This document shows, one piece after another, positions 1-64,000 of a DNA stretch of 64,000 nucleotides. Numbering within the stretch: position 1 is the stretch's first letter; every line of letters begins with the position of its first letter. The notes beneath the pieces are model-generated. The model was not told where the DNA came from. It saw only the letters and a program-made list of their open reading frames with translations, and did no database searches. The position numbers and the translations under genes were made by a program. The stretch is from Halomarina ordinaria (GTDB lineage: Archaea; Halobacteriota; Halobacteria; Halobacteriales; Haloarculaceae), in the NCBI RefSeq assembly GCF_030553305.1, contig NZ_JARRAH010000001.1:2294001-2358000 (forward strand). The letters are read 5' to 3'.

Positions 1-1
1 C

Positions 2-937
2 CTCTACGACGCCATCGACGACGTGGCGTGCGAGGTGGCGGTCGTCACCGGGACCAACGGGAACGACGTCGCCGCCAACCGGAAGGTCGGCGAGGAGGTC
101 GACACGGTCCTCGCGCGCCTCTCGACCGGCGAGGACGTCCGCGCGCTGGTCGTGACCGACGGCGCGCAGGACGAGTCGGTCATCCCCGTCATCCGCTCGC
201 GGGTCCCCATCGACGGCGTCCGCCGCGTCGTCGTCCGCCAGGCCCAGGACCTCGAGTCGATGTACTACACCATCAAGCAGGTGCTGAACGACCCGGAGAC
301 CCGCGGTACCATCCTCGTCCCGCTCGGCGTCCTCCTGCTCATCTACCCGCTCATCGAACTCGCCGACCGCCTCGCGCTCCCGGGGGCGACCTTCGGCGTC
401 ATCAGCGGGCTGTTCGGCCTCTACCTGCTGTTTCGGGGCCTCGGCGTCGAGCGCTCCATCGACCGGACGGTCGAGCGCGCGCGCACCGGCCTCTACACCG
501 GCCGGGTCACGCTCATCACCTACGTCGTCGCGGCGGCGCTCATCGCCATCGGCGGAGCGGGCGGCGTCGAGGAACTCACGCGCGTCGGGCAGTCCGTCCC
601 CGTCGAGGGGACGCTCGGCATCCCGAACGCCGTCGCCGCCGTCGTCCACGGCGCGGTCCACTGGTTCGCCGCGGCGGGCGTCGTCGCCAGCCTCGGGCGC
701 ATCACCGACGAGTACCTCCACGGCGGCTTCGAGTGGCGCTACTGCAACGCGCCGTTCTACGTCCTCGCCATCGCGGCCGTCCTCCACGGCGTGAGCGCCT
801 ACTTACTCGGCGTCGAGGGGGCGTCGTACCTCGCGGCCGCGCTCACCGTCGGCACGCTCCTCGGCGTGGTGAGCACGCTCGCGTTCGCCATCGCGGAGTC
901 GCGCTTCCCCCGCGACCGGGAGGACGCGCCGGTCTGA
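2..937 (+). CDS. DUF373 family membrane protein (5' end missing)
   Basis: The reading frame is open from the window edge, so the N-terminus lies upstream. The visible 311 residues begin with a soluble alpha/beta region (TGTNGNDVAANRKVGEE, then LVVTDGAQDE) followed by about six hydrophobic segments from roughly residue 100 onward. This arrangement, a cytosolic domain containing the TDGA(Q/E)DE signature and a multi-pass C-terminal half, is that of the archaeal DUF373 (COG2237) family. Its biochemical role is not established. The gene ends 29 nt before the convergent ilvE. Family assignment is from remembered signatures, not a search. Confidence 0.8.
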   Translation, partial: LYDAIDDVACEVAVVTGTNGNDVAANRKVGEEVDTVLARLSTGEDVRALVVTDGAQDESVIPVIRSRVPIDGVRRVVVRQAQDLESMYYTIKQVLNDPETRGTILVPLGVLLLIYPLIELADRLALPGATFGVISGLFGLYLLFRGLGVERSIDRTVERARTGLYTGRVTLITYVVAAALIAIGGAGGVEELTRVGQSVPVEGTLGIPNAVAAVVHGAVHWFAAAGVVASLGRITDEYLHGGFEWRYCNAPFYVLAIAAVLHGVSAYLLGVEGASYLAAALTVGTLLGVVSTLAFAIAESRFPRDREDAPV

Positions 938-966
938 ATTCGCCGGGCCGAATCGGGGCGTCGACG

Positions 967-1902
967 CTACTCGTCGACGTAGCGGAACCAGTCGTCGTGG
1001 TCGTCGGTGCGTCGCTCGACGAGGTCGAAGAACGCCGACTGGAGGTCCTCGGTGACGGGGCCGCGCGTCCCCTCGCCGATGACGTTGTCGTCGACGGTCC
1101 GGATGGGCGTGACTTCGGCGGCCGTCCCGGTGAAGAACAGTTCGTCGGCGGTGTACAGTTCCCCGCGGCTGATGGTCGCCTCGTCGTGGACAGCGTAGCC
1201 GCGCTCGCGGGCGAGTTCGATGACCGTCTTGCGGGTGATGCCGTCGAGGATGGACTCGGCGAGGCCGGGCGTGTAGATGACGCCGTCGTTCACCACGAAG
1301 ATGTTCTCGCCGGGCCCCTCCGCGACGTTCCCCTCCTTGTTGAGGACGATGGCCTCGACGTAGCCGTTCGAGCGGGCCTCCTCGCCCGCCAGCAGGCTGT
1401 TGATGTACGGGCCCGTCGCCTTCGCGTTCGTGGGAATCTGGCTGGAGGCGTGCTTGCGCCACGAGGAGACCATCACGTCGACGCCCTCCTCGAGCGCCTC
1501 GTCGCCGAGGTACGCCCCCCACGGCCAGCAGGCGATCATCGTCCGCGTCGGGCAGTCGCCCGGCGAGACGCCGAGGCTGTTGTAGCCGTAGAACGCCAGC
1601 GGGCGGATGTAACACGAGTCGAGGTCCTGTCGGCGGATGAGTTCGAGCGTCGCCTCGGTCAGTTCCTCGCGCGAGTGGTCGATCTCGAGGCCGTAGGGCT
1701 TGCCCGAGTCGAACAGGCGGTCGAGGTGTTCCTCCCAGCGGAAGATGGCCGGCCCGCGCTCGGTGTCGTAACAGCGCACCCCCTCGAAGACGCCCGTCCC
1801 GTAGTGGAGGGCGTGACTCAAGACGTGAATCTGCGCGTCCTCCCAGTCGACGAACTCACCATCCATCCAGATGGTGTCGACGTCCATGTCGGCGAATGCC
1901 AT
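967..1902 (-). CDS. ilvE: Branched-chain amino acid aminotransferase
   Basis: A 311-residue fold-type IV PLP enzyme that interconverts valine, leucine and isoleucine with their 2-oxo acids using glutamate/2-oxoglutarate. The PLP lysine lies in TNAKATGPYINSLLAG near residue 160. The downstream EGPGENIF and FTGTAAEVTPIR motifs that bind the cofactor phosphate and substrate are intact. I chose the ATG at 1902 (MAFADMDVDTIW) rather than the GTG three codons upstream because homologs normally begin close to the DTIWMDGE block. It is monocistronic, convergent with the DUF373 gene. No other isoleucine/valine biosynthesis gene is nearby. Confidence 0.93.
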   Translation of the reverse strand: MAFADMDVDTIWMDGEFVDWEDAQIHVLSHALHYGTGVFEGVRCYDTERGPAIFRWEEHLDRLFDSGKPYGLEIDHSREELTEATLELIRRQDLDSCYIRPLAFYGYNSLGVSPGDCPTRTMIACWPWGAYLGDEALEEGVDVMVSSWRKHASSQIPTNAKATGPYINSLLAGEEARSNGYVEAIVLNKEGNVAEGPGENIFVVNDGVIYTPGLAESILDGITRKTVIELARERGYAVHDEATISRGELYTADELFFTGTAAEVTPIRTVDDNVIGEGTRGPVTEDLQSAFFDLVERRTDDHDDWFRYVDE

Positions 1903-2019
1903 ATCCCTCACTGCGCGTCGGCACTATTGAGTGTTGGCGATTATTGCGCACCGGAGGAGACGACCGCAGTGCGCCGATTCACACCATCTCGCGAGGACGA
2001 CGCCCACGAGTCACGGTCC

Positions 2020-2673
2020 CTACGCGAGTCGGTCGAGCAGCGCCGCGCCCTCGACGTACTGCAGGCCGTGACGGGCGGCGTACGCACGGGCGTCGGCGGG
2101 CGGGAGGGCGGCGCCCGTCTCGTCGTCGAGCATCTCGCAGACCACGACCGCCGGCGCTCGACCGGCCTCGGCGGCGAGCGCGATGCCGAGTTCGGTGTGC
2201 CCCTCGCGGTCGACGAGCAGGTCGGGCGCGGCCCGGAGGAGGTGGACGTGGCCGGGCGCGCGGAACTCCTCGGCGAACGCGACCGACGTGGGGTCGGCGG
2301 CCGCCCGGCCGAGTTCGACGATGGTGCGCGCGCGGTCCTCGTCGGTGATGCCGGTGAACGTCTCGCGGTGGTTCACCGTCAGCGAGAACGACGAGCGCTC
2401 GTCGTAGCGCAGGTCGTGGTCGTCGCTCGCGGGGTGGTCGAGGACGTCCTGGATGAACGGGAGGTCGAAGGCGCGACAGACCGCGTCCGAGAGCGCGACG
2501 CAGACCAGCCCCCCGGCGTCGTTGCGCAGCCGGGCGAGGGCCGCCGGCGTCACCGCCTCGGCCGGGTAGACGAGGTCCGTCTCGCCCTCGCGGTCCGCCG
2601 CGTCGTGGACGAGGACGGGGTCGCCGCGCCGGAACGCGGCCACCACGTCGTCGACGGCGTCGGCGCGCTGCAT
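2020..2673 (-). CDS. ribB: 3,4-dihydroxy-2-butanone 4-phosphate synthase
   Basis: A 217-residue stand-alone DHBP synthase. It converts ribulose 5-phosphate to formate and the four-carbon precursor of the riboflavin xylene ring. The DREGETDLVYPAE motif near residue 24 supplies the acidic metal and substrate ligands, and the NHRETFTG and GHTELGIAL blocks complete the active site. No fused RibA-type cyclohydrolase domain is present, as usual in archaea. The ATG at 2673 lies one nucleotide after the stop of rbkR, so the two are cotranscribed and probably translationally coupled. A GTG three codons upstream would overlap rbkR by 8 nt and is the alternative start. Confidence 0.93.
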   Translation of the reverse strand: MQRADAVDDVVAAFRRGDPVLVHDAADREGETDLVYPAEAVTPAALARLRNDAGGLVCVALSDAVCRAFDLPFIQDVLDHPASDDHDLRYDERSSFSLTVNHRETFTGITDEDRARTIVELGRAAADPTSVAFAEEFRAPGHVHLLRAAPDLLVDREGHTELGIALAAEAGRAPAVVVCEMLDDETGAALPPADARAYAARHGLQYVEGAALLDRLA

Positions 2674-2674
2674 C

Positions 2675-3394
2675 TCAGGCACCTCCCTCGCCCTCGCCCT
2701 CGCCCTCGACGTGGACGGTCACGCGCTCGCCGTCGTCGACGCCGAGTTCGTCGCGCAGGCGGTCCGGCGCGATGAGTTCGAGCTGGTCGGCGTCGTGGTG
2801 GGTCCGCTCGGGGGCGATGGCGTGGGCGGGGCCGTAGCGCGTCCCGTCGCGCTCGACGACCACGGGCCAGCAGAACGCCGGGCCGTAGGTGCGCTCGTCG
2901 TCCTCCCACCCCTCGATGCGGACCGGGTCGAGCGCGTCCATCGCCGCCCGCGAGCGCGTCGACGCCTCGTCGAGTTCGACGTTGAGCGTCCCCGGGAACG
3001 GCTCGTAGCCGAGTTTCTCCTCGAACTGTCGCTTGTACCCCGAGAGCGAGATGTAGTGACGCCCCTCGCCCATCCCGCTGGTCACCGTCCCGGCGAGGGT
3101 GAGCGAGCGGTCGGCCTCGAACAGGCGGCGGTAGTCGGCGTACTCGCGTTCGAGCGTCCGGCGCCCCGCGTCGGTGGCGGCGACGAACTGTCCGTCGGCG
3201 AACAGTTCGCGCTCGACGAGACCGGCGTCCTCGAGGGTCTGGAGGCGCCGGGAGGCCGTCTGCGTGGACACGTCGAGGCGCTCGGCGAGCCCCGCGCAGG
3301 TGACGCGCGCGCGGTCGTCGAGCGCGCCCCGGAGCGCGAGGACCTTCAGCGTCTCGCGGGCGTCCGCCCCGACCGCGAGCGATGGTTCTGCCAT
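2675..3394 (-). CDS. rbkR: Winged-helix CTP-dependent riboflavin kinase, RbkR-type regulator
   Basis: A 239-residue two-domain protein. Residues about 15-80 form a winged helix ([27 protein letters not shown]). Residues about 95-230 are an archaeal riboflavin kinase, with the phosphoribosyl-loop-like GTLNVELDE and the CTP/FMN-site motif [18 protein letters not shown]. Archaeal kinases of this type use CTP instead of ATP to make FMN. The fused form is known as RbkR, which also represses or activates riboflavin genes. Here it heads an operon with ribB and is preceded by a 20-bp perfect palindrome at 3423-3442, fitting autoregulation. The C-terminus ends in a low-complexity EGEGEGEGG tail. The start is the ATG at 3394; a GTG at 3400 is possible. 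Confidence 0.92.
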
Positions 3395-3422
3395 GCCCAC
3401 ACTCGGGTCGTGAGCCGCATAA

Positions 3423-3442
3423 GCGTACCGAATACGGTACGC
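3423..3442. promoter_or_regulatory. Palindromic operator upstream of rbkR-ribB
   Basis: The sequence GCGTACCG-AATA-CGGTACGC is a perfect 8-bp inverted repeat with a 4-nt centre, 29 to 48 bp upstream of the rbkR ATG. A TATA-like CGCTTATGC on the minus strand (3416-3424) touches its inner edge. A dimeric winged-helix protein bound here would therefore block or aid TFB/TBP loading. Assigning it to RbkR rests on position and on the fused regulator being the first gene. The exact haloarchaeal RbkR consensus was not compared. Confidence 0.7.
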
Positions 3443-3575
3443 GTCTCAATTCTGGAACAGCACGGGAAGAGCGGCAGTTGCCGTCGTCGAGATGTCGGGG
3501 CTCGTGCGGGTAAGCCTGCCGGCTCGGCGCAGGGAGTAACGAAACCCGTTTACCGGCCCCCGGGCAAGCCGGGGT

Positions 3576-5333
3576 ATGTTCCTTCCCTTCCGTGACGAGG
3601 TCCGGGCCGTCCTGACCGACGCGCTCGACGCGCAGGGGTACGAGCCGTCGGACCTCGGTATCGAGGAACCACCGACGGACGTCGACGCCGTCCTGGCGTC
3701 GAGCGTCGCCTTCCGCCTCGCGAGCGAGGCCGGCGCCCCCCCACCGCGGGTGGCCGCCGAACTGGTCGAAGCCATCGACACCGCCGACACCGAGTACGTC
3801 GGGAACGTCGTCGCCCAGGGGCCGTACGTCAACTTCCTTCCGAGCGAGGCGTACTTCGCCGACACGCTCGCCGCCGCGCAGGACGAGGCGTTCGGCGACC
3901 TCCCCGACCGCGGCGAGTCGGTCGTCGTCGAACACACCTCCGCGAACCCGACCGGCCCCGTCCACGTCGGCCGGGCGCGCAACCCCATCGTCGGCGACGC
4001 CGTCGCCAACGTCCTCGACCTCGCCGGCTACGACGTCGAGCGCCACTACTACGTCAACGACGCCGGCCGGCAGGTGGCGGTGTTCACCTGGGCCTACGAG
4101 ACGTTCGACGAGGGCGACCTCCCGCCGCCCGAGCGCGACCGCGTCGAGTACGACCTCGTGCGCTACTATCGCAAGGGCAACGCGTTCCTCGACGCGGCCG
4201 ACCCCGATGAGGTCGAGGCCGCGGAGGCGGAGATACAGGCCATCCTGCAGGGGCTGGAGGAGGGCGACGAGGCGACCTACGAGCGCGTCTCGGCCGTCGT
4301 CGACGACGTGCTCGCCGGGATGCGCGAGTGTCTGGCGCGCCTGCCCGCGGCGTTCGACGAGTTCGTCAAGGAGACGCGCTTCATGTTCGACGGGGCGACC
4401 CAGGACGTCGCCGACCGCCTCCGAGACACCGAGTACGCCTACCTGGAGGAGGGGGCCTGGCAACTCGACCTCTCGCCGTGGGGCTTCGAGAAGGACCTCG
4501 TCTTCCTGCGGTCCGACGGGACCTCCCTCTACACGACCCGCGACCTCGCGCACCACGAGTGGAAGTTCGAGAACTACGACCGCGCGGTCACCGTCCTCGG
4601 CGAGGACCACCGTCTGCAGGCCGAACAGCTCGACCGGGCGCTCCAGGTCCTCGGCAACGACACCGATGCGCTCTCACAGGTGTTCTTCGGCTGGGTGAAC
4701 CTCCCCGGCGGCGAGAGCATGTCCACCCGGCAGGGGACCGGCGTCGACCTCGACGACCTGCTCGACGAGGCCATCGCCCGCGCCCGCGACGAGGTCGAGT
4801 CCCGCCTCGACACCCGCATCCGCGACGACGACCTCACCGAGGCGGACGTCGAGCGCATCGCCCACCAGGTCGGCATCGGCGCCGTCCGCTACGACATCAT
4901 CTCCAAACAGCCCCAGAAGGGCATCACCTTCGAGTGGGACCGGGCGCTCGACTTCGAGGCGCAGTCGGCACCCTACGTCCAGTACGTCCACGCCCGCGCC
5001 TGCGGCATCGTCGAGGAGGCGCGCGCGGCGGGCGTCGACCCGGCGCTCGACGCCGCCCACCTCGTCACCGAGGAGGAGCGCGACCTCCTGCGCGTCGTCG
5101 CGCGCTTCCCGGGGGCGGTCGACCGCGCCGCGTCGGACCTCGAACCCCACCGCATCGCGACCTACACCCGCGAGTTCGCCGAGACGTTCAACGCCTTCTA
5201 CCGCGAGTGCTCGGTGCTCAACGCGGACAGCGAGGCGGTGGCGGCGGCCCGTCTCGCGCTCGTCGTCGCGGCCCGGAACACCGTCGCTCGCGCCCTCGGC
5301 ACCCTGGGCGTCGCGGCGCCCACCTCAATGTAG
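3576..5333 (+). CDS. argS: Arginyl-tRNA synthetase
   Basis: A 585-residue class I synthetase charging tRNA-Arg. It has an N-terminal tRNA D-arm binding domain (about 1-110). The HIGH-equivalent is in [13 protein letters not shown] near residue 130, and the KMSKS-equivalent is MSTRQGTGV near residue 382. A C-terminal DALR anticodon-binding domain ends the protein ([15 protein letters not shown] onward). Length and motif order match archaeal ArgS. The ATG at 3576 follows a 180-bp gap shared with the divergent rbkR. Its last codons overlap a small convergent membrane-protein frame. Confidence 0.96.
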
Positions 5334-5459
5334 ACCGGGGACGAGGAGGCCGCTCCCCCCGGTCAGCCCGCCGAGGAGGACGACGGCCCCTGCGCCCGCC
5401 CCGAGCGCGAGGAGCAAGAACAGGAGCACCCAGCGGAGGGGGACAACTTCGTCTGCCAT
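5325..5459 (-). CDS. Small single-pass or hairpin membrane protein
   Basis: A 44-codon frame beginning [20 protein letters not shown] and ending LLVPGLH. It is almost entirely hydrophobic, with a basic/aromatic residue before the first segment and Gly-rich packing, so it looks like one long or two short membrane helices. It overlaps the last nine nucleotides of argS on the opposite strand. ATG start, no recognised family. Such tiny membrane proteins are common in haloarchaea, but a chance hydrophobic frame cannot be excluded in this high-GC DNA. Confidence 0.5.
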
Positions 5460-5632
5460 GGCGTTAGCTCCCGTACCCTCCCACATAGTGGTATCGCCAT
5501 CCCTCCGAGAACGCCGCTCGCGCCGGAGGGCGTCGACCGGTTCGAGACGCTCGCTCGCGGTGAATCGCGGGCGACCTGCCCCGGAGGTGGCGGTGCAAAG
5601 GGTACTTACCTCTGATTCGTCTAGGTGGGGTA

Positions 5633-6886
5633 ATGAGCCAGCAGCAGGAGGAGTCGCACTCCGACCGCCGAAAGTACGAGTTCAAGAAGGTCATCGAGGA
5701 CCTTCGGGAGTACAAGGGGTCAGGAACGCAACTCGTCTCCATCTACGTCCCGGAGGACCGCCAGATATCGGACGTGGTGGCCCACGTCACGCAGGAACAC
5801 AGCGAGGCGTCGAACATCAAGTCGAAGCAGACGCGCACCGCGGTCCAGGACGCGCTCACCAGCATCAAGGACCGCCTGCGCTACTACAAGACGCCGCCCG
5901 AGAAGGGGATGGTGCTGTTCTCGGGGGCCATCAACACCGGCGGCGGCCAGACCGACATGGTGACGAAGGTCCTCGAAGAGCCGCCGGAACCCATCCAGTC
6001 GTTCGTCTACCACTGCGACTCGGAGTTCCTCACCGAGCCGCTGGAGGAGATGCTCGGCGAGAAGGGGCTCTACGGGCTCGTCGTCCTCGACCGCCGCGAG
6101 GCGAACGTCGGCTGGCTGAAGGGCAAGCGCATCGAGCCGGTGAAGTCGGCGTCCTCGCTCGTCCCCGGCAAGCAGCGGAAAGGTGGCCAGTCAGCACAGC
6201 GGTTCCACCGCCTGCGCCTCGAGGCCATCGACAACTTCTACCAGGAGGTCGCCGGGATGGCCGACGACCTGTTCGTCCCCGACCGCCACGAGATGGACGG
6301 CATCCTCGTGGGCGGGCCCTCGCCGACGAAGGACGAGTTCCTCGACGGCGAGTACCTCCACCACGAACTGCAGGACCTCGTCCTCGGCAAGTTCGACGTC
6401 TCCTACACCGACGAGTCGGGTCTCTCGGACCTCGTCGACGCGGCACAGGAGGTCCTCGCCGAGACGGAGGTGATGAAGGACAAGCGGGAGATGGACGAGT
6501 TCTTCAAACAGCTCCACGACGGCGACCTCGCCACCTACGGCTTCGAGCCCACCCGGCGGAACCTCGTCATGGGGTCGGTCGACCGCCTGCTCATCAGCGA
6601 GGACGTCCGCCGCGACGTCGTCACCTACACCTGTCCGAACGGCCACGAGGAGCGCGAGGTCCTCGACCGCCGGAAGAACACCCCCGACCACAGCTGCGAG
6701 GAGTGCGGCGAGGCCGTCCCGGCCGAGGAGGGCGAGCGCGAGGACCTCATCGAACACCTGATGGACATCGCCGACCAGCGCGGCACGGAGACGAAGTTCA
6801 TCTCCACGGACTTCGAGAAGGGCGAACAGCTCTACACCGCCTTCGGCGGCGTCGCCGGCATCCTGCGCTACGAGACCGGCATCTAA
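5633..6886 (+). CDS. prf1: Peptide chain release factor aRF1
   Basis: A 417-residue archaeal/eukaryal-type class I release factor that recognises all three stop codons and triggers peptidyl-tRNA hydrolysis. Domain 1 carries the NIKS motif (SNIKSKQTR, about residue 61). Domain 2 carries the catalytic GGQ loop (KGGQSAQRFHRLR, about residue 184). The C-terminal domain has a CPNGHEE...CEECG zinc ribbon-like region near 340-370. A TATA-like GTACTTACC lies about 30 bp before the ATG, suggesting a leaderless message. It is a single gene, downstream of argS. Confidence 0.96.
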   Translation: MSQQQEESHSDRRKYEFKKVIEDLREYKGSGTQLVSIYVPEDRQISDVVAHVTQEHSEASNIKSKQTRTAVQDALTSIKDRLRYYKTPPEKGMVLFSGAINTGGGQTDMVTKVLEEPPEPIQSFVYHCDSEFLTEPLEEMLGEKGLYGLVVLDRREANVGWLKGKRIEPVKSASSLVPGKQRKGGQSAQRFHRLRLEAIDNFYQEVAGMADDLFVPDRHEMDGILVGGPSPTKDEFLDGEYLHHELQDLVLGKFDVSYTDESGLSDLVDAAQEVLAETEVMKDKREMDEFFKQLHDGDLATYGFEPTRRNLVMGSVDRLLISEDVRRDVVTYTCPNGHEEREVLDRRKNTPDHSCEECGEAVPAEEGEREDLIEHLMDIADQRGTETKFISTDFEKGEQLYTAFGGVAGILRYETGI

Positions 6887-7116
6887 ACCCTCCGACCTCC
6901 TGCGACGCGGGCACTCCTCTCGCGACGGCCGGCGCTCGCGGCCGCGAACGTCGCCGTCCTCCGGGTTCGCCCCCTCGACCCGCGGTCCGCGAACCGGAGA
7001 AACGATTAACCGATGACACGACGAACCACGAAGCCATGCGTCGACTGGGACTGTTTCACCGACCGGCCGTGGTCGCCCCCCGCGCGACCGAGACGACCGG
7101 GCGAGCGTAGCGCCGT

Positions 7117-8040
7117 GTGTTCGCCCTCCGACTACCGGACTCGACCGTGACGCGGCGAACGCGTCGTACGGACTCGACAGACCGCCCGGTGCGTCTCGCC
7201 CTGCTGACCGGCACGGACGACCTCCCGACGTGGCTCCTCGCGGCCCTCGACCGCGCGGTCGAGGGTGGCGGCGCCGAACTCTCGCTCGTCGTCCGCGCCC
7301 GTGACCCGCCCGAGCTATCGGACGGGGGGCACAGCGAGCGGTCCCCGCTGTGGAGCCGGTCGCTCCGGCACCTCCGGACCAGGCCGCCCCTCGAGTTCGT
7401 CGAGATGGCCCTCCGGTTCGCCTTCGACCGCCTGGGGGTCCTCGACCCCGACCCACCGAGCGCGACGCGTCCCCTCCGCACGCTCGACTCACTCGACCCC
7501 GAGGGGTACATCGTCTGCGAGACGGTCCCCGTCACGGCCCATCGGGTGGCGCTGCCGGGCGATGTCGTCGACGAAGTCGCGGCGCGCGCGGACGTCGTCC
7601 TCCACCACCAGGTGGGCATCCTGACCGGCGACGTCCTCACCGCGCCGACGTACGGGGTGCTCGGGTTCCACCCGGGGAACCTCCGGGAACACCGCGGCTC
7701 CCACGGCGGGCTCTGGCAGCTCCTCGGCGACGAGCCGACGATAACGATGACGCTCCAGCGGTACACCGAGACGCTCGACGGCGGCGAAATCGTGGTCGAA
7801 CGCCACGTCGACATCGAGGACGCGACGACGTGGTCGGCGGTGCGCAGACGGCTCTACGCGGCGGCCGAACCGATGCTGGCGGAGGCGGTCGACCGCCTCC
7901 TCGACACCGACACCCCCCCGACACGACTCCCGCGGGAGGACCTCGGGGAGGTCCACCTCCTCGAGGACCGGACGGTGTGGGTCATGCTCCGGTACTTCCT
8001 CGTCCGCCTCGAACGGACCGTGTGTGCGCGCTGGCGGTGA
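7117..8040 (+). CDS. Divergent formyltransferase-fold protein
   Basis: A 307-residue protein whose region from about residue 25 onward resembles the folate-dependent formyl_trans domain (Fmt, GART, sugar N-formyltransferases). The loop FHPGNLREHRGSHGG corresponds to the usual N-x-H-P-S-L-L-P motif, and TLDGGEIV to the aspartate-containing loop. The normally conserved Asn before the catalytic His is replaced by Gly (GFHPGN), so the activity may differ or be lost. No C-terminal Fmt tRNA-binding domain is evident. The start is uncertain: the GTG at 7117 is preceded in frame by a TAG at 7108, and GTG at 7147 is also possible. Substrate unknown. Confidence 0.72.
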   Translation: MFALRLPDSTVTRRTRRTDSTDRPVRLALLTGTDDLPTWLLAALDRAVEGGGAELSLVVRARDPPELSDGGHSERSPLWSRSLRHLRTRPPLEFVEMALRFAFDRLGVLDPDPPSATRPLRTLDSLDPEGYIVCETVPVTAHRVALPGDVVDEVAARADVVLHHQVGILTGDVLTAPTYGVLGFHPGNLREHRGSHGGLWQLLGDEPTITMTLQRYTETLDGGEIVVERHVDIEDATTWSAVRRRLYAAAEPMLAEAVDRLLDTDTPPTRLPREDLGEVHLLEDRTVWVMLRYFLVRLERTVCARWR

Positions 8041-8163
8041 CCGCCGGCGGGTAGAGGGGGGACGGCCCGCCGTCACTCACCGGAACGCACGACATAACTG
8101 ACCGAACACGTTCGTACGTACGCTTATCCGGACCGACCGGTCACGGGTAGTCGGTGGTCAACT

Positions 8164-8724
8164 ATGGCTGAAACCTCTGCAGGCGAGAACGTGTTCCGCT
8201 CGACCGTCGCCGGCGTCACCGCCGAGGGACGCGCCCACCCGCTCAGCGCGTGGTTCGTCCTCGCGCTCCGCCTCGTCATCGGCGTCGCGTTCCTCTACTC
8301 GGGCGTCGAGAAGGTGCTCGCGGGCTTCGACTCGCAGGGCTACCTCACCGGCGTCGCGGCGACCAACGGCAACCCGCTCGCGGGGCTGTTCCTCTGGATG
8401 GGCCAGACGCCGTGGTTCGTCGACTTCGTGAACGTCGCCGTCCCGTGGGGCGAGGTCGCTATCGGCCTCGGCATCGTGGTTGGTCTGTTCACCCGTCTCG
8501 CGGCGTTCTTCGGCGCGTTCATGATGCTCCTCTTTTACTTCGGGAACTGGGACATGGCCCACGGCCCCATCAACAGCGACTTCACCTACATGCTGGTGTT
8601 CCTCTCGGTGGCCGCCTTCGGCGCGGGGCGCATCTTCGGCCTCGACGCCTACCTCGAACGCTACGAGGTGGGCGGCGAACCGCTCCTCGAGCGTTACCCC
8701 GCGCTCGACTACGTCCTCGGGTGA
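8164..8724 (+). CDS. DoxX family membrane protein
   Basis: A 186-residue protein with four predicted membrane helices. The first helix carries the DoxX-like LRLVIGVAFLYSGVEKVLAG, then VPWGEVAIGLGIVVGLFTRLAAFFGAFMML, and a third/fourth segment MLVFLSVAAFGAGRIFGLD. DoxX relatives include quinol oxidase subunits and proteins implicated in thiol/oxidative stress, but most have no assigned activity. It is monocistronic. A palindromic CGTACGTACG (8113-8122) runs directly into a TATA-like CGCTTATCC, which could be a regulated promoter. Confidence 0.82.
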   Translation: MAETSAGENVFRSTVAGVTAEGRAHPLSAWFVLALRLVIGVAFLYSGVEKVLAGFDSQGYLTGVAATNGNPLAGLFLWMGQTPWFVDFVNVAVPWGEVAIGLGIVVGLFTRLAAFFGAFMMLLFYFGNWDMAHGPINSDFTYMLVFLSVAAFGAGRIFGLDAYLERYEVGGEPLLERYPALDYVLG

Positions 8725-8767
8725 CCTCGAACACAACCGTTTACCCGACCGTAACACAGGTCGACGT

Positions 8768-10015
8768 ATGGAGGGAACGTTAGCGGACGTTCAACAGTCC
8801 ATCGCGACGGCGTCGAGTCCCGCGGCGGCGTTCGGGACGCTGTCGCGGAGTCGACAGCGGGAGGTGTTCTTCCTCCTCCCGCAGACGGTCCAGCAGTCGG
8901 TCGTCGACGACATGGACCGCGACCGGTTGCGGGCGTTCGTCCGCAGACTCGACGCCGACGAGGCGGCCGACGTCCTGGAACTGGTCGACGAGGAGACGCG
9001 GACGGCGGTGCTCCGGCGACTCGACGAGGCCCGCCGGGAGCGAGTCGAGTACCTGCTCGGGTTCAGCCCCGAGAGCGCTGCCGGCCTGATGCACCTCGAC
9101 TACGTCACCGTCGACGTCGACCGGAGCCTCGAGGCGGTGGCGCGCCGCGTCGAGCGCTACGAGGCCCAGACCGGGCGGGTGCCGACCATCTTCGTCACCG
9201 AGGACGACGACCTGGTCGGCGAACTCCCCGGACAGGTCCTCGCGATGCTGGACCGCGAGTCCGTCGACCTGCGCGACCACGTCCACGAGACGCCCGTGGT
9301 CACCTACGACGCGCTCGACACGGACGTCATCGACGTGTTCCGGGAGAACCCCGAACGCACGGTGGCCGTCCTCGACGACGACGGCGCCATCCTGGGCGTC
9401 ATCGACGCCGCGGACCTCCTCCGGGTCGTCGAGGAGGAGGCGACCGAGACGCTCTACGAGTTCACCGGCGTCCAGGAAGAAGAGAGCATCCTCGACGGAC
9501 CGCTCGCGAAGGTCCGCTACCGCTACAAGTGGCTCATCATCAACCTCGGGACGGCGTTCCTCGCGGCCGCGGCGGTCGGCGTGTTCGAGGACACCATCGC
9601 CGCGTTCACGCTGCTCGCGGTGTACATGCCCGTCGTCGCCGGGATGGGCGGCAACGCCGGAACGCAGTCGATGGCCGTGACGGTCCGCGGCATCGCCCTC
9701 GGACAGATATCGCTCTCGACCGGCAACCGGGCCGTCGTCAACGAGGTACTCGCCGGCGCCGCCAACGGCCTCATCACGGGGGTCCTCGTCGCCGCCATCG
9801 CCTCGGTGTTCAACCAGAGTCCGTTGCTGGGCCTCGTCCTCGGGGTGTCGATGGTGTTGAACCTCGTCATCGCCGGGTTCTTCGGGACGACCATCCCGCT
9901 GGCCCTCGACCGTATCGGCAAGGACCCGGCGACGTCCGCGACCATCTTCATCACGACGGCGACGGACGTCCTCGGGTTCTTCATCTTCCTCGGGCTGGCG
10001 CAGGCCGTCCTCTGA
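8768..10015 (+). CDS. mgtE: MgtE family magnesium transporter
   Basis: A 415-residue Mg2+ channel with the standard order. An N-terminal superhelical domain (about 1-110; ADEAADVLELVDEETR) is followed by two CBS domains (about 115-225) that sense intracellular Mg2+. Five C-terminal membrane helices (about 250-415) carry the conserved YMPVVAGMGGNAGTQSMAV pore motif and a later AGFFGTTIPL segment. Magnesium binding to the cytosolic domains closes the pore in characterised MgtE proteins. It starts at an ATG 43 nt after doxX. A GTTTACCC TATA-like element lies in the gap, so it likely has its own promoter. Confidence 0.93.
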   Translation: MEGTLADVQQSIATASSPAAAFGTLSRSRQREVFFLLPQTVQQSVVDDMDRDRLRAFVRRLDADEAADVLELVDEETRTAVLRRLDEARRERVEYLLGFSPESAAGLMHLDYVTVDVDRSLEAVARRVERYEAQTGRVPTIFVTEDDDLVGELPGQVLAMLDRESVDLRDHVHETPVVTYDALDTDVIDVFRENPERTVAVLDDDGAILGVIDAADLLRVVEEEATETLYEFTGVQEEESILDGPLAKVRYRYKWLIINLGTAFLAAAAVGVFEDTIAAFTLLAVYMPVVAGMGGNAGTQSMAVTVRGIALGQISLSTGNRAVVNEVLAGAANGLITGVLVAAIASVFNQSPLLGLVLGVSMVLNLVIAGFFGTTIPLALDRIGKDPATSATIFITTATDVLGFFIFLGLAQAVL

Positions 10016-10132
10016 GGTGTCGACCGGGCGCGCCCTCGTCCCGGACCCCGGCGCGGCCGCTCGCTGGCGCGAAAACGTGACGACGCGCTGGTCGTACGGA
10101 AAGAAAACGGGTGCTGTGGGCGGCCCGCGTGC

Positions 10133-10522
10133 TCAGATGACGCGGTTCTGGAGGTAGTCCAGGTGCTTCGCGTTGTAGACGATGCGGACGGTGTCGGCGC
10201 CGGGCGACCCGATGCAGGTCAGGCGGACACCCTTGTCCTCGACCTCCTCGTCCGAGAGGATCTGCTGCATGTCCATCTCGATTTCACCCTCTTTGAGGAT
10301 GGCTGCGCAGTTCGCGCAGGCGCCGGCGCGGCACGAGAACGGCCAGTCGTAGCCCTGCGCCTCGGCGGCTTCGAGGATGTACTCGCCTTCGTTCACGTCG
10401 AGCGTGCCGTAGTCCTCGGCGTCGAGGCCGGCGTCGGCGGCGGTGTCGAACAGGTCGTCGTCGTTTATATCCCAACCGTGGTCGTCGAGCACTTCGTAGT
10501 TGAGGTATTCAACAGTGGGCAT
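10133..10522 (-). CDS. fdx: 2Fe-2S ferredoxin, haloarchaeal plant-type
   Basis: A 129-residue ferredoxin, exactly the length of characterised haloarchaeal ferredoxins. These carry electrons from pyruvate and 2-oxoglutarate:ferredoxin oxidoreductases. Cluster ligands are C64, C69, C72 and C103 (CRAGACANC ... LTC). The acidic N-terminal insertion ([19 protein letters not shown]) is the halophile-specific domain. I start at the ATG at 10522 ([12 protein letters not shown]); an ATG seven codons upstream is possible but not expected from the family. It lies 60 bp downstream of the PiT permease on the same strand. Confidence 0.95.
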
Positions 10523-10582
10523 CACTCCCGCGTTCGACCCCATGGATGTTAGACCTTGCTGTTGTTGACGACGTGTACGGGG

Positions 10583-11734
10583 TCAGAACACCGGGAGGAA
10601 GCGAAAGACGAGGTACGCCGCGACCGCGGAGATCGTCGGGGTGAGCACCCACAGCAGGACCACTCGCCCCGTCGCCTGCGGGTCGAAGAGGTCGCCCGCG
10701 GTGAGCGCCGCGGGGTCCTCCTCGCCGATGCGGGGGACGTCGCGCATGCGAGGTGCACCGCCGCGGCCGTCGGTGACGACGGGGTCGAACGAGAGGCCGG
10801 GGCCGGCCCCCGGTTCGCTGTCGCCGCGGACCGCCGCGCTCGCCGCCTGCGAGATGGTCGTCGTGCGCGTCGCCCGCCCCCACCCGAGGCCGACGATACA
10901 CATCGTGGCGCTGACGGCGAGGCTGGCGGGGATGCCGATGTACGAGAGGAAGGTGATGAGGCTCGCGCTGATGACCTCGACGACGAGCGCCGCCGTCAGC
11001 GGGAGGTCCGTCAGGTCGTTGCCGACGGTGTCGAGGGTGCGCCGGGCGATGGTGAACGCCCCGAGGCCGATTGCGCCGCCGGCGACGAGCACCCCCGCCT
11101 CGATGCCGATGGCGCCGCTGCCGACGAGAGGTGCGACGGCGTTGGCGACGTTCGAGGCGCCCGCGGAGAACGCCATGTAACAGGCGATGACGACGACGAG
11201 TACCGCCCCGACGCGTTCGCGGAGCGTCACCTCGTCGCCGGGCGACTCCAGTCGCAGGAAGGTGTCGAGGTAGGGGTAGAGGTAGCGGCCGACGACCGCA
11301 CACACCCAGAAGGCGACAATGGGGGCGACCAGCCACCACGAGACGATGCGGCCCATCACCCCCCAGTCGATGGTGCCGGTGGCGACGCCGAGGCCGGCGA
11401 TGGCGCCGACGGCCGTCATCGACGTGGAGGCGGGGACGCCGAAGAGGTTCGAGACGAGCAGCGCGAGGCCGACGAAGAAGAGGACGGCGACGCTCGCCGC
11501 GAGGGTGAACTGGCTCGACGGGACGATGTCGCCGCCCATCGTCGCGACGACGTTCCGGCCGACCGTCCACCCGCCGAGGAGCGCGAACCCCGTCATCAGC
11601 CCCGCTGCGGCGAGTTTCGATATCGTCCCGCTCCCCACCGCGGGACCGAAGGCGACGCCGGTCGACGACCCGCCGATGTTGAATCCCACGAAGACGGCGA
11701 CCACGATGCCGACGAGTAGGAGCGCTTCGAACAC
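10583..11734 (-). CDS. pitA: PiT family inorganic phosphate permease
   Basis: A 383-residue integral membrane protein of the PiT family, taking up phosphate (as metal-phosphate) with a cation. The duplicated signature is visible near both ends: GFNIGGSSTGVAFGPAVG at about residues 18-35 and MAFSAGASNVANAVAPLVGS around 190. About ten hydrophobic segments are present. A GTG start at 11734 leads directly into the first helix. The region 250-330 contains an acidic/Ser-rich cytosolic loop. It shares a 137-bp divergent intergenic region with hisA. A second PiT gene occurs at 26389-27594. Confidence 0.87.
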   Translation of the reverse strand: MFEALLLVGIVVAVFVGFNIGGSSTGVAFGPAVGSGTISKLAAAGLMTGFALLGGWTVGRNVVATMGGDIVPSSQFTLAASVAVLFFVGLALLVSNLFGVPASTSMTAVGAIAGLGVATGTIDWGVMGRIVSWWLVAPIVAFWVCAVVGRYLYPYLDTFLRLESPGDEVTLRERVGAVLVVVIACYMAFSAGASNVANAVAPLVGSGAIGIEAGVLVAGGAIGLGAFTIARRTLDTVGNDLTDLPLTAALVVEVISASLITFLSYIGIPASLAVSATMCIVGLGWGRATRTTTISQAASAAVRGDSEPGAGPGLSFDPVVTDGRGGAPRMRDVPRIGEEDPAALTAGDLFDPQATGRVVLLWVLTPTISAVAAYLVFRFLPVF

Positions 11735-11871
11735 AGCGGGGATTTGCGACGGGACGACTTAAGGAATATCGTTGGCACCGTGGCGACGTGTTTCGATTCG
11801 AACGGCGGTCGACGGTCCGACACCCGCCGACTATCGGCGCGCTTACGCTCCCGGCCCCGGAACGACGGGGT

Positions 11872-12603
11872 ATGTTCCCGGAGTTCGAGGTCATCCCGGC
11901 CGTCGACGTACAGGACGGGCAGGTCGTCCAGCTGGTCGGCGGCGAGCGCGGCACCGAGCGCACCTACGGCGACCCCGTCGACGCGGCCGAACGCTGGGTG
12001 ACGGCGGGCGCGCGGACCCTCCACCTCGTCGACCTCGACGGGGCCTTCGAGGGCGAACGCGCCAACGCCACGGCCGTCGAGCGCATCGTCGAGGCCGTCG
12101 ACGTCGACGTCCAGCTGGGCGGCGGCATCCGGACCGCCGCGGACGCGACGGACCTGCTCGACCGGGGGGTCGACCGCGTCATCCTCGGGACGGCCGCCGT
12201 CGAGACGCCGGACGTCGTCTCCTCCATCAGCGCCCACCACCCGGGGACGGTGATGGTGAGCCTCGACGCGCGCGACGGCGAGGTGGTCGTCTCCGGGTGG
12301 ACCGAGGGGACGGGCCTCGACCCGGCCGAGGCCGCCGCCCGCTACGAGGACCTCGGCGCGGGCGCCATCCTCTTCACCGACGTCGACGTCGAGGGACGAC
12401 TGGAGGGCGTCCGCACCGACCCGGTCGAGCGCCTCGCGGACGCCGTCTCCATCCCCGTCGTCGCCAGCGGCGGGGTGGCCACGCTCGACGACGTGCGCGC
12501 CCTGGAGGGGGCAGGGGCCGCCGCCGTCGTCGTCGGGAGCGCGCTCTACGAGGGCCGGTTCACCCTGGAGGAGGCCATCGCCGCCGTCGGCGGCGGCGAG
12601 TGA
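11872..12603 (+). CDS. hisA: ProFAR isomerase (HisA)
   Basis: A 243-residue (beta/alpha)8 barrel catalysing the Amadori rearrangement of ProFAR to PRFAR in histidine synthesis. The first catalytic aspartate is in IPAVDVQDG (residue about 9), the second in SLDARDGEVVVSGW (about 129). The two half-barrel phosphate loops GGGIRTA and ASGGVATLDDV are present. The ATG at 11872 places the first beta strand at the start; an upstream in-frame ATG at 11788 would add 28 unrelated residues. The next histidine gene, hisB, follows after the tryptophanase gene, so there is no compact his operon. Confidence 0.95.
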   Translation: MFPEFEVIPAVDVQDGQVVQLVGGERGTERTYGDPVDAAERWVTAGARTLHLVDLDGAFEGERANATAVERIVEAVDVDVQLGGGIRTAADATDLLDRGVDRVILGTAAVETPDVVSSISAHHPGTVMVSLDARDGEVVVSGWTEGTGLDPAEAAARYEDLGAGAILFTDVDVEGRLEGVRTDPVERLADAVSIPVVASGGVATLDDVRALEGAGAAAVVVGSALYEGRFTLEEAIAAVGGGE

Positions 12604-12619
12604 CCGTCGGCGCGCGTCG

Positions 12620-12637
12620 ACGCCCAGCACTGGGCGT
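12620..12637. promoter_or_regulatory. Inverted repeat between hisA and tnaA
   Basis: ACGCCCAG-CA-CTGGGCGT, a perfect 8-bp inverted repeat with a 2-nt centre, lies 17 nt after the hisA stop. It is about 31 bp upstream of the tnaA TATA element. It could be a hairpin ending hisA transcripts or a site for the factor that makes tnaA tryptophan-inducible. No T-run follows, which slightly favours an operator. Confidence 0.45.
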
Positions 12638-12668
12638 TCGTGCGTCGAAACCTGCACTCGGGTACTGA

Positions 12669-12676
12669 TTTATAAA
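12669..12676 (+). promoter_or_regulatory. TATA box of tnaA
   Basis: TTTATAAA stands 36-43 bp before the tnaA ATG in otherwise GC-rich DNA. With the usual 25-nt spacing, transcription would start about 10 nt before the ATG, giving a very short leader. The tnaA promoter of Haloferax volcanii is a well known tryptophan-inducible promoter; this is presumably its counterpart. Confidence 0.75.
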
Positions 12677-12711
12677 CGTGTAGTTATGTTCGGTCGGACA
12701 CAGCGTCGGCT

Positions 12712-14085
12712 ATGCGCTCGTACAAAGCGAAGATGGTCACCCCCATCCGCCTCCCCTCGCGCGAGGAGCGCTCGCGGAACCTGGAGCGGGCGGGGTACAA
12801 CGTCTTCAACCTCGATGCGGCGGCGGTGTACGTCGACCTCCTGACCGACTCCGGGACGGGGACGATGAGCGACGCGCAGTGGGCGGCGCTCGTCCGCGGC
12901 GACGAGGCCTACGCCGGCAGCGAGAGCTTCCACCGCCTGCGCGAGGCCGTCCGCGACGTGATGGGCTTCGAGCACGTCGTCCCGACCCACCAGGGCCGCG
13001 GCGCGGAGAACGTCCTCTACGGGGCGCTGCTGGGTGAGGGCGACGTGGCCGGCGGCAGTTCAGGGCGCGAACGACCCGTCGTGCTCAACAACACGCACTT
13101 CGACACGACCCGGGCGCACGTCGCCAACCAGGGGGCCGAGGCGGTCGACTGCCCCGTCGAGGGCGCCTGGGACCGAACCGTCGAGGGCGACTTCCTCGGG
13201 AACTTCTCGGTCGAGCGCGCCCGCGAGGTGGTCGACGAGGTGGGTGCCGAGCGCGTCCCGGTCGTCGTCCTCACCGTCACCAACAACTCGGCGGCCGGCC
13301 AGCCCGTCAGCATGGCGAACATCCGGGAGACCGCCGCGTTCGCCGACGAGATAGACGCGACGTTCGTCGTCGACGCCTGCCGGTTCGCGGAGAACGCCCA
13401 CTTCATCCGCGAGCGCGAGACGGGCTTCGCCGACCGCTCGCTGGCCGCCGTCGCGCGCGAACAGCTCTCCTACGCCGACGCGCTCACCATGAGCGGGAAG
13501 AAAGACGGACTGGTGAACATCGGCGGGTTCGCCGCCGTCCGGGACCCCGACCTCCTCGAACGGACGAAACAGCGCGCCATCCTCTACGAGGGCTTCCCCA
13601 CCTACGGCGGGATGGCCGGGCGCGACCTGGACGCCCTCGCCGTCGGCCTCCGGGAGGCGGTCGACCCCCCCTACGTCGCCGAGCGCGTCGAGCAGGTGGC
13701 GACGCTCGGGGAACTCCTCTCCGAGGCCGGGATACCCATCGTGACGCCGACGGGTGGACACGCCGTCTACGTCGACGCCGGCGACCTCCTCCCGCAGGTC
13801 CCGCCCGGGGCGTTCCCGGGCCAGCGTCTCGTCTGCGAACTCTACCGCGAGGGGGGCGTCAGGGGCGTCGAACTCGGCTCGTTCGCCTTCCCGGGCGCCG
13901 ACCGACCGGAGTACGTCCGCCTCGCGCTCCCCCGGCGTACCTACTGGCGCGAGCACCTCGAACACGTCGCCGAGACGGCCGCGACCGTGCGCGAGCAGCG
14001 CGAGGCGTACACCGGGTTGGAGATCGTCTCGGAGCCGCCGATGAAGGAACTGCGCCACTTCACCGCCGAACTGCGTCCGCGCTGA
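12712..14085 (+). CDS. tnaA: Tryptophanase
   Basis: A 457-residue fold-type I PLP enzyme cleaving L-tryptophan to indole, pyruvate and ammonia. Motifs typical of tryptophanase/tyrosine phenol-lyase are visible. These are the N-terminal [36 protein letters not shown]; the cofactor aspartate in [15 protein letters not shown]; and the Schiff-base lysine in [13 protein letters not shown] (K264 by comparison with E. coli K270). Tyrosine phenol-lyase is the nearest alternative; I favour tryptophanase because haloarchaeal orthologs are. It sits between hisA and hisB with a strong TATA box of its own. Confidence 0.92.
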
Positions 14086-14134
14086 GCGCTCCGTCGAGCG
14101 CAACGGGTTTGTTCACCCCGCCACTTGCTCGGAT

Positions 14135-14725
14135 ATGACAGAGCGCAGCGCCACCGTCGTCCGCGAGACGAGCGAGACGGACATCGAGGTCACGCTCGTC
14201 GTCGACGGGAGCGGCGAGGCGACCGTCGAGACCGGCGTCGGCTTCTTCGACCACATGCTCGAATCGTTCGCCAAGCACGGCCTGTTCGACCTCTCGGTGG
14301 CGTGCGACGGCGACCTCCACATCGACGACCACCACACCGTCGAGGACGTGGCTATCGCCCTCGGGACGGCGTTCGACGAGGCCCTCGGCGACAGGCGCGG
14401 CATCGTCCGCTTCGCCGACCGCCGCGTCCCGCTCGACGAGGCCGTCGCCGGCTGCGTCGTCGACGTCTCGGGCCGGCCCCTCGTTCGCTTCGACGGCGCG
14501 TTCTCACAGGCCCGCGTCGGGGAGTTCACCAGCCACATGGGCGAGCACTTCGCGCGCTCGCTGGCGACGAACGCCGGCCTGACCCTCCACGTGACGGTCG
14601 AGGGCGAGAACGCCCACCACGAACTCGAGGCGCTGTTCAAGTGCCTCGCCCGGACGCTCGACGACGCGACGCGGGTCGACGAGCGACGGGCCGACGACAC
14701 CCCGAGCACGAAGGGCGCGCTGTAG
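14135..14725 (+). CDS. hisB: Imidazoleglycerol-phosphate dehydratase
   Basis: A 196-residue monofunctional HisB, catalysing the manganese-dependent dehydration of IGP to imidazole acetol phosphate. Both halves of the internal repeat carry their metal motifs, [16 protein letters not shown] near residue 65 and [17 protein letters not shown] near 160. The C-terminal extension with histidinol-phosphatase activity found in enteric bacteria is absent. The ATG at 14135 follows tnaA by 49 nt, so cotranscription with tnaA is possible. It is convergent with the hydrolase gene at 14747. Confidence 0.95.
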
Positions 14726-14746
14726 CGCCGACGCCGCTCGGGAACG

Positions 14747-15595
14747 CTACTTCGGTCCCGCGAGGGGTCGGTCGCGGGCACCGGTCCGTTCGACGAACGC
14801 CGCGAGTTCGGCGTTGAACGTCGCCGGTTCCTCCCAGTGCGGACAGTGGCCGCTCCCCTCGAACCGGACGAGGGTGGCGTCCGGCATCCGACTCTCGAGC
14901 CACCCGCCGACGTCACCGGGGAACACTGCGCTCTGCTCGCCGTAACAGAGGAGCGTCGGCACGTCGACGGCGGCGACGACGTCGCGGAGGTCTGTGGTCG
15001 CCATGTCGGCCAGAACGGCCGTCGCTGTCCCGGTCGGCGTCCGCGTCGTCTCTGCGTACATCTCGTCTATCGTCTCCGACCCCGGCGGTTCCGCGAAGAA
15101 CGTCGCGAGGACCGGCTTGACCGTCCCCTCACGGTCGGTCTCCAGTCCCGCCACGACGCCGTCGAGCGCCTCCGGTGAGAACTCGCCGAACAGGGGGTAG
15201 TCCCAGTCGTCCTCCGAGAAGAACATCGGACTCTGGTCGACGAGGGCGAGCGACCTGACACGGTCGGAACCGAAGCGGTCGAGGTACGTGAGTGCGACTG
15301 CCGCCCCCATCGACCACCCGACCAGCGTGACGTCGTCGAGACCGAGGGCCTCGACGAGGTCACGAAGGTCGCTCGCGTACCGTTCGAGCGTGTGTCCCCC
15401 CTCAGGCTTCTCCGACCGGCCGTGTCCCCGGTGGTCGTAAGTCACGACGTGGTGCCCCTCGGCGAGTGCCGCCGTGTTCTCCCGCCACCAGTACTCCGAG
15501 TTCATCGTCCAGCCGTGAACGAGGAGTATCGTCTCACCCTCTCCGTGTTCTTCGTAGTACAGGCGGGTACCGTCAGTAGTGTCTACGTGAGACAT
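14747..15595 (-). CDS. Alpha/beta hydrolase
   Basis: A 282-residue alpha/beta hydrolase-fold protein. It has the oxyanion HG motif (LLVHGWTMNSEYW, about 26), a nucleophile elbow GWSMGAA (Ser near residue 95), a late acid in the PTLLCYGEQSAVFPG strand, and the catalytic His in EGSGHCPHWEE near residue 255. The fold includes esterases, epoxide hydrolases, haloperoxidase-like and dienelactone-type enzymes; substrate cannot be predicted here. The start ATG is followed by HVDTTDGTRLYYEEHGEG, the normal first strands. The upstream region 15596-15640 is AT-rich and likely holds its promoter. Codon use is slightly less GC-extreme than in neighbours. Confidence 0.87.
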   Translation of the reverse strand: MSHVDTTDGTRLYYEEHGEGETILLVHGWTMNSEYWWRENTAALAEGHHVVTYDHRGHGRSEKPEGGHTLERYASDLRDLVEALGLDDVTLVGWSMGAAVALTYLDRFGSDRVRSLALVDQSPMFFSEDDWDYPLFGEFSPEALDGVVAGLETDREGTVKPVLATFFAEPPGSETIDEMYAETTRTPTGTATAVLADMATTDLRDVVAAVDVPTLLCYGEQSAVFPGDVGGWLESRMPDATLVRFEGSGHCPHWEEPATFNAELAAFVERTGARDRPLAGPK

Positions 15596-15861
15596 AACAG
15601 CTGTAGTACATCGCTAGAATACATAACTATTCTTCACACTCTCGGAACGGTACGATGTCTCGGTGACACAATATCCGACTGCAGAGGGGTCAGTGACCGT
15701 TCGTGACTCACCCGGCCGAGTGACGACAGTCGGACGGCCGTTCGAACCCGAGATGGTTCGATGGTCCGTGTGTTCCCGACGGGAGGCGGTTCACCCGTCC
15801 GACCGTCGGTCCCGCCAGAGGAAACCACTAAGCCCCGGTCCCCGAAACCCCCTCGAAAGCG

Positions 15862-16365
15862 ATGTTCGACGAGATAATGGAGAAGTTCGAGAACAGCCCC
15901 AGCCAGCAGGCGGTCATCCGCCTGCTGCTCGAACGCGGGTTCTCCGTCAGCGACGAGGGCCGGGTCGTCTCGGGTCGCATCGAGATTCCGAACACGGGTA
16001 TCGCCCGCGAGATAGACGTCGACCGCCGCGTCGTCGACGCGACCACCGACGCCATCCTCGCGGACGAGGAACTGCGGCGCATCTTCCAGAACATCTCCGC
16101 CATCCCGAGCCTGAAGGACCTCGCGCCGGTGCTCGACCTCTCGGTGCTCACCGTCTACGTCGACGACGCCGACGCCCCCGGCATCGTCGCCCGGGTGACG
16201 GGGCTGCTCGCCGACGCCGACATCAGCATCCGTCAGACCGTCAGCGAGGACCCGGAGTTCACCGACGAACCGACACTCACCCTCATCACCGACGACGACC
16301 TCACGGGCGACGTCATCACCGCCGTTCGCGCGCTGCCGTTCGTCCGGAAGCTCGAACTGGAGTGA
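15862..16365 (+). CDS. ACT-domain protein (COG1707-like)
   Basis: A 167-residue protein with an N-terminal wHTH-like helical region (SPSQQAVIRLLLERGFSVSDEGRV). A central region (IPNTGIAREIDVDRRVVDATTDAIL) leads to a C-terminal ACT domain from about residue 95 (LTVYVDDADAPGIVARVTGLLADADISIRQ). ACT domains bind amino acids and regulate enzymes or transcription. The architecture matches the archaeal COG1707 group, whose members have no assigned function. It is a single gene preceded by a 266-bp intergenic region. By layout it could be an amino-acid-responsive regulator; this is inference. Confidence 0.82.
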   Translation: MFDEIMEKFENSPSQQAVIRLLLERGFSVSDEGRVVSGRIEIPNTGIAREIDVDRRVVDATTDAILADEELRRIFQNISAIPSLKDLAPVLDLSVLTVYVDDADAPGIVARVTGLLADADISIRQTVSEDPEFTDEPTLTLITDDDLTGDVITAVRALPFVRKLELE

Positions 16366-16366
16366 C

Positions 16367-16567
16367 TCAGACCGCCGCCGCCAGCCGCCGCTGGAGGGTC
16401 GCGTGGACGACGGTGTACGTGACGACGCCGGCGACGGCACCCGCCGGGAGGCCGACCAGTGCCGACGGCCACACCCGGGCCGCGAGCAGCCCCGTCACCA
16501 CGACTGCCACCGCGAGGGAGACCACCAGTGCCGCGACGACGCTCGTTCCCACCACCCTGTAGTTCAT
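16367..16567 (-). CDS. Small two-helix membrane protein
   Basis: A 66-residue protein, MNYRVVGTSVVAALVVSL..., with two hydrophobic segments (about 6-29 and 35-55) and a basic C-terminal tail (LQRRLAAAV). No recognised family. It is convergent with the ACT gene, one nucleotide from its stop, and divergent from the IMPACT/YigZ gene. Similar small double-helix proteins recur in haloarchaea next to housekeeping genes. Start ATG at 16567. Confidence 0.6.
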   Translation of the reverse strand: MNYRVVGTSVVAALVVSLAVAVVVTGLLAARVWPSALVGLPAGAVAGVVTYTVVHATLQRRLAAAV

Positions 16568-16675
16568 GCGCTCGGTACGGCGCGCCCGGACATAGGCCGT
16601 TCGTCCCGCGTTCGGTCGTCGGTGACGCTCGCCCCGGCGCGAAAGCCGTTTGCCCCTCGCCGCCGAAGCCCGTCC

Positions 16676-17293
16676 GTGTCCGATTCGTATCGCACCCTCG
16701 CGGGGTCGGCCGACGCGTCGTTCGCCGTCCGGGGCTCCGAGTTCGTCGGCTACGTCGCGCCCGTCGAGGACGTCGAGGGCGCAGAGGCGTTCGTCGCGGC
16801 CGTCCGCGAGCGCCACCCCGACGCCACGCACAACGTGCCCGCCTACCGCGTCCGGGTCGGTGACGCCACCCTCGGGTCGGCGATGCTCCGCGAGTACCAG
16901 AACGACGACGGTGAACCCTCCGGGTCGGCGGGCAAGCCGATGCTCAACGTCCTCCAGGGCCAGGAACTGGAGAACGTCGCGGCCGTCGTCACGCGCTACT
17001 ACGGCGGGACGAACCTCGGCGTCGGCGGCCTCGTGCGCGCCTACTCGCGGGCGACGAAGGTGGCCGTCGCGGCCGCCGGGACCGTCGAGGAAGTACCCCA
17101 CCGCCGGCTCTCGGTCACCGTGGCGTACGACGACTCGGGGACCGTCCGCGGGATACTGGAGAGCGCCGGCGTCGAGTTCGACGCGACCTACGAGAGCGAC
17201 GTCAGTTTCGACGCGCGCGTCCCGCTGTCGGAGGCCGACGCGCTCGCCGACCGCCTCCGGAGCGCCACGAGCGGTCGCGCGGACGTGGCGTGA
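16676..17293 (+). CDS. IMPACT/YigZ family protein
   Basis: A 205-residue protein with the UPF0029 N-terminal domain (KG/SEFVGYVAPVEDVEGAEAFV, then ATHNVPAYRV, DDGEPSGSAGKPML, and the invariant YYGGTNLGVGGLVRAYS). A ferredoxin-like C-terminal half (LSVTVAYDDSGTVRGILESAG) follows. Yeast YIH1 and mammalian IMPACT inhibit Gcn2; bacterial YigZ function is unclear. The start is a GTG at 16676 (VSDSYRTLAGSADASF), chosen because the conserved region starts immediately after it and no ATG is near. Confidence 0.87.
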   Translation: MSDSYRTLAGSADASFAVRGSEFVGYVAPVEDVEGAEAFVAAVRERHPDATHNVPAYRVRVGDATLGSAMLREYQNDDGEPSGSAGKPMLNVLQGQELENVAAVVTRYYGGTNLGVGGLVRAYSRATKVAVAAAGTVEEVPHRRLSVTVAYDDSGTVRGILESAGVEFDATYESDVSFDARVPLSEADALADRLRSATSGRADVA

Positions 17294-17299
17294 GCGGTT

Positions 17300-17533
17300 T
17301 CAGTCGTCTTCCCCTTCGTCGTCGCTCCCGCCCCCGCCGTCACTATCCTCCCCCTCGCTGTCACCGTCCTCTCCCCCGTCGTCCTCCCCTTCGCCCTCCT
17401 TCTCATCCTCGCCCCCACCGCCGCCGTAGCCGCCTCCCTCCTCGTCCTCGCCGCCCGGGACACCACAGCCCGCCAGTACCGTCGTCAGCCCGACGCTCGT
17501 GAGGCCGAGACGGACGAACCGTCGTCGTTCCAT
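17300..17533 (-). CDS. Short Tat lipoprotein with acidic/Gly low-complexity tail
   Basis: A 77-residue protein beginning MERRRFVRLGLTSVGLTTVLAGCG, a twin-arginine-like signal (RRRF) with a lipobox (LAGC) at Cys23. The mature part is only about 54 residues of Gly, Glu, Asp and Lys (GGEDEEGGGYGGGGGEDEKEGEGEDDGG...), with no folded domain. It is probably a lipid-anchored surface tether or a remnant whose folded domain has been lost. It is convergent with the IMPACT gene, six nucleotides from its stop. A perfect inverted repeat sits just upstream. Confidence 0.6.
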   Translation of the reverse strand: MERRRFVRLGLTSVGLTTVLAGCGVPGGEDEEGGGYGGGGGEDEKEGEGEDDGGEDGDSEGEDSDGGGGSDDEGEDD

Positions 17534-17847
17534 GGCTCCGGAGACGTCCCCACGGTTCATAACGGTACAGACCGTTCCGGTCCTCCGCTTCCGACGGGTC
17601 GACTGCGGGTCGACCGACCACCCGTCCGGCGGTTTCCAGGCGAAGGCGGGGGGTTCGGCGCACGGCGTCCTCCCGTTCACGCCGATTCCGCCCGCGAACG
17701 GAGGGCTCGTCGGCGCTCCGGTGGACTATTGAGCCGACAAGGGGGTCGTTTCCGACCGGGCTCGGGCGGGTCGAGTCCGGGCGCTGTCCGGGGGTCTCCA
17801 CCCGAAACGGGAGGGTCCGACCGCGACGGGTGGGCGCGACGGCCCGT
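17534..17847. other. 314-bp non-coding gap with one inverted repeat
   Basis: No convincing gene is seen between the lipoprotein start and the end of upp. The only structure noted is AACGGT-ACAG-ACCGTT at 17561-17576, a perfect 6-bp inverted repeat with a 4-nt centre, 28-43 bp upstream of the lipoprotein ATG. That is where a TATA element would normally sit, so it may be an operator. Confidence 0.4.
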
Positions 17848-18525
17848 CTAGTCCGTCCCGAACGCCCGGTCGCCCGCGTCGCCGAGCCCGGGGACGATGT
17901 AGCCGTTCTCGTCGAGGTGGTCGTCGATGGACACCGTCAGCAGGTCCGCCTCGGGGAACTGCTCGGCGACGCGCAGCAGACCGTCGGGCGCGCTCACCGC
18001 CGAGAGGACGAACAGCCGCGCCGGCTCCGGTTGCGTCGAGAGGACGTGGTCGAGGACGACGGACATCGTCGACCCGGTGGCGAGCATCGGGTCGGCGACG
18101 ATGACGGTGTCCTCGGGGTGTATCTCGGGCAGTTTCACGTAGTCGATGCTGATGGGGAACTCCCCCTCCTCGTTCATGCCCGCTTCCTCGTCGCGCCCGG
18201 CGCTGATGACGCCCTGGCGCGCCCGGGGGAACGCCTTCAGGAGTCCCTCGACGAACGGCGTCGCCGCGCGCAGGACGTTGATGATGACGACGTCGTCGAT
18301 GCCGGTGACGCGCTCGCCGGTCATCTCCGTCATCGGCGTCCGGACGGGGACGTACTCCGTCTCCATCGCGCCGTCGATGATTTCGTAGCCGCAGATGCGG
18401 CCGAGCTTCACGAGTCCCTTCCGGAAGGACACCTGCTGGGTCTCCACGTCGCGGATGCGCGAGAGCGTGTCTCGGGCCAGCGCGTGGGTGACGAGCGAGG
18501 CGTTTCCGCGCTCCTCGATGGTCAT
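17848..18525 (-). CDS. upp: Uracil phosphoribosyltransferase
   Basis: A 225-residue type I phosphoribosyltransferase salvaging uracil to UMP. The PRPP loop is in the [22 protein letters not shown] block near residue 135, and the uracil-binding C-terminal hood is [17 protein letters not shown]. The N-terminal [21 protein letters not shown] segment is typical of UPRTase rather than of orotate or hypoxanthine enzymes. It starts with an ATG 34 nt after a small membrane-protein gene on the same strand. A TATA-like TTTTTTACC lies in that gap. Confidence 0.95.
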
Positions 18526-18551
18526 GCTTACTCGAAGCGGGTCGCCGGGGG

Positions 18552-18560
18552 GTAAAAAAT
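18552..18560 (-). promoter_or_regulatory. T-rich TATA-like element before upp
   Basis: On the minus strand the sequence reads ATTTTTTACCCCCCGG, 27-35 bp upstream of the upp ATG, which is the canonical place for a haloarchaeal TATA box on a leaderless message. The same T-run immediately follows the stop of the upstream small gene, so it may double as its terminator. Confidence 0.5.
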
Positions 18561-18736
18561 CAGCGCGTTACGACGTACGTGAGCGCCATGAGCACGAGCG
18601 CCATCGTCGCCAGGTTGACGGCCGTGAACGCGACGATGTCGAGGAACGCGAGCCCCCAGAGGACGACGGCGCCGAACGCCGTCGAGAGGAGGGCGTTCAT
18701 GACGAACAGCACGCGAGGGTCTCCGCGGGATGCCAT
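18560..18736 (-). CDS. Small two-helix membrane protein
   Basis: A 58-residue protein, [22 protein letters not shown]..., with two membrane helices (about 9-32 and 36-55) and few charged residues. No recognised family. It lies on the same strand as upp, 34 nt upstream. The divergent neighbour at 18794 is another small membrane protein. Start ATG at 18736. Confidence 0.6.
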
Positions 18737-18793
18737 GGCCCTCGTGGTCGGGCCACGGGCTTGATACTTTACCATCGAGCGTCTACGCGGGTC

Positions 18794-19114
18794 GTGAAGC
18801 TCCGCAACCGCCGCGGGACGCCCGTCGACCCCGTCCCGTTCCTCGTCGTCTGCGCGTTCGCGTTCATGCTGAGCTTCTCGCTCGGCCCCGGTTACTGCTG
18901 GGCGTACGGGCTGGGCGACGCGGCCGCGTTCGGCCTGCCGACGGCGCTCTTCGGCGTCGCGGTGGCCGGCGCCTACCACCGCCTCGTCTGGGCGACCCGC
19001 CCGTCGCTGCTCTCGGAGGTGCCCGCCGAATCGCGCCTCCTGCGGCTCTGCTACGGCGTCGTCGCCCTCTTCCTCCTCCTCGGCGCGCTCTCCGTGCCGC
19101 TTTTACTCCGGTGA
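18794..19114 (+). CDS. Small membrane protein, about three helices
   Basis: A 106-residue protein starting at GTG (VKLRNRRGTPVDPVPFLVV). Its basic N-terminus is followed by hydrophobic segments at about 13-35, 42-62 and 86-105. No domain is recognised. The GTG start is preferred because the conserved-looking region starts there and no in-frame ATG precedes it within the gap. It ends 16 nt before the SRPBCC gene and is likely cotranscribed with it. Confidence 0.6.
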   Translation: MKLRNRRGTPVDPVPFLVVCAFAFMLSFSLGPGYCWAYGLGDAAAFGLPTALFGVAVAGAYHRLVWATRPSLLSEVPAESRLLRLCYGVVALFLLLGALSVPLLLR

Positions 19115-19130
19115 ACCGACGCAGGACCAT

Positions 19131-19535
19131 ATGCGCGAGGTCACCGTCTCCCGGTTCGTCCGCGCCCCGCCGTCGGTCGTCCGCCCGCTGCTCACCCCCG
19201 CGTCGCTCGTCGCCTACGAGGGGAGCTTCGCGGTCCGCGCCGTCGACGAGCGCGGGGACGCGACGGTCGTCACGGCGGGCGCGGGCGGCCTCGAACTCGC
19301 GCTCCGCTTCGAGGAGCGCGCCGACGGCTGGTACTACCGCCAGGAGGGGGAGGCCGGCCCCTTCGACGCGATGGAGACGTGGGTGACGGTCGAACCGAAG
19401 GACGAGGGCTCGCGCGTGACCATGCGCTCGGCGGTCGACCTCGGCCTCCCGCTCCCGTTCTCGGGGCGCCTCGCGGCGTGGAAGCGCCGCGGCGAGTTGA
19501 AGCGGGCGCTCTCGGCGCTGGCGGCGGACTGCTGA
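19131..19535 (+). CDS. SRPBCC (polyketide cyclase/START-like) protein
   Basis: A 134-residue helix-grip fold protein. The opening strand REVTVSRFVRAPPSVVRPLL, the mid-domain ETWVTVEPKDEGSRVTMRS and the long amphipathic C-terminal helix (RRGELKRALSALAADC) follow the START/SRPBCC pattern for binding hydrophobic ligands. Substrate unknown. It is probably in a two-gene operon with the preceding small membrane protein. Convergent with the CobW-family gene. Confidence 0.75.
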   Translation: MREVTVSRFVRAPPSVVRPLLTPASLVAYEGSFAVRAVDERGDATVVTAGAGGLELALRFEERADGWYYRQEGEAGPFDAMETWVTVEPKDEGSRVTMRSAVDLGLPLPFSGRLAAWKRRGELKRALSALAADC

Positions 19536-19545
19536 GTTCCCCTCG

Positions 19546-20742
19546 TTACCGGAGGACGACCGGCTCCTCGCCCGCCCGCGGGAACGGGTTCTCGCCGTAG
19601 GTGTCGCTCTCCCACTCCGCGTCGGTGACGAGCGCGTCGTCGAGCGCCGTCACGAGCGTCTCCTCGTCCATCCCCCGCCCGATGAGGACGAGTTGTGACT
19701 GTCGGTCGCCGTGGGTCTCGTCCCACTCCACCTCGGGATGCATCCGCCGCTGCATCTCCTGTCTCGACTCCGCCAGGCTCGCTATCCAGTTCCCCTGTAC
19801 CTCGACGCGCGAGGAGCGGCCGGCCTGGCTGTAGTGCAGCGAGACGTCGTCGCGGCCGGCGACCCACAGCAGCCCCTTCGAGCGCAGGACGCTCCCCGGC
19901 AGGTCGCGGAGGACGCTCGCGAGGCGTCCGGGGTGGAACGGACGCCGCCTGCGGTAGGCGACGGAGTCGACGCCGTAGGCCGCGAGCGGGTGGTGGTCGT
20001 CGTGGTCGTGGTCGTCATGGGGGTCGTCGTCGCCGTGGTGGTGCCCCGCGGCGTGGTCGAGCGCGCGCCGCCAGCCGTCGGTCTCGCTCACCGTGTCGAG
20101 GTCGAAGCGACCCGTCCCGACGACGTCGCCGGGGTCGAGGGTGCCGTGGGTGGTCCGGACGAGACGGGCACGGGGGTTGAGCGACCGGAGGAGGTCCTCG
20201 GTGGCGGTCAGTTCCGCCTCCTCGACGAGGTCGCACTTGTTGAGCACGAGGACGTCCGCGCACTCGACCTGCGCGGCGAGCAGGTCCGCGAGCGGCCGCG
20301 GTCCGTCGTCGGTCCGGGCGGTCTCCTCGCCCTCCGCGAGCGTCTCCGCGAAGGTGGCGGCGTCGACGACGGTGGCGAGCGTGTCGAGGTCGTAGGCGGC
20401 GCTCGCGGCGCCCGTCGTGAACAGCGTCGCGACCGGCGCGGGTTCGCTGATGCCGGAGGACTCGACGACGAGGTGGTCGAAGTCCCGCTCGCGGGCGAGC
20501 CGCGAGACGGCCACGTCGAGGTCGCCGCGCAGGTCACAGCAGATACAGCCGTTCGAGAGTTCGGTGACGCCGTCGGCGCGCGACTCCACGAGCGCCGCGT
20601 CGATGTTTATCTCGCCCATGTCGTTGACGAGGACGGCGAGACGGCGGTCGGCGTGTTCGAGCAGGTGGTTGAGCGTCGTCGTCTTGCCCGCCCCGAGCGC
20701 GCCGCTCAGGAGGGTGACCGGTGTCGAGCCGCGTGCTGCCAT
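19546..20742 (-). CDS. CobW/ZNG-family metal-chaperone GTPase
   Basis: A 398-residue G3E GTPase. The Walker A is SGALGAGKTTTL near residue 13. The family's metal-binding CxCC motif is NGCICCDLRG (C66, C68, C69), and base recognition is in LVLNKCDLVEE. A His/Asp-rich loop (HHHGDDDPHDDHDHDDHH) lies near residue 240, and the CobW C-terminal domain follows. Relatives transfer zinc or cobalt to client enzymes. The His-rich loop favours zinc or nickel/cobalt storage. No client or cobalamin gene is adjacent, so the metal is undetermined. Confidence 0.88.
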   Translation of the reverse strand: MAARGSTPVTLLSGALGAGKTTTLNHLLEHADRRLAVLVNDMGEINIDAALVESRADGVTELSNGCICCDLRGDLDVAVSRLARERDFDHLVVESSGISEPAPVATLFTTGAASAAYDLDTLATVVDAATFAETLAEGEETARTDDGPRPLADLLAAQVECADVLVLNKCDLVEEAELTATEDLLRSLNPRARLVRTTHGTLDPGDVVGTGRFDLDTVSETDGWRRALDHAAGHHHGDDDPHDDHDHDDHHPLAAYGVDSVAYRRRRPFHPGRLASVLRDLPGSVLRSKGLLWVAGRDDVSLHYSQAGRSSRVEVQGNWIASLAESRQEMQRRMHPEVEWDETHGDRQSQLVLIGRGMDEETLVTALDDALVTDAEWESDTYGENPFPRAGEEPVVLR

Positions 20743-20852
20743 ACCCTAACGTGGGGCGTCGACCACTTAGCGCCGGCGACACCGGGTCGGAGGTGTCCTC
20801 GACGGCGGCGCGCTGACGACACCCTTTTGCCCGCGACCTGTGACCGTCTTGC

Positions 20853-21149
20853 ATGGACCTGTCCGACCGCATCGCGGCGTTCCGCGCCACCCTCGAGGAG
20901 TGGCTGCGGGGGCTCTACCACGGTCTCGTCACCCACCCGGCCTACGAGAAGATAGAGAACGAGGCCGAGGACGCGGAGGACGCCTTCCTGCTCGCGTGCT
21001 TCCCCGACGCCTTCGGCATCCCGAGTCCGGTGTCGTACTACACCGCCGAACTGCTCCCCTACCTCTCGACGGAGTTCGAGCAGTGGGAGCGGCGCATGTG
21101 GGACCGCCAGTCGCTGCTCGAACGCAAGGGCCAGCAGTACCACTTCTGA
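20853..21149 (+). CDS. Conserved small protein coupled to Get3-like ATPase
   Basis: A 98-residue helical, acidic protein starting MDLSDRIAAFRATLEEWLRG and ending LERKGQQYHF. No known domain is recognised and it has no membrane segment. The stop codon overlaps the start of the Get3/ArsA gene (TGATG), so the two are translationally coupled. The product is therefore a candidate partner or adaptor of that ATPase; this is inference from arrangement only. Confidence 0.72.
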   Translation: MDLSDRIAAFRATLEEWLRGLYHGLVTHPAYEKIENEAEDAEDAFLLACFPDAFGIPSPVSYYTAELLPYLSTEFEQWERRMWDRQSLLERKGQQYHF

Positions 21150-22135
21150 TGCGCACGTTCGTCTTCTTCGGCGGGAAGGGCGGCGTCGGCAAGACCACGG
21201 TGTCGAGCGCCTACGCCCACCGCTGCGCCGAGGCGGGCCTCGAGACGCTCGTCGTCTCGACCGACCCCGCCCACAGCACGGCCGACGTCTTCGACCAGGC
21301 GTTCGGCGACGACCCGCGCCCCGTCGAGGGGTACGACTCGCTCTCGGCGATGGAGATAGACCCCGACGAGGAGGTCACCCGCCACCTGATGGACATCAAG
21401 CGCGCCATGGGCGACCAGGTCAGCCCCGGCATCGTCAACGAGATAGACCGGCAGATAGAACTCGCCCACCAGACGCCGGGTGCCCACGAGGCGGCGCTGT
21501 TCGACCGCTTCATCGACGTGATGCGCGATGCAGACGAGTACGACCGCGTCGTGTTCGACACCTCGCCGACCGGCGGCACCCTCCGCCTGCTCTCGCTGCC
21601 GGAGTACCTCGGCGGGTGGATCGACCGCCTCCTCGAGAAGCGCGCCCAGAGCGTCGACCTCTTCGAGAAGGCGGCCATCGGCAACCGCGAACCCCGCCGG
21701 TCGATGGTCGGCGACCCCATCGTCGCCCGCCTCCAGGAGCGCAAGGCGAACTTCGAGTTCGCCGGCGAGACCCTCCGGGAGGACGCCGCCTTCTTCCTCG
21801 TCGTCAATCCCGACGAACTCTCCATCCGCGAGACGCGCCGCGCCGTCGGGAGTCTGGAGGAGTACGGCCTCACCGTCTCGGGGCTCGTCGCCAACCGCCT
21901 CACGCCCGAACCGGAACCCCACGAGGAGGGACGCGGCGCGCGCTTCCTCCGTAATCGCTGCGCGACCGAGCGCGAGCGCCTCGAGACGGTCCGCGAGACG
22001 TTCGACCAGCCGCTCGCGGGCGTCATCGAGACGCGCGTCGCGGAGGTAAAAGGCGACTTCCTCGCCGACGTCGCCGCCGACCTCGACATCGACGTGACGG
22101 CCCCCGACCCCCGAACAGGAGGGCCTCGATCTTAA
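21149..22135 (+). CDS. Get3/ArsA family ATPase
   Basis: A 328-residue single-domain ATPase. The deviant Walker A GGKGGVGKTT lies at about residue 8, switch I STDPAHSTADVF at about 39, and a later VFDTSPTGGTLRLLSLPEYL with switch II features. Family members are the tail-anchored-protein targeting factor Get3 and arsenite pump ATPase ArsA. The arsenite-binding cysteine cluster and an ArsB pump are not seen, and only one ATPase domain is present, so a Get3-like role is more likely. The start ATG overlaps the stop of the 98-residue gene. Confidence 0.87.
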   Translation: MRTFVFFGGKGGVGKTTVSSAYAHRCAEAGLETLVVSTDPAHSTADVFDQAFGDDPRPVEGYDSLSAMEIDPDEEVTRHLMDIKRAMGDQVSPGIVNEIDRQIELAHQTPGAHEAALFDRFIDVMRDADEYDRVVFDTSPTGGTLRLLSLPEYLGGWIDRLLEKRAQSVDLFEKAAIGNREPRRSMVGDPIVARLQERKANFEFAGETLREDAAFFLVVNPDELSIRETRRAVGSLEEYGLTVSGLVANRLTPEPEPHEEGRGARFLRNRCATERERLETVRETFDQPLAGVIETRVAEVKGDFLADVAADLDIDVTAPDPRTGGPRS

Positions 22136-22173
22136 TTTCCGAAAGGCAAAACGAAAAATATCGCGGTTATACC

Positions 22174-22239
22174 GCCCGTAGACGGGCACCGTCACTCGGA
22201 TTCGTTGTCATCCTCGGCAAATAATTGGGAAGTTTTAAG
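22174..22239 (+). promoter_or_regulatory. cstA upstream region: small hairpin and TATA element
   Basis: GCCCGT-AG-ACGGGC (22174-22187) is a 6-bp inverted repeat 39 nt after the ATPase gene. AGTTTTAAG around 22231-22239 lies about 33-40 bp before the cstA ATG and is the best TATA candidate. The stretch 22136-22240 is markedly AT-richer than flanking coding DNA. Confidence 0.5.
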
Positions 22240-22271
22240 CGTGTTACCAGAAGACCATACTATCCGATACC

Positions 22272-24095
22272 ATGGTTCAGATAATCTGGCTAGTCGCGAT
22301 AGTCCTCACGCTGTTCAGCGTCGGCTACCTCGGCTACTCCCGGTACCTCTCTCAGTTCGTCGACCTCGACGACACGCGCGAGACGCCGGCTCACAAGTAC
22401 GAAGACGGACAGGAGTACGTACCGGCGAAGAAACCCGTCCTCCTCGGACACCACTACTCGAGCATCGCGGGCGGCGCGCCCATCGTCGGCCCCATCACCG
22501 CCGGCGTCATCTGGGGGTGGGTCCCGGCGCTGCTCTGGATCGCCATCGGCAACCCGCTGATGGGCGCGGTCCACGACTTCACCGCGCTGTCGGCGAGCCT
22601 CCGCCACGAGGGGAAGTCCATCGGCTACATCATCGGCGAGTACGTCGGCGAGCGGGGCAAGAACATGCTCCTGTGGTTCGCCTTCCTCACCATCATCCTC
22701 GTGGTGGCGGTGTTCGCCCTCGTCGTCGGCATCGTCTTCAACGCCTACCCCGAGGCGGCGACCGCGAGCCTCATCTACATCGGCCTCGCGGTGTTCTTCG
22801 GCGCCTACCTCTACCAGTTGAACCTCCCGTTCGTCCCCGGGACGGTGGCGTTCGTCGTCGCCATGTTCGTCGGCGTCTACGCGGGCATCCAGCTCCCGGT
22901 CGCGCTGTTCGAGCCCGCGGCCCGCGCGCCCGCCAACACGCTCGTCCTGTTCTCCGGCGAGGGGGCGTGGCTCCCCGGCGTCGGCGCGCTCGGCGCGAAC
23001 ACCGCCGCGTGGGTGCCGGTCATTCTCGTCTACGGTGCCATCGCCAGCGCGCTCCCGGTGTGGGTGCTCCTGCAACCGCGTGACTACCTCTCGTCGTTCC
23101 TGCTCTACACCGGCGTCGGCGGGGCGCTGCTCGCCATCATCGTCGGCACGGTCCTCGGGTCGTCCTCGGAACCGCTCGTCACCAACCTCGAACCGTACTA
23201 CGGGTTCATCGGTCGCTCCGGCGCACCGCTGTTCCCCCTGCTGTTCATCACCATCGCCTGCGGGACCATCAGCGGGTTCCACTCGCTGGTCTCCTCGGGG
23301 ACGACCTCGAAACAGCTCAACAAGGAGTCCGACGCCCGCCTCATCGGCTACGGCGGGATGCTCGGCGAGGGACTGCTCGCGACGGTGGCGCTCGCGTCGG
23401 TCGCCATCGTCTCGCCCGACGTCGGCAGCGGCATCGGCCTCGCACTCCCGACGTTCGCGGAGGGCGGCGGCATCATGCTCACCAGCCTGGGCCTCCCCGC
23501 CTCCTTCGGCGGGCCGTTCATGGCGCTCGTGCTCGTGAGCTTCCTGCTCACCTCGACCGACACCGCCGTCCGCCTCGGGCGCTACATGCTGGAGGAAATC
23601 GTCGGAACGCCCGAGACGACGGCCCAGTCGTTTGCAACCGACCGCTTCGGCAACGCCGCGGTCCAGGCGATTCCGGCGTACATCCTCATCACCAGCGGGT
23701 CGTGGGTCACCCTCTGGCAGCTGTTCGGCGGCGCGAACCAGCTGCTCGCGGCGCTCGCGCTCCTGACGGCGACGGTCTGGCTCGCCAACTGGGACCGCAG
23801 CAAACAGCTCATCAGCACCGGCCTGCCGATGGCGCTGATGACCACCATCACCGTCATCGGCCTCGGCTGGCTCGCGTTCCACGACAACCTCTACGTGAAG
23901 TTCGTCCAGGGCGAGTGGGGCGAAGCCGGTCCCACCGTGTTCGCACAGGCCTCCGCGCTCGTCCAGGTCGCCATCGCGCTCACCCTCGTCGGCCTGGCGC
24001 TGTCGCTCGTCTACATCGGCGTCGGGAACATCAGAAAAGCGCGCGACCGCTCCGGACGGGCGGTCGCAGATGGCGGTGACCCGGGCGACGACTGA
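22272..24095 (+). CDS. cstA: CstA family peptide/pyruvate transporter
   Basis: A 607-residue polytopic membrane protein with about 16 hydrophobic segments. The family signature GHHYSSIAGGAPIVGPITAG lies near residue 58, with NPLMGAVHDFTALSASLRHEG and the C-terminal GSWVTLWQLFGGANQLLAALAL. CstA proteins import peptides or pyruvate, typically when carbon is scarce. The C-terminus is a soluble basic/acidic tail after residue about 580. Monocistronic, with its own AT-rich promoter region. Confidence 0.92.
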   Translation: MVQIIWLVAIVLTLFSVGYLGYSRYLSQFVDLDDTRETPAHKYEDGQEYVPAKKPVLLGHHYSSIAGGAPIVGPITAGVIWGWVPALLWIAIGNPLMGAVHDFTALSASLRHEGKSIGYIIGEYVGERGKNMLLWFAFLTIILVVAVFALVVGIVFNAYPEAATASLIYIGLAVFFGAYLYQLNLPFVPGTVAFVVAMFVGVYAGIQLPVALFEPAARAPANTLVLFSGEGAWLPGVGALGANTAAWVPVILVYGAIASALPVWVLLQPRDYLSSFLLYTGVGGALLAIIVGTVLGSSSEPLVTNLEPYYGFIGRSGAPLFPLLFITIACGTISGFHSLVSSGTTSKQLNKESDARLIGYGGMLGEGLLATVALASVAIVSPDVGSGIGLALPTFAEGGGIMLTSLGLPASFGGPFMALVLVSFLLTSTDTAVRLGRYMLEEIVGTPETTAQSFATDRFGNAAVQAIPAYILITSGSWVTLWQLFGGANQLLAALALLTATVWLANWDRSKQLISTGLPMALMTTITVIGLGWLAFHDNLYVKFVQGEWGEAGPTVFAQASALVQVAIALTLVGLALSLVYIGVGNIRKARDRSGRAVADGGDPGDD

Positions 24096-24194
24096 CCGGT
24101 CGCGACACTCCCCTTCTCGCGTTCTCGACTCCGTGACGCGCTCGTGACGTGACGCCGCGGCTCGCGGGCGTGGCGACGGAGGAGAGACGGCGGA

Positions 24195-24836
24195 CTACCG
24201 ACCGAACAGCCCCGCCAGTCGCCCGACCAGTCCGCGGCGCGGTTCGTCACCCTCCCAGAGCCGGAAGGCCCCCTCGACGTCCGCGTTGGCGCTCGCGACG
24301 AGGTCCTCCTCGTCGGGCGCGACGACGAGCAGGTTCACCTCGTAGTGGCCGTAGTAGCCGTACCGCAGCAGGGTGCGGTCCTCGAAGCCGTCGACGAACG
24401 CCCGGACCGCCTCGGGTATCTCGGGGACGACGAGCGCGAAGGTGTAGTCGGTGCTGAAGTGCTCCTCGTCGGGGTCGATGCCCTCGGCGAGGTCGTGGCC
24501 GAGCGCGACGAGGCGCTCGAGGTCGGCGGTGGTCACCGACGAGGACGTCCGGGCGTAGAGGTACTCGCTCGACCCGTGGTTCCCGTAGGTGACGGAGGGG
24601 TGCAGGAAGTGTTTCCGGCTCTCGATACGCATCTCACCGTAGAGGTCGAAACGCTCGCCGCCGAGGGCGTAGTCGTCCTCGAGGTCGTAGTTGTGCAACA
24701 GGCGGTCGGCGACCCGGTCGAGGTACTCGTCCTCCCAGTCGGGGACGCCGAGGTCGGCGCGGGTGGGGACGCCCGCGTCTGCGCCCTCGCGCTCGTCGGC
24801 GTCGCCCTCGCCGGCGTCGACGGGCGCCTCGCTCAT
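24195..24836 (-). CDS. Uncharacterised protein coupled to a cupin
   Basis: A 213-residue soluble protein. An acidic disordered N-terminus (about 1-30) precedes a folded region containing DWEDEYLDRVADRLLHNYDLE, GERFDLYGEMRIESRKHFLHPSVTYGNHGSSEYLYA and YGYYGHYEVNLLVV, ending RRGLVGRLAGLFGR. I do not recognise the family. Its ATG overlaps the stop of the cupin gene by 4 nt (ATGA), so the two are cotranscribed and likely act together. No signal peptide or membrane helix. Confidence 0.75.
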   Translation of the reverse strand: MSEAPVDAGEGDADEREGADAGVPTRADLGVPDWEDEYLDRVADRLLHNYDLEDDYALGGERFDLYGEMRIESRKHFLHPSVTYGNHGSSEYLYARTSSSVTTADLERLVALGHDLAEGIDPDEEHFSTDYTFALVVPEIPEAVRAFVDGFEDRTLLRYGYYGHYEVNLLVVAPDEEDLVASANADVEGAFRLWEGDEPRRGLVGRLAGLFGR

Positions 24837-25231
24837 CGCGGCCCGTCCTCCTCCTCCGCGTCGGGGTCGTAGGGGTGGACGTCGTCCGCGGCCGGCGGGA
24901 CGCCGATGGCCAGCACCGACACCGACCCGTCGGCGTCGGCCGGGTTGTACGCGCGCTGGGGGTCGCCGGGGTCGCAGGCGAACAGCGACCCGGCCGGGAC
25001 GGTGTAGGTTCCCGCGGGCGTCTCGACACTGAGCGTCCCCTCGAGGACGTAGAACGCCTCCTCCTGCTCGTCGTGGTAGTGGTAGGCGAGCGGGAGTTGC
25101 TCGCCGGGGGCCGCCTCGAAGCGGTTGAGGGCGACGCCGTCGAGGTCGGCGGGCGCCGAGAGTCGCTGGAGCGTGCACGGCCGGTCCGGTTCGGGGTCAA
25201 GGTCGTCCGCGTCCACGACGCGATAGCTCAT
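24833..25231 (-). CDS. Cupin-domain protein
   Basis: A 132-residue single cupin barrel. Cupin motif 1 is visible as LAYHYHDEQEEAFYVLEG, with metal-ligand His/His/Glu positions. Motif 2 is around VPAGSLFACDPGDPQRAYNPADADG. In motif 2 the usual histidine is replaced, so metal binding may be incomplete. Function unknown; cupins include isomerases, dioxygenases and ligand-sensing proteins. ATG at 25231 (MSYRVVDADDLD). First gene of a two-gene unit with the 213-residue protein, divergent from the small gene at 25311. Confidence 0.82.
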   Translation of the reverse strand: MSYRVVDADDLDPEPDRPCTLQRLSAPADLDGVALNRFEAAPGEQLPLAYHYHDEQEEAFYVLEGTLSVETPAGTYTVPAGSLFACDPGDPQRAYNPADADGSVSVLAIGVPPAADDVHPYDPDAEEEDGPR

Positions 25232-25310
25232 ACCCGTAGGCGGCCGAGCGGCAGTATAAACCCCGTGCTTCACGGGAACGCTTAACTCGCCTGCACCCCG
25301 ACAGGTCGGT

Positions 25311-25526
25311 ATGGGAGGAAAAGAGACCGAAGCGTGCGGACGGTGCGCGATGAGCACCGTCGTCTCCTCGACGCTCGACGAGGAGGGACGCGCCCGCGAC
25401 CCCTACGGGGACGCGCGCATCGAGGTCGACGACGACGAGGCGCGACGCGTCTCGCCCGGCGCGTGGCTCTCGGGCGTGAAGGACCGCCTCGACGCGGTCG
25501 CGACCCGACTCACGTACGGGAACTGA
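25311..25526 (+). CDS. Small acidic protein with CxxC
   Basis: A 71-codon frame, MGGKETEACGRCAMSTVVSS..., ending KDRLDAVATRLTYGN. A TATA-like CGCTTAACT lies about 25-35 bp upstream of the ATG, consistent with a leaderless transcript and supporting a real gene. It has a single CGRC motif, too little for a zinc finger, and an amphipathic C-terminal helix. No family recognised. Start could also be the internal ATG at 25350 (MSTVVSS). Confidence 0.5.
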   Translation: MGGKETEACGRCAMSTVVSSTLDEEGRARDPYGDARIEVDDDEARRVSPGAWLSGVKDRLDAVATRLTYGN

Positions 25527-25611
25527 GGGCGACCGTCGTGCGGTACCACGTCTCGCGACACGAACTCGCGGGAGAAGCTTTTTAGTGTCCCCGACGTAGG
25601 CCCTCGCGAGA

Positions 25612-26301
25612 ATGGAAGAGAGCATTTCGGGATTCAGCGTCCGCGGGTCGTGGGGCGACATCGTCGAACACGGCGAGCGCCTCTCGCGCGCGCTCATCGA
25701 CGTCGGCGCGGACGGGCCCGAGTTCGAGGAGTGGGACGAGTGGCGGCCGAAGAGCCACGAACGACTGGACGAAGACGTCAACGAGAAGACGGCGGAACAG
25801 GCGAGCGTCGGCGAGGGGAAGGGCGAGCGTGCGGGGAAGGAACCGGACGAGGACCTGAAGACGGCCGGCGAGAAGCTCTCGGAGTCCTACGACCGCCTCG
25901 CCGACGACACCGACGAGGCGATGAGCAAGTGGGGCGAGTCCATCGACTACGTCGCGCGCGCGGCCGACTCCGCGGGCCGGCGCGCCCTCCGGAAGGTCGA
26001 GGGGACCGTCTACCGCAACGTGATGACGCAGATCGCCCCCTACTACTTCGACAACGACCTCGTCAGCGCGAACGTCCAGCGGTCGTCCCGGGGCGGCGAG
26101 CGCGTCTACTCCTTCGAGGTGAACGTCAACGACGACGACCTGAAGGACGAGGTCTCGGAGTGCCTCGCCGACTACGAGGACACCGTCGACCGCTGGCACG
26201 TCGACACCGAGAAGGAGACGGCGGCGCTCGAAGCCGTCGAGGGCGGCGACGGCGTCGACATCCCCGAGAGCCAGGACGACGTCCGACCGACCGTGAACTG
26301 A
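25612..26301 (+). CDS. Haloarchaeal conserved protein (DUF5828-like)
   Basis: A 229-residue soluble, highly acidic protein, MEESISGFSVRGSWGDIVEHGERL..., with a central helical region rich in Glu/Lys. A C-terminal alpha/beta part contains TVYRNVMTQIAPYYFDNDLVSANV and RVYSFEVNVNDDDLKDEV. I believe it belongs to a family found only in haloarchaea (named DUF5828 from memory, not checked). A CTTTTTAG TATA-like element lies 30 bp before the ATG. It precedes the second PiT permease, but the 87-bp gap gives no proof of linkage. Confidence 0.72.
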   Translation: MEESISGFSVRGSWGDIVEHGERLSRALIDVGADGPEFEEWDEWRPKSHERLDEDVNEKTAEQASVGEGKGERAGKEPDEDLKTAGEKLSESYDRLADDTDEAMSKWGESIDYVARAADSAGRRALRKVEGTVYRNVMTQIAPYYFDNDLVSANVQRSSRGGERVYSFEVNVNDDDLKDEVSECLADYEDTVDRWHVDTEKETAALEAVEGGDGVDIPESQDDVRPTVN

Positions 26302-26388
26302 CCCGACCCGCCGACACCCGCCTCCGGCCCGCCCGAAATCCCACCGCAAGCGTGCCCTTCATTGCAGCTTACGCAGTAGGTGGTGCAG

Positions 26389-27594
26389 ATGGTCTCCGCG
26401 CTCGTCGTCGTCACTCTACTCGTCGCTAGCGTCGCCAGTCTGTTCATGGCGTGGGCCATCGGTGCGGGGTCGTCCGGTTCGACCCCCTTCGCCCCGGCTG
26501 TCGGGGCGAACGCCATCTCGGTGATGCGCGCGGGGTTCGTCGTCGGCCTGCTCGGCCTGCTTGGCGCCGTCCTCCAGGGGGCGAACGTCTCGGAGGCCGT
26601 CGGTCGACAGCTCATCAGCGGCGTGACGCTCACGCCGCTGGCGGCGGTGGTCGCGCTCACGCTCGCGGCGGTGCTCGTCGCCATCGGGGTGTTCACCGGT
26701 TACCCCATCGCTACCGCGTTCACCGTCACGGGGGCGGTCATCGGCGTCGGTCTCGCGCTCGGCGGCGCGCCGGCGTGGGCGAAGTACCAGGAGATAGCGG
26801 CGGTCTGGACGCTCACTCCCTTCGTCGGCGGCGGCCTCGCCTACGCCACCGCCCGCCTGCTTCGCAACGAGTCGGTCTCGGAACGCGTCGCCATCCCGGT
26901 GCTCGGTGCCGTCGTCGGCGTCGTCCTCGCAAACGTCGAGTTCGCCCTGCTCGGCCCGGCCGGCGAGTCGGCGTCCATCGCGAGCGCGACGGCGCTCGAA
27001 CTCCCCTCGTTCTCGAGTTCGCTGGTCGTCGTGGCCGTCTCGGTGCTGGCGGCCGTGCTCTTCGCGCTCGTCCTCGCCCGTGACATCGCCCGGAACGAGG
27101 TGCGCGCCCAGCGGCACTTCCTGCTCGTCCTCGGCGGGCTGGTCGCGTTCTCCGCCGGCGGGAGTCAGGTCGGCCTCGCGGTCGGCCCCCTCCTCCCGCT
27201 GCTCGACGACGTCGGGGTCTTCGTCCCGCTCACCGTCGTCCTCCTCGGGGGCGGGTTCGGCCTCCTGCTCGGGTCGTGGACGGGCGCGCCGCGGATGATA
27301 AAGGCCATCGCGCAGGACTACTCCTCGCTCGGTCCGCGGCGCTCCATCGCGGCGCTCATCCCGTCGTTCGTCATCGCGCAGGTCGCCGTCTTCCTCGGCG
27401 TCCCCATCTCGTTCAACGAGATCATCGTCAGCGCCATCATCGGGAGCGGCTACGCCGCCGGCGGCGCGGGCGTCAGTCGGGAGAAGATGGTGAAGACCGT
27501 CCTCGCGTGGCTGGCCTCGCTCGCCGGCGCCATCGGAGTCGGCTACGGCGCGTACTTCGCCGTCTCGACGGCCCTCGCCGCCCTCGTCGGTTGA
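26389..27594 (+). CDS. PiT family inorganic phosphate permease (second copy)
   Basis: A 401-residue membrane protein with about eleven helices. The two PiT signatures are AWAIGAGSSGSTPFAPAVGANAISV near residue 20 and FSAGGSQVGLAVGPLLPLLD near 250. Its loops are shorter than in the copy at 10583. The duplicated signature diverges from the usual GANDVANA (here GSSGSTPFAP), so affinity or substrate may differ. ATG at 26389 was preferred over tandem GTGs just upstream. The CBS/CorC gene converges on it with only 6 nt between stops. Confidence 0.85.
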   Translation: MVSALVVVTLLVASVASLFMAWAIGAGSSGSTPFAPAVGANAISVMRAGFVVGLLGLLGAVLQGANVSEAVGRQLISGVTLTPLAAVVALTLAAVLVAIGVFTGYPIATAFTVTGAVIGVGLALGGAPAWAKYQEIAAVWTLTPFVGGGLAYATARLLRNESVSERVAIPVLGAVVGVVLANVEFALLGPAGESASIASATALELPSFSSSLVVVAVSVLAAVLFALVLARDIARNEVRAQRHFLLVLGGLVAFSAGGSQVGLAVGPLLPLLDDVGVFVPLTVVLLGGGFGLLLGSWTGAPRMIKAIAQDYSSLGPRRSIAALIPSFVIAQVAVFLGVPISFNEIIVSAIIGSGYAAGGAGVSREKMVKTVLAWLASLAGAIGVGYGAYFAVSTALAALVG

Positions 27595-27600
27595 GGGCGA

Positions 27601-28971
27601 TTACTCGGTCGAGACGCTCTCCGGTTCGGGTTCCTCGTACGTCCGGTCCTTCGAGATACGTGCACGCATGATGCGGGTGTTGTCGACCTGCTCGACGCGG
27701 ATGACGACGTTCTCGTAGGAGAGTTCCTCGCCCTCCTCGACGAGGCGGCCGGCACGGTTGAAGATGAACCCTGCGATGGTCTCGAACTCCTCGCCCTCGG
27801 GGAGTTCGATGTCGAGGGCGTCGTTCACCTCGTCGATGTTGACCTCGCCGCGGACCAGCGCCGTCTCCTCGTCGATGAACTCGATGGGCTCGTCCTCCTC
27901 GCCCTCGAGTATCTCGCCGACGATCTCCTCGGTGATGTCCTCCATCGTCAGCAGTCCCTCGGTGGTCCCGAACTCGTCGATGACGATGACCATGTGCATC
28001 CGGTTCTCGCGCATCTCGCGCAGGAGTTCGTCGACGTTCTTCGACTCGGGGACGTGGAGCGTCGGTTCGATGAGGTCGCCGAGTTCGAGGTCGCCGCGCT
28101 CGCCGTAGTTGAGGTCGCGCACGAGGTCGCGGATGTGGACGATGCCGGCGACGTTGTCGAGGCTCCCCTCGTAGACCGGCATCCGGGCGTGGCCGCTGTG
28201 GATGCACGTCTCGATGGCCTCCTCGATGGTCGCGTCCTGCGGGATGCCGGTCATGTCGAGGCGGGGGGTCATCACCTCCTTGGCGATGGTGTCGTTGAAC
28301 CGGAGGGTCCGCTGGAGCATCTGCCGTTCGTCCTCGTCGAGGACGCCCTCGCGCTCGCCGGTCTCGATGATGTCGCTTATCTCCTGGCGCGTGACGTAGG
28401 AGGTCTCGATGGCCGCCCGGCCGCCGGTGACCCGGTTGACCTGTCGGGTGAGGAAGTCGAACGTGACGACCAGCGGGAGGAGGACGTACTCGGCGAGTTT
28501 CAGGGGACGGGCGATGCGCAGCGCCCAGTTCTCGGTGTTCTCGATGGCGTAGGACTTGGGGGCGCTCTCGCCGAACAGGAGGACGACGGCGGTGATGGCG
28601 AGCGTCGCGACGGCGACGGCCGCCCCGCCGCTCAGGTAGAAGCTCAACAGCCCCGTCGCGATGGACGACATCGCGATGTTGACGATGTTGTTCCCGACGA
28701 GGATGGTCACGAGCAGTCGGTGGGGGTCCTGCTTGAGTCGTTTGACCGTCGCCGCGCCCGGTCGCCCCTCCTCGTTGAGCGCGTCGACGCGGTGGGACGC
28801 GAGCGAGAACATGGCGATCTCCGACGACGAGAAGAACGCCGACAGCACGATGAGCAGGAAGATGACGCTGACGCCGATGAGCGTGAACTGCATCTGGCTC
28901 AGCGCCAGCGGTCCGATCTCGACCTGCTGGAGGGTGGTCGCAGTGAGAACTCCCGAGAGACGATGGCCCAT
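27601..28971 (-). CDS. DUF21/CBS/CorC_HlyC membrane protein
   Basis: A 456-residue protein in the order DUF21 membrane domain (about 20-190; LSAFFSSSEIAMFSLASHRVDAL, TILVGNNIVNIAMSSIATG), paired CBS domains (about 220-340; VMTPRLDMTGIPQDATIEEAIE, HMVIVIDEFGTTEGLLTMEDITEEIVGEI) and a C-terminal CorC_HlyC domain (about 360-440; VNIDEVNDALDIELPEGEEFETIAGFIF). Relatives (CNNM, CorC, MpfA) extrude Mg2+. The name hemolysin is historical. With mgtE elsewhere in the window the cell has both import and probable export. Start ATG 28971; in-frame upstream starts would add a nonconserved stretch. Confidence 0.9.
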   Translation of the reverse strand: MGHRLSGVLTATTLQQVEIGPLALSQMQFTLIGVSVIFLLIVLSAFFSSSEIAMFSLASHRVDALNEEGRPGAATVKRLKQDPHRLLVTILVGNNIVNIAMSSIATGLLSFYLSGGAAVAVATLAITAVVLLFGESAPKSYAIENTENWALRIARPLKLAEYVLLPLVVTFDFLTRQVNRVTGGRAAIETSYVTRQEISDIIETGEREGVLDEDERQMLQRTLRFNDTIAKEVMTPRLDMTGIPQDATIEEAIETCIHSGHARMPVYEGSLDNVAGIVHIRDLVRDLNYGERGDLELGDLIEPTLHVPESKNVDELLREMRENRMHMVIVIDEFGTTEGLLTMEDITEEIVGEILEGEEDEPIEFIDEETALVRGEVNIDEVNDALDIELPEGEEFETIAGFIFNRAGRLVEEGEELSYENVVIRVEQVDNTRIMRARISKDRTYEEPEPESVSTE

Positions 28972-29056
28972 TGACGGGTGCTCTTCTGGCCCGTCGAGAT
29001 TAAGCGTTGTCATGGACGTCGAAGGGCTTAGGACGCTCACGCCCGTCCTCCGACGC

Positions 29057-29317
29057 ATGGAGGAGACGATCACGCTCTACCGACTGCAGGCGTGTCCCTA
29101 CTGCGAACGCGTCGTGCGCGTCCTCGACGAACTCGACCTGCCGTACCGCTCGCGGTTCGTCGAGCCGATGCACTCCGACCGGAACGTCGTCAGGCGCCTC
29201 AGTGGGAAGCGAACCGTCCCGGCCATCGTCGACGAGCACACCGGCGTCACCATGTCCGAGAGCGCGAACATCGTCGACTACCTCCGCTCCGAGTACGGCG
29301 ACGGGGGTGCGGCCTGA
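29057..29317 (+). CDS. Glutaredoxin/GST N-terminal-like protein
   Basis: An 86-residue thioredoxin-fold protein with an active-site CPYC (C13, C16) in YRLQACPYCERVVRVLDELD. The cis-Pro is in RTVPAIVDEHTG and a SESANIVDYL ending matches GST_N and glutaredoxin-like proteins. It may reduce disulfides using gamma-glutamylcysteine-type thiols that haloarchaea make in place of glutathione; that partner is inference. The TGA overlaps the ATG of the next gene (TGATG), so the redoxin-fold partner is translationally coupled. Confidence 0.87.
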   Translation: MEETITLYRLQACPYCERVVRVLDELDLPYRSRFVEPMHSDRNVVRRLSGKRTVPAIVDEHTGVTMSESANIVDYLRSEYGDGGAA

Positions 29318-29829
29318 TGGTGGACTTCGACGTCGTCGACCTCGGCCCCGTCGACCACCCCGCCGTCGGCGAGTCGGCGCCGGACTTCACCCGGCCGCTC
29401 GTCAACGCCGAGTACTGGGAGGACACCTCGTTCTCGGCCCTCTACGAGGAGGGCCCCGTGCTGCTCGTCTTCCACACGATGGACGGGGCGTTTCCCTCGA
29501 CGTACCTCTGGAACGAGGTCCGGGACCGGGGGTGGACCGACCGGCTCCGCGTGGTCGGCCTCTCCGTCTCCTCGCCGTACGAGCACAAGACGCTCATCGA
29601 GGAGCGCGGCGTCGACGCGACGCTGTTCTCGGACCCGGCGAACGGCGTGGCCGAACGGTACGGCATCGCGAACGACCTCGACGGGATGACCGGCGTCAGC
29701 GAACCCCGCCCCGCGGTCTTCCTCGTCGACACCGAGGGGACGGTTCAGTACGCGTGGGTCGCCGCCGAGTGGCCCGAGTTCCCCGACTACGACGAGGTCG
29801 AGGCCGCCATCGACGAGCACGTCGCGTAA
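29317..29829 (+). CDS. Redoxin-fold protein lacking cysteine
   Basis: A 170-residue AhpC/TSA-like protein. The opening VGESAPDFTRPLVNAEYWEDTSFSALYEEGPVLLVFHTMDG aligns with the peroxiredoxin lead-in, and VFLVDTEGTVQYAWVA with the late beta hairpin. Where a peroxidatic Cys should follow (xxxTxxC), the chain reads HTMDGAFPSTYLW, and the whole protein contains no cysteine. It therefore cannot be a classical peroxiredoxin. It may be a structural or regulatory partner of the CPYC protein whose stop codon it overlaps. Confidence 0.8.
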   Translation: MVDFDVVDLGPVDHPAVGESAPDFTRPLVNAEYWEDTSFSALYEEGPVLLVFHTMDGAFPSTYLWNEVRDRGWTDRLRVVGLSVSSPYEHKTLIEERGVDATLFSDPANGVAERYGIANDLDGMTGVSEPRPAVFLVDTEGTVQYAWVAAEWPEFPDYDEVEAAIDEHVA

Positions 29830-29883
29830 CCGACTCGCCGGCGACCCGCTACGCTTTTTCGCGCCGCGCGCCCACCGCCGACG

Positions 29884-30486
29884 ATGAGCGACGTCTCCGA
29901 CTCCGACCTCGCCACGGCGGCGGCCGCCGTCCGCGACGGCGAGTGCGTGGTCTACCCGACCGAGACGGTGTACGGACTCGGCGCGGACGCCCGCTCCGCC
30001 GCCGCCGTCGAACGGGTGTTCGACCTGAAGGGCCGCTCGCGCGAGAAGCCCGTCTCGCTCGCCGTCCCGAGCGTCGAGGCCGCCCGCGTGCACACCCGTC
30101 CGACCGACCGCGAGATGGCGTTCATGGAACGGTTCCTTCCCGGTCCGGTGACCGTCGTCGTCGAACGACGCGCGGGCGTCCCAGACGTCCTCACCGCCGG
30201 GCGTGACCGCGTCGGCGTGCGCGTCCCCGACCACCCCGTCGCGCTCGCGCTCCTCCGGCGGGTCGCGCCGACGCCCGTCACGGCCACGAGCGCCAACCGG
30301 AGCGGCGCGGGCAGCGCCAGACGCGTCGACGACATCGACCCCGCGCTCCGCGACCGGGTCGGGGCCGTCCTCGACGCCGGCGGTCTCGCCGGCACCGAGA
30401 GCACCGTCGTCGACGTCTCCGCCGGGTCGATTCACCGGCGCGGGGCGAACGCCGACGCCGTCGAGGACTGGCTGGCCGACTACTGA
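29884..30486 (+). CDS. sua5: Threonylcarbamoyl-AMP synthase (Sua5/YrdC)
   Basis: A 200-residue YrdC-domain protein that makes threonylcarbamoyl-AMP from threonine, bicarbonate and ATP, for the t6A37 modification of ANN-decoding tRNAs. Diagnostic segments are VVYPTETVYGLGADARS, FDLKGRSREKPVSL and TATSANRSGAGS. The Sua5 C-terminal domain of the longer form is absent, so it is the YrdC-type length. A weak TATA-like GCTTTTTCGCG precedes the ATG. Downstream neighbour converges. Confidence 0.93.
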   Translation: MSDVSDSDLATAAAAVRDGECVVYPTETVYGLGADARSAAAVERVFDLKGRSREKPVSLAVPSVEAARVHTRPTDREMAFMERFLPGPVTVVVERRAGVPDVLTAGRDRVGVRVPDHPVALALLRRVAPTPVTATSANRSGAGSARRVDDIDPALRDRVGAVLDAGGLAGTESTVVDVSAGSIHRRGANADAVEDWLADY

Positions 30487-30502
30487 CCTGACCCGACCTC
30501 GC

Positions 30503-31147
30503 CTACCCCAGCAGCGACCGGAGCGACCGCGTCCGGACGCCACACTCGTCCCGGTACTCGCAGGGTTCGCACTTCGCCCGGTCGCGCGTCCGCGCCGGCG
30601 GCCCGGTCACGCTCGCGGCCGTCCGGAGCGCTCGTCGGAACTGGCCGGTCCGCCGGGCGGTGAGCGGTACCTCGCGCACTACGCCGTGCGTCGGGTACTC
30701 GACGTACGCCCGCTCGACGCGCGTCTCGCGCGTCCACGCGAGCGCCTTCGCCATCGCCACCGCCCGGACGGTCTGGGGCGCCCAGACCCCCGTTTCGGGG
30801 GGGACGCCGGCCGAGACGAGACTCGGCGCGAGCGGCTCCTCGACGACCTTGTGAGCGACCCCGCGCACCTGTCGACCGGTGAGGAAGACGTCGCGCTTCG
30901 GCGGATTACAGAGGGCGTCGAAGGCGTCGATTCGGGCCCCCGAGCGGCCGAGCGCCGCCCGGTAGGCCGTCGGCGAGACGGCGATGGGTTCCGCGCGCAG
31001 GTCGGTCGCCGGGTCGCGCAACTCGTCGTACCGGAAGGCGAGTTCGTGACGTTCGTCGCGCTCGGGGTACGGACTGTCGTCCCGGCGGCGGTAGTAGAGC
31101 TTCCGCGCGCAGTAGGCCGCGAGCGAGACGTCGGTGATTGCCTGCAC
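30503..31147 (-). CDS. Stand-alone Cas4-like Fe-S nuclease
   Basis: A 214-residue PD-(D/E)XK-type nuclease related to Cas4 and the Dna2 nuclease domain. Likely cluster cysteines are C13 (AYCARKLYYRR) and C193, C196, C202 (CEPCEYRDEC). The RecB-like core includes GVAHKVVEEPLAP and the YVEYPTHGVVREVPL strand with the catalytic acidic/lysine positions partly replaced. Start is a GTG at 31147. No CRISPR array or cas1/cas2 is anywhere in the window, so the role is probably DNA repair rather than spacer acquisition. Confidence 0.72.
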   Translation of the reverse strand: MQAITDVSLAAYCARKLYYRRRDDSPYPERDERHELAFRYDELRDPATDLRAEPIAVSPTAYRAALGRSGARIDAFDALCNPPKRDVFLTGRQVRGVAHKVVEEPLAPSLVSAGVPPETGVWAPQTVRAVAMAKALAWTRETRVERAYVEYPTHGVVREVPLTARRTGQFRRALRTAASVTGPPARTRDRAKCEPCEYRDECGVRTRSLRSLLG

Positions 31148-31313
31148 GACGGGTCTGGTCCCGTTCCCCTACTTGAACGTTCGGCCTGGCGCGTTGTCCG
31201 TCGGTCGGTGGCTCCCTTCGAGTAGTCACTACTGAACCGCACCGCGAGCGACCGCCGGGAGCGAGCGGACGCGTCGAACCTCCGAAGGGGGTGAGGCGCG
31301 GTTTCGGTCGAGG

Positions 31314-31363
31314 TTTTACCAGCGAGTGAGCGCGTCGGAGGCGCGCGAACGAGCGCAGTAAAA
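31314..31363. repeat. Interrupted inverted repeat downstream of cmi4
   Basis: TTTTAC (31314-31319) and GTAAAA (31358-31363) face each other across a stretch containing GCGCG and CGCGC, giving an interrupted hairpin. It ends seven nucleotides before the stop codon of the minus-strand cmi4 gene, so on that strand it lies in the 3' untranslated region. The surrounding GCGAG...GAGCG-type sequence resembles the extragenic elements often seen between haloarchaeal genes. Function unknown; a transcription-end structure is possible. Confidence 0.4.
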
Positions 31364-31369
31364 CGTCGG

Positions 31370-31966
31370 TTAGAAGGAAACGTCCGTCTCCATCCCGTCG
31401 GTGGCCTCGTCGAGGCCGTCCTCCTGGACCTCCTCGGTGTGGCCGGCGAGGTCGGCGTCCGTGAGCAGTTCCTCGAACTCGCTGTGGAAGCGGTCGTTGA
31501 CGCTCCGGCGACGGGTCTGAGTCTCGACGACCGCGCGGTACTTGCGGACAGTGGACTCGGCGACGTCGAGTTCCGCGGCCACCTCGGTGACCGGGCGGTC
31601 CTCGTTCAGCAACTCGCGCAGGCGCTGGAGTTCGAAGGGTGCGTCCGTCTCGCGCTCGCGCAGCAGGTGCAGGTCGTGACGCGCCCGGACGACCGTCTCG
31701 CGGTCGGCGTCGAGGCGCTCGGCGAGCGCGGCGTCGCTCTCGCCGTCGAAGAACCCGTAGATGACCGTCAGCAGGTCGTCGTCAGCGAGGTCCGTCCGGA
31801 ACTCGAACTGCTCGCGCATGCGCGCGACGAGTTCGTCGATGCGCGCCTCGATTCGCCCCCGGTCCTCGCTGAGTGACCCCCTCGCCGCCTCCTGCTTCTC
31901 CGTCACCGTCTCGCCCTCCGTGACGTCGATGAAGATGTCGCGGAGTTCCTCGGTCTTCTTGTTCAT
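31370..31966 (-). CDS. Cmi4-like (conditioned-medium-induced) regulator
   Basis: A 198-residue soluble protein. The N-terminus (MNKKTEELRDIFIDVTEGETVTEKQE) is followed by a coiled acidic region. A helix-turn-helix-like part near 75-150 contains DAALAERLDADRETVVRARHDLHLLR and PVTEVAAELDVAESTVRKYRAV. It matches my memory of conditioned medium-induced protein 4 of haloarchaea, a density-linked protein of unknown mechanism. The two HTH-like segments suggest DNA binding. ATG at 31966 was chosen; a longer frame would add a basic non-family stretch. Confidence 0.8.
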   Translation of the reverse strand: MNKKTEELRDIFIDVTEGETVTEKQEAARGSLSEDRGRIEARIDELVARMREQFEFRTDLADDDLLTVIYGFFDGESDAALAERLDADRETVVRARHDLHLLRERETDAPFELQRLRELLNEDRPVTEVAAELDVAESTVRKYRAVVETQTRRRSVNDRFHSEFEELLTDADLAGHTEEVQEDGLDEATDGMETDVSF

Positions 31967-32020
31967 TAGTGGCTGTAAGGTCACGCGACTCCCCCTCTTG
32001 AATCTACTGCCTACCCCTCC

Positions 32021-32050
32021 CGTCAACCGACGGGTTCAATGTGGTTGACG
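32021..32050. promoter_or_regulatory. BirA-type biotin operator upstream of bioYMN
   Basis: CGTCAACC-N14-GGTTGACG, two perfect 8-bp inverted half-sites separated by 14 nt. The centre is 33 bp before the bioY ATG. This is the spacing and half-site logic of the BirA operator (TTGTAAACC-N14/16-GGTTTACAA in enteric bacteria, variants GTTAAC...in others). A likely TATA region at about 32037-32043 lies inside the spacer, so occupancy would repress transcription when biotin is plentiful. The regulator itself is not in the window. Confidence 0.72.
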
Positions 32051-32067
32051 ACGACCGCCGAGACGAC

Positions 32068-32649
32068 ATGGACACGACAGAGCAGACGGTGGACCTCGTG
32101 GGCGACGAGACGGTCGAGAACGTCGCCCGGGCGGCGCTGTTCGCGGCGCTGACCGGTGCGTTCGCCTACGTGGTCTTCCCGAACCCGGTGTCGCCGACGG
32201 ACATCACGCTACAGGTCCTCGGGGTGTTCCTCGCGGGTATCTTCCTCGGGCCGGTCTGGGGGACCGTCTCGATGGTGCTCTACCTCGCGGCGGGGTCGCT
32301 CGGCGCGCCGGTGTTCCTCGGGGGGGCGGCGGGAGTCGGACAGTTGCTCGGCCCCACCGGCGGGTACCTCCTCTCGTACCCGCTCGCGGCCGGCGTCATC
32401 GGCCTCGTCGTCCACGGCGGCGCGACGCTGCGCGACCCGAGCGCGGCGAGCCTGTTCCGCCTCGTCGCGGCGCTGACGCTCGGGACGCTCGTCATCTACG
32501 CGCTTGGCGCCCTCGGGCTGATGTTCTTCGGCGACCTCGGCGTCCGGGCGGCGGTCGTCGGAGGGGCGCTCGTCTTCCTCCCGGCGGAGGCGCTGAAGGC
32601 GGCCGCGGCCGTCGGCATCGTCCGGAGCGACGCCATCGCGGCGGCATGA
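32068..32649 (+). CDS. bioY: Biotin transporter substrate-binding subunit BioY
   Basis: A 193-residue S-component with six membrane helices. The BioY-typical FPNPVSPTDITLQVLGVFLAGIFLGPVWGT appears near residue 40, with LYLAAGSLGAPVFLGGAAG and LLGPTGGYLLSYPLAA thereafter. It binds biotin in the membrane and delivers it to the ECF module. I start at ATG 32068; a GTG at 32041 would place the operator inside the coding region. Its stop overlaps the bioM start (ATGA), so bioY-bioM-bioN form one operon. Confidence 0.93.
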   Translation: MDTTEQTVDLVGDETVENVARAALFAALTGAFAYVVFPNPVSPTDITLQVLGVFLAGIFLGPVWGTVSMVLYLAAGSLGAPVFLGGAAGVGQLLGPTGGYLLSYPLAAGVIGLVVHGGATLRDPSAASLFRLVAALTLGTLVIYALGALGLMFFGDLGVRAAVVGGALVFLPAEALKAAAAVGIVRSDAIAAA

Positions 32650-33362
32650 TTCGCGTCGAGGACCTCGTCCACCGCTACGGGGCGACCCAGGCGCTCGACG
32701 GCGTCTCGCTGTCGGTCGCGGACGGCGAGTTCGTCCTCCTCGCGGGGGCGAACGGCTCGGGCAAGACGACGCTCGTCCGGCACTTCAACGGCCTGCTGCC
32801 CCCCGACGAGGGACGGGTCACCGTCGACGGCCGTCCCGTCGACGAGGACGTCGTCGCCGCCCGCACCAGCGTCGGCATGGTCTTCCAGGACCCGCGGGAC
32901 TGCTTCGTCGCCGCGACGGTCGGCGCCGACGTGGCCTTCGGCCCGGAGAACCTCGGACTCGCCCACGAGGAAATCGACCGTCGCGTCGGCGAGGCGCTCG
33001 CCGCCGTCCGGATGGACGGCCGGCGCGACGAGCGCATCGACGCCCTCTCGGGCGGCGAGCAGGCCCGCGTCGCCATCGCCGGCGCGCTCGCGATGCGCCC
33101 CGCCCACCTCGTCCTCGACGAACCGTTCGCCGGGCTGGACTGGCCGGCCCGGACGGCCGTCCTCGACCGACTGGTGGCCCTCAACGACGAGGGGACCGGC
33201 GTGGTGGTCGTCACCCACGACCTGCGGGACGTCCTCGACGTCGCCGACCGGCTCGTCGTCCTCTCGGCGGGCCGGGTCGTCGAGGACGGCCCGCCGGAGT
33301 CGGTCGCGTCCCGCCTCGCAGTGCACGACGTCCGGCCGGTCGCCGCCGACGCCCCTCCCTGA
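32646..33362 (+). CDS. bioM: ECF transporter ATPase (biotin module)
   Basis: A 238-residue ABC ATPase of the energy-coupling factor type. Walker A is GANGSGKTTL near 36, the Q-loop is GMVFQDPRDCFVAATV, the signature LSGGEQARVAIAGAL, and Walker B LVLDEPFAGLD. The H-switch is VVTHD. It powers biotin uptake with BioY and BioN. Gene order Y-M-N and the four-base overlap make the assignment firm. Only one ATPase gene is present, so it must form a homodimer. Confidence 0.93.
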   Translation: MIRVEDLVHRYGATQALDGVSLSVADGEFVLLAGANGSGKTTLVRHFNGLLPPDEGRVTVDGRPVDEDVVAARTSVGMVFQDPRDCFVAATVGADVAFGPENLGLAHEEIDRRVGEALAAVRMDGRRDERIDALSGGEQARVAIAGALAMRPAHLVLDEPFAGLDWPARTAVLDRLVALNDEGTGVVVVTHDLRDVLDVADRLVVLSAGRVVEDGPPESVASRLAVHDVRPVAADAPP

Positions 33363-33365
33363 GTC

Positions 33366-34070
33366 GTGTCGACCTACACCCCCGGCGAGTCGTTCGCCCA
33401 CCGCCTCGACCCCCGGAGCAAACTCGCCGTCCAGGCGGGCTTCGCCGTCGCCGCGCTGGCACACACGACCGTCCCGGGACTCGCGGTCCTGACCGGGGTC
33501 TGTGCAGCGATACTCCTCGCCGCCCGGACGCACCCGGCGCGCGCGCTCGCGGACCTCCGGCTGTTGCTCCCCTTCCTCGTCCTCCTGCCGGTGGTCGAGG
33601 GAGCCACGCTGGGGCCGCCGTGGTTCTCGGTCGCCGACGCTCGCGCGCCCGCCCTCGCCAGCTACCGGACGCTGCTGGTCGTCCTCGTGAGCGTCGCGTA
33701 CGTCCGGACGACGCCCGTCAGGGAGTCACGGGCGGCGGTCCAGCGACTCGTCCCCGGTAAGCCCGGTCGGGTCCTCGGGACGGGTGTCGCGCTCGTCTTC
33801 CGGAACCTCGCGGTGTTCCGGGGTGACCTCCGGCGCGCCCGCGAGGCGTCGGCGGCGCGACTGGGGGACGAACGCCCGCTCGTCGACCGGATGCGTCTCG
33901 TGGCGACGGCGGGGCTGGCGCGCGCGCTCGGACGGACCGAGACGCTCTCGCTCGCCATGCGCGCGCGCTGTCTCTCGTGGAACCCCACGCTCCCGCCGCT
34001 CGCCCTCGCGCGCGTGGACGTGCCGGTGCTCGCGCTCGCGTGTACCCTGTTCACCTGGGGGCTGCTCTGA
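33366..34070 (+). CDS. bioN: ECF transporter transmembrane subunit (biotin module)
   Basis: A 234-residue T-component. The N-terminus YTPGESFAHRLDPRSKLAVQAGFAV leads into about five hydrophobic segments. The cytoplasmic ATPase-coupling helices carry RRAREASAARLGDE and LALAMRAR(C) type Ala-Arg-x motifs (here TLSLAMRARCLSW). Start is a GTG at 33366, four bases after the bioM stop. Third gene of the biotin operon; ends 77 nt before the Fe-S oxidoreductase gene. Confidence 0.9.
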   Translation: MSTYTPGESFAHRLDPRSKLAVQAGFAVAALAHTTVPGLAVLTGVCAAILLAARTHPARALADLRLLLPFLVLLPVVEGATLGPPWFSVADARAPALASYRTLLVVLVSVAYVRTTPVRESRAAVQRLVPGKPGRVLGTGVALVFRNLAVFRGDLRRAREASAARLGDERPLVDRMRLVATAGLARALGRTETLSLAMRARCLSWNPTLPPLALARVDVPVLALACTLFTWGLL

Positions 34071-34147
34071 GCTACCAGCGAAAACAACCCGACGCGACGC
34101 GGATTCCGTTGGTAAGACTTAACCCCCTGCTTCGTTGCTGATAGAGT

Positions 34148-36325
34148 ATGACATACCCGCTACAGGGAGGGACGGAGGTGACGCGCGAGACGTTCTGGCT
34201 CATCGGTCCGGTCGGTGAGCTGGTGTTCTACTACCTCGCGGTTCTCACCATCGCCGTCTTCCTCTGGGGGGTCTACGACCGCTTCGCCCGCTACGCGCGG
34301 GGGAGCGCCGACCCCTTCGACCGCCTGAGTGACCTGCCCGGCCGCATCGCCCGCTCCGCGAAGGCCGTCGGGTCGAACGAGAAGCTCTTCGACCGCGACT
34401 TCGTCGGCGGCGTGATGCACGCGTTCATCCTCTGGGGCTTCCTGACGCTGCTCATCGGGACGACCATCCTCGCCATCGACATGGACATCTGGACGAAGGC
34501 GCTCGGTCAGCCCTCCTTCTTCGTCGGTGACTTCTACCTCTCGTACTCGCTGGTGATGGACGCGATGGGGCTGCTGTTCGTCGTCGGCCTCGGCGTCGCG
34601 CTCTACCGGCGCTACGTCGTCAACAAGGAGCGCCTCTGGGGGAAACACACCGACTGGGAGGACGCCTTCCTCGTCTGGACGCTGTTCTTCCTCGGCGTCG
34701 GCGGCTACCTCGTCGAGGGGATTCGCATCCTCGGGACGGGCTTTCCCGACTTCGAGACGGTGAGCTTCGTCGGCTGGTTCGTCGCCGACGTCCTCCGCGT
34801 CGCCGGCATGGACGAGGCGATGGCGCGGGCCGTCTACCCCCTCACGTGGTGGTCGCACGCGCTGCTCGCGTTCGTCTTCATCGCGGCCGTCCCCTACGCG
34901 AAGCCGTTCCACATGATATCGAGTTTCGCCAACGTCGTCACGCACGACGAGATGGCCGGCCAGCGCCTGCCCGGCATCCCGGCGGACTTCGAACACACCA
35001 ACGCCGAGTCCATCGACGACTTCACCTGGAAGGAACTGCTCGACCAGGACGCCTGTACGAAGTGCGGGCGCTGTTCGTCGGTCTGTCCGGCGAAGGCGTC
35101 CGGCCGGCCGCTCGACCCGCGCGACGTCATCCTCGACCTGAAGGCGTACCGCGAGTCGCTCGACGCCGGCGGCGAGGAGCGACCCATCGTCGCCGACGGC
35201 GGCTCCGTCATTGACACGGAGACGATGGAGTCGTGTATGGCCTGCATGGCCTGCATGGACGCCTGCCCGGTCGACATCGAGCACCTCAACTCCTTCACGC
35301 GGATGAACCGCCAGATGACCGACGAGGGGGCCATCAAGCCGAGCATGCAGGAGGTCTTCCAGAACGTGATGCAGAAGGGCAACACGTTCGGCGACCCCGC
35401 ACGCAAGCGCGCCGACTGGACCGACGACCTCGACTTCGAGGTGACCGACGCCCGCGAGGAGACGGTCGAGTACCTCTGGTACGTCGGCGACTACCCGAGC
35501 TTCGACGACCGCAACAAGCGCGTCGCCCGCTCGCTGGCCACGCTGTTCGAACACGCCGACGCCTCCGTCGGCATCCTCTACGACGACGAGGTGTACGACG
35601 GTAACGACATCCGGCGCGTCGGCGAGGAGTTCCTCTACCTCGAACAGGCCGGCACGCTCATCGAGTCCTTCGAGGCCTGCGACTTCGAGAAGCTGGTCTG
35701 CACCGACCCCCACTCCTACAACACGTTCAAGAACGAGTACCCGGAGGTCGACTTCGAGGAGTTCGCCGACGACCCGATGATGGACTTCGACATCGAGGGC
35801 TTCTGGAACGCCGAGGGGGAGGTGGAGGTGTATCACTACACGCAGGTCGTCCAGGAACTCGTCGCCGAGGGCCGCCTCCCGCTGTCGGGGACGGAACTCG
35901 ACTACACCGTCACCTACCACGACCCCTGTCACCTCGGGCGGTACAACGACGAGTACGAGGCGCCCCGCGACCTCGTGCGCGCGACGGGCTGTGCCCTCCA
36001 CGAGATGCCGCGTAACCGCGCCAACTCCTTCTGCTGTGGCGGCGGCGGCGGCGGCCTCTGGATGGACCTGGAGGAGGACACCAAACCCTCGGAGGAACGC
36101 CTCCGCGAGGCGCTCGAGGACACCGACGCGGGCGCGAGCGTCGAGAAGTTCGTCGTCGCCTGCCCGATGTGCCTGACGATGTACGAGGACGGCCGCAAGA
36201 CCGGCGGCTTCGAGGAGCACATCGAAATCGTCGGCCTCTCGGAACTGCTCGCCGAGGCCGTCGAGGCCGGCGGAACCGCCGCACAGCCCTCGACGTCGGA
36301 GTCGGCCGCCCCCGCCGACGACTGA
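34148..36325 (+). CDS. Membrane-bound HdrD/GlpC-type Fe-S oxidoreductase
   Basis: A 725-residue protein. Residues 1-280 contain about six membrane helices with histidines placed for b-type heme (WWSHALL, KPFHM). Two 4Fe-4S motifs follow: CTKCGRCSSVCP (about 303) and SCMACMACMDACP (about 363). The C-terminal half is like heterodisulfide reductase subunit D, ending in one CCG domain (HDPCHLGRY ... SFCCGGGGGG, Cys near 629, and ACPMCLTM). The first CCG-like domain has lost its double cysteine. It probably passes electrons between the quinone pool and a soluble thiol, dehydrogenase or ETF; partner unknown. Strong TATA-like AGACTTAACC upstream. Confidence 0.88.
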   Translation: MTYPLQGGTEVTRETFWLIGPVGELVFYYLAVLTIAVFLWGVYDRFARYARGSADPFDRLSDLPGRIARSAKAVGSNEKLFDRDFVGGVMHAFILWGFLTLLIGTTILAIDMDIWTKALGQPSFFVGDFYLSYSLVMDAMGLLFVVGLGVALYRRYVVNKERLWGKHTDWEDAFLVWTLFFLGVGGYLVEGIRILGTGFPDFETVSFVGWFVADVLRVAGMDEAMARAVYPLTWWSHALLAFVFIAAVPYAKPFHMISSFANVVTHDEMAGQRLPGIPADFEHTNAESIDDFTWKELLDQDACTKCGRCSSVCPAKASGRPLDPRDVILDLKAYRESLDAGGEERPIVADGGSVIDTETMESCMACMACMDACPVDIEHLNSFTRMNRQMTDEGAIKPSMQEVFQNVMQKGNTFGDPARKRADWTDDLDFEVTDAREETVEYLWYVGDYPSFDDRNKRVARSLATLFEHADASVGILYDDEVYDGNDIRRVGEEFLYLEQAGTLIESFEACDFEKLVCTDPHSYNTFKNEYPEVDFEEFADDPMMDFDIEGFWNAEGEVEVYHYTQVVQELVAEGRLPLSGTELDYTVTYHDPCHLGRYNDEYEAPRDLVRATGCALHEMPRNRANSFCCGGGGGGLWMDLEEDTKPSEERLREALEDTDAGASVEKFVVACPMCLTMYEDGRKTGGFEEHIEIVGLSELLAEAVEAGGTAAQPSTSESAAPADD

Positions 36326-36409
36326 GCGTCGACCCTTCCTCCATCGACCGCCTCGCTCCCGTCGGCGCGCATCGACAACGGCTTTCACCGCCCCCCTCGA
36401 CGGTCCGGT

Positions 36410-37444
36410 ATGGACCTCACTCACCGCCCCCGCCGGCTCCGGACCGACGGGATTCGGCCGCTGGTGCGCGAGACGACGCTGTCGCCGTCGGACCTCATCG
36501 CCCCCGTCTTCGTCGACGCGACGACCGACGAGCGCGTCCCCATCGGGTCGATGCCCGGGCACGTCCGGGTCCCCGTCTCGGGCATCGTCGACCGCGTCGA
36601 GGAGGTGCTGGAGACGGGCGTCGAGGCCGTCATGCTGTTCGGCATCCCCGAGTCGAAGGACGAGGTCGGGTCGCGCGCCTACGCCGAGGACGGCGTCGTC
36701 CAGCGGGCGATGCGCGCCGTGAGCGAGGAGACCGACGCCTACGTCGTCGGCGACGTCTGTCTCTGTGAGTACACGAGCCACGGCCACTGCGGCGTGCTCA
36801 CCGACGAGGCCCGCGGGCGGTGGGAGCGCCTCCACCGCGGCGACGACCCGGCGCACGTCACCGACTCGTCGCTCACCGTCGAGAACGACCGGACGCTCGA
36901 CCTGCTCGCGCGCACGGCCGTGTCGCAGGCCGACGCGGGCGCGGACATGGTCGCCCCCTCCAGCATGACCGACGGGATGGTCGGCGCGATTCGGGCGGCG
37001 CTCGACGACGCGGGCCACGAGGACGTCCCGGTGATGAGCTACGCCGCGAAGTTCGAGTCGGCGTTCTACGGCCCGTTCCGCGACGCCGCCGACGGCGCGC
37101 CCGCCTTCGGCGACCGGAGCCACTACCAGATGGACCCCGCGAACGCCCGCGAGGCGATGCGCGAGGTGCGCCTCGACGTCGAACAGGGCGCGGACGTGCT
37201 GATGGTCAAACCAGCGCTCCCCTACCTCGACGTGGTCCGGGCCGTCCGCGAGACGTACGACCACCCCGTCGCCGCCTACAACGTCAGCGGGGAGTACGCC
37301 ATGCTCCACGCCGCCGCCGAGAAGGGGTGGCTCGACCTCGACGCCGTCGCCCGCGAGTCGGTCCTCTCCATCAAGCGCGCCGGGGCCGACCTGGTGGTGA
37401 CGTACTTCGCCGAACGTCTCGCCGAGGACCTGTCGACCCCCTGA
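36410..37444 (+). CDS. hemB: Porphobilinogen synthase
   Basis: A 344-residue delta-aminolevulinate dehydratase. It joins two 5-aminolevulinate molecules to porphobilinogen. The cysteine-type metal site CLCEYTSHGHC (C117, C119, C127) suggests a zinc form. The Schiff-base lysines are in MSYAAKFESAFYGPF and LMVKPALPYLD, and the product site motif YNVSGEYAM is intact. It is separated by 302 bp from the ammonium-transporter fusion. Other tetrapyrrole genes (hemL, hemC, sumT, hemD) lie within 10 kb. Confidence 0.96.
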   Translation: MDLTHRPRRLRTDGIRPLVRETTLSPSDLIAPVFVDATTDERVPIGSMPGHVRVPVSGIVDRVEEVLETGVEAVMLFGIPESKDEVGSRAYAEDGVVQRAMRAVSEETDAYVVGDVCLCEYTSHGHCGVLTDEARGRWERLHRGDDPAHVTDSSLTVENDRTLDLLARTAVSQADAGADMVAPSSMTDGMVGAIRAALDDAGHEDVPVMSYAAKFESAFYGPFRDAADGAPAFGDRSHYQMDPANAREAMREVRLDVEQGADVLMVKPALPYLDVVRAVRETYDHPVAAYNVSGEYAMLHAAAEKGWLDLDAVARESVLSIKRAGADLVVTYFAERLAEDLSTP

Positions 37445-37746
37445 GTCGCGATACCCCGGCGCGCGCGAGGCCGAATTGACTGTCTGGCAACATTTGCACT
37501 GGACGAACGTCCGGATAGAATCGGTGTAGACGTGGGGTTTCTGGACGGTAGACGACCTTATATCGATAATATCGTACCGTATTTTGGACGAGTCGGTTTT
37601 AATGCGGGCAATATTTTGTAATATTCAAGCAAGCGCTTATGTAGTGGTACTCCGTGGGGTTCTATCGTGATTTGGAATCACGGTCTTCCGAAATTCGGGG
37701 GAAAGTTGGACGAAAGTGTATCCGATAGCCCTGGGGTGAGCCGCTG
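37445..37746. promoter_or_regulatory. AT-rich leader of the Amt-PII gene with palindromes
   Basis: The 302-bp gap has no gene but dense structure. It contains TTATATCGATA (37559-37568, containing palindromic TATCGATA), TTTTAA (37597-37602), AATATT-TTGT-AATATT (37610-37625), CGTGATT-TGG-AATCACG (37666-37682, perfect 7-bp arms) and CCGAA-A-TTCGG (37688-37698). GGAA and TTCC half-sites at 37674-37689 are spaced by 8 nt. The stretch 37555-37630 is much AT-richer than the genome. This is a strong candidate for a nitrogen-regulated promoter with one or more operators. Confidence 0.7.
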
Positions 37747-39402
37747 ATGGCGCTGCTCCAGGCCGACCCGACCGCCATCGTCCAGTCCGTCAACTACGTG
37801 TGGGTGCTGGTGGTGACCTTCCTCATCTTCTTCATGCACGCGGGGTTCGCGATGCTGGAGGCGGGGCAGGTCCGCGCCAAGAACGTCGCCAACCAGTTGA
37901 CGAAGAACATGCTCACCTGGTCGGTGGGCGTGACGGTGTTCTTCCTGCTCGGCGCGGGCACCGAGGCGCTGGTCGCCTCCGTGACCGGCGGCGCCGACTA
38001 CGGCGGCTTCTTCGCGCTGCTGAGCGCCACCGACTCGCTCGCGTGGGTCGACTGGCTGTTCGGCGCCGTCTTCGCCATGACCGCCGCGACCATCGTCTCC
38101 GGCGCCGTCGCGGGCCGGATGAAACTCCGCGCGTACGTGGGCTACACCGTCGTGCTCGCCGCGGTCATCTACCCCGTCGTCACCGGCCTGACGTGGGCCG
38201 GCGGCTGGCTCTCCACGCTCGGCTTCACCGACTTCGCGGGCGGCATGATCGTCCACGCGATGGGCGGCGTCGCCGCGCTGACCGCCGCCGCGATGGTCGG
38301 CCCGCGCATCGGCCGGTTCAACGACGACGGCTCGGTCAACGTCATCCCCGGCCACTCCATCACCTTCGCGGTGCTGGGGACGCTCATCCTCTGTTTCGGC
38401 TGGTACGGCTTCAACGTCGGCACCGCCGCGGCCCCGCTGGCCGAGGGCGCCACCGAACTGGCCGACTTCAGCTACGTCGGCCGCGTCGCGCTGACGACCA
38501 CTCTCGGCATGGCCGCGGGCGCCATGGGTGCCAGCGCGATGTCGCTGGCGAGGAACCGCAAGGTCGACACGCTGTACGTCGCCAACGGCATGCTCGCCGG
38601 CCTCGTCGGCATCACGAGCAACACCGACCTCATCACGTGGGCCGGCGCGCTCGTCATCGGCGGCCTCGCCGGCGCGCAACTCCCGCTGGTGTTCGAGTTC
38701 GTCGAGAAGCGCCTCAACATCGACGACGTCTGTGCGGTCTTCCCGGTCCACGGGAGCGCCGGCATCCTCGGCGCGCTGCTGGTCGGCGTGCCCATCTTCA
38801 CCGTCCCCGACGCGGGCGTGAGCTTCGTGAGCCAACTCGTCGGCGTCGTCGTCATCGCCGGCTGGACCGTCCTCGCCACCGCGGTCGTCCTGGGCGTGTT
38901 CAAGGCGGCCGGGCAACTGCGCGTCACCCGCGAACACGAGATCGAGGGCCTCGACATCTCCGAACACGGCGTCGAGACCTACCCCGAGTTCAGCCTCGGT
39001 GACGAACCCGTCGTCGCCGACGGCGGTATCGTCCGGACCGACGGCGGCGTCGAGACGGGCGGCATCAAGCTCGTCATGGCGTACATCCGCCCGGACAAAC
39101 TCGCCGACGTGAAGCGCGCGCTCGCGGAGGTCGGCGCCCCCTCCATCACGGTCACGAACGTCAGCGGCCGCGGCTCCCAGCCCGCGAAGAAGAGCCAGTG
39201 GCGCGGCGAGGAGTACGTCGTCGACCTCCACCAGAAGGTGAAAGTCGAGTGCGTCGTCGCCGAGGTGCCCGCCGCCGAGGTCGCCGAGGCCGTCCGCGAC
39301 GCGGCCAAGACCGGCGAACCCGGCGACGGCAAGGTGTTCATCCTCCCCGTGGAGAACGCCTACCAGATCCGCACGGGCGAGGTGGGGGTGGAAGCGGTCT
39401 AG
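37747..39402 (+). CDS. amt: Ammonium transporter fused to a C-terminal PII domain
   Basis: A 551-residue fusion. Residues 1 to about 410 are an Amt/Rh transporter with eleven helices. The pore histidines are in [10 protein letters not shown] (about 170) and [11 protein letters not shown] (about 335). After a short linker, residues about 440-551 are a full PII (GlnK) domain: [21 protein letters not shown]-loop [20 protein letters not shown] with the Tyr corresponding to modifiable Y51 near residue 490, then [17 protein letters not shown] and RTGEVG. No ATG or GTG occurs in the linker, so a separate PII cannot simply start there. PII normally plugs Amt when 2-oxoglutarate is low; here tethering would fix that coupling. 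Confidence 0.95.
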
Positions 39403-39519
39403 GCCGACGGGTGGGTTCCGGACGATACGCCGGCGCGACCCGCGAGCGCGTGCGTGCTCAACCCAGTGCTCGCGGTCGGGCCGCCCACCGGCGGCGTCGT
39501 AGGTGGGAACCGTAGACGA

Positions 39520-39539
39520 GTCGGGTCGACCGACCCGAC
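39520..39539. repeat. Inverted repeat upstream of hemL
   Basis: GTCGGGTCG-AC-CGACCCGAC is a perfect 9-bp inverted repeat with a 2-nt centre, 118 bp after the amt fusion stop and 132 bp before hemL. It may be a terminator hairpin of the upstream gene or an operator for hemL. No T-run is adjacent. The remaining gap (39403-39670) shows no gene. Confidence 0.4.
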
Positions 39540-39670
39540 AGTCGCCGCCGATGGTTCGCTACTTCCTGCTCGCGACCGTCGTGTCCTCCACGACGGTCCA
39601 TGCTCGCACCGACCAGCGGCCGCGCAGCGCGGACGGTAGCTACTTTTCGCCCCCGCGTGAACCTCCAGCC

Positions 39671-41014
39671 ATGAACCGCGAGACGTCTCGTGACCTCTAC
39701 GACCGGGCGCTCTCCGTCCTGCCCGGCGGCGTCAACTCCTCGGTGCGGGCGACCCAGCCCTACCCGACGTTCGTCCGCCGGGGCGACGGCGCGCACGTCG
39801 TCGACGTGGACGGCAACCGCTACCTCGACTACGTGATGGGCTACGGCCCGCTCCTGCTCGGCCACGACCTCCCCCAGCAGGTGCAGTCGGCCGTCCAGCG
39901 CGCCGCGAGCGAGGGGCCGATGTACGGCGCCCCCACCGAGGTCGAAGTCGACCTCGCGGAGTTCGTCGTCCGGCACGTCCCGAGCGTGGAGATGGTCCGC
40001 TTCGTCAACTCCGGCACCGAGGCGACGGTGTCGGCGGTCCGCCTCGCGCGCGGACACACGGGGCGGAACAAGCTCGTCGTCATGCAGGGGGGCTACCACG
40101 GCGCCCAGGAGTCGACGCTCGTCGAGGGCGACGCCGAACACCCCCGACCGTCCACCAGCGGCATCCCCCAGTCGTTCGCCCGCGAGACGCTTCCCGTCCC
40201 GTTCAACGACGAGGCGGCCGTCCGCGAGGTGTTCGAGCGCCACGGCGACGACATCGCGGGCGTCCTCGTCGAACCGATGCTCGGCAACAACGGCATCGTC
40301 CTGCCCGTCGACGGCTACCACGACACCCTGCGCGACCTCTGTGACGAGTACGGTTCGCTCCTGATATTCGACGAGGTCATCACGGGCTTCCGCGTCGGCG
40401 GCCTCCAGTGCGCCCAGGGGAAGTTCGGCGTCACGCCCGACCTCACCACGTTCGGGAAGATCGTCGGCGGGGGCTTCCCCGTCGGTGCCATCGGCGGTCG
40501 GGCCGAGATACTCGAGGCGTTCACCCCGAGCGGCGACGTCTTCCAGTCGGGCACCTTCTCGGGCCACCCCGTCACGATGGCCGCCGGCCTGGAGACGCTC
40601 CGGTTCGCCGCCGACGAGGACGTCTACGACCACGTCGACGCCCTCGGCGAGCGCCTCCGGTCGGGGCTCGTCGACGTGCTGGCGGACCACGCGCCCGAGT
40701 ACACGGTCGTCGGGACCGACAGCACGTTCAAGGTGGTGTTCACCCGGGCGAACACGCCCGCACAGGACGGCGCCTGTTCGACCGGCTGTGCACAGCGCCC
40801 CGACTGCGCACGCTTCGAGGCCTGCCCGAAGACCGGTGCCGACGTGGGCAACGCCGAGACGGAGCGCTGGGAGCGCCTCTTCCGACCGTTCATGCGCGAG
40901 CAGGGCGTCCTCCTCCCCGCCAACCAGTTCGAGACGCAGTTCGTCAGCTACGCGCACACCGAGGCGGATATCGAGGAGACGCTCGACGCCTACGAGGCGT
41001 TCTTCACGGGCTGA
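39671..41014 (+). CDS. hemL: Glutamate-1-semialdehyde 2,1-aminomutase with Cys insert
   Basis: A 447-residue fold-type I PLP enzyme converting glutamate-1-semialdehyde to 5-aminolevulinate in the C5 heme pathway. Motifs include [12 protein letters not shown] at the start, [13 protein letters not shown], and the PLP lysine in [15 protein letters not shown]. Near residues 369-383 it carries an extra segment with four cysteines, [19 protein letters not shown] (pattern C-x3-C-x5-C-x5-C), absent from E. coli HemL; it could bind a metal or Fe-S cluster. The ATG at 39671 is at the family's usual start. Its end overlaps the wHTH gene on the other strand. Confidence 0.95.
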
Positions 41015-41720
41015 GGAGGCCGAACGGCCGGGCGAGGCGGCGAAGCGCCTTCGCGGGGAGTCCGACCAGTCCCCGGCCGGTGTCGCGGACGAACGCCCCG
41101 GTTCCGAGTTTCGACTCGTCGACGGCGTAGCGCTCGCCCCGGCGCTCGACCAGGTCGCCGGCCTTCGCCATCGCCAGCGCCTCGCGGACGCGCGTCTCGG
41201 TGAGGTCGCACGCCGCCGCGAGTTCCGCGACCGTCTTCGGTTCCTCGCGTAGCTCTTCCATCACGAGATTCCAGTGCGTCGAGTGGAGCATGAACTCGCC
41301 GTAGTCCATGTCGTCGACGTCGAGGTCGGCGTCGTCGAGGGCGTCGACCCCGCGGGCGTCGTCCGGCGTCGCGTGTCGCCGGTCGTACGCGGCGTCGAGG
41401 AACAGCCAGCACCCGGCGAGCGCCGTCAGGACGGGGAACCAGCGGGCGCCCTCCCCGCCGGTGGCGATACCGTAGCCCATCACGGCGCTCCCGACGAGGA
41501 CCACGACGCCGATGCCGACCTTCTCCTTCCACGGCGGGGCGTCGGCCGTCTCCTGGACGAGGACGAACAGTTCGGCGATGCAGAACGCGTACAGGAACGT
41601 CAGCAGTCCGGCGGTCGAGAGGTCGAACACGACGTAACAGCCGCCGAAGACGGCGGCGTAGCCCGCCAGGTGACGGAGCGTGTAGCGTTCCCGGGCAGTG
41701 CGGAGGAGGGCACCGAGCAT
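41004..41720 (-). CDS. Membrane protein with C-terminal winged helix
   Basis: A 238-residue protein with four predicted membrane helices (about 15-110) followed by an acidic linker ([24 protein letters not shown]). A winged-helix-like domain (about 145-205; [40 protein letters not shown]) precedes a basic tail. This suggests a membrane-tethered transcription regulator, but the domain may equally bind proteins. Its stop overlaps the hemL 3' end by 11 nt on the opposite strand. No ligand-binding module recognised. Confidence 0.7.
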
Positions 41721-41765
41721 GGCCGAAGGTACTCGCGCGATTACAAGTAGGTTCGGGCGGTCCCC

Positions 41766-42272
41766 TCACCCCAGCACGCCGAGGACGGCGACGTCGTACG
41801 CCCCGATGTCTCCCGGGTCCTCGAGGACGACGGCCCCGAAGCGCCACGTCGTCCCGGCGGCGAGGTCGTCGGTACTGTCGAGGTAGCGACCGAGGTGTGC
41901 GCCGCCCTCGTCGTAGACGCGGGTCCGGACCTCGACGTGCTCGATGCGCTCCCGGCCGGTGTTCTCGACGACCCCCTCGACGACGGCGCCCCGGTAGTCG
42001 TCCTTCACCACGAGGTCGTCCTCGCGGAGCGCCAGCGCGGCGAGGACGGCCGCGTACTCGTTGCCCGACGTCTCGGCCCGCACGCCGGCGGCGGCCGCCG
42101 CCTCGGCGGTCGAGCCGTTCGCGGGCGTCGACAGGTTCCCCACGGCCCTGCGCTCCCCGTACTCGACCTCGCGGCTGGCGCGACCCCCGCAGCCGGCGAC
42201 GACGGTCGACGCACCCGCACCGAGGAGGGCGAGGACCCGCCGTCTGCTCGTCGTCCGGGTGGACCGGCTCAT
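41766..42272 (-). CDS. FxLYD-type Tat lipoprotein
   Basis: A 168-residue protein with a twin-arginine signal (SRRRVLALLGAGASTVVAGCGG; lipobox Cys28). A mature domain at about 92-150 fits the FxLYD extracellular domain: YRGAVVEGVVENTGRERIEHVEVRTRVY and LAAGTTWRFGAVV. It is anchored to the outer face of the membrane by a lipid. Function unknown; FxLYD proteins are often linked to cell-surface or transport complexes. Its ATG overlaps the stop of the 345-residue membrane protein (ATGA). Confidence 0.8.
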   Translation of the reverse strand: MSRSTRTTSRRRVLALLGAGASTVVAGCGGRASREVEYGERRAVGNLSTPANGSTAEAAAAAGVRAETSGNEYAAVLAALALREDDLVVKDDYRGAVVEGVVENTGRERIEHVEVRTRVYDEGGAHLGRYLDSTDDLAAGTTWRFGAVVLEDPGDIGAYDVAVLGVLG

Positions 42273-43306
42273 CGGGACCCCCCGAGGTCGACGTCGTCCG
42301 GCCGCTCCGCCTCGCGGAGGACGAACGGGCCGATGGCGAGCGTCCGCTGTGCGACCGTCCCCAGGCGGACGATGTACGCCGCGAGCAGGAAGAACGGCGT
42401 CGTGGCGACGGCGGCGGCGGCGCTGACCACGACGACGATGGTGTCCACGCCCGCCGTCGTCCCGGCGAACGAGTTCGGGTCGATGTACAGCAGCCCGAGC
42501 ATCGAGACGGCGAGCGCCGGGATGCCGGTGTAGAGGATGCCCCGCGAGAAGTTGACCAGTTCCCAGCGGAAGTACAGCGTCTTGAAGTGCTCGCGGGCGG
42601 GGCCGAACAGCTGCAACACCTCGACGAGGTCGTCGAAGGCGGCCCGCTCCGCCTCGCTCAGCGAGTCGTCGTGCTCGGAGCGGAGCCGGCGCAAGGCGTA
42701 CGTGTTCCACGAGTAGTCGTAGTCGAGGACCGTCCGCAGGACGTCGAACCGGCCGAACCGGGCGTCCGACAGCCGGCTCTCGACCTCGTCGGCGTGCGCG
42801 TGTATCCGGTCGGCGAGCGTCTCGGCGCGGTCGCGGAGCGCCTCGTCCGCGTCGGTCGCGGTCGCCTCCCGGAGGCGGTCCGCTCGTTCCTTGCTCTGCG
42901 CCATGAACACCGCGAGGAACGACGCGGGGTCCGGCGGCGCGACCGACCCGCTCAGGTCCTCGATCTCCTCCCGGAACGACAGCGACCCCGCCATCCGTTC
43001 GCGCTGGTCGCCGAGGGGGCCGAGTTCCCGCGAGAGCACGAGCTGGTTGAGCGTGACGACCAGCGTGATGCCCGTGATGAGCGAGCCGATGAACGCCTGG
43101 AACAGCCGCTCGACGTGCGTCCCGGTCTGGATGACCGTCCGGAGGGGGACGACGTTGACCCAGCCGCCGCCGACCAGCACGAGGAACAGCCCGACCGTCA
43201 GCACCCCCGCCAGGACGTTCCGGTTCCCGGTGAGCAACAACCAGTTCCGCACCCGCCCGCCGTCGGGCCGCTCGTAGACCGTCTCGCTCGGCTCGAACTC
43301 ACTCAT
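42269..43306 (-). CDS. Four-helix membrane protein with helical cytosolic region
   Basis: A 345-residue protein. Two membrane helices near 30-80 (LAGVLTVGLFLVLVGGGWVNVVPL, AFIGSLITGITLVVTLNQLVLS) precede a long helical cytosolic part (about 85-250). Two C-terminal membrane helices follow (ILYTGIPALAVSMLGLLYID, VDTIVVVVSAAAAVATTPFFLLAAYIV). No family is recognised; the layout resembles sensor- or channel-like membrane proteins. Start ATG 43306. The downstream lipoprotein gene overlaps its stop by 4 nt, so the pair is cotranscribed. Confidence 0.75.
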   Translation of the reverse strand: MSEFEPSETVYERPDGGRVRNWLLLTGNRNVLAGVLTVGLFLVLVGGGWVNVVPLRTVIQTGTHVERLFQAFIGSLITGITLVVTLNQLVLSRELGPLGDQRERMAGSLSFREEIEDLSGSVAPPDPASFLAVFMAQSKERADRLREATATDADEALRDRAETLADRIHAHADEVESRLSDARFGRFDVLRTVLDYDYSWNTYALRRLRSEHDDSLSEAERAAFDDLVEVLQLFGPAREHFKTLYFRWELVNFSRGILYTGIPALAVSMLGLLYIDPNSFAGTTAGVDTIVVVVSAAAAVATTPFFLLAAYIVRLGTVAQRTLAIGPFVLREAERPDDVDLGGSR

Positions 43307-43524
43307 ACGCGCAGTACCGAGGTCGTCGCGGAAAACCCCCTGCCGGCGTGCGCAAACACGGACGGCCGGTCGGGTCGGGAGGTCGACCTGCCGGCCTGCC
43401 CGAGGTCCCTGACGACCCGTCACACGGGTGCGTAGACGTGTGTCCGCCGAGGCGCCTCGACGCGAACGCCCGGGTCGGGGCGCGCCCACGAAGACTTATC
43501 CGGTCGCTCGGGCGAGGTGGACGT

Positions 43525-43959
43525 ATGGAGACCGCTCGACCGACGGCTCGACCCGCGCCCGGGCGCGTCGAGTCGCGCTGGTGGTACTGGATAGCCGCCG
43601 CGGCGGCGTTCTGGGTCCTCGCGTACGTCCTCGGCGTCGTGGGGTTCGTCCTCGGCGTGGGGGCGTTCCTCGGCGGGGTGTTCTTCGACCCGACGGTGTT
43701 CGTGCCGGGGGCGTTCGGCCTGCTGTTCGTCGTCGTCGTCCCGCTCGTGCTGTTCGGCCTCCTCGTCTCGCTCGTGTTGCCGGTGGCGCTCTACCTCGAC
43801 GCCGAGGCGGTGGGCGAGGCGGGCGTCGGCTGGGAGCCGGACCCCGTGCTGTACGCGCTGGTGGCCGCCGTGGGACTGTTCGCCCAGGGCCTCCCGGTCC
43901 AGCCGGCGGTGGCGGTCTACTACCTCTACCTGCGCCGACGGCACGTCGGGACGCCGTGA
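43525..43959 (+). CDS. Small four-helix membrane protein
   Basis: A 144-residue protein with a basic N-terminus (METARPTARPAPGRVESRWWYW) and about four membrane helices (22-48, 55-85, 92-106 and 118-135). It ends YYLYLRRRHVGTP, a pattern often seen in haloarchaeal DUF8054-like membrane proteins. I do not recognise a family. GACTTATCC lies about 25-30 bp upstream of the ATG, giving a leaderless-type promoter. It is divergent from the 345-residue membrane protein and 80 nt upstream of hemC. Confidence 0.65.
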   Translation: METARPTARPAPGRVESRWWYWIAAAAAFWVLAYVLGVVGFVLGVGAFLGGVFFDPTVFVPGAFGLLFVVVVPLVLFGLLVSLVLPVALYLDAEAVGEAGVGWEPDPVLYALVAAVGLFAQGLPVQPAVAVYYLYLRRRHVGTP

Positions 43960-44039
43960 CCCCGTGCGACGGCGTGACGCCCTGACGCGGTGAAGCGGCC
44001 ATAGAACCGCTTTTCCGTCCGCACGGTCGAGTGACGGGT

Positions 44040-45152
44040 ATGACTCCACGCGGCCAGACGCTCCGCCTCGCGACGCGCGGGTCCGACCTCGCGCTCCGAC
44101 AGGCGGGAGAGGTACGGGCCGCCCTCGAATCCAGCCGACGCGACGTGGAACTCGTCGAGGTGGAGACGCGGGGCGACCAGATACGGGACGAACTCATCCA
44201 CCGCCTCGGGAAGACCGGCGCGTTCGTCCGGAGCCTCGACGAACAGGTGCTCGACGGGTCGGTGGACGCGGCCGTCCACTCGATGAAGGACATGCCGACC
44301 GAGTTCCCCCCGGACCTCGTCGTCGCCGGCGTCCCCGCCCGCGCGAGCGCCCGCGACGTCCTCGTCACGCCCGACGGGGCCCCGCTCGCCGACCTCCCCT
44401 CCGGGGCGACGGTCGGGACGGGAAGCCTCCGGCGGAAGGCCCAGTTGCTCGCCGAACGCCCGGACCTCGACGTCAGGCCGCTCCGGGGGAACGTCGATAC
44501 CCGCGCGGAGAAACTGCTCGCGCCGTCGCTCCAGCGCCGCCACGAGGCACGCTTCGACGCCGAGGAGGAGGACGAGGGGACCTACGAGCGCAGCCCCGAG
44601 GAGTGGTTCGACGACCTCTCGGAACTCGAACGTCGCGCGCTCGGGCGCGAGGTGGACGTCGAGTTCGACGCCATCGTCCTCGCGGAGGCGGGCCTCCACC
44701 GCTCCGGCCTCACGGGGTCGCTGGAGTTCGCGCAGTTCTCGCCGACGTCGTTCGTCCCCGCGCCGGGACAGGGGGCGCTCGCCATCACCGCGCTGGAGGG
44801 CGAGGGGGCGGCGACGATTCGCTCGCACCTCGACCACCCGCCGACGCGCGTCACTACCACCGTCGAGCGGACGGTGCTGAAACACCTCGGCGGCGGCTGT
44901 ATCGCCCCCATCGGCGTCTACGCCCGCCTGCGCGGCGAGCAGGTCGACGTCGTCGCCCGCGTGCTCAGCACGGACGGAACCGAGGAGGTGCGCGAGAGCC
45001 GGTCGCTCCCCGTCGAGGACCACCACACCGCCGCCCGCCGGTTCGCCGAGGACCTCCGCGAACGGGGGGCGGCCGACCTCGTCGACGCGGCCCGCGAGGA
45101 GGCGGACGCGGACGAGCGCGACACGGCCGCCCGCGAGGACGGGGGCGAGTGA
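44040..45152 (+). CDS. hemC: Hydroxymethylbilane synthase
   Basis: A 370-residue porphobilinogen deaminase joining four porphobilinogens to hydroxymethylbilane. The cofactor-attachment cysteine is in HLGGGCIAPIGVYA (C287). The substrate-binding HSMKDMPTEFP, GTGSLRRKAQL and RPLRGNVDTR segments are intact. An acidic insertion around 180-215 (EEEDEGTYERSPEEWFDDLSE) is a halophile elaboration absent from E. coli. First gene of the hemC-sumT-hemD operon; ATG at 44040, with GTG at 44031 possible. Confidence 0.95.
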   Translation: MTPRGQTLRLATRGSDLALRQAGEVRAALESSRRDVELVEVETRGDQIRDELIHRLGKTGAFVRSLDEQVLDGSVDAAVHSMKDMPTEFPPDLVVAGVPARASARDVLVTPDGAPLADLPSGATVGTGSLRRKAQLLAERPDLDVRPLRGNVDTRAEKLLAPSLQRRHEARFDAEEEDEGTYERSPEEWFDDLSELERRALGREVDVEFDAIVLAEAGLHRSGLTGSLEFAQFSPTSFVPAPGQGALAITALEGEGAATIRSHLDHPPTRVTTTVERTVLKHLGGGCIAPIGVYARLRGEQVDVVARVLSTDGTEEVRESRSLPVEDHHTAARRFAEDLRERGAADLVDAAREEADADERDTAAREDGGE

Positions 45153-45153
45153 G

Positions 45154-45945
45154 ATGAGCGAGGACACTCCGGGTCGGGTCTCCCTCGTCGGGAGCGGTCC
45201 CGGCGACCCCGACCTGCTGACGGTGAAGGCCCGTCGACTGCTGGAGGACGCCGACGTCGTCCTCCACGACAAACTCCCCGGTCCGGCGATACTCGACCTG
45301 ATACCAGAGGACCGCCGCGAGGACGTGGGTAAGCGCGCCGGCGGCGAGCGCACCTCCCAGGAATACACGAACGACCGGCTGGTCGAACTCGCACGCGAGG
45401 GAAAGCACGTCGTCCGGTTGAAGGGCGGCGACCCGTTCGTCTTCGGCCGCGGCGGCGAGGAGGCCGAACACCTCGCGGCCAGCGGCGTCCCCTTCGAGGT
45501 GGTCCCCGGCGTGACGAGCGCCGTCGCCGGGCCGGCCGTCGCCGGCATCCCGGTGACCCACCGCGACCACGCCTCCTCGGTGACGTTCGTGACGGGCCAC
45601 GAGGACCCGACGAAGCCCGAGTCGGCGGTCGACTGGGGGGCGCTCGCCGCCACCGGCGGGACGCTCGTCGTGCTGATGGGGGTCGGCAAACTCCCCGAGT
45701 ACACCCGCGAACTCCGCGAGGCGGGCCTGAGCGACGACACCCCGGTGGCGCTCGTCGAGCGTGCGACGTGGCCCGACCAGCGCGTCGCGGTCGGCACCCT
45801 GGCCGACATCGTCGACGTCCGGGACCGTGAGGGCATCTCGCCGCCGGCCATCACCGTCGTCGGCGAGGTGGCGGGGACGCGCGAACGCCTGCTCGACTTC
45901 CTCGCGAACGGACGCGGCGCGGACGACGAGGTGTTCGGGGCGTGA
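45154..45945 (+). CDS. cobA: Uroporphyrinogen-III C-methyltransferase
   Basis: A 263-residue SAM-dependent methyltransferase making precorrin-2 from uroporphyrinogen III, for siroheme, cobalamin and the archaeal alternative heme route. The SAM-binding VGSGPGDPDLLTVKARRLLEDADVV and LKGGDPFVFGRGGEEAEHL motifs are clear, and GVTSAVAGPAVAGIPVTHRDHASSV follows. It starts one nucleotide after hemC and overlaps hemD by 4 nt. No SirC or HemD fusion is present. Confidence 0.95.
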   Translation: MSEDTPGRVSLVGSGPGDPDLLTVKARRLLEDADVVLHDKLPGPAILDLIPEDRREDVGKRAGGERTSQEYTNDRLVELAREGKHVVRLKGGDPFVFGRGGEEAEHLAASGVPFEVVPGVTSAVAGPAVAGIPVTHRDHASSVTFVTGHEDPTKPESAVDWGALAATGGTLVVLMGVGKLPEYTRELREAGLSDDTPVALVERATWPDQRVAVGTLADIVDVRDREGISPPAITVVGEVAGTRERLLDFLANGRGADDEVFGA

Positions 45946-46670
45946 GGGTCGCGTTCTTCCGGCCCGACGACGAGCGCCGCACCCGTGCGGAAGCGCTCCT
46001 CTCGGAACTGGGCGCCACCCCCGTCGCCGACCCGATGCTGGCCGTCGAACCGACCGGCGCGACCCCCCGGACCGACGCCGACGCCGCCGTCCTCACGAGC
46101 AAGACGGGCGTCGAACTCGCGAGCGAGGGCGGGTGGGAACCGGCAGACGGGACGACGGTCTGTGCCATCGGCGACCGGACGGCGGCCGTCCTCCGCGAGC
46201 ACGGCTACAGTGTGGACGTCGTCCCGGCGGAGTTCTCCTCGTCGGGGCTGGTGGCGACGCTCCGCGACCGGATCGACGGGGCGCGCGTCGAGGTCGCCCG
46301 TAGCGACCACGGCTCGCCCGTGCTCACCGACGGACTGAACGACGCGGGGGCGTACGTCCACGAGACGGTGCTGTACGAACTCGTCCGTCCGCCCGAGGCG
46401 GGCGACTCGGCGGACTTCGCGGCGACTGGCGACCTCGACGCGGCGCTGTTCACCTCCTCGCTCACCGTCGCGCACTTCCTCGAGGCCGCCGAGGCACGCG
46501 GCGTTCGGGAAGCGGCCGTGGAGGGGCTGAACGGGGCCGTCGTCGGCGCCATCGGCGAACCGACGCGGGTGCAGGCCGAGGGAGCGGGCATCGCGGTCGA
46601 CGTCGTCCCCGACCGGGCGACGTTCGAGGCGCTCGCGCGGGCGGCGCTCGCCCGCCTCGACGGGTCGTGA
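45942..46670 (+). CDS. hemD: Uroporphyrinogen-III synthase
   Basis: A 242-residue two-domain enzyme closing hydroxymethylbilane to uroporphyrinogen III. Sequence conservation in this family is low. The cues are AVLTSKTGVELASEGGW, TVCAIGDRTAAVLREHGY and DAALFTSSLTVAHFLEAAEARG, plus the position at the end of the hemC-sumT operon. A GTG start at 45942 overlaps the sumT stop (GTGA). The N-terminus RVAFFRPDDERRTRAEALLSELG has the classic strand and helix of domain 1. Confidence 0.93.
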   Translation: MRVAFFRPDDERRTRAEALLSELGATPVADPMLAVEPTGATPRTDADAAVLTSKTGVELASEGGWEPADGTTVCAIGDRTAAVLREHGYSVDVVPAEFSSSGLVATLRDRIDGARVEVARSDHGSPVLTDGLNDAGAYVHETVLYELVRPPEAGDSADFAATGDLDAALFTSSLTVAHFLEAAEARGVREAAVEGLNGAVVGAIGEPTRVQAEGAGIAVDVVPDRATFEALARAALARLDGS

Positions 46671-46736
46671 GTCCCACCCCGATTGCCGGGCCCGTCAGGG
46701 GTATCGGGGTTCGGTGACAGCGTTGAGACGGTCCGC

Positions 46737-47939
46737 GTGAGTCGGCGTTCGCGAGGCGCGTCGGGGAGTTGGCGGTCGGTCGCGGCGGTCGCCGGCTGGC
46801 AGACCGCCGCGAGCCTCTGTTACTACAGTATCTTCGCCGCGACGGGGTTCGTCCGGGAGGCGTTCGACCTCTCGGCGACGCTCGTCGGCGTCTTCCTCAC
46901 GGCGGCGCTCCTCGGGTACACGGTGGCGCTCTTCCCGAGCGGCGCGGCCGTCGACGCCCTCGGCGAGAAGCGCGTGATGGTCGCGGGGCTGGTCGCGCTG
47001 AGCGTCGCCGCCCTCTGCGTCTCGGTCGCCCCGTCGTACGCCCTGTTGTTGCTCGCGGGCACCCTCCTCGGGTCGGCCTACTCGACGGCGATGCCGGGGT
47101 CGAACCGGGGGATCGTCGCCAGCGCGCCGGCCGGCCGCGAGAACCTCGCCATGGGGGTGAAGCAGGTCGGCGTCACCGCCGGGAGCGGCGCGGCGTCGCT
47201 CGTCGTGACGGGCGTCGCGGCCGTCGCCGCCTGGCAGGCCGGGTTCTGGGTGGTCGCGGCGCTCGCCGGCGGCTACGCCCTCGGCTTCGTCGCGCTGTAC
47301 GACGGCACCGAGGGGTCCGGGCGACTCGCGTGGCCGGACCTCTCCGGCCTCGGTGCGAACCGTCCCTACGTCCTCCTGGTCGTCGCGGGGCTGTTCGTCG
47401 GCGCGACCATCTTCACCACGCTCGGCTACGTCGTCCTCTACGTCGAGGACGTGGTCGGGGGGAGCGTCGCCGCGGGTGGGGTCGTCCTCGCGCTCGCGCA
47501 GGTGACCGGGAGCGTCGGGCGCGTCGCCGCGGGCGGCCTCGCCGACCGACTGGGCGGGGCGCGCGGCGCCGCCACCGTCGCGCTCGTCCAGGTGGGCGTC
47601 GCCGCCGGCCTGTTCGTCCTGCTCGCGCGCGGCACCGCCTCGCTCGCCGTCGCGTCGCTCCTGTTCGCCGGCGTCGGCGTCTCCGTCCTCGGGTCGACGG
47701 GCGTCTTCTACTCCTGCCTGAGCGACCTCGTGCGCGCGGAGGACATCGGCGCGGCGACCGCCGGCGGGCAGACGGCCATCAACGTCGGCGGCCTCGCTGC
47801 CCCGCCGCTGTTCGGCCTCCTCGCCGACGGGGTAGGGTACGCTGCCGGGTGGTGGCTGCTTGCGGGCTGTTCGGTCGCCGCGACGCTGTTGCTCGTCGCG
47901 GTCAGGCGCGACCTCCGCGGTCCCGGAACGAGAGTTTAA
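46737..47939 (+). CDS. MFS transporter
   Basis: A 400-residue major facilitator with twelve predicted helices. The loop 2-3 motif is ALFPSGAAVDALGEKRVMVAG. Further cues are GSNRGIVASAPAGRENLAMGVKQVG and a second-half DRLGGARGAATVALV loop. No family-specific substrate cue is seen. Start chosen at GTG 46737 (VSRRSRGASGSWRSV); the preceding TTG at 46683 would add an unlikely stretch. Located 66 nt after hemD; a role in heme or precursor transport is possible but unsupported. Confidence 0.83.
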   Translation: MSRRSRGASGSWRSVAAVAGWQTAASLCYYSIFAATGFVREAFDLSATLVGVFLTAALLGYTVALFPSGAAVDALGEKRVMVAGLVALSVAALCVSVAPSYALLLLAGTLLGSAYSTAMPGSNRGIVASAPAGRENLAMGVKQVGVTAGSGAASLVVTGVAAVAAWQAGFWVVAALAGGYALGFVALYDGTEGSGRLAWPDLSGLGANRPYVLLVVAGLFVGATIFTTLGYVVLYVEDVVGGSVAAGGVVLALAQVTGSVGRVAAGGLADRLGGARGAATVALVQVGVAAGLFVLLARGTASLAVASLLFAGVGVSVLGSTGVFYSCLSDLVRAEDIGAATAGGQTAINVGGLAAPPLFGLLADGVGYAAGWWLLAGCSVAATLLLVAVRRDLRGPGTRV

Positions 47940-47965
47940 ATCGCGGGAGGGACCTACGCCACACC

Positions 47966-49372
47966 GTGACCGGCCCCGTTCCCGCCCTCGACGACGCCGC
48001 CGCCGCCTGTGCCGACCGACTGCGCGAGGCCGACTCCGTCCTGCTCGCCTCCCACATCGACGCCGACGGCCTCACGAGCGCCGCCGTCGCGAGCGCGGCC
48101 CTCGCGCGCGCCGGCATCGACTTCGAGACGGTGTTCAAGAAGCAACTCGACGCCCACGAGGTCGCCACCATCGCCGCGACCGACCACGAGACGGTGCTGT
48201 TCACCGACTTCGGCAGCGGCCAGCTCGACGACATCGCCCGACACGAGGCGGCCGGCGACTTCACGCCCATCGTCGCCGACCACCACCGACCGGCGGACGC
48301 CGAGACCGAGTTCCACCTCAACCCGCTGCTGTTCGGCCTCGACGGCGCGAGCGAACTCTCCGGTGCGGGCGCGGCGTACGTCCTCGCGCGGGCGCTCGAA
48401 GGCGAGGGCGACAACCGCGACCTCGCCGCACTCGCCGTCGTCGGCGCCGTCGGCGACATGCAGGCCTCGGAGGGCGCGCTCCACGGCGCTAACGAGGGCA
48501 TCGTCTGCGAGGGGGTCGAGGCGGACGTCATCGGGGAGGCGACGGACCTCGCGCTCTACGGCCGCCAGACCCGCCCGCTCCCGAAGCTCCTCCAGTACGC
48601 CGACGTCCCCATCCCCGGCATCGCGAACAACGAGGCGGGGAGCGTCGCCTTCCTCTCGGAACTCGACGTCGACCTCAAGCGCGACGGCGAGTGGCGGACC
48701 TGGGCCGCCCTCGACGACGACGAACGACGGACGGTCGTCAGCGCGCTCCTCCGGCGCGCCGTCACGCGCGGCGTCCCCGCCCACCGTATCGACGACCTCG
48801 TCGGCACCTCCTACACCCTGCTCGACGAGACGGTAGGGACCGAACTGCGCGACGCCAGCGAGTACTCGACGCTCCTCAACGCCACCGCGCGCTACGAGCG
48901 CGCCGACGTCGGCCTCGCGGTCTGTCTCGGCGACCGGGACGGGGCGCTCGACCGCGCGCGCGACCTGCTGCGCAACCACCGGCGCAACCTCTCGGAGGGC
49001 CTGCGCTGGGTGCAGAACGAGGGCGTCACCCGCGAGGAGCACCTCCAGTGGTTCGACGCCGGGACCCGCATCCGCGAGACCATCGTCGGCATCGTCGCCG
49101 GGATGGCCGTCGGCACGGAGGGCATCGACCGCGACGCGCCCATCGTCGCCTTCGCCTCGAAGAGCGACGAGGAGACGAAGGTCTCCGCCCGCGGGACGCA
49201 CGCACTCGTGCGACGTGGCCTCGACCTCTCGACGGTGATGGGCGAGGCGAGCGCGAGCGTCGGCGGAAAGGGCGGCGGCCACGACGTCGCCGCCGGCGCG
49301 ACCATCCCCGCCGGGAGCGAGCGGGCGTTCGTCGAGTGCGCGAACCGGATTATCGGCGAACAGCTGGAGTAG
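47966..49372 (+). CDS. DHH/DHHA1 phosphoesterase (RecJ-like)
   Basis: A 468-residue protein with DHH motifs I SHIDADGLTSAAV, II LFTDFGSGQ and III IVADHHRPAD. The GDMQ acidic residue is in VVGAVGDMQ, and a DHHA1 domain ends in ASVGGKGGGHDVAAGATIP. This is the archaeal RecJ-like single-strand exonuclease/phosphodiesterase group, one of several per haloarchaeal genome. It is not the RecJ that forms part of CMG (Cdc45/GAN) with certainty. Start GTG at 47966 right after the MFS gene. Confidence 0.88.
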   Translation: MTGPVPALDDAAAACADRLREADSVLLASHIDADGLTSAAVASAALARAGIDFETVFKKQLDAHEVATIAATDHETVLFTDFGSGQLDDIARHEAAGDFTPIVADHHRPADAETEFHLNPLLFGLDGASELSGAGAAYVLARALEGEGDNRDLAALAVVGAVGDMQASEGALHGANEGIVCEGVEADVIGEATDLALYGRQTRPLPKLLQYADVPIPGIANNEAGSVAFLSELDVDLKRDGEWRTWAALDDDERRTVVSALLRRAVTRGVPAHRIDDLVGTSYTLLDETVGTELRDASEYSTLLNATARYERADVGLAVCLGDRDGALDRARDLLRNHRRNLSEGLRWVQNEGVTREEHLQWFDAGTRIRETIVGIVAGMAVGTEGIDRDAPIVAFASKSDEETKVSARGTHALVRRGLDLSTVMGEASASVGGKGGGHDVAAGATIPAGSERAFVECANRIIGEQLE

Positions 49373-49653
49373 GGCGTCCATCGGCGGGTTCTGTCGGCTC
49401 CTCGGACGTGAACGGTCGTCACCGGGCCGATGGCGATACACCCTATCCGACGATACGAAATCAGTTGCGACGGGCCGTTGCCGGAGTGCACACGACCAGA
49501 GCGTGCCGACTTGAGAGGGGTCGGTAGCGAGACCGCTCCCGCGGACCCCGTTGCGGCCCGTGACGAGCACGCCGAATCGCGCGTGTGTTTCCGCTACTCC
49601 CTGCGCACCGGCAAACGATGAAGAGCGTGGGAAGCGAAGGCAGGTGCTGTGAG

Positions 49654-50550
49654 ATGTACACCCGAATCGTAATCGCCGTCGACGGGAGCGACGAGGCGAA
49701 GGAGGCGGCGAGGCGTGGTCTCGAACTCGCGCGTGTCTTCGAGGCATCCGTCGACGTTCTCCACGTCGTCGAGCGGAAGGCACTCCGGTTGACGACGGCG
49801 GGCGACGAGCGGGACCGGCTTCGAGAACGGGGCCGGGCCGTCCTCACCGAGATAGCGGACCTCGCGTCGGACCTCGGCCAGCCCGTGGAGACGGAACTCC
49901 GCGAGGGAAAGCCCGCAGCCGAGGTGAGCGACTTCGCCTCGGAGCGGGGTGCCGACCTCGTCGTCGTGGGACGACAGGGGACGACCGGCCTCGGAAGACG
50001 CCTCCTCGGCGGCGTCACCGAGCAGGTCCTCCACCGGAGTGACGTCCCCGTGTTCGTCGTGCCCGACGGTGACCAGGGACCCGTCACGTCGAGCACCTAC
50101 ACCCGTCTCCTCCTCCCGACCGACGGGAGCGAAAACGCCGACGCCGCCGCCCGGCACGGGACGTCGCTCGCTCGGCAGTACGGGGCTGCCGTCCACGTCC
50201 TGAACGTCGTCGATATCCAGGCGGCCGGCGGGCTGTTCAGTGCGGGTGGTCTCGAGAAGGAGTTCGTCGACCGACTCGAGTCGAGGGGGAGAGACGCCGT
50301 CCAGCGAGTCGAACGAGCCGTCGGCGAGACCGCCCCCGAGCTGGACGTCGAGACTGCCGTCGTTCGGACGACGTCGTTCGACGGTGTCGCTCCGGAGATT
50401 CGCGAGTACGTCGCCGACCAGGCGATCGACGCGGTGGTGATGGGGTCGCACGGCCGGTCGAATCTCGGGCGTCAGTTGCTCGGCAGCGTCGCCTCGACGG
50501 TCCTGCGGACGGTCGACGTCCCGGTCCTGGTCGTCAAACGGGAGTCGTAG
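49654..50550 (+). CDS. Tandem universal stress protein
   Basis: A 298-residue protein with two UspA domains. The first is MYTRIVIAVDGSDEAKEAARRG to about residue 140, with the ATP motif GRQGTTGLGRRLLGGV. The second is YTRLLLPTDGSENADAAARHG to the end, with GSHGRSNLGRQLLGSV. Both nucleotide loops fit the ATP-binding subclass. ATG at 49654 was preferred over an upstream start that adds MKSVGSEGRCCE-like sequence. It is preceded by a 281-bp gap with no gene. Confidence 0.92.
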   Translation: MYTRIVIAVDGSDEAKEAARRGLELARVFEASVDVLHVVERKALRLTTAGDERDRLRERGRAVLTEIADLASDLGQPVETELREGKPAAEVSDFASERGADLVVVGRQGTTGLGRRLLGGVTEQVLHRSDVPVFVVPDGDQGPVTSSTYTRLLLPTDGSENADAAARHGTSLARQYGAAVHVLNVVDIQAAGGLFSAGGLEKEFVDRLESRGRDAVQRVERAVGETAPELDVETAVVRTTSFDGVAPEIREYVADQAIDAVVMGSHGRSNLGRQLLGSVASTVLRTVDVPVLVVKRES

Positions 50551-50618
50551 GGGTCACGCGGACGTACGGTCACACGAACTCGCGTCGTTCGGTGCCTCTG
50601 CTCCCCGACCGCTCGCGC

Positions 50619-50978
50619 CTACGCTTCGGCGTCGACGATGGACTCGCCCAGCCACTCCTCGGCCCAGGCCTCTATCTGGTCGAAGACCGGACAGAGCGAA
50701 CTCCCCTTCTCGGTGAGGCTGTAGAACGTCGCCACGGGGGCGTCCTCCTCCATGCGGCGGTTCACGAAGCCCAGTTCCTGGAGGTCGTCGAGCACGCGCG
50801 AGAGGGTGCGCGAACTCGCGCCGGTCGAGCGCTTCAGTTCGTTGAACCGCTTCTCGCCGTCCTGGAGGTCGTGGAGGACGATGAGTCGCCACTGGGAACC
50901 GATCTGCTGGAGCGAGTCGATGACGAAACACGCCTCCTCGCTGTATCGTTCGCCGGGGTCAGATGGCACTGGTGTCAC
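50619..50978 (-). CDS. HxlR-family regulator with two cysteines
   Basis: A 119-residue DUF24/HxlR winged helix. The domain core runs from CFVIDSLQQIGSQWRLIVLHDLQDG through NELKRSTGASSRTLSRVLDDLQELGFVNRR to FYSLTEKGSSLCPVF. C17 occupies the conserved N-terminal cysteine of redox-sensing HxlR proteins (YodB, CatR), and C96 near the C-terminal helix could be its disulfide partner. It is divergent from a dioxygenase/esterase pair, so it likely controls them. The start is a GTG (50978) that lies inside a palindrome. Repressor role is inferred. Confidence 0.88.
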   Translation of the reverse strand: MTPVPSDPGERYSEEACFVIDSLQQIGSQWRLIVLHDLQDGEKRFNELKRSTGASSRTLSRVLDDLQELGFVNRRMEEDAPVATFYSLTEKGSSLCPVFDQIEAWAEEWLGESIVDAEA

Positions 50979-51017
50979 CTGGTGACGGCTACGTCCGCGA
51001 ACGCATATAGCGGTTCG
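50974..51017. promoter_or_regulatory. Operator candidates between hxlR and mhqO
   Basis: GTCACC-T-GGTGAC (50974-50986) is a perfect 6-bp inverted repeat overlapping the hxlR start codon. CGAACGC-ATATA-GCGGTTCG (50998-51017) is an imperfect palindrome around a TATA-like centre. Both sit in the 105-bp divergent region, placed for control of the two promoters. Binding by the HxlR product is inference. Confidence 0.5.
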
Positions 51018-51083
51018 GATGCGTATCTGGTAACGTCGTGAAACCAGTCGGGGCGACCCGACGCACTACTCACCACTCACACC

Positions 51084-52034
51084 ATGACAGACACCATCCC
51101 CGGACTCCACCACGTGACGGCCATCGCGAGCGACCCGCAGGCGAACGTCGACTTCTACACCGACGTCCTCGGCCTGCGCCTCGTCAAGCGTACCGTCAAC
51201 TTCGACGACAAGTTCACCTACCACCTCTACTACGGCGACGAGACGGGCACGCCGGGCACCGTCCTGACGTTCTTCCCGTTCGCGGGGGCCGTCGGGGGAC
51301 GCGTCGGCGCCGGGCAGACGAGCGCCACGGTGTTCGTCGTCCCCCCGGAGTCGGTCGACTACTGGGTCGACCGACTCGACGACCTGGGGGTCGACCGCGA
51401 CGCGCCCGCGGAGCGCTTCGAGGAGACGGTTGTCCCCTTCCGCGACCACGACGGCCAGCCGTTCGAACTCGTCACCGGCGAGTCCGACGTCGAGCCGTGG
51501 GCGGACGGTCCCGTCCCGGCCGAGCACGCGATTCGAGGTTTCCACGGCGTGACGCTCCACTCGCTCGACGTCGACGCGACGGCCGCCGTCCTCGAGACGA
51601 TGGGCTACGAGCGCCTCGCGAGCGAGGACGCGGGCGACGGAGCGGGTGAGCGCGTCCGTTACGTCGCACCCGGCGAGCGCGCCGAGTTCGTCGACCTCGT
51701 GGGCGGCGGCGAGCGCGGTCGGCAGGGCGTCGGCACGGTCCACCACGTCGCCTTCCGGACCGACGACGACGCCTCCCAGGAGGCGTGGCGCGACCGACTC
51801 GTCGACGCCGGCATGTCGGTCACCCCCGTCAAGGACCGCCAGTACTTCCGCTCCATCTACTTCCGCGAACCCGGCGGCGTCCTGTTCGAAATCGCCACCG
51901 ACGGGCCGGGGTTCACCCGCGACGAGTCGGTCGAGGCCCTCGGGAGCGACCTGCAACTCCCGCCGTGGCTGGAGGAGGACCGCGAGACCATCGAGTCGCA
52001 ACTCCCGCCGCTCCCGGCGGGTGAGACGGCGTGA
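51084..52034 (+). CDS. Ring-cleaving dioxygenase, MhqO-like
   Basis: A 316-residue two-module VOC (vicinal oxygen chelate) protein. The first metal histidine is in GLHHVTAIASDPQANVDFYTDVLGLRLVKRTVNFDD, the second in GTVHHVAFRTDD, and the glutamate in GVLFEIATDGPGF. The proteins closest in layout are MhqO/MhqA, which open hydroquinone-type rings in quinone detoxification. It overlaps the following esterase gene by 4 nt, as in the bacterial mhq operons. Iron or manganese is the expected metal. Confidence 0.9.
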   Translation: MTDTIPGLHHVTAIASDPQANVDFYTDVLGLRLVKRTVNFDDKFTYHLYYGDETGTPGTVLTFFPFAGAVGGRVGAGQTSATVFVVPPESVDYWVDRLDDLGVDRDAPAERFEETVVPFRDHDGQPFELVTGESDVEPWADGPVPAEHAIRGFHGVTLHSLDVDATAAVLETMGYERLASEDAGDGAGERVRYVAPGERAEFVDLVGGGERGRQGVGTVHHVAFRTDDDASQEAWRDRLVDAGMSVTPVKDRQYFRSIYFREPGGVLFEIATDGPGFTRDESVEALGSDLQLPPWLEEDRETIESQLPPLPAGETA

Positions 52035-52684
52035 GCGCGCCCGACGACCCCCACGGTAGCCAGCGCCTCGCCAGTTCGGGCGCGCCGCTCCCCGCCGCCG
52101 AGGCAGCCGTCGTCCTCGTGCACGGCCGGGGTGCCACCGCCGAGAGCATCCTCGACATGGCCGGTGAGTTCCACGCCCGCGGCGTCGCCTACCTCGCCCC
52201 GCAGGCCGCCGGCAACACCTGGTATCCCTACTCCTTCCTCGCGCCGACCGAACAGAACCAGCCGAAACTGGACTCCGCCCTCCGGGCGGTCGGGAACGCC
52301 GTCGAGACGGCGGTCGAGGCGGGCATCCCCCACGAGCGAGTCGTCGTCGTCGGCTTCTCGCAGGGGGCCTGTCTCTCCTCGGAGTTCCTCGCACGTCACG
52401 CACGGCGCTACGGCGGGTTCGCGGCGCTGAGCGGCGGCCTCGTCGGTCCGGAGGGGACCCCGAGGGAGTACGAGGGGTCGTTCGACGGGACGCCCGTCTT
52501 CCTCGGCTGTAGCGACACCGACCCCCACATCCCGCTCGAACGGGTGAAGGAGACCGTTCGAGTGTTCGAGGCCATGGACGCCGACGTCGACGAGCGCATC
52601 TACCCCGGGATGGGCCACGGCGTCAACGAGGACGAACTCGACGCGGTGCGCGAGTTGGTCGAGGCGGTAGCGCCGAGCGAGTGA
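52031..52684 (+). CDS. Carboxylesterase/phospholipase, MhqD-like
   Basis: A 217-residue alpha/beta hydrolase with oxyanion strand VVLVHGRGATAESILD and nucleophile GFSQGACLSSEFLARH (Ser near 113). The acid is in FLGCSDTDPHIPLERV, and the His in GMGHGVNEDE. The MhqD subgroup is associated with quinone or hydroquinone detoxification. Start is a GTG at 52031 overlapping the dioxygenase stop. The chemistry (ester hydrolysis of ring-cleavage products) is inference from family and operon. Confidence 0.88.
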   Translation: MSAPDDPHGSQRLASSGAPLPAAEAAVVLVHGRGATAESILDMAGEFHARGVAYLAPQAAGNTWYPYSFLAPTEQNQPKLDSALRAVGNAVETAVEAGIPHERVVVVGFSQGACLSSEFLARHARRYGGFAALSGGLVGPEGTPREYEGSFDGTPVFLGCSDTDPHIPLERVKETVRVFEAMDADVDERIYPGMGHGVNEDELDAVRELVEAVAPSE

Positions 52685-52790
52685 CGGTTCGGTGGGGGCC
52701 GGCGCTTCCCGACGCCATTAAACGGCCGTCGATTCGGCCGACAGTCGATTTCCTATCGCGGCATACGGTTCACGACCCCGTGACCGCCCG

Positions 52791-52800
52791 GTTTTTACCC
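52791..52800 (+). promoter_or_regulatory. TATA-like element of the 113-residue gene
   Basis: GTTTTTACCC is centred about 26 bp before the ATG at 52821. The 13-nt string TTTTTACCCTCCG is identical to the one before the phosphomutase at 58802, making it a good candidate for a shared core promoter. Confidence 0.65.
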
Positions 52801-52820
52801 TCCGGGGCGGACGGGGCGAT

Positions 52821-53162
52821 ATGAGCGAGTTCGACCCCGAGCGGTTCGAGGACAAGTACGTCCACTACTTCACGGAGCTCCAGGAGGCCTACAGGCACGC
52901 GTTCGAGCGGATGAACGAGCGCTACGACTCGACGCTGATTCACGCCATCGACCAGCAGGTGCTCAACGAGTCCGAACCGTTCTACGAGCGCGGGGAGGGG
53001 GGCCCCTTCGCCGGGGAGTTCCGCATCGACCTGCCGCCGAACCCCTACGAGCGACTGGACGGCGTGGTCGTCGAGCGCGAGCGGTTCGACGCCATCCTGG
53101 AGGAGTACGTCGACGAACTGCGCGCCCAGCACCGCCGGGTGTTCGGGTTCGAGGAGCGGTGA
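52821..53162 (+). CDS. Haloarchaeal conserved protein (DUF5783-like)
   Basis: A 113-residue soluble acidic protein: MSEFDPERFEDKYVHYFTELQEAYRHAFERMNERYDS..., with a conserved-looking FAGEFRIDLPPNPYERL and a terminal helix. It matches what I recall as the haloarchaea-specific DUF5783 family; function unknown. A GTTTTTACCC TATA-like element is 20-30 bp upstream of the ATG. The following NifU-family gene starts 52 nt later, so a shared transcript is possible. Confidence 0.8.
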   Translation: MSEFDPERFEDKYVHYFTELQEAYRHAFERMNERYDSTLIHAIDQQVLNESEPFYERGEGGPFAGEFRIDLPPNPYERLDGVVVERERFDAILEEYVDELRAQHRRVFGFEER

Positions 53163-53213
53163 CAGGTCCGCGCGTTCCAAAGCCCTAAGACGACCGGCAC
53201 GATACACGTTAGT

Positions 53214-53573
53214 ATGAGTACGGAATCCGCCAAGACCGAGGACGACCTGCGCGAGGAAGTGACGAACTTCCTGCGGCGCAACTTCCCGCAGATTCAGATG
53301 CACGGCGGGAGTGCGGCCATCACGAACCTCGACGTGGAGTCGGGGTCCGTCTCGCTCCAGCTGGGCGGCGCCTGCAGTGGCTGTGGCATCTCGCCGATGA
53401 CCATCCAGGCCATCAAGACCCGCATGACCAAGGAGATACCCGAGATCACGCAGGTCCACGCCGACACCGGCATGGGTGGCGGCGGTGGCGGGATGTCGCC
53501 GTCGTTCCCCGGCGAGACCCGCGGCGGCGACCTCGACAGCGACGACGACGAAGGCCCACAGGCCCCCTTCTGA
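53214..53573 (+). CDS. NifU-family Fe-S scaffold protein
   Basis: A 119-residue stand-alone NifU C-terminal-like domain. The cluster cysteines are in LGGACSGCGISPMTIQAIKTRM (C-x2-C), and QIQMHGGSAAITNLDVESGSVSL is the typical preceding part. Residues after 85 are a Gly-rich acidic tail (MGGGGGGMSPSFPGETRGGDLDS). It assembles or delivers Fe-S clusters to client proteins such as ferredoxins. Own promoter or cotranscription with the upstream gene. Confidence 0.92.
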   Translation: MSTESAKTEDDLREEVTNFLRRNFPQIQMHGGSAAITNLDVESGSVSLQLGGACSGCGISPMTIQAIKTRMTKEIPEITQVHADTGMGGGGGGMSPSFPGETRGGDLDSDDDEGPQAPF

Positions 53574-53617
53574 GCGCGCACTTCCTCCGATTTTCGACCC
53601 GCCACCGAGTGGCGACG

Positions 53618-54505
53618 CTACGACTCCCGCAGTCCTTCCGCGTCCTCCCAGGTCCGGACGAGAGCCGCGAGCGTCGCGTTCACCGGCGCGTCGGGTCCCG
53701 CGATTCGGCCGTTGATGGCGTCGATTTCCGTTCGCGTCCCTCGCTCGACGTCCTGAAGCATCGAGGAGCGGTTCGAGGCCGTCGCACGGACGACACGGTC
53801 GACGCTCGCGACGGCCCGCGCCTCGGTGAGGTCGATGCCCTCGCCTCGGGCCGACTGGGCGACCTCTCGGGCGGCCGCGTGCGCCACGTCGCGACCGGGC
53901 GGGTCGGAGAGCGCGCCGTTCGGGACGCGCGCGAGCGCCGTCGCGGCATTGACGCCGGCGTTGACGGCGAGTTTTTCCCACACGCGCCGGGGCATGTCCT
54001 CGGCGACGACGTGCTCGACCCCCGCCCGCTCGAACGCCCGACCCGTCCGGTCGGCGGCGACCGAGGGTCCGCCCTCGCGCGCGCCGAGCGCCACCTCGCC
54101 GACGCCCGTACAGGCGACCCGGCCGGGGCCGAGCAGGCGCGCGCCGTAGGTGCAGGTCCCCGCGAGCACCGTCCTCCCGTCGAGGTGGGCCGCGAGGGTC
54201 GCCTCGTTGTCGAGGCCGTTCTGGAGCGAGAGGACCGTCGGCACGTCGCACCGAGCGAGCGCGCGTGCGGCGCGCTCCGTGTCGAACGACTTCACGGTGA
54301 CGAGCGCGAGGTCCGCGCGGGCCGGGAGCGTCGTCCGCGCGGCGGGGTGGACGGTCGCCTCGACCTCGCCCTCGATTCGCAGGCCCGACGCCCGGACGCG
54401 CTCGACGTGTGCGGCGCGCCCGACGAGCGTGACGTCGTGTTCGCGCGCGAGCAGGCCACCGACGAGGCTCCCGAGACTGCCGGCCCCGAACACGACGACG
54501 TCCAT
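53618..54505 (-). CDS. panE: 2-dehydropantoate 2-reductase
   Basis: A 295-residue ketopantoate reductase. The Rossmann motif is DVVVFGAGSLGSLVGGLLA. The LVTVKSFDTERAARAL block contains the catalytic Lys, and VWEKLAVNAGVNAATALARV provides the second lysine and asparagine. The end SSMLQDVERGTRTEIDAINGRI is the C-terminal signature. It uses NAD(P)H to make pantoate, a coenzyme A precursor. Start ATG at 54505; the upstream frame adds a nonconserved stretch. Convergent with nifU, 44 nt away. Confidence 0.93.
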   Translation of the reverse strand: MDVVVFGAGSLGSLVGGLLAREHDVTLVGRAAHVERVRASGLRIEGEVEATVHPAARTTLPARADLALVTVKSFDTERAARALARCDVPTVLSLQNGLDNEATLAAHLDGRTVLAGTCTYGARLLGPGRVACTGVGEVALGAREGGPSVAADRTGRAFERAGVEHVVAEDMPRRVWEKLAVNAGVNAATALARVPNGALSDPPGRDVAHAAAREVAQSARGEGIDLTEARAVASVDRVVRATASNRSSMLQDVERGTRTEIDAINGRIAGPDAPVNATLAALVRTWEDAEGLRES

Positions 54506-54700
54506 GGTTCTCCTACCCGAGATGGCGACTTCAGCCCACCGCTCGATTCCGGGCAGCGTGTCTCTCACGGTCGTTCTGGACACTCCCGACCTTTCTGTGA
54601 GACCACGATCGCGCGCTCGGGCCCCTACTCACCGGATTCGAGCGCTGGTCGTTGCTGGGACACCCATCGTTATGGTGGTCGCCCGCGTACACCGCTCCGT

Positions 54701-54859
54701 ATGCCGGAATGCCAGAACTGCGGTTCTTTCGTGACGACAGCGTACGCACGAGTCTTCACGCCGGACGATGTCGAGAGCCCGCGGGTCTGCCCCAACTGTG
54801 AGGACAAGATCCGCGACGGCGCGGGCGTACGCGAGGCGCGCTCGACTCGACGGGTCTGA
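54701..54859 (+). CDS. Zinc-ribbon microprotein (DUF7563-like)
   Basis: A 52-residue protein, MPECQNCGSFVTTAYARVFTP...VCPNCEDKIRDG, with two CxxC pairs (C4, C7 and C30, C33) spaced to bind one zinc. A CGTTATGG TATA-like element is about 30 bp upstream. A paralogous microprotein lies at 58293. Small zinc-finger proteins of this type are abundant in haloarchaea and several affect growth or biofilm. Target here unknown. Confidence 0.82.
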   Translation: MPECQNCGSFVTTAYARVFTPDDVESPRVCPNCEDKIRDGAGVREARSTRRV

Positions 54860-54868
54860 GGCGTCGTA

Positions 54869-56161
54869 CTACAACAACTCGGTCGCTTCCTCGAACGCGG
54901 CGCGCGTTCGTTCTTCCTCCCGGGCCTCGGCGGTGACGCGGACCAGCGGCTGCGTCCCGCTGGCGCGCACGAGGAACCAGGCGTCCCCGAGGTCGACGCG
55001 GACGCCGTCGAGCGTCGTCACGTCGTCGTAGCGCGCCTCGACCGTCTCCCGAATCGCGGCCATCGTCCGCTCCTTGTCGTCCACCTCGACGCTCGTCCGC
55101 CGGATGGGGTAGTTCGGGATGTCGCCGACGCGTGCTTCGAGCGGGCGCTCGGCGGCGAGTGCGACCAGTTCGACCGCCGCCTGCGGGCCGTCCGGGCAGA
55201 GCGTCTGGTCGGGCCAGATCCACGCCCCGCTCGGTTCGCCGCCGAAGGTGACGTCGCCGCCGAGTGCCTCGGCGACGTAGACGTCGCCGACCGGGGTTCG
55301 CTCGACGCCCACGTCGCGCTCGGCGAGGTAGTCCTCGACGGCGAGGCTCGTGTCGACGGGGACGGCGACGCGCTCGCCGGGTGCGGCGCTCTCGGCGGCG
55401 AGCAGCGCGAGGAGGGCGTCCTTCGGGACGAACTCCCCCCTCCCGTCGACGGCCATCATCCGGTCGGCGTCGCCGTCGTGGGCGATGCCGAGGTCGGCGT
55501 CGGTCGTGCCGACGAGCGCGCAGAGCGACGAGAGCGTCTCCTCGTTCGGTTCGCTCGGCCGGCCGGGGAAGCGCCCGTCGGGCTGTGCGTTGAGCGTCTC
55601 GACCGAACAGCCGAGTTCGAGCAGGGCCTCGACGCTCACCCGGCCCGCCCCGTTCCCGAGGTCGACGACGACCGAGGGCGGGTCCGGGAGCGACCGCCCC
55701 TCGACGAGCGCCTCGACGTGGCGCGCGTCGGCGTCGGTGACGCGCTCGCGGTCCCCCTGGGCGTCCCACGCCCGCAGGTCGAACGCGTCCTCGCGGACCC
55801 GTCCCTCGACGGTCGCCCGGCGGCGCTCGCCGAACGCCCGGCCGTCGGGACGCCAGAGTTTGATGCCGTTGTCCTCGGCCGGGTTGTGACTCGCGGTGAC
55901 GGAGACGCCCGCGTCGGCGTCGTACCACTCGACGCCCCGGGCGACGGTGGGGGTCGCCGCGGGGCCGAGGTCGACGACGTCGGTGCCGACCTCGCGGGCC
56001 CCGGCGGCGAGGGCGTCGACGAGCAGGCGACCGCTCTCGCGCGGGTCGCGCCCGACGACAACGCGGTCGGCGTCGACGCCCACTGCCCGCCCCACGGCGA
56101 GCGCGAGGTCCGCCGTCACGACGTCACCGACCGGTCCGCGGATACCGCTGGTGCCGAACAT
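54869..56161 (-). CDS. glmM: Phosphoglucosamine/phosphomannomutase family enzyme
   Basis: A 430-residue alpha-D-phosphohexomutase. The phosphoserine loop VSVTASHNPAEDNGIKLW lies near residue 85, the metal loop DADLGIAHDGDADRMMAVDG near 215, a sugar-binding loop GGEPSGAW near 300 and the C-terminal phosphate site VRASGTQPLVRV near 400. It probably interconverts glucosamine-6- and -1-phosphate or mannose/glucose phosphates; sequence alone does not decide. A second mutase at 58802 may divide the work. Start ATG at 56161. Confidence 0.88.
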   Translation of the reverse strand: MFGTSGIRGPVGDVVTADLALAVGRAVGVDADRVVVGRDPRESGRLLVDALAAGAREVGTDVVDLGPAATPTVARGVEWYDADAGVSVTASHNPAEDNGIKLWRPDGRAFGERRRATVEGRVREDAFDLRAWDAQGDRERVTDADARHVEALVEGRSLPDPPSVVVDLGNGAGRVSVEALLELGCSVETLNAQPDGRFPGRPSEPNEETLSSLCALVGTTDADLGIAHDGDADRMMAVDGRGEFVPKDALLALLAAESAAPGERVAVPVDTSLAVEDYLAERDVGVERTPVGDVYVAEALGGDVTFGGEPSGAWIWPDQTLCPDGPQAAVELVALAAERPLEARVGDIPNYPIRRTSVEVDDKERTMAAIRETVEARYDDVTTLDGVRVDLGDAWFLVRASGTQPLVRVTAEAREEERTRAAFEEATELL

Positions 56162-56329
56162 ACCTCACGAGACAGCGACCGACACCATAGCTACTGCGAC
56201 CGACGGACGGGGCGGTGGTCGGGTGTCTATCGAGTGTCGGTTGGTGGCCAGTCGGGTGTCCGTCGGTCCCGAACCGGGGCGAGGGACGCGATGGACCGAT
56301 TTTTGTCCCCGCTCGGCGAAGCGCCGCGC

Positions 56330-57016
56330 ATGAAGTCGACGTCCGGGAACGACGGGGCGAAGCGCCGCGCCGGCGAGTCGGCGGCCGCCCTCGTCGAGGA
56401 CGGGACGGTGGTCGGCCTCGGCACGGGGAGTACGACCGCGTACGCGATTCGCGCCCTCGGCGACCGGGTGGCGGAGGGGCTCTCGATACGGGGGATACCC
56501 ACCTCCTACCAGTCGCGCGCGCTCGCGCGAGAGGTCGGCATCCCGCTGGTGACGCTCGAGGACGCGACGCCCACCGTCGCCATCGACGGCGCCGACCAGG
56601 TCGCCGACGGTGACCTCGTGAAGGGCGGCGGGGCGGCCCACGCCCGCGAGAAGGTGGTCGATTCGAGCGCCGAGCGGTTCGTCGTCGTCGCCGACGAGAG
56701 CAAGCGCGCCGACGCGCTCTCGCACCCGGTCCCCGTCGAGGTGCTCCCCGACGCCGTCCCGACGGTCGAGGCGCGTCTGCGCGAGGAAGGGGGCGACCCG
56801 ACGCTCCGGGCCGCCGTCCACAAGGACGGTCCCGTCGTCACCGACAACGGCAACCTCGTCCTCGACTGCGACTTCGGGACCGTCGCGGACCCGGCCACGC
56901 TCGCGGCGACCCTCTCGCCGCTCCCCGGCGTCGTCGAGCACGGCCTGTTCGTCGGCCTCGCGGACGAGGTTCACGTCGGGACGGCGACGGGCGTCGACGT
57001 CGAGCGGTTCCGGTGA
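56330..57016 (+). CDS. rpiA: Ribose-5-phosphate isomerase A
   Basis: A 228-residue RpiA interconverting ribose 5-phosphate and ribulose 5-phosphate; the latter also feeds ribB. Signature loops are VGLGTGSTTAYAIRALG, IPTSYQSRALAREVGIPLV, AIDGADQVADGDLVKGGGAAHAREK and GVVEHGLFVGLADEVHVG. ATG at 56330 gives the standard length; an upstream in-frame ATG (56291) adds 13 residues. A TTTTTGTCC T-run precedes it. Divergent from the phosphomutase gene. Confidence 0.95.
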   Translation: MKSTSGNDGAKRRAGESAAALVEDGTVVGLGTGSTTAYAIRALGDRVAEGLSIRGIPTSYQSRALAREVGIPLVTLEDATPTVAIDGADQVADGDLVKGGGAAHAREKVVDSSAERFVVVADESKRADALSHPVPVEVLPDAVPTVEARLREEGGDPTLRAAVHKDGPVVTDNGNLVLDCDFGTVADPATLAATLSPLPGVVEHGLFVGLADEVHVGTATGVDVERFR

Positions 57017-57083
57017 GCGAGCCGACGGCTCGTGGTCGTCGCTCGCCGTCGGGAAAAATCGAGGAACGCGAGGTAGCTCCGCT

Positions 57084-57251
57084 CTACAGGTCGCGGGGCT
57101 GGACGGTCTTGCGGTCGTTCTCGGAGGCGCGGCGGGCCGCGTCCTCGAGCAGTTCCTGGACTTCCGAGTCCAGTGCGTCGTAGAAGTCCGACGCTACGTT
57201 CATGTCGTTGAGCGCGTCCTTGACAGCCGCTTTGACGATTAGGTCTGCCAT
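57084..57251 (-). CDS. Small histone-fold protein (DUF1931-like)
   Basis: A 55-residue protein, MADLIVKAAVKDALNDMNVASDF...RASENDRKTVQPRDL. The segment order, an N-terminal helix, a long central helix (DALDSEVQELLEDAARRASEND) and the RKTVQPRDL ending, is that of a single histone fold. This matches the DUF1931-type proteins of haloarchaea. It may bind DNA or act as a small histone-like regulator. A TATA box TTTATAAA sits 25-32 bp upstream, consistent with a leaderless mRNA. Confidence 0.85.
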   Translation of the reverse strand: MADLIVKAAVKDALNDMNVASDFYDALDSEVQELLEDAARRASENDRKTVQPRDL

Positions 57252-57275
57252 GCAAGCGCCCGTTCTCGGAGATAC

Positions 57276-57283
57276 TTTATAAA
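57276..57283 (-). promoter_or_regulatory. TATA box of the histone-fold gene
   Basis: TTTATAAA (same on both strands) lies 25-32 bp upstream of the ATG at 57251. On the coding strand it is preceded by the purine-rich GAGAAAG, a plausible TFB recognition element. Transcription should begin at or next to the start codon. It is the strongest TATA match in the window together with that of tnaA. Confidence 0.8.
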
Positions 57284-57427
57284 CTTTCTCAATATTGGGC
57301 CCTCTCGACCCGGTCTGCGGGCTTTTCAGGCCGATAGATTGATGAGAGAAAGTCCGTCAGCCGGGTGACGTGAGGTAAGTCCCCGGCTTTCGATGGGTAC
57401 GTGAGGCTCGGGCGCGCAGACGCCCGT

Positions 57428-58213
57428 ATGCGCGAACTACTGGAGGCGGTGGCGGCCGGCGACCTCTCGCCGGCGGCGGCGGAGGCGCGCCTCGCCGGGT
57501 ACGCGACCAGCGAGGCCGGGCGGTTCGACGCCGCCCGCGAGCGACGGGCGGGCGTCCCGGAGGGCATCCTGGCGCCGGGCAAGACCCCGGAGGAGGTCGC
57601 GGACCTCGCCGCGACGGCCGTCGAGACGACCGGTCACGCGCTCGTCACCCGCGCCGACGAGCGGGACGTCGAGGCGGTTCGGACCCACTTCGACGCGACG
57701 CGACCGGACGCGAGCGTCGACGCCGACACGCGGGTCGGGACCGTCGTCGTCCACGCCGCCGACTACGAGTGCCCCTCGCTCGACGCGCGCGTGGGCGTCG
57801 TCACGGCCGGTACCTCCGACGCCGTCCCGGCGGGCGAGGCGGCGACGGTCCTCCGGGAGGCCGGCGTCGGCGTGACCCGGGTCGACGACGTGGGCGTCGC
57901 GGGGCTGGTGCGCCTGTTCGACCAGTTGGCGACGCTGCGCGAACAGGACCTCCTGATAGTGGCTGCGGGGCGGGAAGGGGCGCTGCCGACGGTACTCGCC
58001 GGCCTCGTCGACGTACCCATCGTCGGGCTCCCCGTCTCGACGGGTTACGGCCACGGCGGGGCGGGCGAGGCGGCGCTCGCGGGGATGCTCCAGTCGTGTG
58101 CCCCCGTCACCGTCGTCAACGTGGACGCGGGGTTCGCGGCGGGCGTCCAGGCGACGCTCGTCGCGCGGGCGCTCGACGGCGCGCGGCGTGGCGACGAGGG
58201 CGACCGAGTATGA
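57428..58213 (+). CDS. larB: Nickel-pincer cofactor carboxylase LarB
   Basis: A 261-residue PurE-like enzyme that carboxylates nicotinic acid adenine dinucleotide in nickel-pincer nucleotide synthesis. The PurE-like domain begins around residue 105 (RVGVVTAGTSDAVPAGEAATVLREAGVGVTRVDDVGVAGL). It contains VVAAGREGALPTVLAGL and VPIVGLPVSTGYGHGGAGEAAL, both diagnostic of LarB. The helical N-terminus MRELLEAVAAGDLSPAAAEARL is usual. LarC and LarE are not nearby. ATG at 57428 preferred over an upstream GTG (57401). Confidence 0.92.
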   Translation: MRELLEAVAAGDLSPAAAEARLAGYATSEAGRFDAARERRAGVPEGILAPGKTPEEVADLAATAVETTGHALVTRADERDVEAVRTHFDATRPDASVDADTRVGTVVVHAADYECPSLDARVGVVTAGTSDAVPAGEAATVLREAGVGVTRVDDVGVAGLVRLFDQLATLREQDLLIVAAGREGALPTVLAGLVDVPIVGLPVSTGYGHGGAGEAALAGMLQSCAPVTVVNVDAGFAAGVQATLVARALDGARRGDEGDRV

Positions 58214-58292
58214 CGATTCCCTGAGAGGAGAGCGAGGGTATATGACGGTCTACCGAGTAAGGGGGAACGCCGGCAGTAACATGCTGGCAGTA

Positions 58293-58442
58293 ATGGCCAA
58301 GTGCGACCACTGTGACGCGCATGTCTCGGAGCGCTTCGCGCGGGTGTTCGCCGACGAGTACGGACGGCTTCTCGCCTGTCCGAGTTGTTCGGCGAACGCC
58401 GGTATAGCTGAAGTCTCACGAGATCGCGCAAACAACGCGTGA
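58293..58442 (+). CDS. Zinc-ribbon microprotein (paralog of 54701)
   Basis: A 49-residue protein, MAKCDHCDAHVSERFARVFAD...ACPSCSANAGIAEV, with CxxC pairs C4/C7 and C29/C32, the spacing seen in the microprotein at 54701. In-frame ATGs upstream (58242, 58281) could extend it; the paralog supports 58293. A GAGTAAGG element lies about 30 bp upstream. It ends 20 nt before a hairpin. Function unknown. Confidence 0.75.
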   Translation: MAKCDHCDAHVSERFARVFADEYGRLLACPSCSANAGIAEVSRDRANNA

Positions 58443-58461
58443 TGGCGAACGTCCATCGAAC

Positions 58462-58480
58462 CGTGGTGTCAACCACCACG
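58462..58480. terminator. Hairpin after the zinc microprotein
   Basis: CGTGGTG-TCAAC-CACCACG, a perfect 7-bp stem with a 5-nt loop, 19 nt after the microprotein stop and 19 nt before the GIY-YIG start. Either a transcription-end hairpin or an operator for the next gene. No T-run follows, so intrinsic termination is not proven. Confidence 0.4.
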
Positions 58481-58499
58481 CGAAGCCCACTTCCGACCC

Positions 58500-58766
58500 G
58501 TGCCGACTGACACTCACTACGTCTACGTCCTGCGCTGCGGCGACGACACGCTCTACACCGGCTACACCACCGACGTCGAGCGCCGCCTGCGCGAGCACCG
58601 CTCGGGAACGGGCGCGAAGTACACCCGCGGTCGCGGGCCGCTCTCGGTCGTCCACGTCGAGTCCTACGGGAGTCGGTCGGCCGCGATGGCCCGCGAGTAC
58701 GAGGTGAAACAGCTCTCGCGACGGGGGAAGGAACGCCTCTGCGACGACGACCGACCGACGGGGTAA
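58500..58766 (+). CDS. GIY-YIG nuclease-domain protein (UPF0213-like)
   Basis: An 88-residue single-domain protein with the GIY-YIG core: THYVYVLRCGDDTLYTGYTTDVERRLREHRSGTGAKYTRGRGP, followed by LSVVHVESYGSRSAAMAREYEVKQLSRRGK. This is the small YhbQ/UPF0213 group, which carries the catalytic Tyr, Arg and Glu of GIY-YIG nucleases and is linked to DNA repair. Start is GTG at 58500. The gap of 58 nt after the microprotein gene holds the hairpin. Confidence 0.88.
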   Translation: MPTDTHYVYVLRCGDDTLYTGYTTDVERRLREHRSGTGAKYTRGRGPLSVVHVESYGSRSAAMAREYEVKQLSRRGKERLCDDDRPTG

Positions 58767-58770
58767 CTGG

Positions 58771-58777
58771 TTTTTTA
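58771..58777 (+). promoter_or_regulatory. TATA-like element of the phosphomutase at 58802
   Basis: TTTTTTACCCTCCG begins 31 bp before the ATG, the expected place for a TATA element on a leaderless transcript. It contains the same 13-nt string found before the 52821 gene. Confidence 0.65.
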
Positions 58778-58801
58778 CCCTCCGCCGTCGCTCCGGAACG
58801 T

Positions 58802-60178
58802 ATGGAGCACATCTCGTTCGGGACCGACGGCTGGCGGGCGACGCTCGACACCTTCACCGAACCTCGCGTCCGGATGGTCGGTCAGGCCGTCGCCGACCAC
58901 CTGCGCGCCGCGGGCGACCCGGGCGCGGTCGCCGTCGGCTACGACGCCCGCGACACCTCCCGCGGGTTCGCGGACGCCCTCGCCGAGGTGCTCGCGGACA
59001 ACGGCTTCGAGGTGCTCGTCAGCGAGCGCGACTGCCCGACGCCGGTGCTCGCGTGGACCGTCCGGGACCGCGGCCTCGCGGGCGGGTTGATGGTGACGGC
59101 GAGTCACAACCCGCCGGAGTACAACGGCGTGAAGTTCCTCCCGCCCGGGGGTGCTCCCGCCCTCCCGGAGGTGACCGACGACCTCGAAGACCGGCTCGCG
59201 GAGCCGACGGCGCTCCCCGAGGCCGACCGCGGGACGGTGCGCGAGGACACGTTCACGGCCGCCTACTGCCAGCACGCGGTCGACTTCGCGGCCGACCCCG
59301 ACCTCGACGGGCTTCGCATCGCCTACGACGCCATGCACGGCAGCGGCCGCGGCGTCACCGACGACCTGCTCGCGGCGGCGGGCGCGAGCGTCGAGCGCCT
59401 GCGGACCGACCGCGACCCGACCTTCGGGGGCGAGTCGCCCGAACCGACCGCCGAGCGCCTGGGCGACCTCGTCGCGCGCGTGACCGAGGGCGACGCCGAC
59501 CTCGGGTTCGCCAACGACGGCGACGCCGACCGTCTCGGGGTCATCACGCCGGAACGGGGCTCCCTCGACCCGAACCTCCTCTACGCCGTCCTCTACGACT
59601 ACCTGCTCGACTCCGGTACCGGAGGGGCGGTCCGCACCGTCTCGACGACGTCCGTCATCGACCGCATCGCCGAGGCGCACGGCGAGCGAGCCGTCGAGGT
59701 GCCCGTCGGCTTCAAGTGGGTCGCGGAGGGGATGCGCGAGCACGACGCGCTCGTCGGCGGCGAGGAGTCCGGCGGCTTCGGCATCACCGCCCACCTCCGT
59801 AACAAGGACGGCGTCCTCCTGGCGCTCGTGCTCGCGGCCGCCCACGCCGAGCGCCCGCTCGACGAGCGCGCCGACGACATCGAGGCCGAGTTCGGCGAGA
59901 TTCACCAGGGACGGGTGAGCGTCACCTGTCCCGACGACCGGAAGGCGGCCGTCCTCGACTCCCTCGACGGTGACCTGCCGGAGACCATCGCGGGCGTCGC
60001 CGTCGCCGACGTGGGCACCGCCGACGGCTTCAAGGTCTTCCTCGAGGACGGGACGTGGCTGCTCGTCCGACCCAGCGGGACCGAACCCAAACTCCGAGTG
60101 TACGCCGAGGCCGACTCCGCAGAACGCGTCGAGGAACTGCTCGCCGCGGGGAGCGACCTCGTCGAACCGCGGGTCTGA
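58802..60178 (+). CDS. Phosphoglucomutase/phosphomannomutase family enzyme
   Basis: A 458-residue alpha-D-phosphohexomutase. The N-terminus MEHISFGTDGWRATLDTFTE is typical of PGM/PMM. The active serine is in GGLMVTASHNPPEYNGVKFLPPGG near residue 100, metal binding in GFANDGDADRLGVI near 235, VGGEESGGFGI near 320, and the phosphate loop VRPSGTEPKLRVY near 425. It is distinct from the GlmM-like enzyme at 54869, with which it shares about the same architecture. Likely converts glucose or mannose 1- and 6-phosphates. Confidence 0.9.
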   Translation: MEHISFGTDGWRATLDTFTEPRVRMVGQAVADHLRAAGDPGAVAVGYDARDTSRGFADALAEVLADNGFEVLVSERDCPTPVLAWTVRDRGLAGGLMVTASHNPPEYNGVKFLPPGGAPALPEVTDDLEDRLAEPTALPEADRGTVREDTFTAAYCQHAVDFAADPDLDGLRIAYDAMHGSGRGVTDDLLAAAGASVERLRTDRDPTFGGESPEPTAERLGDLVARVTEGDADLGFANDGDADRLGVITPERGSLDPNLLYAVLYDYLLDSGTGGAVRTVSTTSVIDRIAEAHGERAVEVPVGFKWVAEGMREHDALVGGEESGGFGITAHLRNKDGVLLALVLAAAHAERPLDERADDIEAEFGEIHQGRVSVTCPDDRKAAVLDSLDGDLPETIAGVAVADVGTADGFKVFLEDGTWLLVRPSGTEPKLRVYAEADSAERVEELLAAGSDLVEPRV

Positions 60179-60294
60179 GGCGACGAACCTTCTTGTACCG
60201 GGACGCGGCCAGCGACCCCGTGCGCTGAGCACCGCCACGGGCCGTCCGCGGGAGCGCGACACGCCGGCCCGTGTTCCACCGGCCGTGTCGCCTG

Positions 60295-60675
60295 TCAATC
60301 CCTCGCCGACTCGTCCAGTCGGCCCCACAGCCGTCCGTCCTCGCGTTCCTCGATGGTGAAGCCGAGCGACGCGTAGAAGGGGCGGACCGCCTCGCGGAAG
60401 TCGGCGGTGAGCCGTCCGCGCTCCGAGAGCGCCCGCTCGACCAGGGCCGTCCCGACGCCCCGCGCTCGTCGTCGTCGCCGCACCGCCACGGCGGTCACGT
60501 GCTCGTCGTCGAGCACCAGCGCCCCGACCACGCGGTCCTTGCGTCGGGCGACGAACACGGCCCCTCGTCGGATGGCGTCGTCGAGGTCGTCGACGTCGAG
60601 GAGCGCCGCGTCGAGGACGCGACGCACCGCGAGCGCCTCGTCCGGGCGGGCGCGGCCCACTGTCGCGTCGCTCAC
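60295..60675 (-). CDS. GNAT-family acetyltransferase
   Basis: A 126-residue GNAT fold. The acetyl-CoA loop is RRRRRARGVGTALVERALSE, preceded by the beta bulge VTAVAVRR and followed by VRPFYASLGFTIEER. Its start overlaps the stop of samp2 (ATGA), making a two-gene operon with the ubiquitin-like modifier. Substrate unknown; acetylation of the modifier, its E1-like enzyme or a target is an open possibility. Start ATG at 60675. Confidence 0.83.
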   Translation of the reverse strand: MSDATVGRARPDEALAVRRVLDAALLDVDDLDDAIRRGAVFVARRKDRVVGALVLDDEHVTAVAVRRRRRARGVGTALVERALSERGRLTADFREAVRPFYASLGFTIEEREDGRLWGRLDESARD

Positions 60676-60869
60676 CCGCCCTTGATGAGCCGCAGGACTC
60701 GCACGCGCTCCGCGTCGGCCGGTGCGTCCTCGGGGACGGGCCGGCCGTCGACCAGTGCCGTCGCCTCGTGGTGGTTCAGTCCCACCTCGCGGAGCAGGTC
60801 GCCGTAGGTGGGCGCGTCCAGTTCGACGGTGTGGGTCGCCTCGCCGACGACCTCGACGGTCACGCGCAT
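60672..60869 (-). CDS. samp2: Ubiquitin-like small archaeal modifier protein 2
   Basis: A 65-residue beta-grasp protein ending LIKGG, the di-glycine tail used for activation and attachment. Core strands MRVTVEVVGEATHTVELDAP and ALVDGRPVPEDAPADAERVRVLRL match SAMP2 of Haloferax volcanii. That protein conjugates to lysines of targets and also acts as sulfur carrier in tRNA thiolation. ATG at 60869. First gene of a unit with the GNAT acetyltransferase. No E1-like UbaA or JAMM protease is in the window. Confidence 0.95.
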   Translation of the reverse strand: MRVTVEVVGEATHTVELDAPTYGDLLREVGLNHHEATALVDGRPVPEDAPADAERVRVLRLIKGG

Positions 60870-60916
60870 GCCCGCAGGACGGCCGGCGGCGGTTTCAGCC
60901 TGTCGAGTGGCGTCAC

Positions 60917-61957
60917 TCAGGCCGTCCCCGGGTGTTCCGGCTCCTCGTCGCTCGCGGCCGTCGCGGTCGTGCGCCCCTCGTTCCCCCCGCGTGCAGCGCG
61001 ATAGAGGACCGTCGCGAGCGCACCGAGCCCCAGCAACGTGACGACGAACTCGACGAGCCCCCCGAGTATCGGCACGAGCGTGAGGACGCCGACGACGAGG
61101 AGGCCGACGACCAGCGCCGCCCAGCGGTTGCGCACGTCGGCGAACCGCAACAGCCACGCGCCGACCGCGACCCGCCCGTAGACGCTGCCCATCCACGCGA
61201 CGAGGACGAACAGGAACGCCCCGAGGAACGTGATGGGGAGGCCGACGATGGTGATGGCGAACAGCACGAGGACGAGGGGCACCGCGAAGAGGACGAGGAG
61301 GCCGACTCCCCCCGAGCGTAGCGGCGCGTCGAGTGCCGTCGTCGCGACCCGTCGCGAGAACCCCGGGAGGACGAGCAGGAGGAGCGCGCCGAACAGCAGC
61401 GACGCGAGGAACGTGTACACCGTCCCGACGAGGTCGGCGACGCGCGGGTCGACCGGCACCGGTTCGACGCTCACGCTATCGCTCTGCGTGACGGTCCCGT
61501 CGACGGTCGCTCCCTCGCTCCGTTCGAGCGTGCCGTCGTACTCCAGGTCGCCGCCGATGGCGGCGGTGTCGGTCAGGCGGACGGTCTCGGCGCCGACGGT
61601 GGCGTCGCCGTCGACCTGTCCGGCGATGGTGACGTCGCCGCCGGCGGCCTCCAGCGACCCGCCGACGACCCCCTCGGGACCGACGTCGACCGTCCCGCCG
61701 AAGGCGTTCACGTCGCCGTCCACGCGGCCGTCGACGTCGACGGACCCCCCGAAGGCGTTGACGTCTCCCGTGACGGTCCCGCGAACCACCACCGACCCGG
61801 CGAAGACGTCGAGGTCGCCGTCGACCACCTCGTTCTCGCCGACGACGACCGACCCGCCGGTTCGCGTCTCGGCGGCGACCACCCCCGGGAGCGCCGCGAG
61901 GAGTACGACGAGCGCGACGACCACCGCCCCCGTTCGAACCTGTCTGCTGGAACCCAT
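60917..61957 (-). CDS. Secreted/membrane bactofilin-like protein
   Basis: A 346-residue protein. A signal peptide or signal anchor (MGSSRQVRTGAVVVALVVLLAALPGVVAA) is followed by bactofilin-like beta-helix repeats (about 30-145; GDLDVFAGSVVVRGTVTGDVNAFGGSVDVDGRVDGDV). About four membrane helices follow (175-330; LLFGALLLLVLPGF, GLLVLFAVPLVLVLFAITIVG, LGAFLFVLVAWMG, LVVGLLVVGVLTLVPILGGLVEFV). The repeat probably faces the outside and may form an ordered surface polymer. Start ATG at 61957. Divergent from rfcS. Confidence 0.83.
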   Translation of the reverse strand: MGSSRQVRTGAVVVALVVLLAALPGVVAAETRTGGSVVVGENEVVDGDLDVFAGSVVVRGTVTGDVNAFGGSVDVDGRVDGDVNAFGGTVDVGPEGVVGGSLEAAGGDVTIAGQVDGDATVGAETVRLTDTAAIGGDLEYDGTLERSEGATVDGTVTQSDSVSVEPVPVDPRVADLVGTVYTFLASLLFGALLLLVLPGFSRRVATTALDAPLRSGGVGLLVLFAVPLVLVLFAITIVGLPITFLGAFLFVLVAWMGSVYGRVAVGAWLLRFADVRNRWAALVVGLLVVGVLTLVPILGGLVEFVVTLLGLGALATVLYRAARGGNEGRTTATAASDEEPEHPGTA

Positions 61958-62064
61958 GACGAGTCGCCCTATGAGTGTCAACGGTATTGAATGTGTCACC
62001 CATCCTCGATGGAGTGAGCCGCCGCTCTCGCGGTAGTTAAGTGACGAGGGGAGCAGTGTTCGGT

Positions 62065-63048
62065 ATGAGCGAGGCCGAGGCCGAACCGCGGGCGCGCGGG
62101 CGCGAGGTCTGGATAGAGAAGTACCGTCCCCAGTCGCTCGACGAGGTGTTCGGGCAGGAGGACATCGTCGGTCGCCTGCAGAGCTACATCGCGAAGGACG
62201 ACCTGCCGCACCTGCTGTTCGCCGGCCCCGCGGGCGTGGGGAAGACGACGAGCGCGACGGCCATCGCGAAGGAACTCTACGGCGAGAACTGGCGGGAGAA
62301 CTTCCTCGAGCTGAACGCGAGCGACGAGCGCGGCATCGACGTGGTCCGCGACCGCATCAAGAACTTCGCACGCTCGTCGTTCGGCGGGCACGACTACCGC
62401 ATCATCTTCCTCGACGAGGCCGACGCGCTGACGAGCGACGCCCAGTCGGCGCTGCGCCGGACGATGGAGCAGTTCTCGAACAACACGCGCTTCATCCTCT
62501 CGTGTAACTACTCCAGTCAGATTATCGACCCCATCCAGTCGCGGTGTGCGGTGTTCCGGTTCGCGCCGCTGTCGGACGACGCCGTCGCCGACCAGTTGCG
62601 CGCCATCGCCGACGAGGAGGGCATCGAGCTGACCGACGACGGCCTCGACGCGCTGGTGTACGCCGCCGCTGGCGACATGCGCAAGGGCATCAACGGCCTG
62701 CAGGCGGCGAGCGTCGTCGGCGACACCGTCGACGAGGAGGCGGTCTTCGCCATCACCTCGACCGCCCGCCCGGAGGCCATCGAGGAGATGGTCCGGAAGG
62801 CCCTCGACGGCGACTTCATCGCCGCCCGTTCGCAACTCGACTCGTTGCTCGTCGAGGAGGGCATCGCCGGCGGCGACGTCATCGACCAGCTCCACCGCTC
62901 GGTGTGGGACTTCGGCCTCTCGGACCGCGAGGCGGTGCGCGTGATGGACCGCATCGGCGAGGCCGACTACCGCATCACCGTCGGGGCGAACGAGCAGGTC
63001 CAGCTGGAGGCGCTGCTCGCGAGCATCGCGCTGGAGAACGAGGCGTAG
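62065..63048 (+). CDS. rfcS: Replication factor C small subunit
   Basis: A 327-residue AAA+ clamp-loader subunit loading PCNA. Walker A is [16 protein letters not shown] near residue 48, and Walker [23 protein letters not shown] near 113. The SRC motif is QSRCAVFRF near 157, and sensor 2 is in [16 protein letters not shown]. The C-terminal collar is intact, with no intein or insertion. ATG at 62065, with a TATA-like GTAGTTAAG 25-35 bp upstream. Divergent from the bactofilin gene. Confidence 0.96.
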
Positions 63049-63070
63049 GCGCTCGGTGGTCCGGGCGCGG

Positions 63071-63571
63071 TCAGTTCAGCGTCCAGAACCCGTAGTTCAG
63101 GTACGTGGCGAACGCGACCCACGCGAGGTAGGGGACCATCAGCGGCGCGGCACGGCGGTCGACGCGCCAGAACGCGGCCATGGTCGCCACGATGGCGACG
63201 AGCAGGGCGACGATGACGGCGAGCGCGGCGAGTATCTCCTGGGCGCCGAAGAAGACGAACGACCACGAGAAGTTGAGCGCGAGCTGGACGACGAACAGCG
63301 AGACGGCGACGGTTCGAGCGCGCCCGGTCCCGTTGCGCCAGGCGAGCCAGACGGCGACGCCCATCAGCGCGTACAGCGTCGTCCAGACGGGACCGAACAC
63401 CCAGTTCGGCGGGGCGAGTTCCGGACGCGTGAGCGTTCCGTACCACGTGCTGAGTCCCGTCTGCGTGAACACGGCGGCGGTGATGCCGACGAGTTCGCAG
63501 GCGAGAACGGCGAGGACCAGCCCCGCGAGCGCCCGGAGGTCGGGGAGTCGACGGGAGGAGACGGCTTCCAT
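63071..63571 (-). CDS. TspO/MBR family protein
   Basis: A 166-residue five-helix membrane protein. The family signature is visible as WYGTLTRPELAPPNWVFGPVWTTLYALMGVAVWLAW, followed by LFVVQLALNFSWSFVFFG and YLAWVAFATYLNYGFWTLN. TspO proteins bind porphyrins and cholesterol-like ligands and take part in stress responses. Start ATG at 63571 (MEAVSSRRLPDLRALAGLV); an ATG nine codons upstream is an alternative. Convergent with rfcS, 22 nt from its stop. Confidence 0.9.
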   Translation of the reverse strand: MEAVSSRRLPDLRALAGLVLAVLACELVGITAAVFTQTGLSTWYGTLTRPELAPPNWVFGPVWTTLYALMGVAVWLAWRNGTGRARTVAVSLFVVQLALNFSWSFVFFGAQEILAALAVIVALLVAIVATMAAFWRVDRRAAPLMVPYLAWVAFATYLNYGFWTLN

Positions 63572-63704
63572 GGTTCCCGGAACGTGCGCGAGCGACATAA
63601 CGGTGTGGCGGGCGTCGACGCACCGACCGTCACGCCCGGCGGTTCGAGTCGCTCATCCGTTCGTTCGGAAGGGTTTTAGGCGGTGGTAGGCCAACGTGAG
63701 TGCA

Positions 63705-64000
63705 ATGAGTGAACTCGACGAGGAGTACCAACTTGCGTACTTCGACGAGGAGGACTTCACGCGAGGCGAGTGCTCCTCCTGCGGGGCCCACTTCTGGAGT
63801 CGCGACCCCGAGCGCGAGACCTGCGGCGAGCCGCCGTGCGCGCAGTACGACTTCATCGATGCGCCCGGCTTCGCCGAGGAGTACACGCTCGAGGAGATGC
63901 GCGAGGCGTTCCTCTCGTTCTTCGAGGCGAACGGCCACGAGCGCATCGACCCCTACCCCGTCGCGGCCAACCGCTGGCGCGACGACGTGTTGCTGACACA
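63705..64000 (+). CDS. alaS: Alanyl-tRNA synthetase (3' part missing)
   Basis: The first 98 residues of the archaeal-type Ala[46 protein letters not shown]... The N-terminal zinc-ribbon-like extension with CSSC and CGEPPC is archaeal-specific and precedes the class II catalytic domain, which begins at [16 protein letters not shown]. The rest lies beyond the window. ATG at 63705; AGGGTTTTAGG lies about 30 bp upstream as a TATA-like element. Confidence 0.93.

Follow-up and report, generated by a model that had tools for sequence, protein, structure and literature searches.

Does Halomarina ordinaria make its ammonium transporter (Amt) and the PII (GlnK) protein which regulates it as one polypeptide and, if so, how would control of ammonium uptake proceed in such a chain? 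The question was raised by an initial annotation of a stretch of 64,000 nucleotides of its DNA (in the following called the window; contig 1 of genome G000, positions 2294001-2358000), which had read one open reading frame as an Amt fused covalently to a complete GlnK/PII domain. This reading was confirmed. The frame is unbroken from its ATG at 37747 to the stop codon at 39400-39402, and both Pfam domains are essentially of full length (Table 1). Ammonium_transp matched residues 18-412 (E 1.3e-96; 324 bits versus a cut-off of 23.2; profile positions 1-399 of 399), and P-II matched residues 441-545 with its full-length profile and above its cut-off (E 1e-24). The PII domain shares about 80% identity with Haloferax mediterranei GlnK2; it has PII-type secondary structure in the predicted model and matched structure 4OZN. 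An AlphaFold monomer model (mean pLDDT 78) supports both folds, but not a docking of PII on Amt; a docked arrangement was not read from it, since linker and T-loop have values below 50 and a monomer only was modelled. The flanking genes are hemB (36410-37444) and hemL (39503-41014), so that the context of the locus gives no hint of a nitrogen role.

Table 1. Coordinates of the features of the fusion gene and its upstream region (positions in the window).
Feature	Position	Strand	Remarks
Palindrome TGGACGAACGTCCG	37500..37513		247 nt 5' of ATG; near-copies before many haloarchaeal amt genes
Shine-Dalgarno-like GGGGTGA	37733..37739	+	7 nt 5' of ATG; by eye
amt-glnK fusion gene	37747..39402	+	551 aa plus stop; ORF and Pfam
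Amt/AmtB domain, residues 18-412	37798..38982	+	Pfam and alignment of fused proteins
Linker, residues 413-438	38983..39060	+	acidic, Asp/Gly-rich, low pLDDT
PII/GlnK domain, residues 439-551, free C-terminus	39061..39399	+	Pfam, predicted structure
ATG444, first in-frame start-type codon past the Amt domain	39076..39078	+	within PII beta-strand 1
T-loop, PII numbering 37-55 = residues 476-494; Q478 (Q39), R486 (R47), Y490 (Y51)	39172..39228	+	

A sequencing artefact or a lost stop codon was rejected as the origin of the long frame, since the same open frame is present in relatives and the linker varies in the manner of coding DNA. All of 102 fused genes (the window's own included; 29 were fetched first) have the same uninterrupted frame; the named close relatives include Halomarina and Halocatena species. 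In 26 non-overlapping pairs of close relatives, linker differences at codon positions 1/2/3 amounted to 95/77/227, a bias which indicates that the linker is translated in this frame and is under selection. Between the equivalents of Amt residue 412 and PII residue 439 the 102 fusions have linkers of 19-87 residues (median 31), with Gly and Asp as the commonest residues; in the window protein it comprises 26 residues, is acidic and rich in the same two amino acids. The fusion in L122 (G094; positions 2754-4601) contains a linker of 87 residues, made of repeated IRTDGG-type units, and in the related L123 a stop is found in the same frame past the Amt tail.

The genome of Halomarina ordinaria (99.9% complete) yielded a single match each for P-II and Amt, in both cases the fusion gene, and one glutamine synthetase; the fused PII is the only PII of this genome. 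The notion that the fusion is unique to it was discarded, as many relatives possess the same fusion. When haloarchaeal genomes were searched for the fusion and for separate glnK genes, as the initial annotation had proposed, the fusion turned out to be common: it was present without interruption in about 60 of 146 genomes of the family (hand counts from tables, a few partial matches included). By hand count, about 42 of these approximately 60 genomes had no other PII, and about 27 of the 42 were at least 90% complete. In a sample of 392 genomes of the order, at least 130 of the best matches listed extend, with no stop, from close to the N-terminus up to approximately residue 551; nine matches, all from one genus, aligned equally well with exactly one in-frame stop. 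A sample of the phylum showed again haloarchaeal genomes with the fusion, and all the listed matches from outside the order which spanned both domains contained at least one stop, as is expected of adjacent, separate amt and glnK genes with a stop between the domains. Single genes for Amt-PII exist also in Bacillota (Ruminococcus albus 7, WP_013483901.1; Enterococcus raffinosus, WP_222227351.1; Monoglobus, WP_320691151.1), where they are annotated simply as "ammonium transporter". These have the same order, Amt followed by PII, but their identity to the window protein is about 33-38% over the match and their linkers are longer; they represent probably an independent fusion. Across Halobacteriales the Amt-PII fusion is common rather than rare, and it is present in Bacillota.

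How the fusion may have arisen can be judged from the separate gene pairs. The Amt tree consisted of two clades, one with 27 rows, all separate, and one with 118 rows, which contained all 87 fused and 31 separate proteins. On this tree the label fused or separate requires about 16 changes, and 11 of the changes were forced by well-supported branches; horizontal transfer may be behind some of these switches. The tree of the PII domain had too few columns for resolution. Tandem arrangements of the type amt-glnK-(Amt-PII) were found in several relatives, and amt-glnK-amt-glnK in Haloferax; one separate pair of the Haloferax tandem belongs to the Amt clade which contains the fusions. A single in-frame stop ahead of the glnK start is present in the second pair of this tandem. 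A second glnK was observed directly 3' of the amt-glnK pair in L150 (2196-3020) and directly 3' of the fused gene in L097 (5372-6386). In separate pairs the Amt tail carries often ADGG or RTDGG motifs, with the glnK start near the Amt stop, and GlnK begins often with MSD..PNDGG-IKMV; the fused linkers read RTDGG...PNDGG-IKLV. By these motifs the linker is the former Amt tail followed by the N-terminal extension of GlnK, minus stop and start, and the fusion most likely originated when an amt-glnK pair with close spacing lost its stop/start junction. The placements of L124, a separate pair which branches within the subclade of the window protein, and of L122, which is fused and stands beside separate sisters, suggest that switches occur in both directions, from separate to fused and from fused to separate.

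Fused and separate amt genes may share a control element. With up to two mismatches, the palindrome TGGACGAACGTCCA was found in 70 of 160 upstream regions of haloarchaeal amt genes (including loci L026, L064, L066, L091, L104, L115, L126 and L152) versus 5 of 800 shuffled ones; it precedes both types of amt alike, in some cases at a distance of 56-57 nt from a TATA-like box. The genome of Halomarina ordinaria contained 92 sites, versus 21 for the reversed control. No regulon was recovered from the genes near the copies of the palindrome, and several copies with one mismatch are located inside long open frames. The palindrome is considered a candidate operator of a nitrogen regulator. A perfect inverted repeat, CGTGATT-TGG-AATCACG (37666-37682), is situated 64 nt 5' of the start codon; the core of this repeat is present a single time in the window and is absent from the upstream regions of all other fused relatives.

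The residues of the Amt conduction path are present, i.e., the twin His (H170, H335), the Phe gate (F109, F222), D162 and W150; together with T226, which takes the position of Amt S219, they are invariant in 74 aligned fused proteins. The equivalents of PII residues R9, Q39, R47, K58, G87, K90 and R103 are invariant in all 102 fused proteins. Ligand residues in the window protein are R448 (R9), Q478 (Q39), K497 (K58), K529 (K90) and R542 (R103), and the Arg47 at the tip of the T-loop, which plugs Amt, corresponds to R486. Mean entropy of the T-loop was 0.23 bits in fusions versus 0.37 in separate PII (the sets were not matched); by this measure the T-loop appears to be at least as conserved in fusions as in separate PII, and not relaxed. 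It is identical to the T-loop of Haloferax GlnK2, which was solved with ATP. PII position 101 is Gln (not Arg or Lys) and position 38 is Ser, likewise in separate haloarchaeal GlnK; thus, the 38-101 salt bridge of the ADP state of Archaeoglobus fulgidus GlnK3 would be absent here.

The initial annotation had noted a T-loop Tyr near residue 490, which could also still be modified. The residue itself was found as described, since Y490 aligns with Y51 of PII. Its modification is doubtful, since no match to the GlnD domain (PF08335) was obtained in this genome, with a model which gave a match in just 3 of the 14 controls and misses Haloferax volcanii too, and since the equivalent of Tyr51 is Phe in three fused relatives (L028, L029, L050). 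In separate PII, 80 of 80 proteins examined have Tyr at this position. Uridylylation of GlnK was, however, reported for Haloferax mediterranei (cited in PMC3831643), so that the Tyr of the fusion may still be modified.

An assimilatory Amt with covalent GlnK, whose tethered PII domains trimerise and plug the pores at nitrogen sufficiency, is in our opinion the likely nature of this protein; a fixed 1:1 stoichiometry and a PII trimer formed in place would be the best-supported mechanism. Three chains should form the Amt trimer, and the three C-terminal PII domains on their flexible linkers could assemble into the usual PII trimer at the cytoplasmic face. The reach of the linker is probably not limiting; as an estimate, even 19 residues could span about 60 Å. 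When ammonium is abundant, with 2-oxoglutarate low and ADP bound, the T-loops would insert Arg486 into the pores and uptake would stop; upon nitrogen limitation, MgATP/2-oxoglutarate would spread the T-loops and the pores would open, with PII remaining tethered. We infer trimer geometry, pore plugging and ligand response of the fusion. In the known AmtB-GlnK complexes (Escherichia coli, 2NUU/2NS1; Haloferax mediterranei AmtB1-GlnK) the families, pore residues, R47 and T-loop are the same, but two polypeptides are present and soluble GlnK is released reversibly, whereas here PII is part of one chain and stays unless it is cleaved. Haloferax mediterranei GlnK was described to co-precipitate with AmtB1 in membranes upon ammonium shock, in a reversible manner (PMC3831643). 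For Archaeoglobus fulgidus GlnK3, insertion of R47 into the pore and release by 2-oxoglutarate were reported, with the ADP form as the plugging one and a widening of the Arg47 triangle from 31 to 46 Å by MgATP/2-oxoglutarate (PMC3198391). A C-terminal tag on PII is reported to disturb 2-oxoglutarate binding, and an N-terminal tag to matter less (PMC8395244); a tether at the N-terminus and a free C-terminus fit with retained sensing, and by analogy this domain order should preserve it. Against the predicted sensing and plugging count the missing 38-101 salt bridge and the observation that Archaeoglobus fulgidus GlnK2 reportedly fails to bind 2-oxoglutarate, despite nearly identical pocket residues.

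The tethered PII could, alternatively, act mainly on another target, for example glutamine synthetase, which would be held at the membrane when the T-loops leave the pores. Such a role would suit a sole PII alongside a single glutamine synthetase; Haloferax GlnK activates the enzyme in vitro (cited in PMC3831643), the T-loop is the one of Haloferax GlnK2, and Methanosarcina mazei GlnK1 was reported to bind glutamine synthetase via its T-loops (PMC10651883). A dodecameric enzyme would have to dock, however, on a membrane-tethered trimer, and the proposal is compatible with pore plugging rather than opposed to it; as the main function it is unlikely, though not negligible.

Cleavage of the fused chain in the linker, or production of PII by internal initiation, would lead to ordinary separate Amt and soluble GlnK. 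The linker is predicted to be disordered, ATG444 is located just inside PII, and the 16 changes on the Amt tree look as if linkage mattered little. It had been noted, however, that the linker codes for no Met and that its Val codons are all GTC, so that PII could not simply be started separately, and this was borne out: codons 405-443 are free of ATG, GTG and TTG. A start at ATG444, whose Met is not conserved among fused relatives, would drop the first residues of beta-strand 1. Within the linker, ATG is present in only 8 of the 102 fused genes and any of the three start-type codons in 37, with no fixed place in the 29 genes inspected; a conserved internal start of PII was rejected. A conserved cleavage-like motif was not found in the linkers beyond the DGG-type repeats, which occur also in separate Amt tails. 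Separation of the two parts by either route is regarded as rather improbable.

A role of the Amt part as ammonium sensor, with PII as its output domain in the manner of the Ks-Amt5 histidine kinase, is very improbable, although the closest solved Amts in sequence and fold are the sensors Ks-Amt5 (6EU6) and Sd-Amt1 (8QJ3) with about 33% identity, since the two-ion site (D50, T51 and Q24 of Ks-Amt5 are T57, W58 and H31 here) and the pore block of helix 1 (Y30 and F34 are L37 and Q41, with F27 retained as F34) are mostly absent by hand alignment (PMC5764959), the pore residues are intact, the protein is the sole Amt of the genome, and GlnK is the partner of the related AmtB1 of Haloferax. Ks-Amt5 and Sd-Amt1 resemble the fusion in having a cytoplasmic C-terminal signalling domain attached to Amt, but the output domains differ, and Ks-Amt5 is non-transporting; its particular ion site is not conserved in the window protein.

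Fusions of Amt to other domains are known (PMC5764959), and transporters of other families were described with a fused cytosolic regulator, such as LacS with an EIIA-like domain and MgtE with CBS (PMC10710835). Control of Amt by PII is known as well; a description or experimental study of an Amt-PII fusion was not found in the open-access papers searched, which does not prove absence, and an earlier mention is possible.

The usual picture of PII is that of a diffusible hub which serves many targets. Least expected is that in many genomes a membrane-tethered PII is the only one. Haloarchaea which possess solely the fusion could show, as a natural test, for which of its tasks PII has to diffuse, and a comparative series is provided by the repeated changes from fused to separate genes or the reverse. 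The covalent plug fixes the stoichiometry of a normally transient complex and should aid structural work. There is also a small chance that all PII signalling in these organisms is confined to the transporter and that other targets, above all glutamine synthetase, are regulated by recruitment to the ammonium pore, since the sole PII stays at the membrane; transport and assimilation would then be one coupled membrane assembly.
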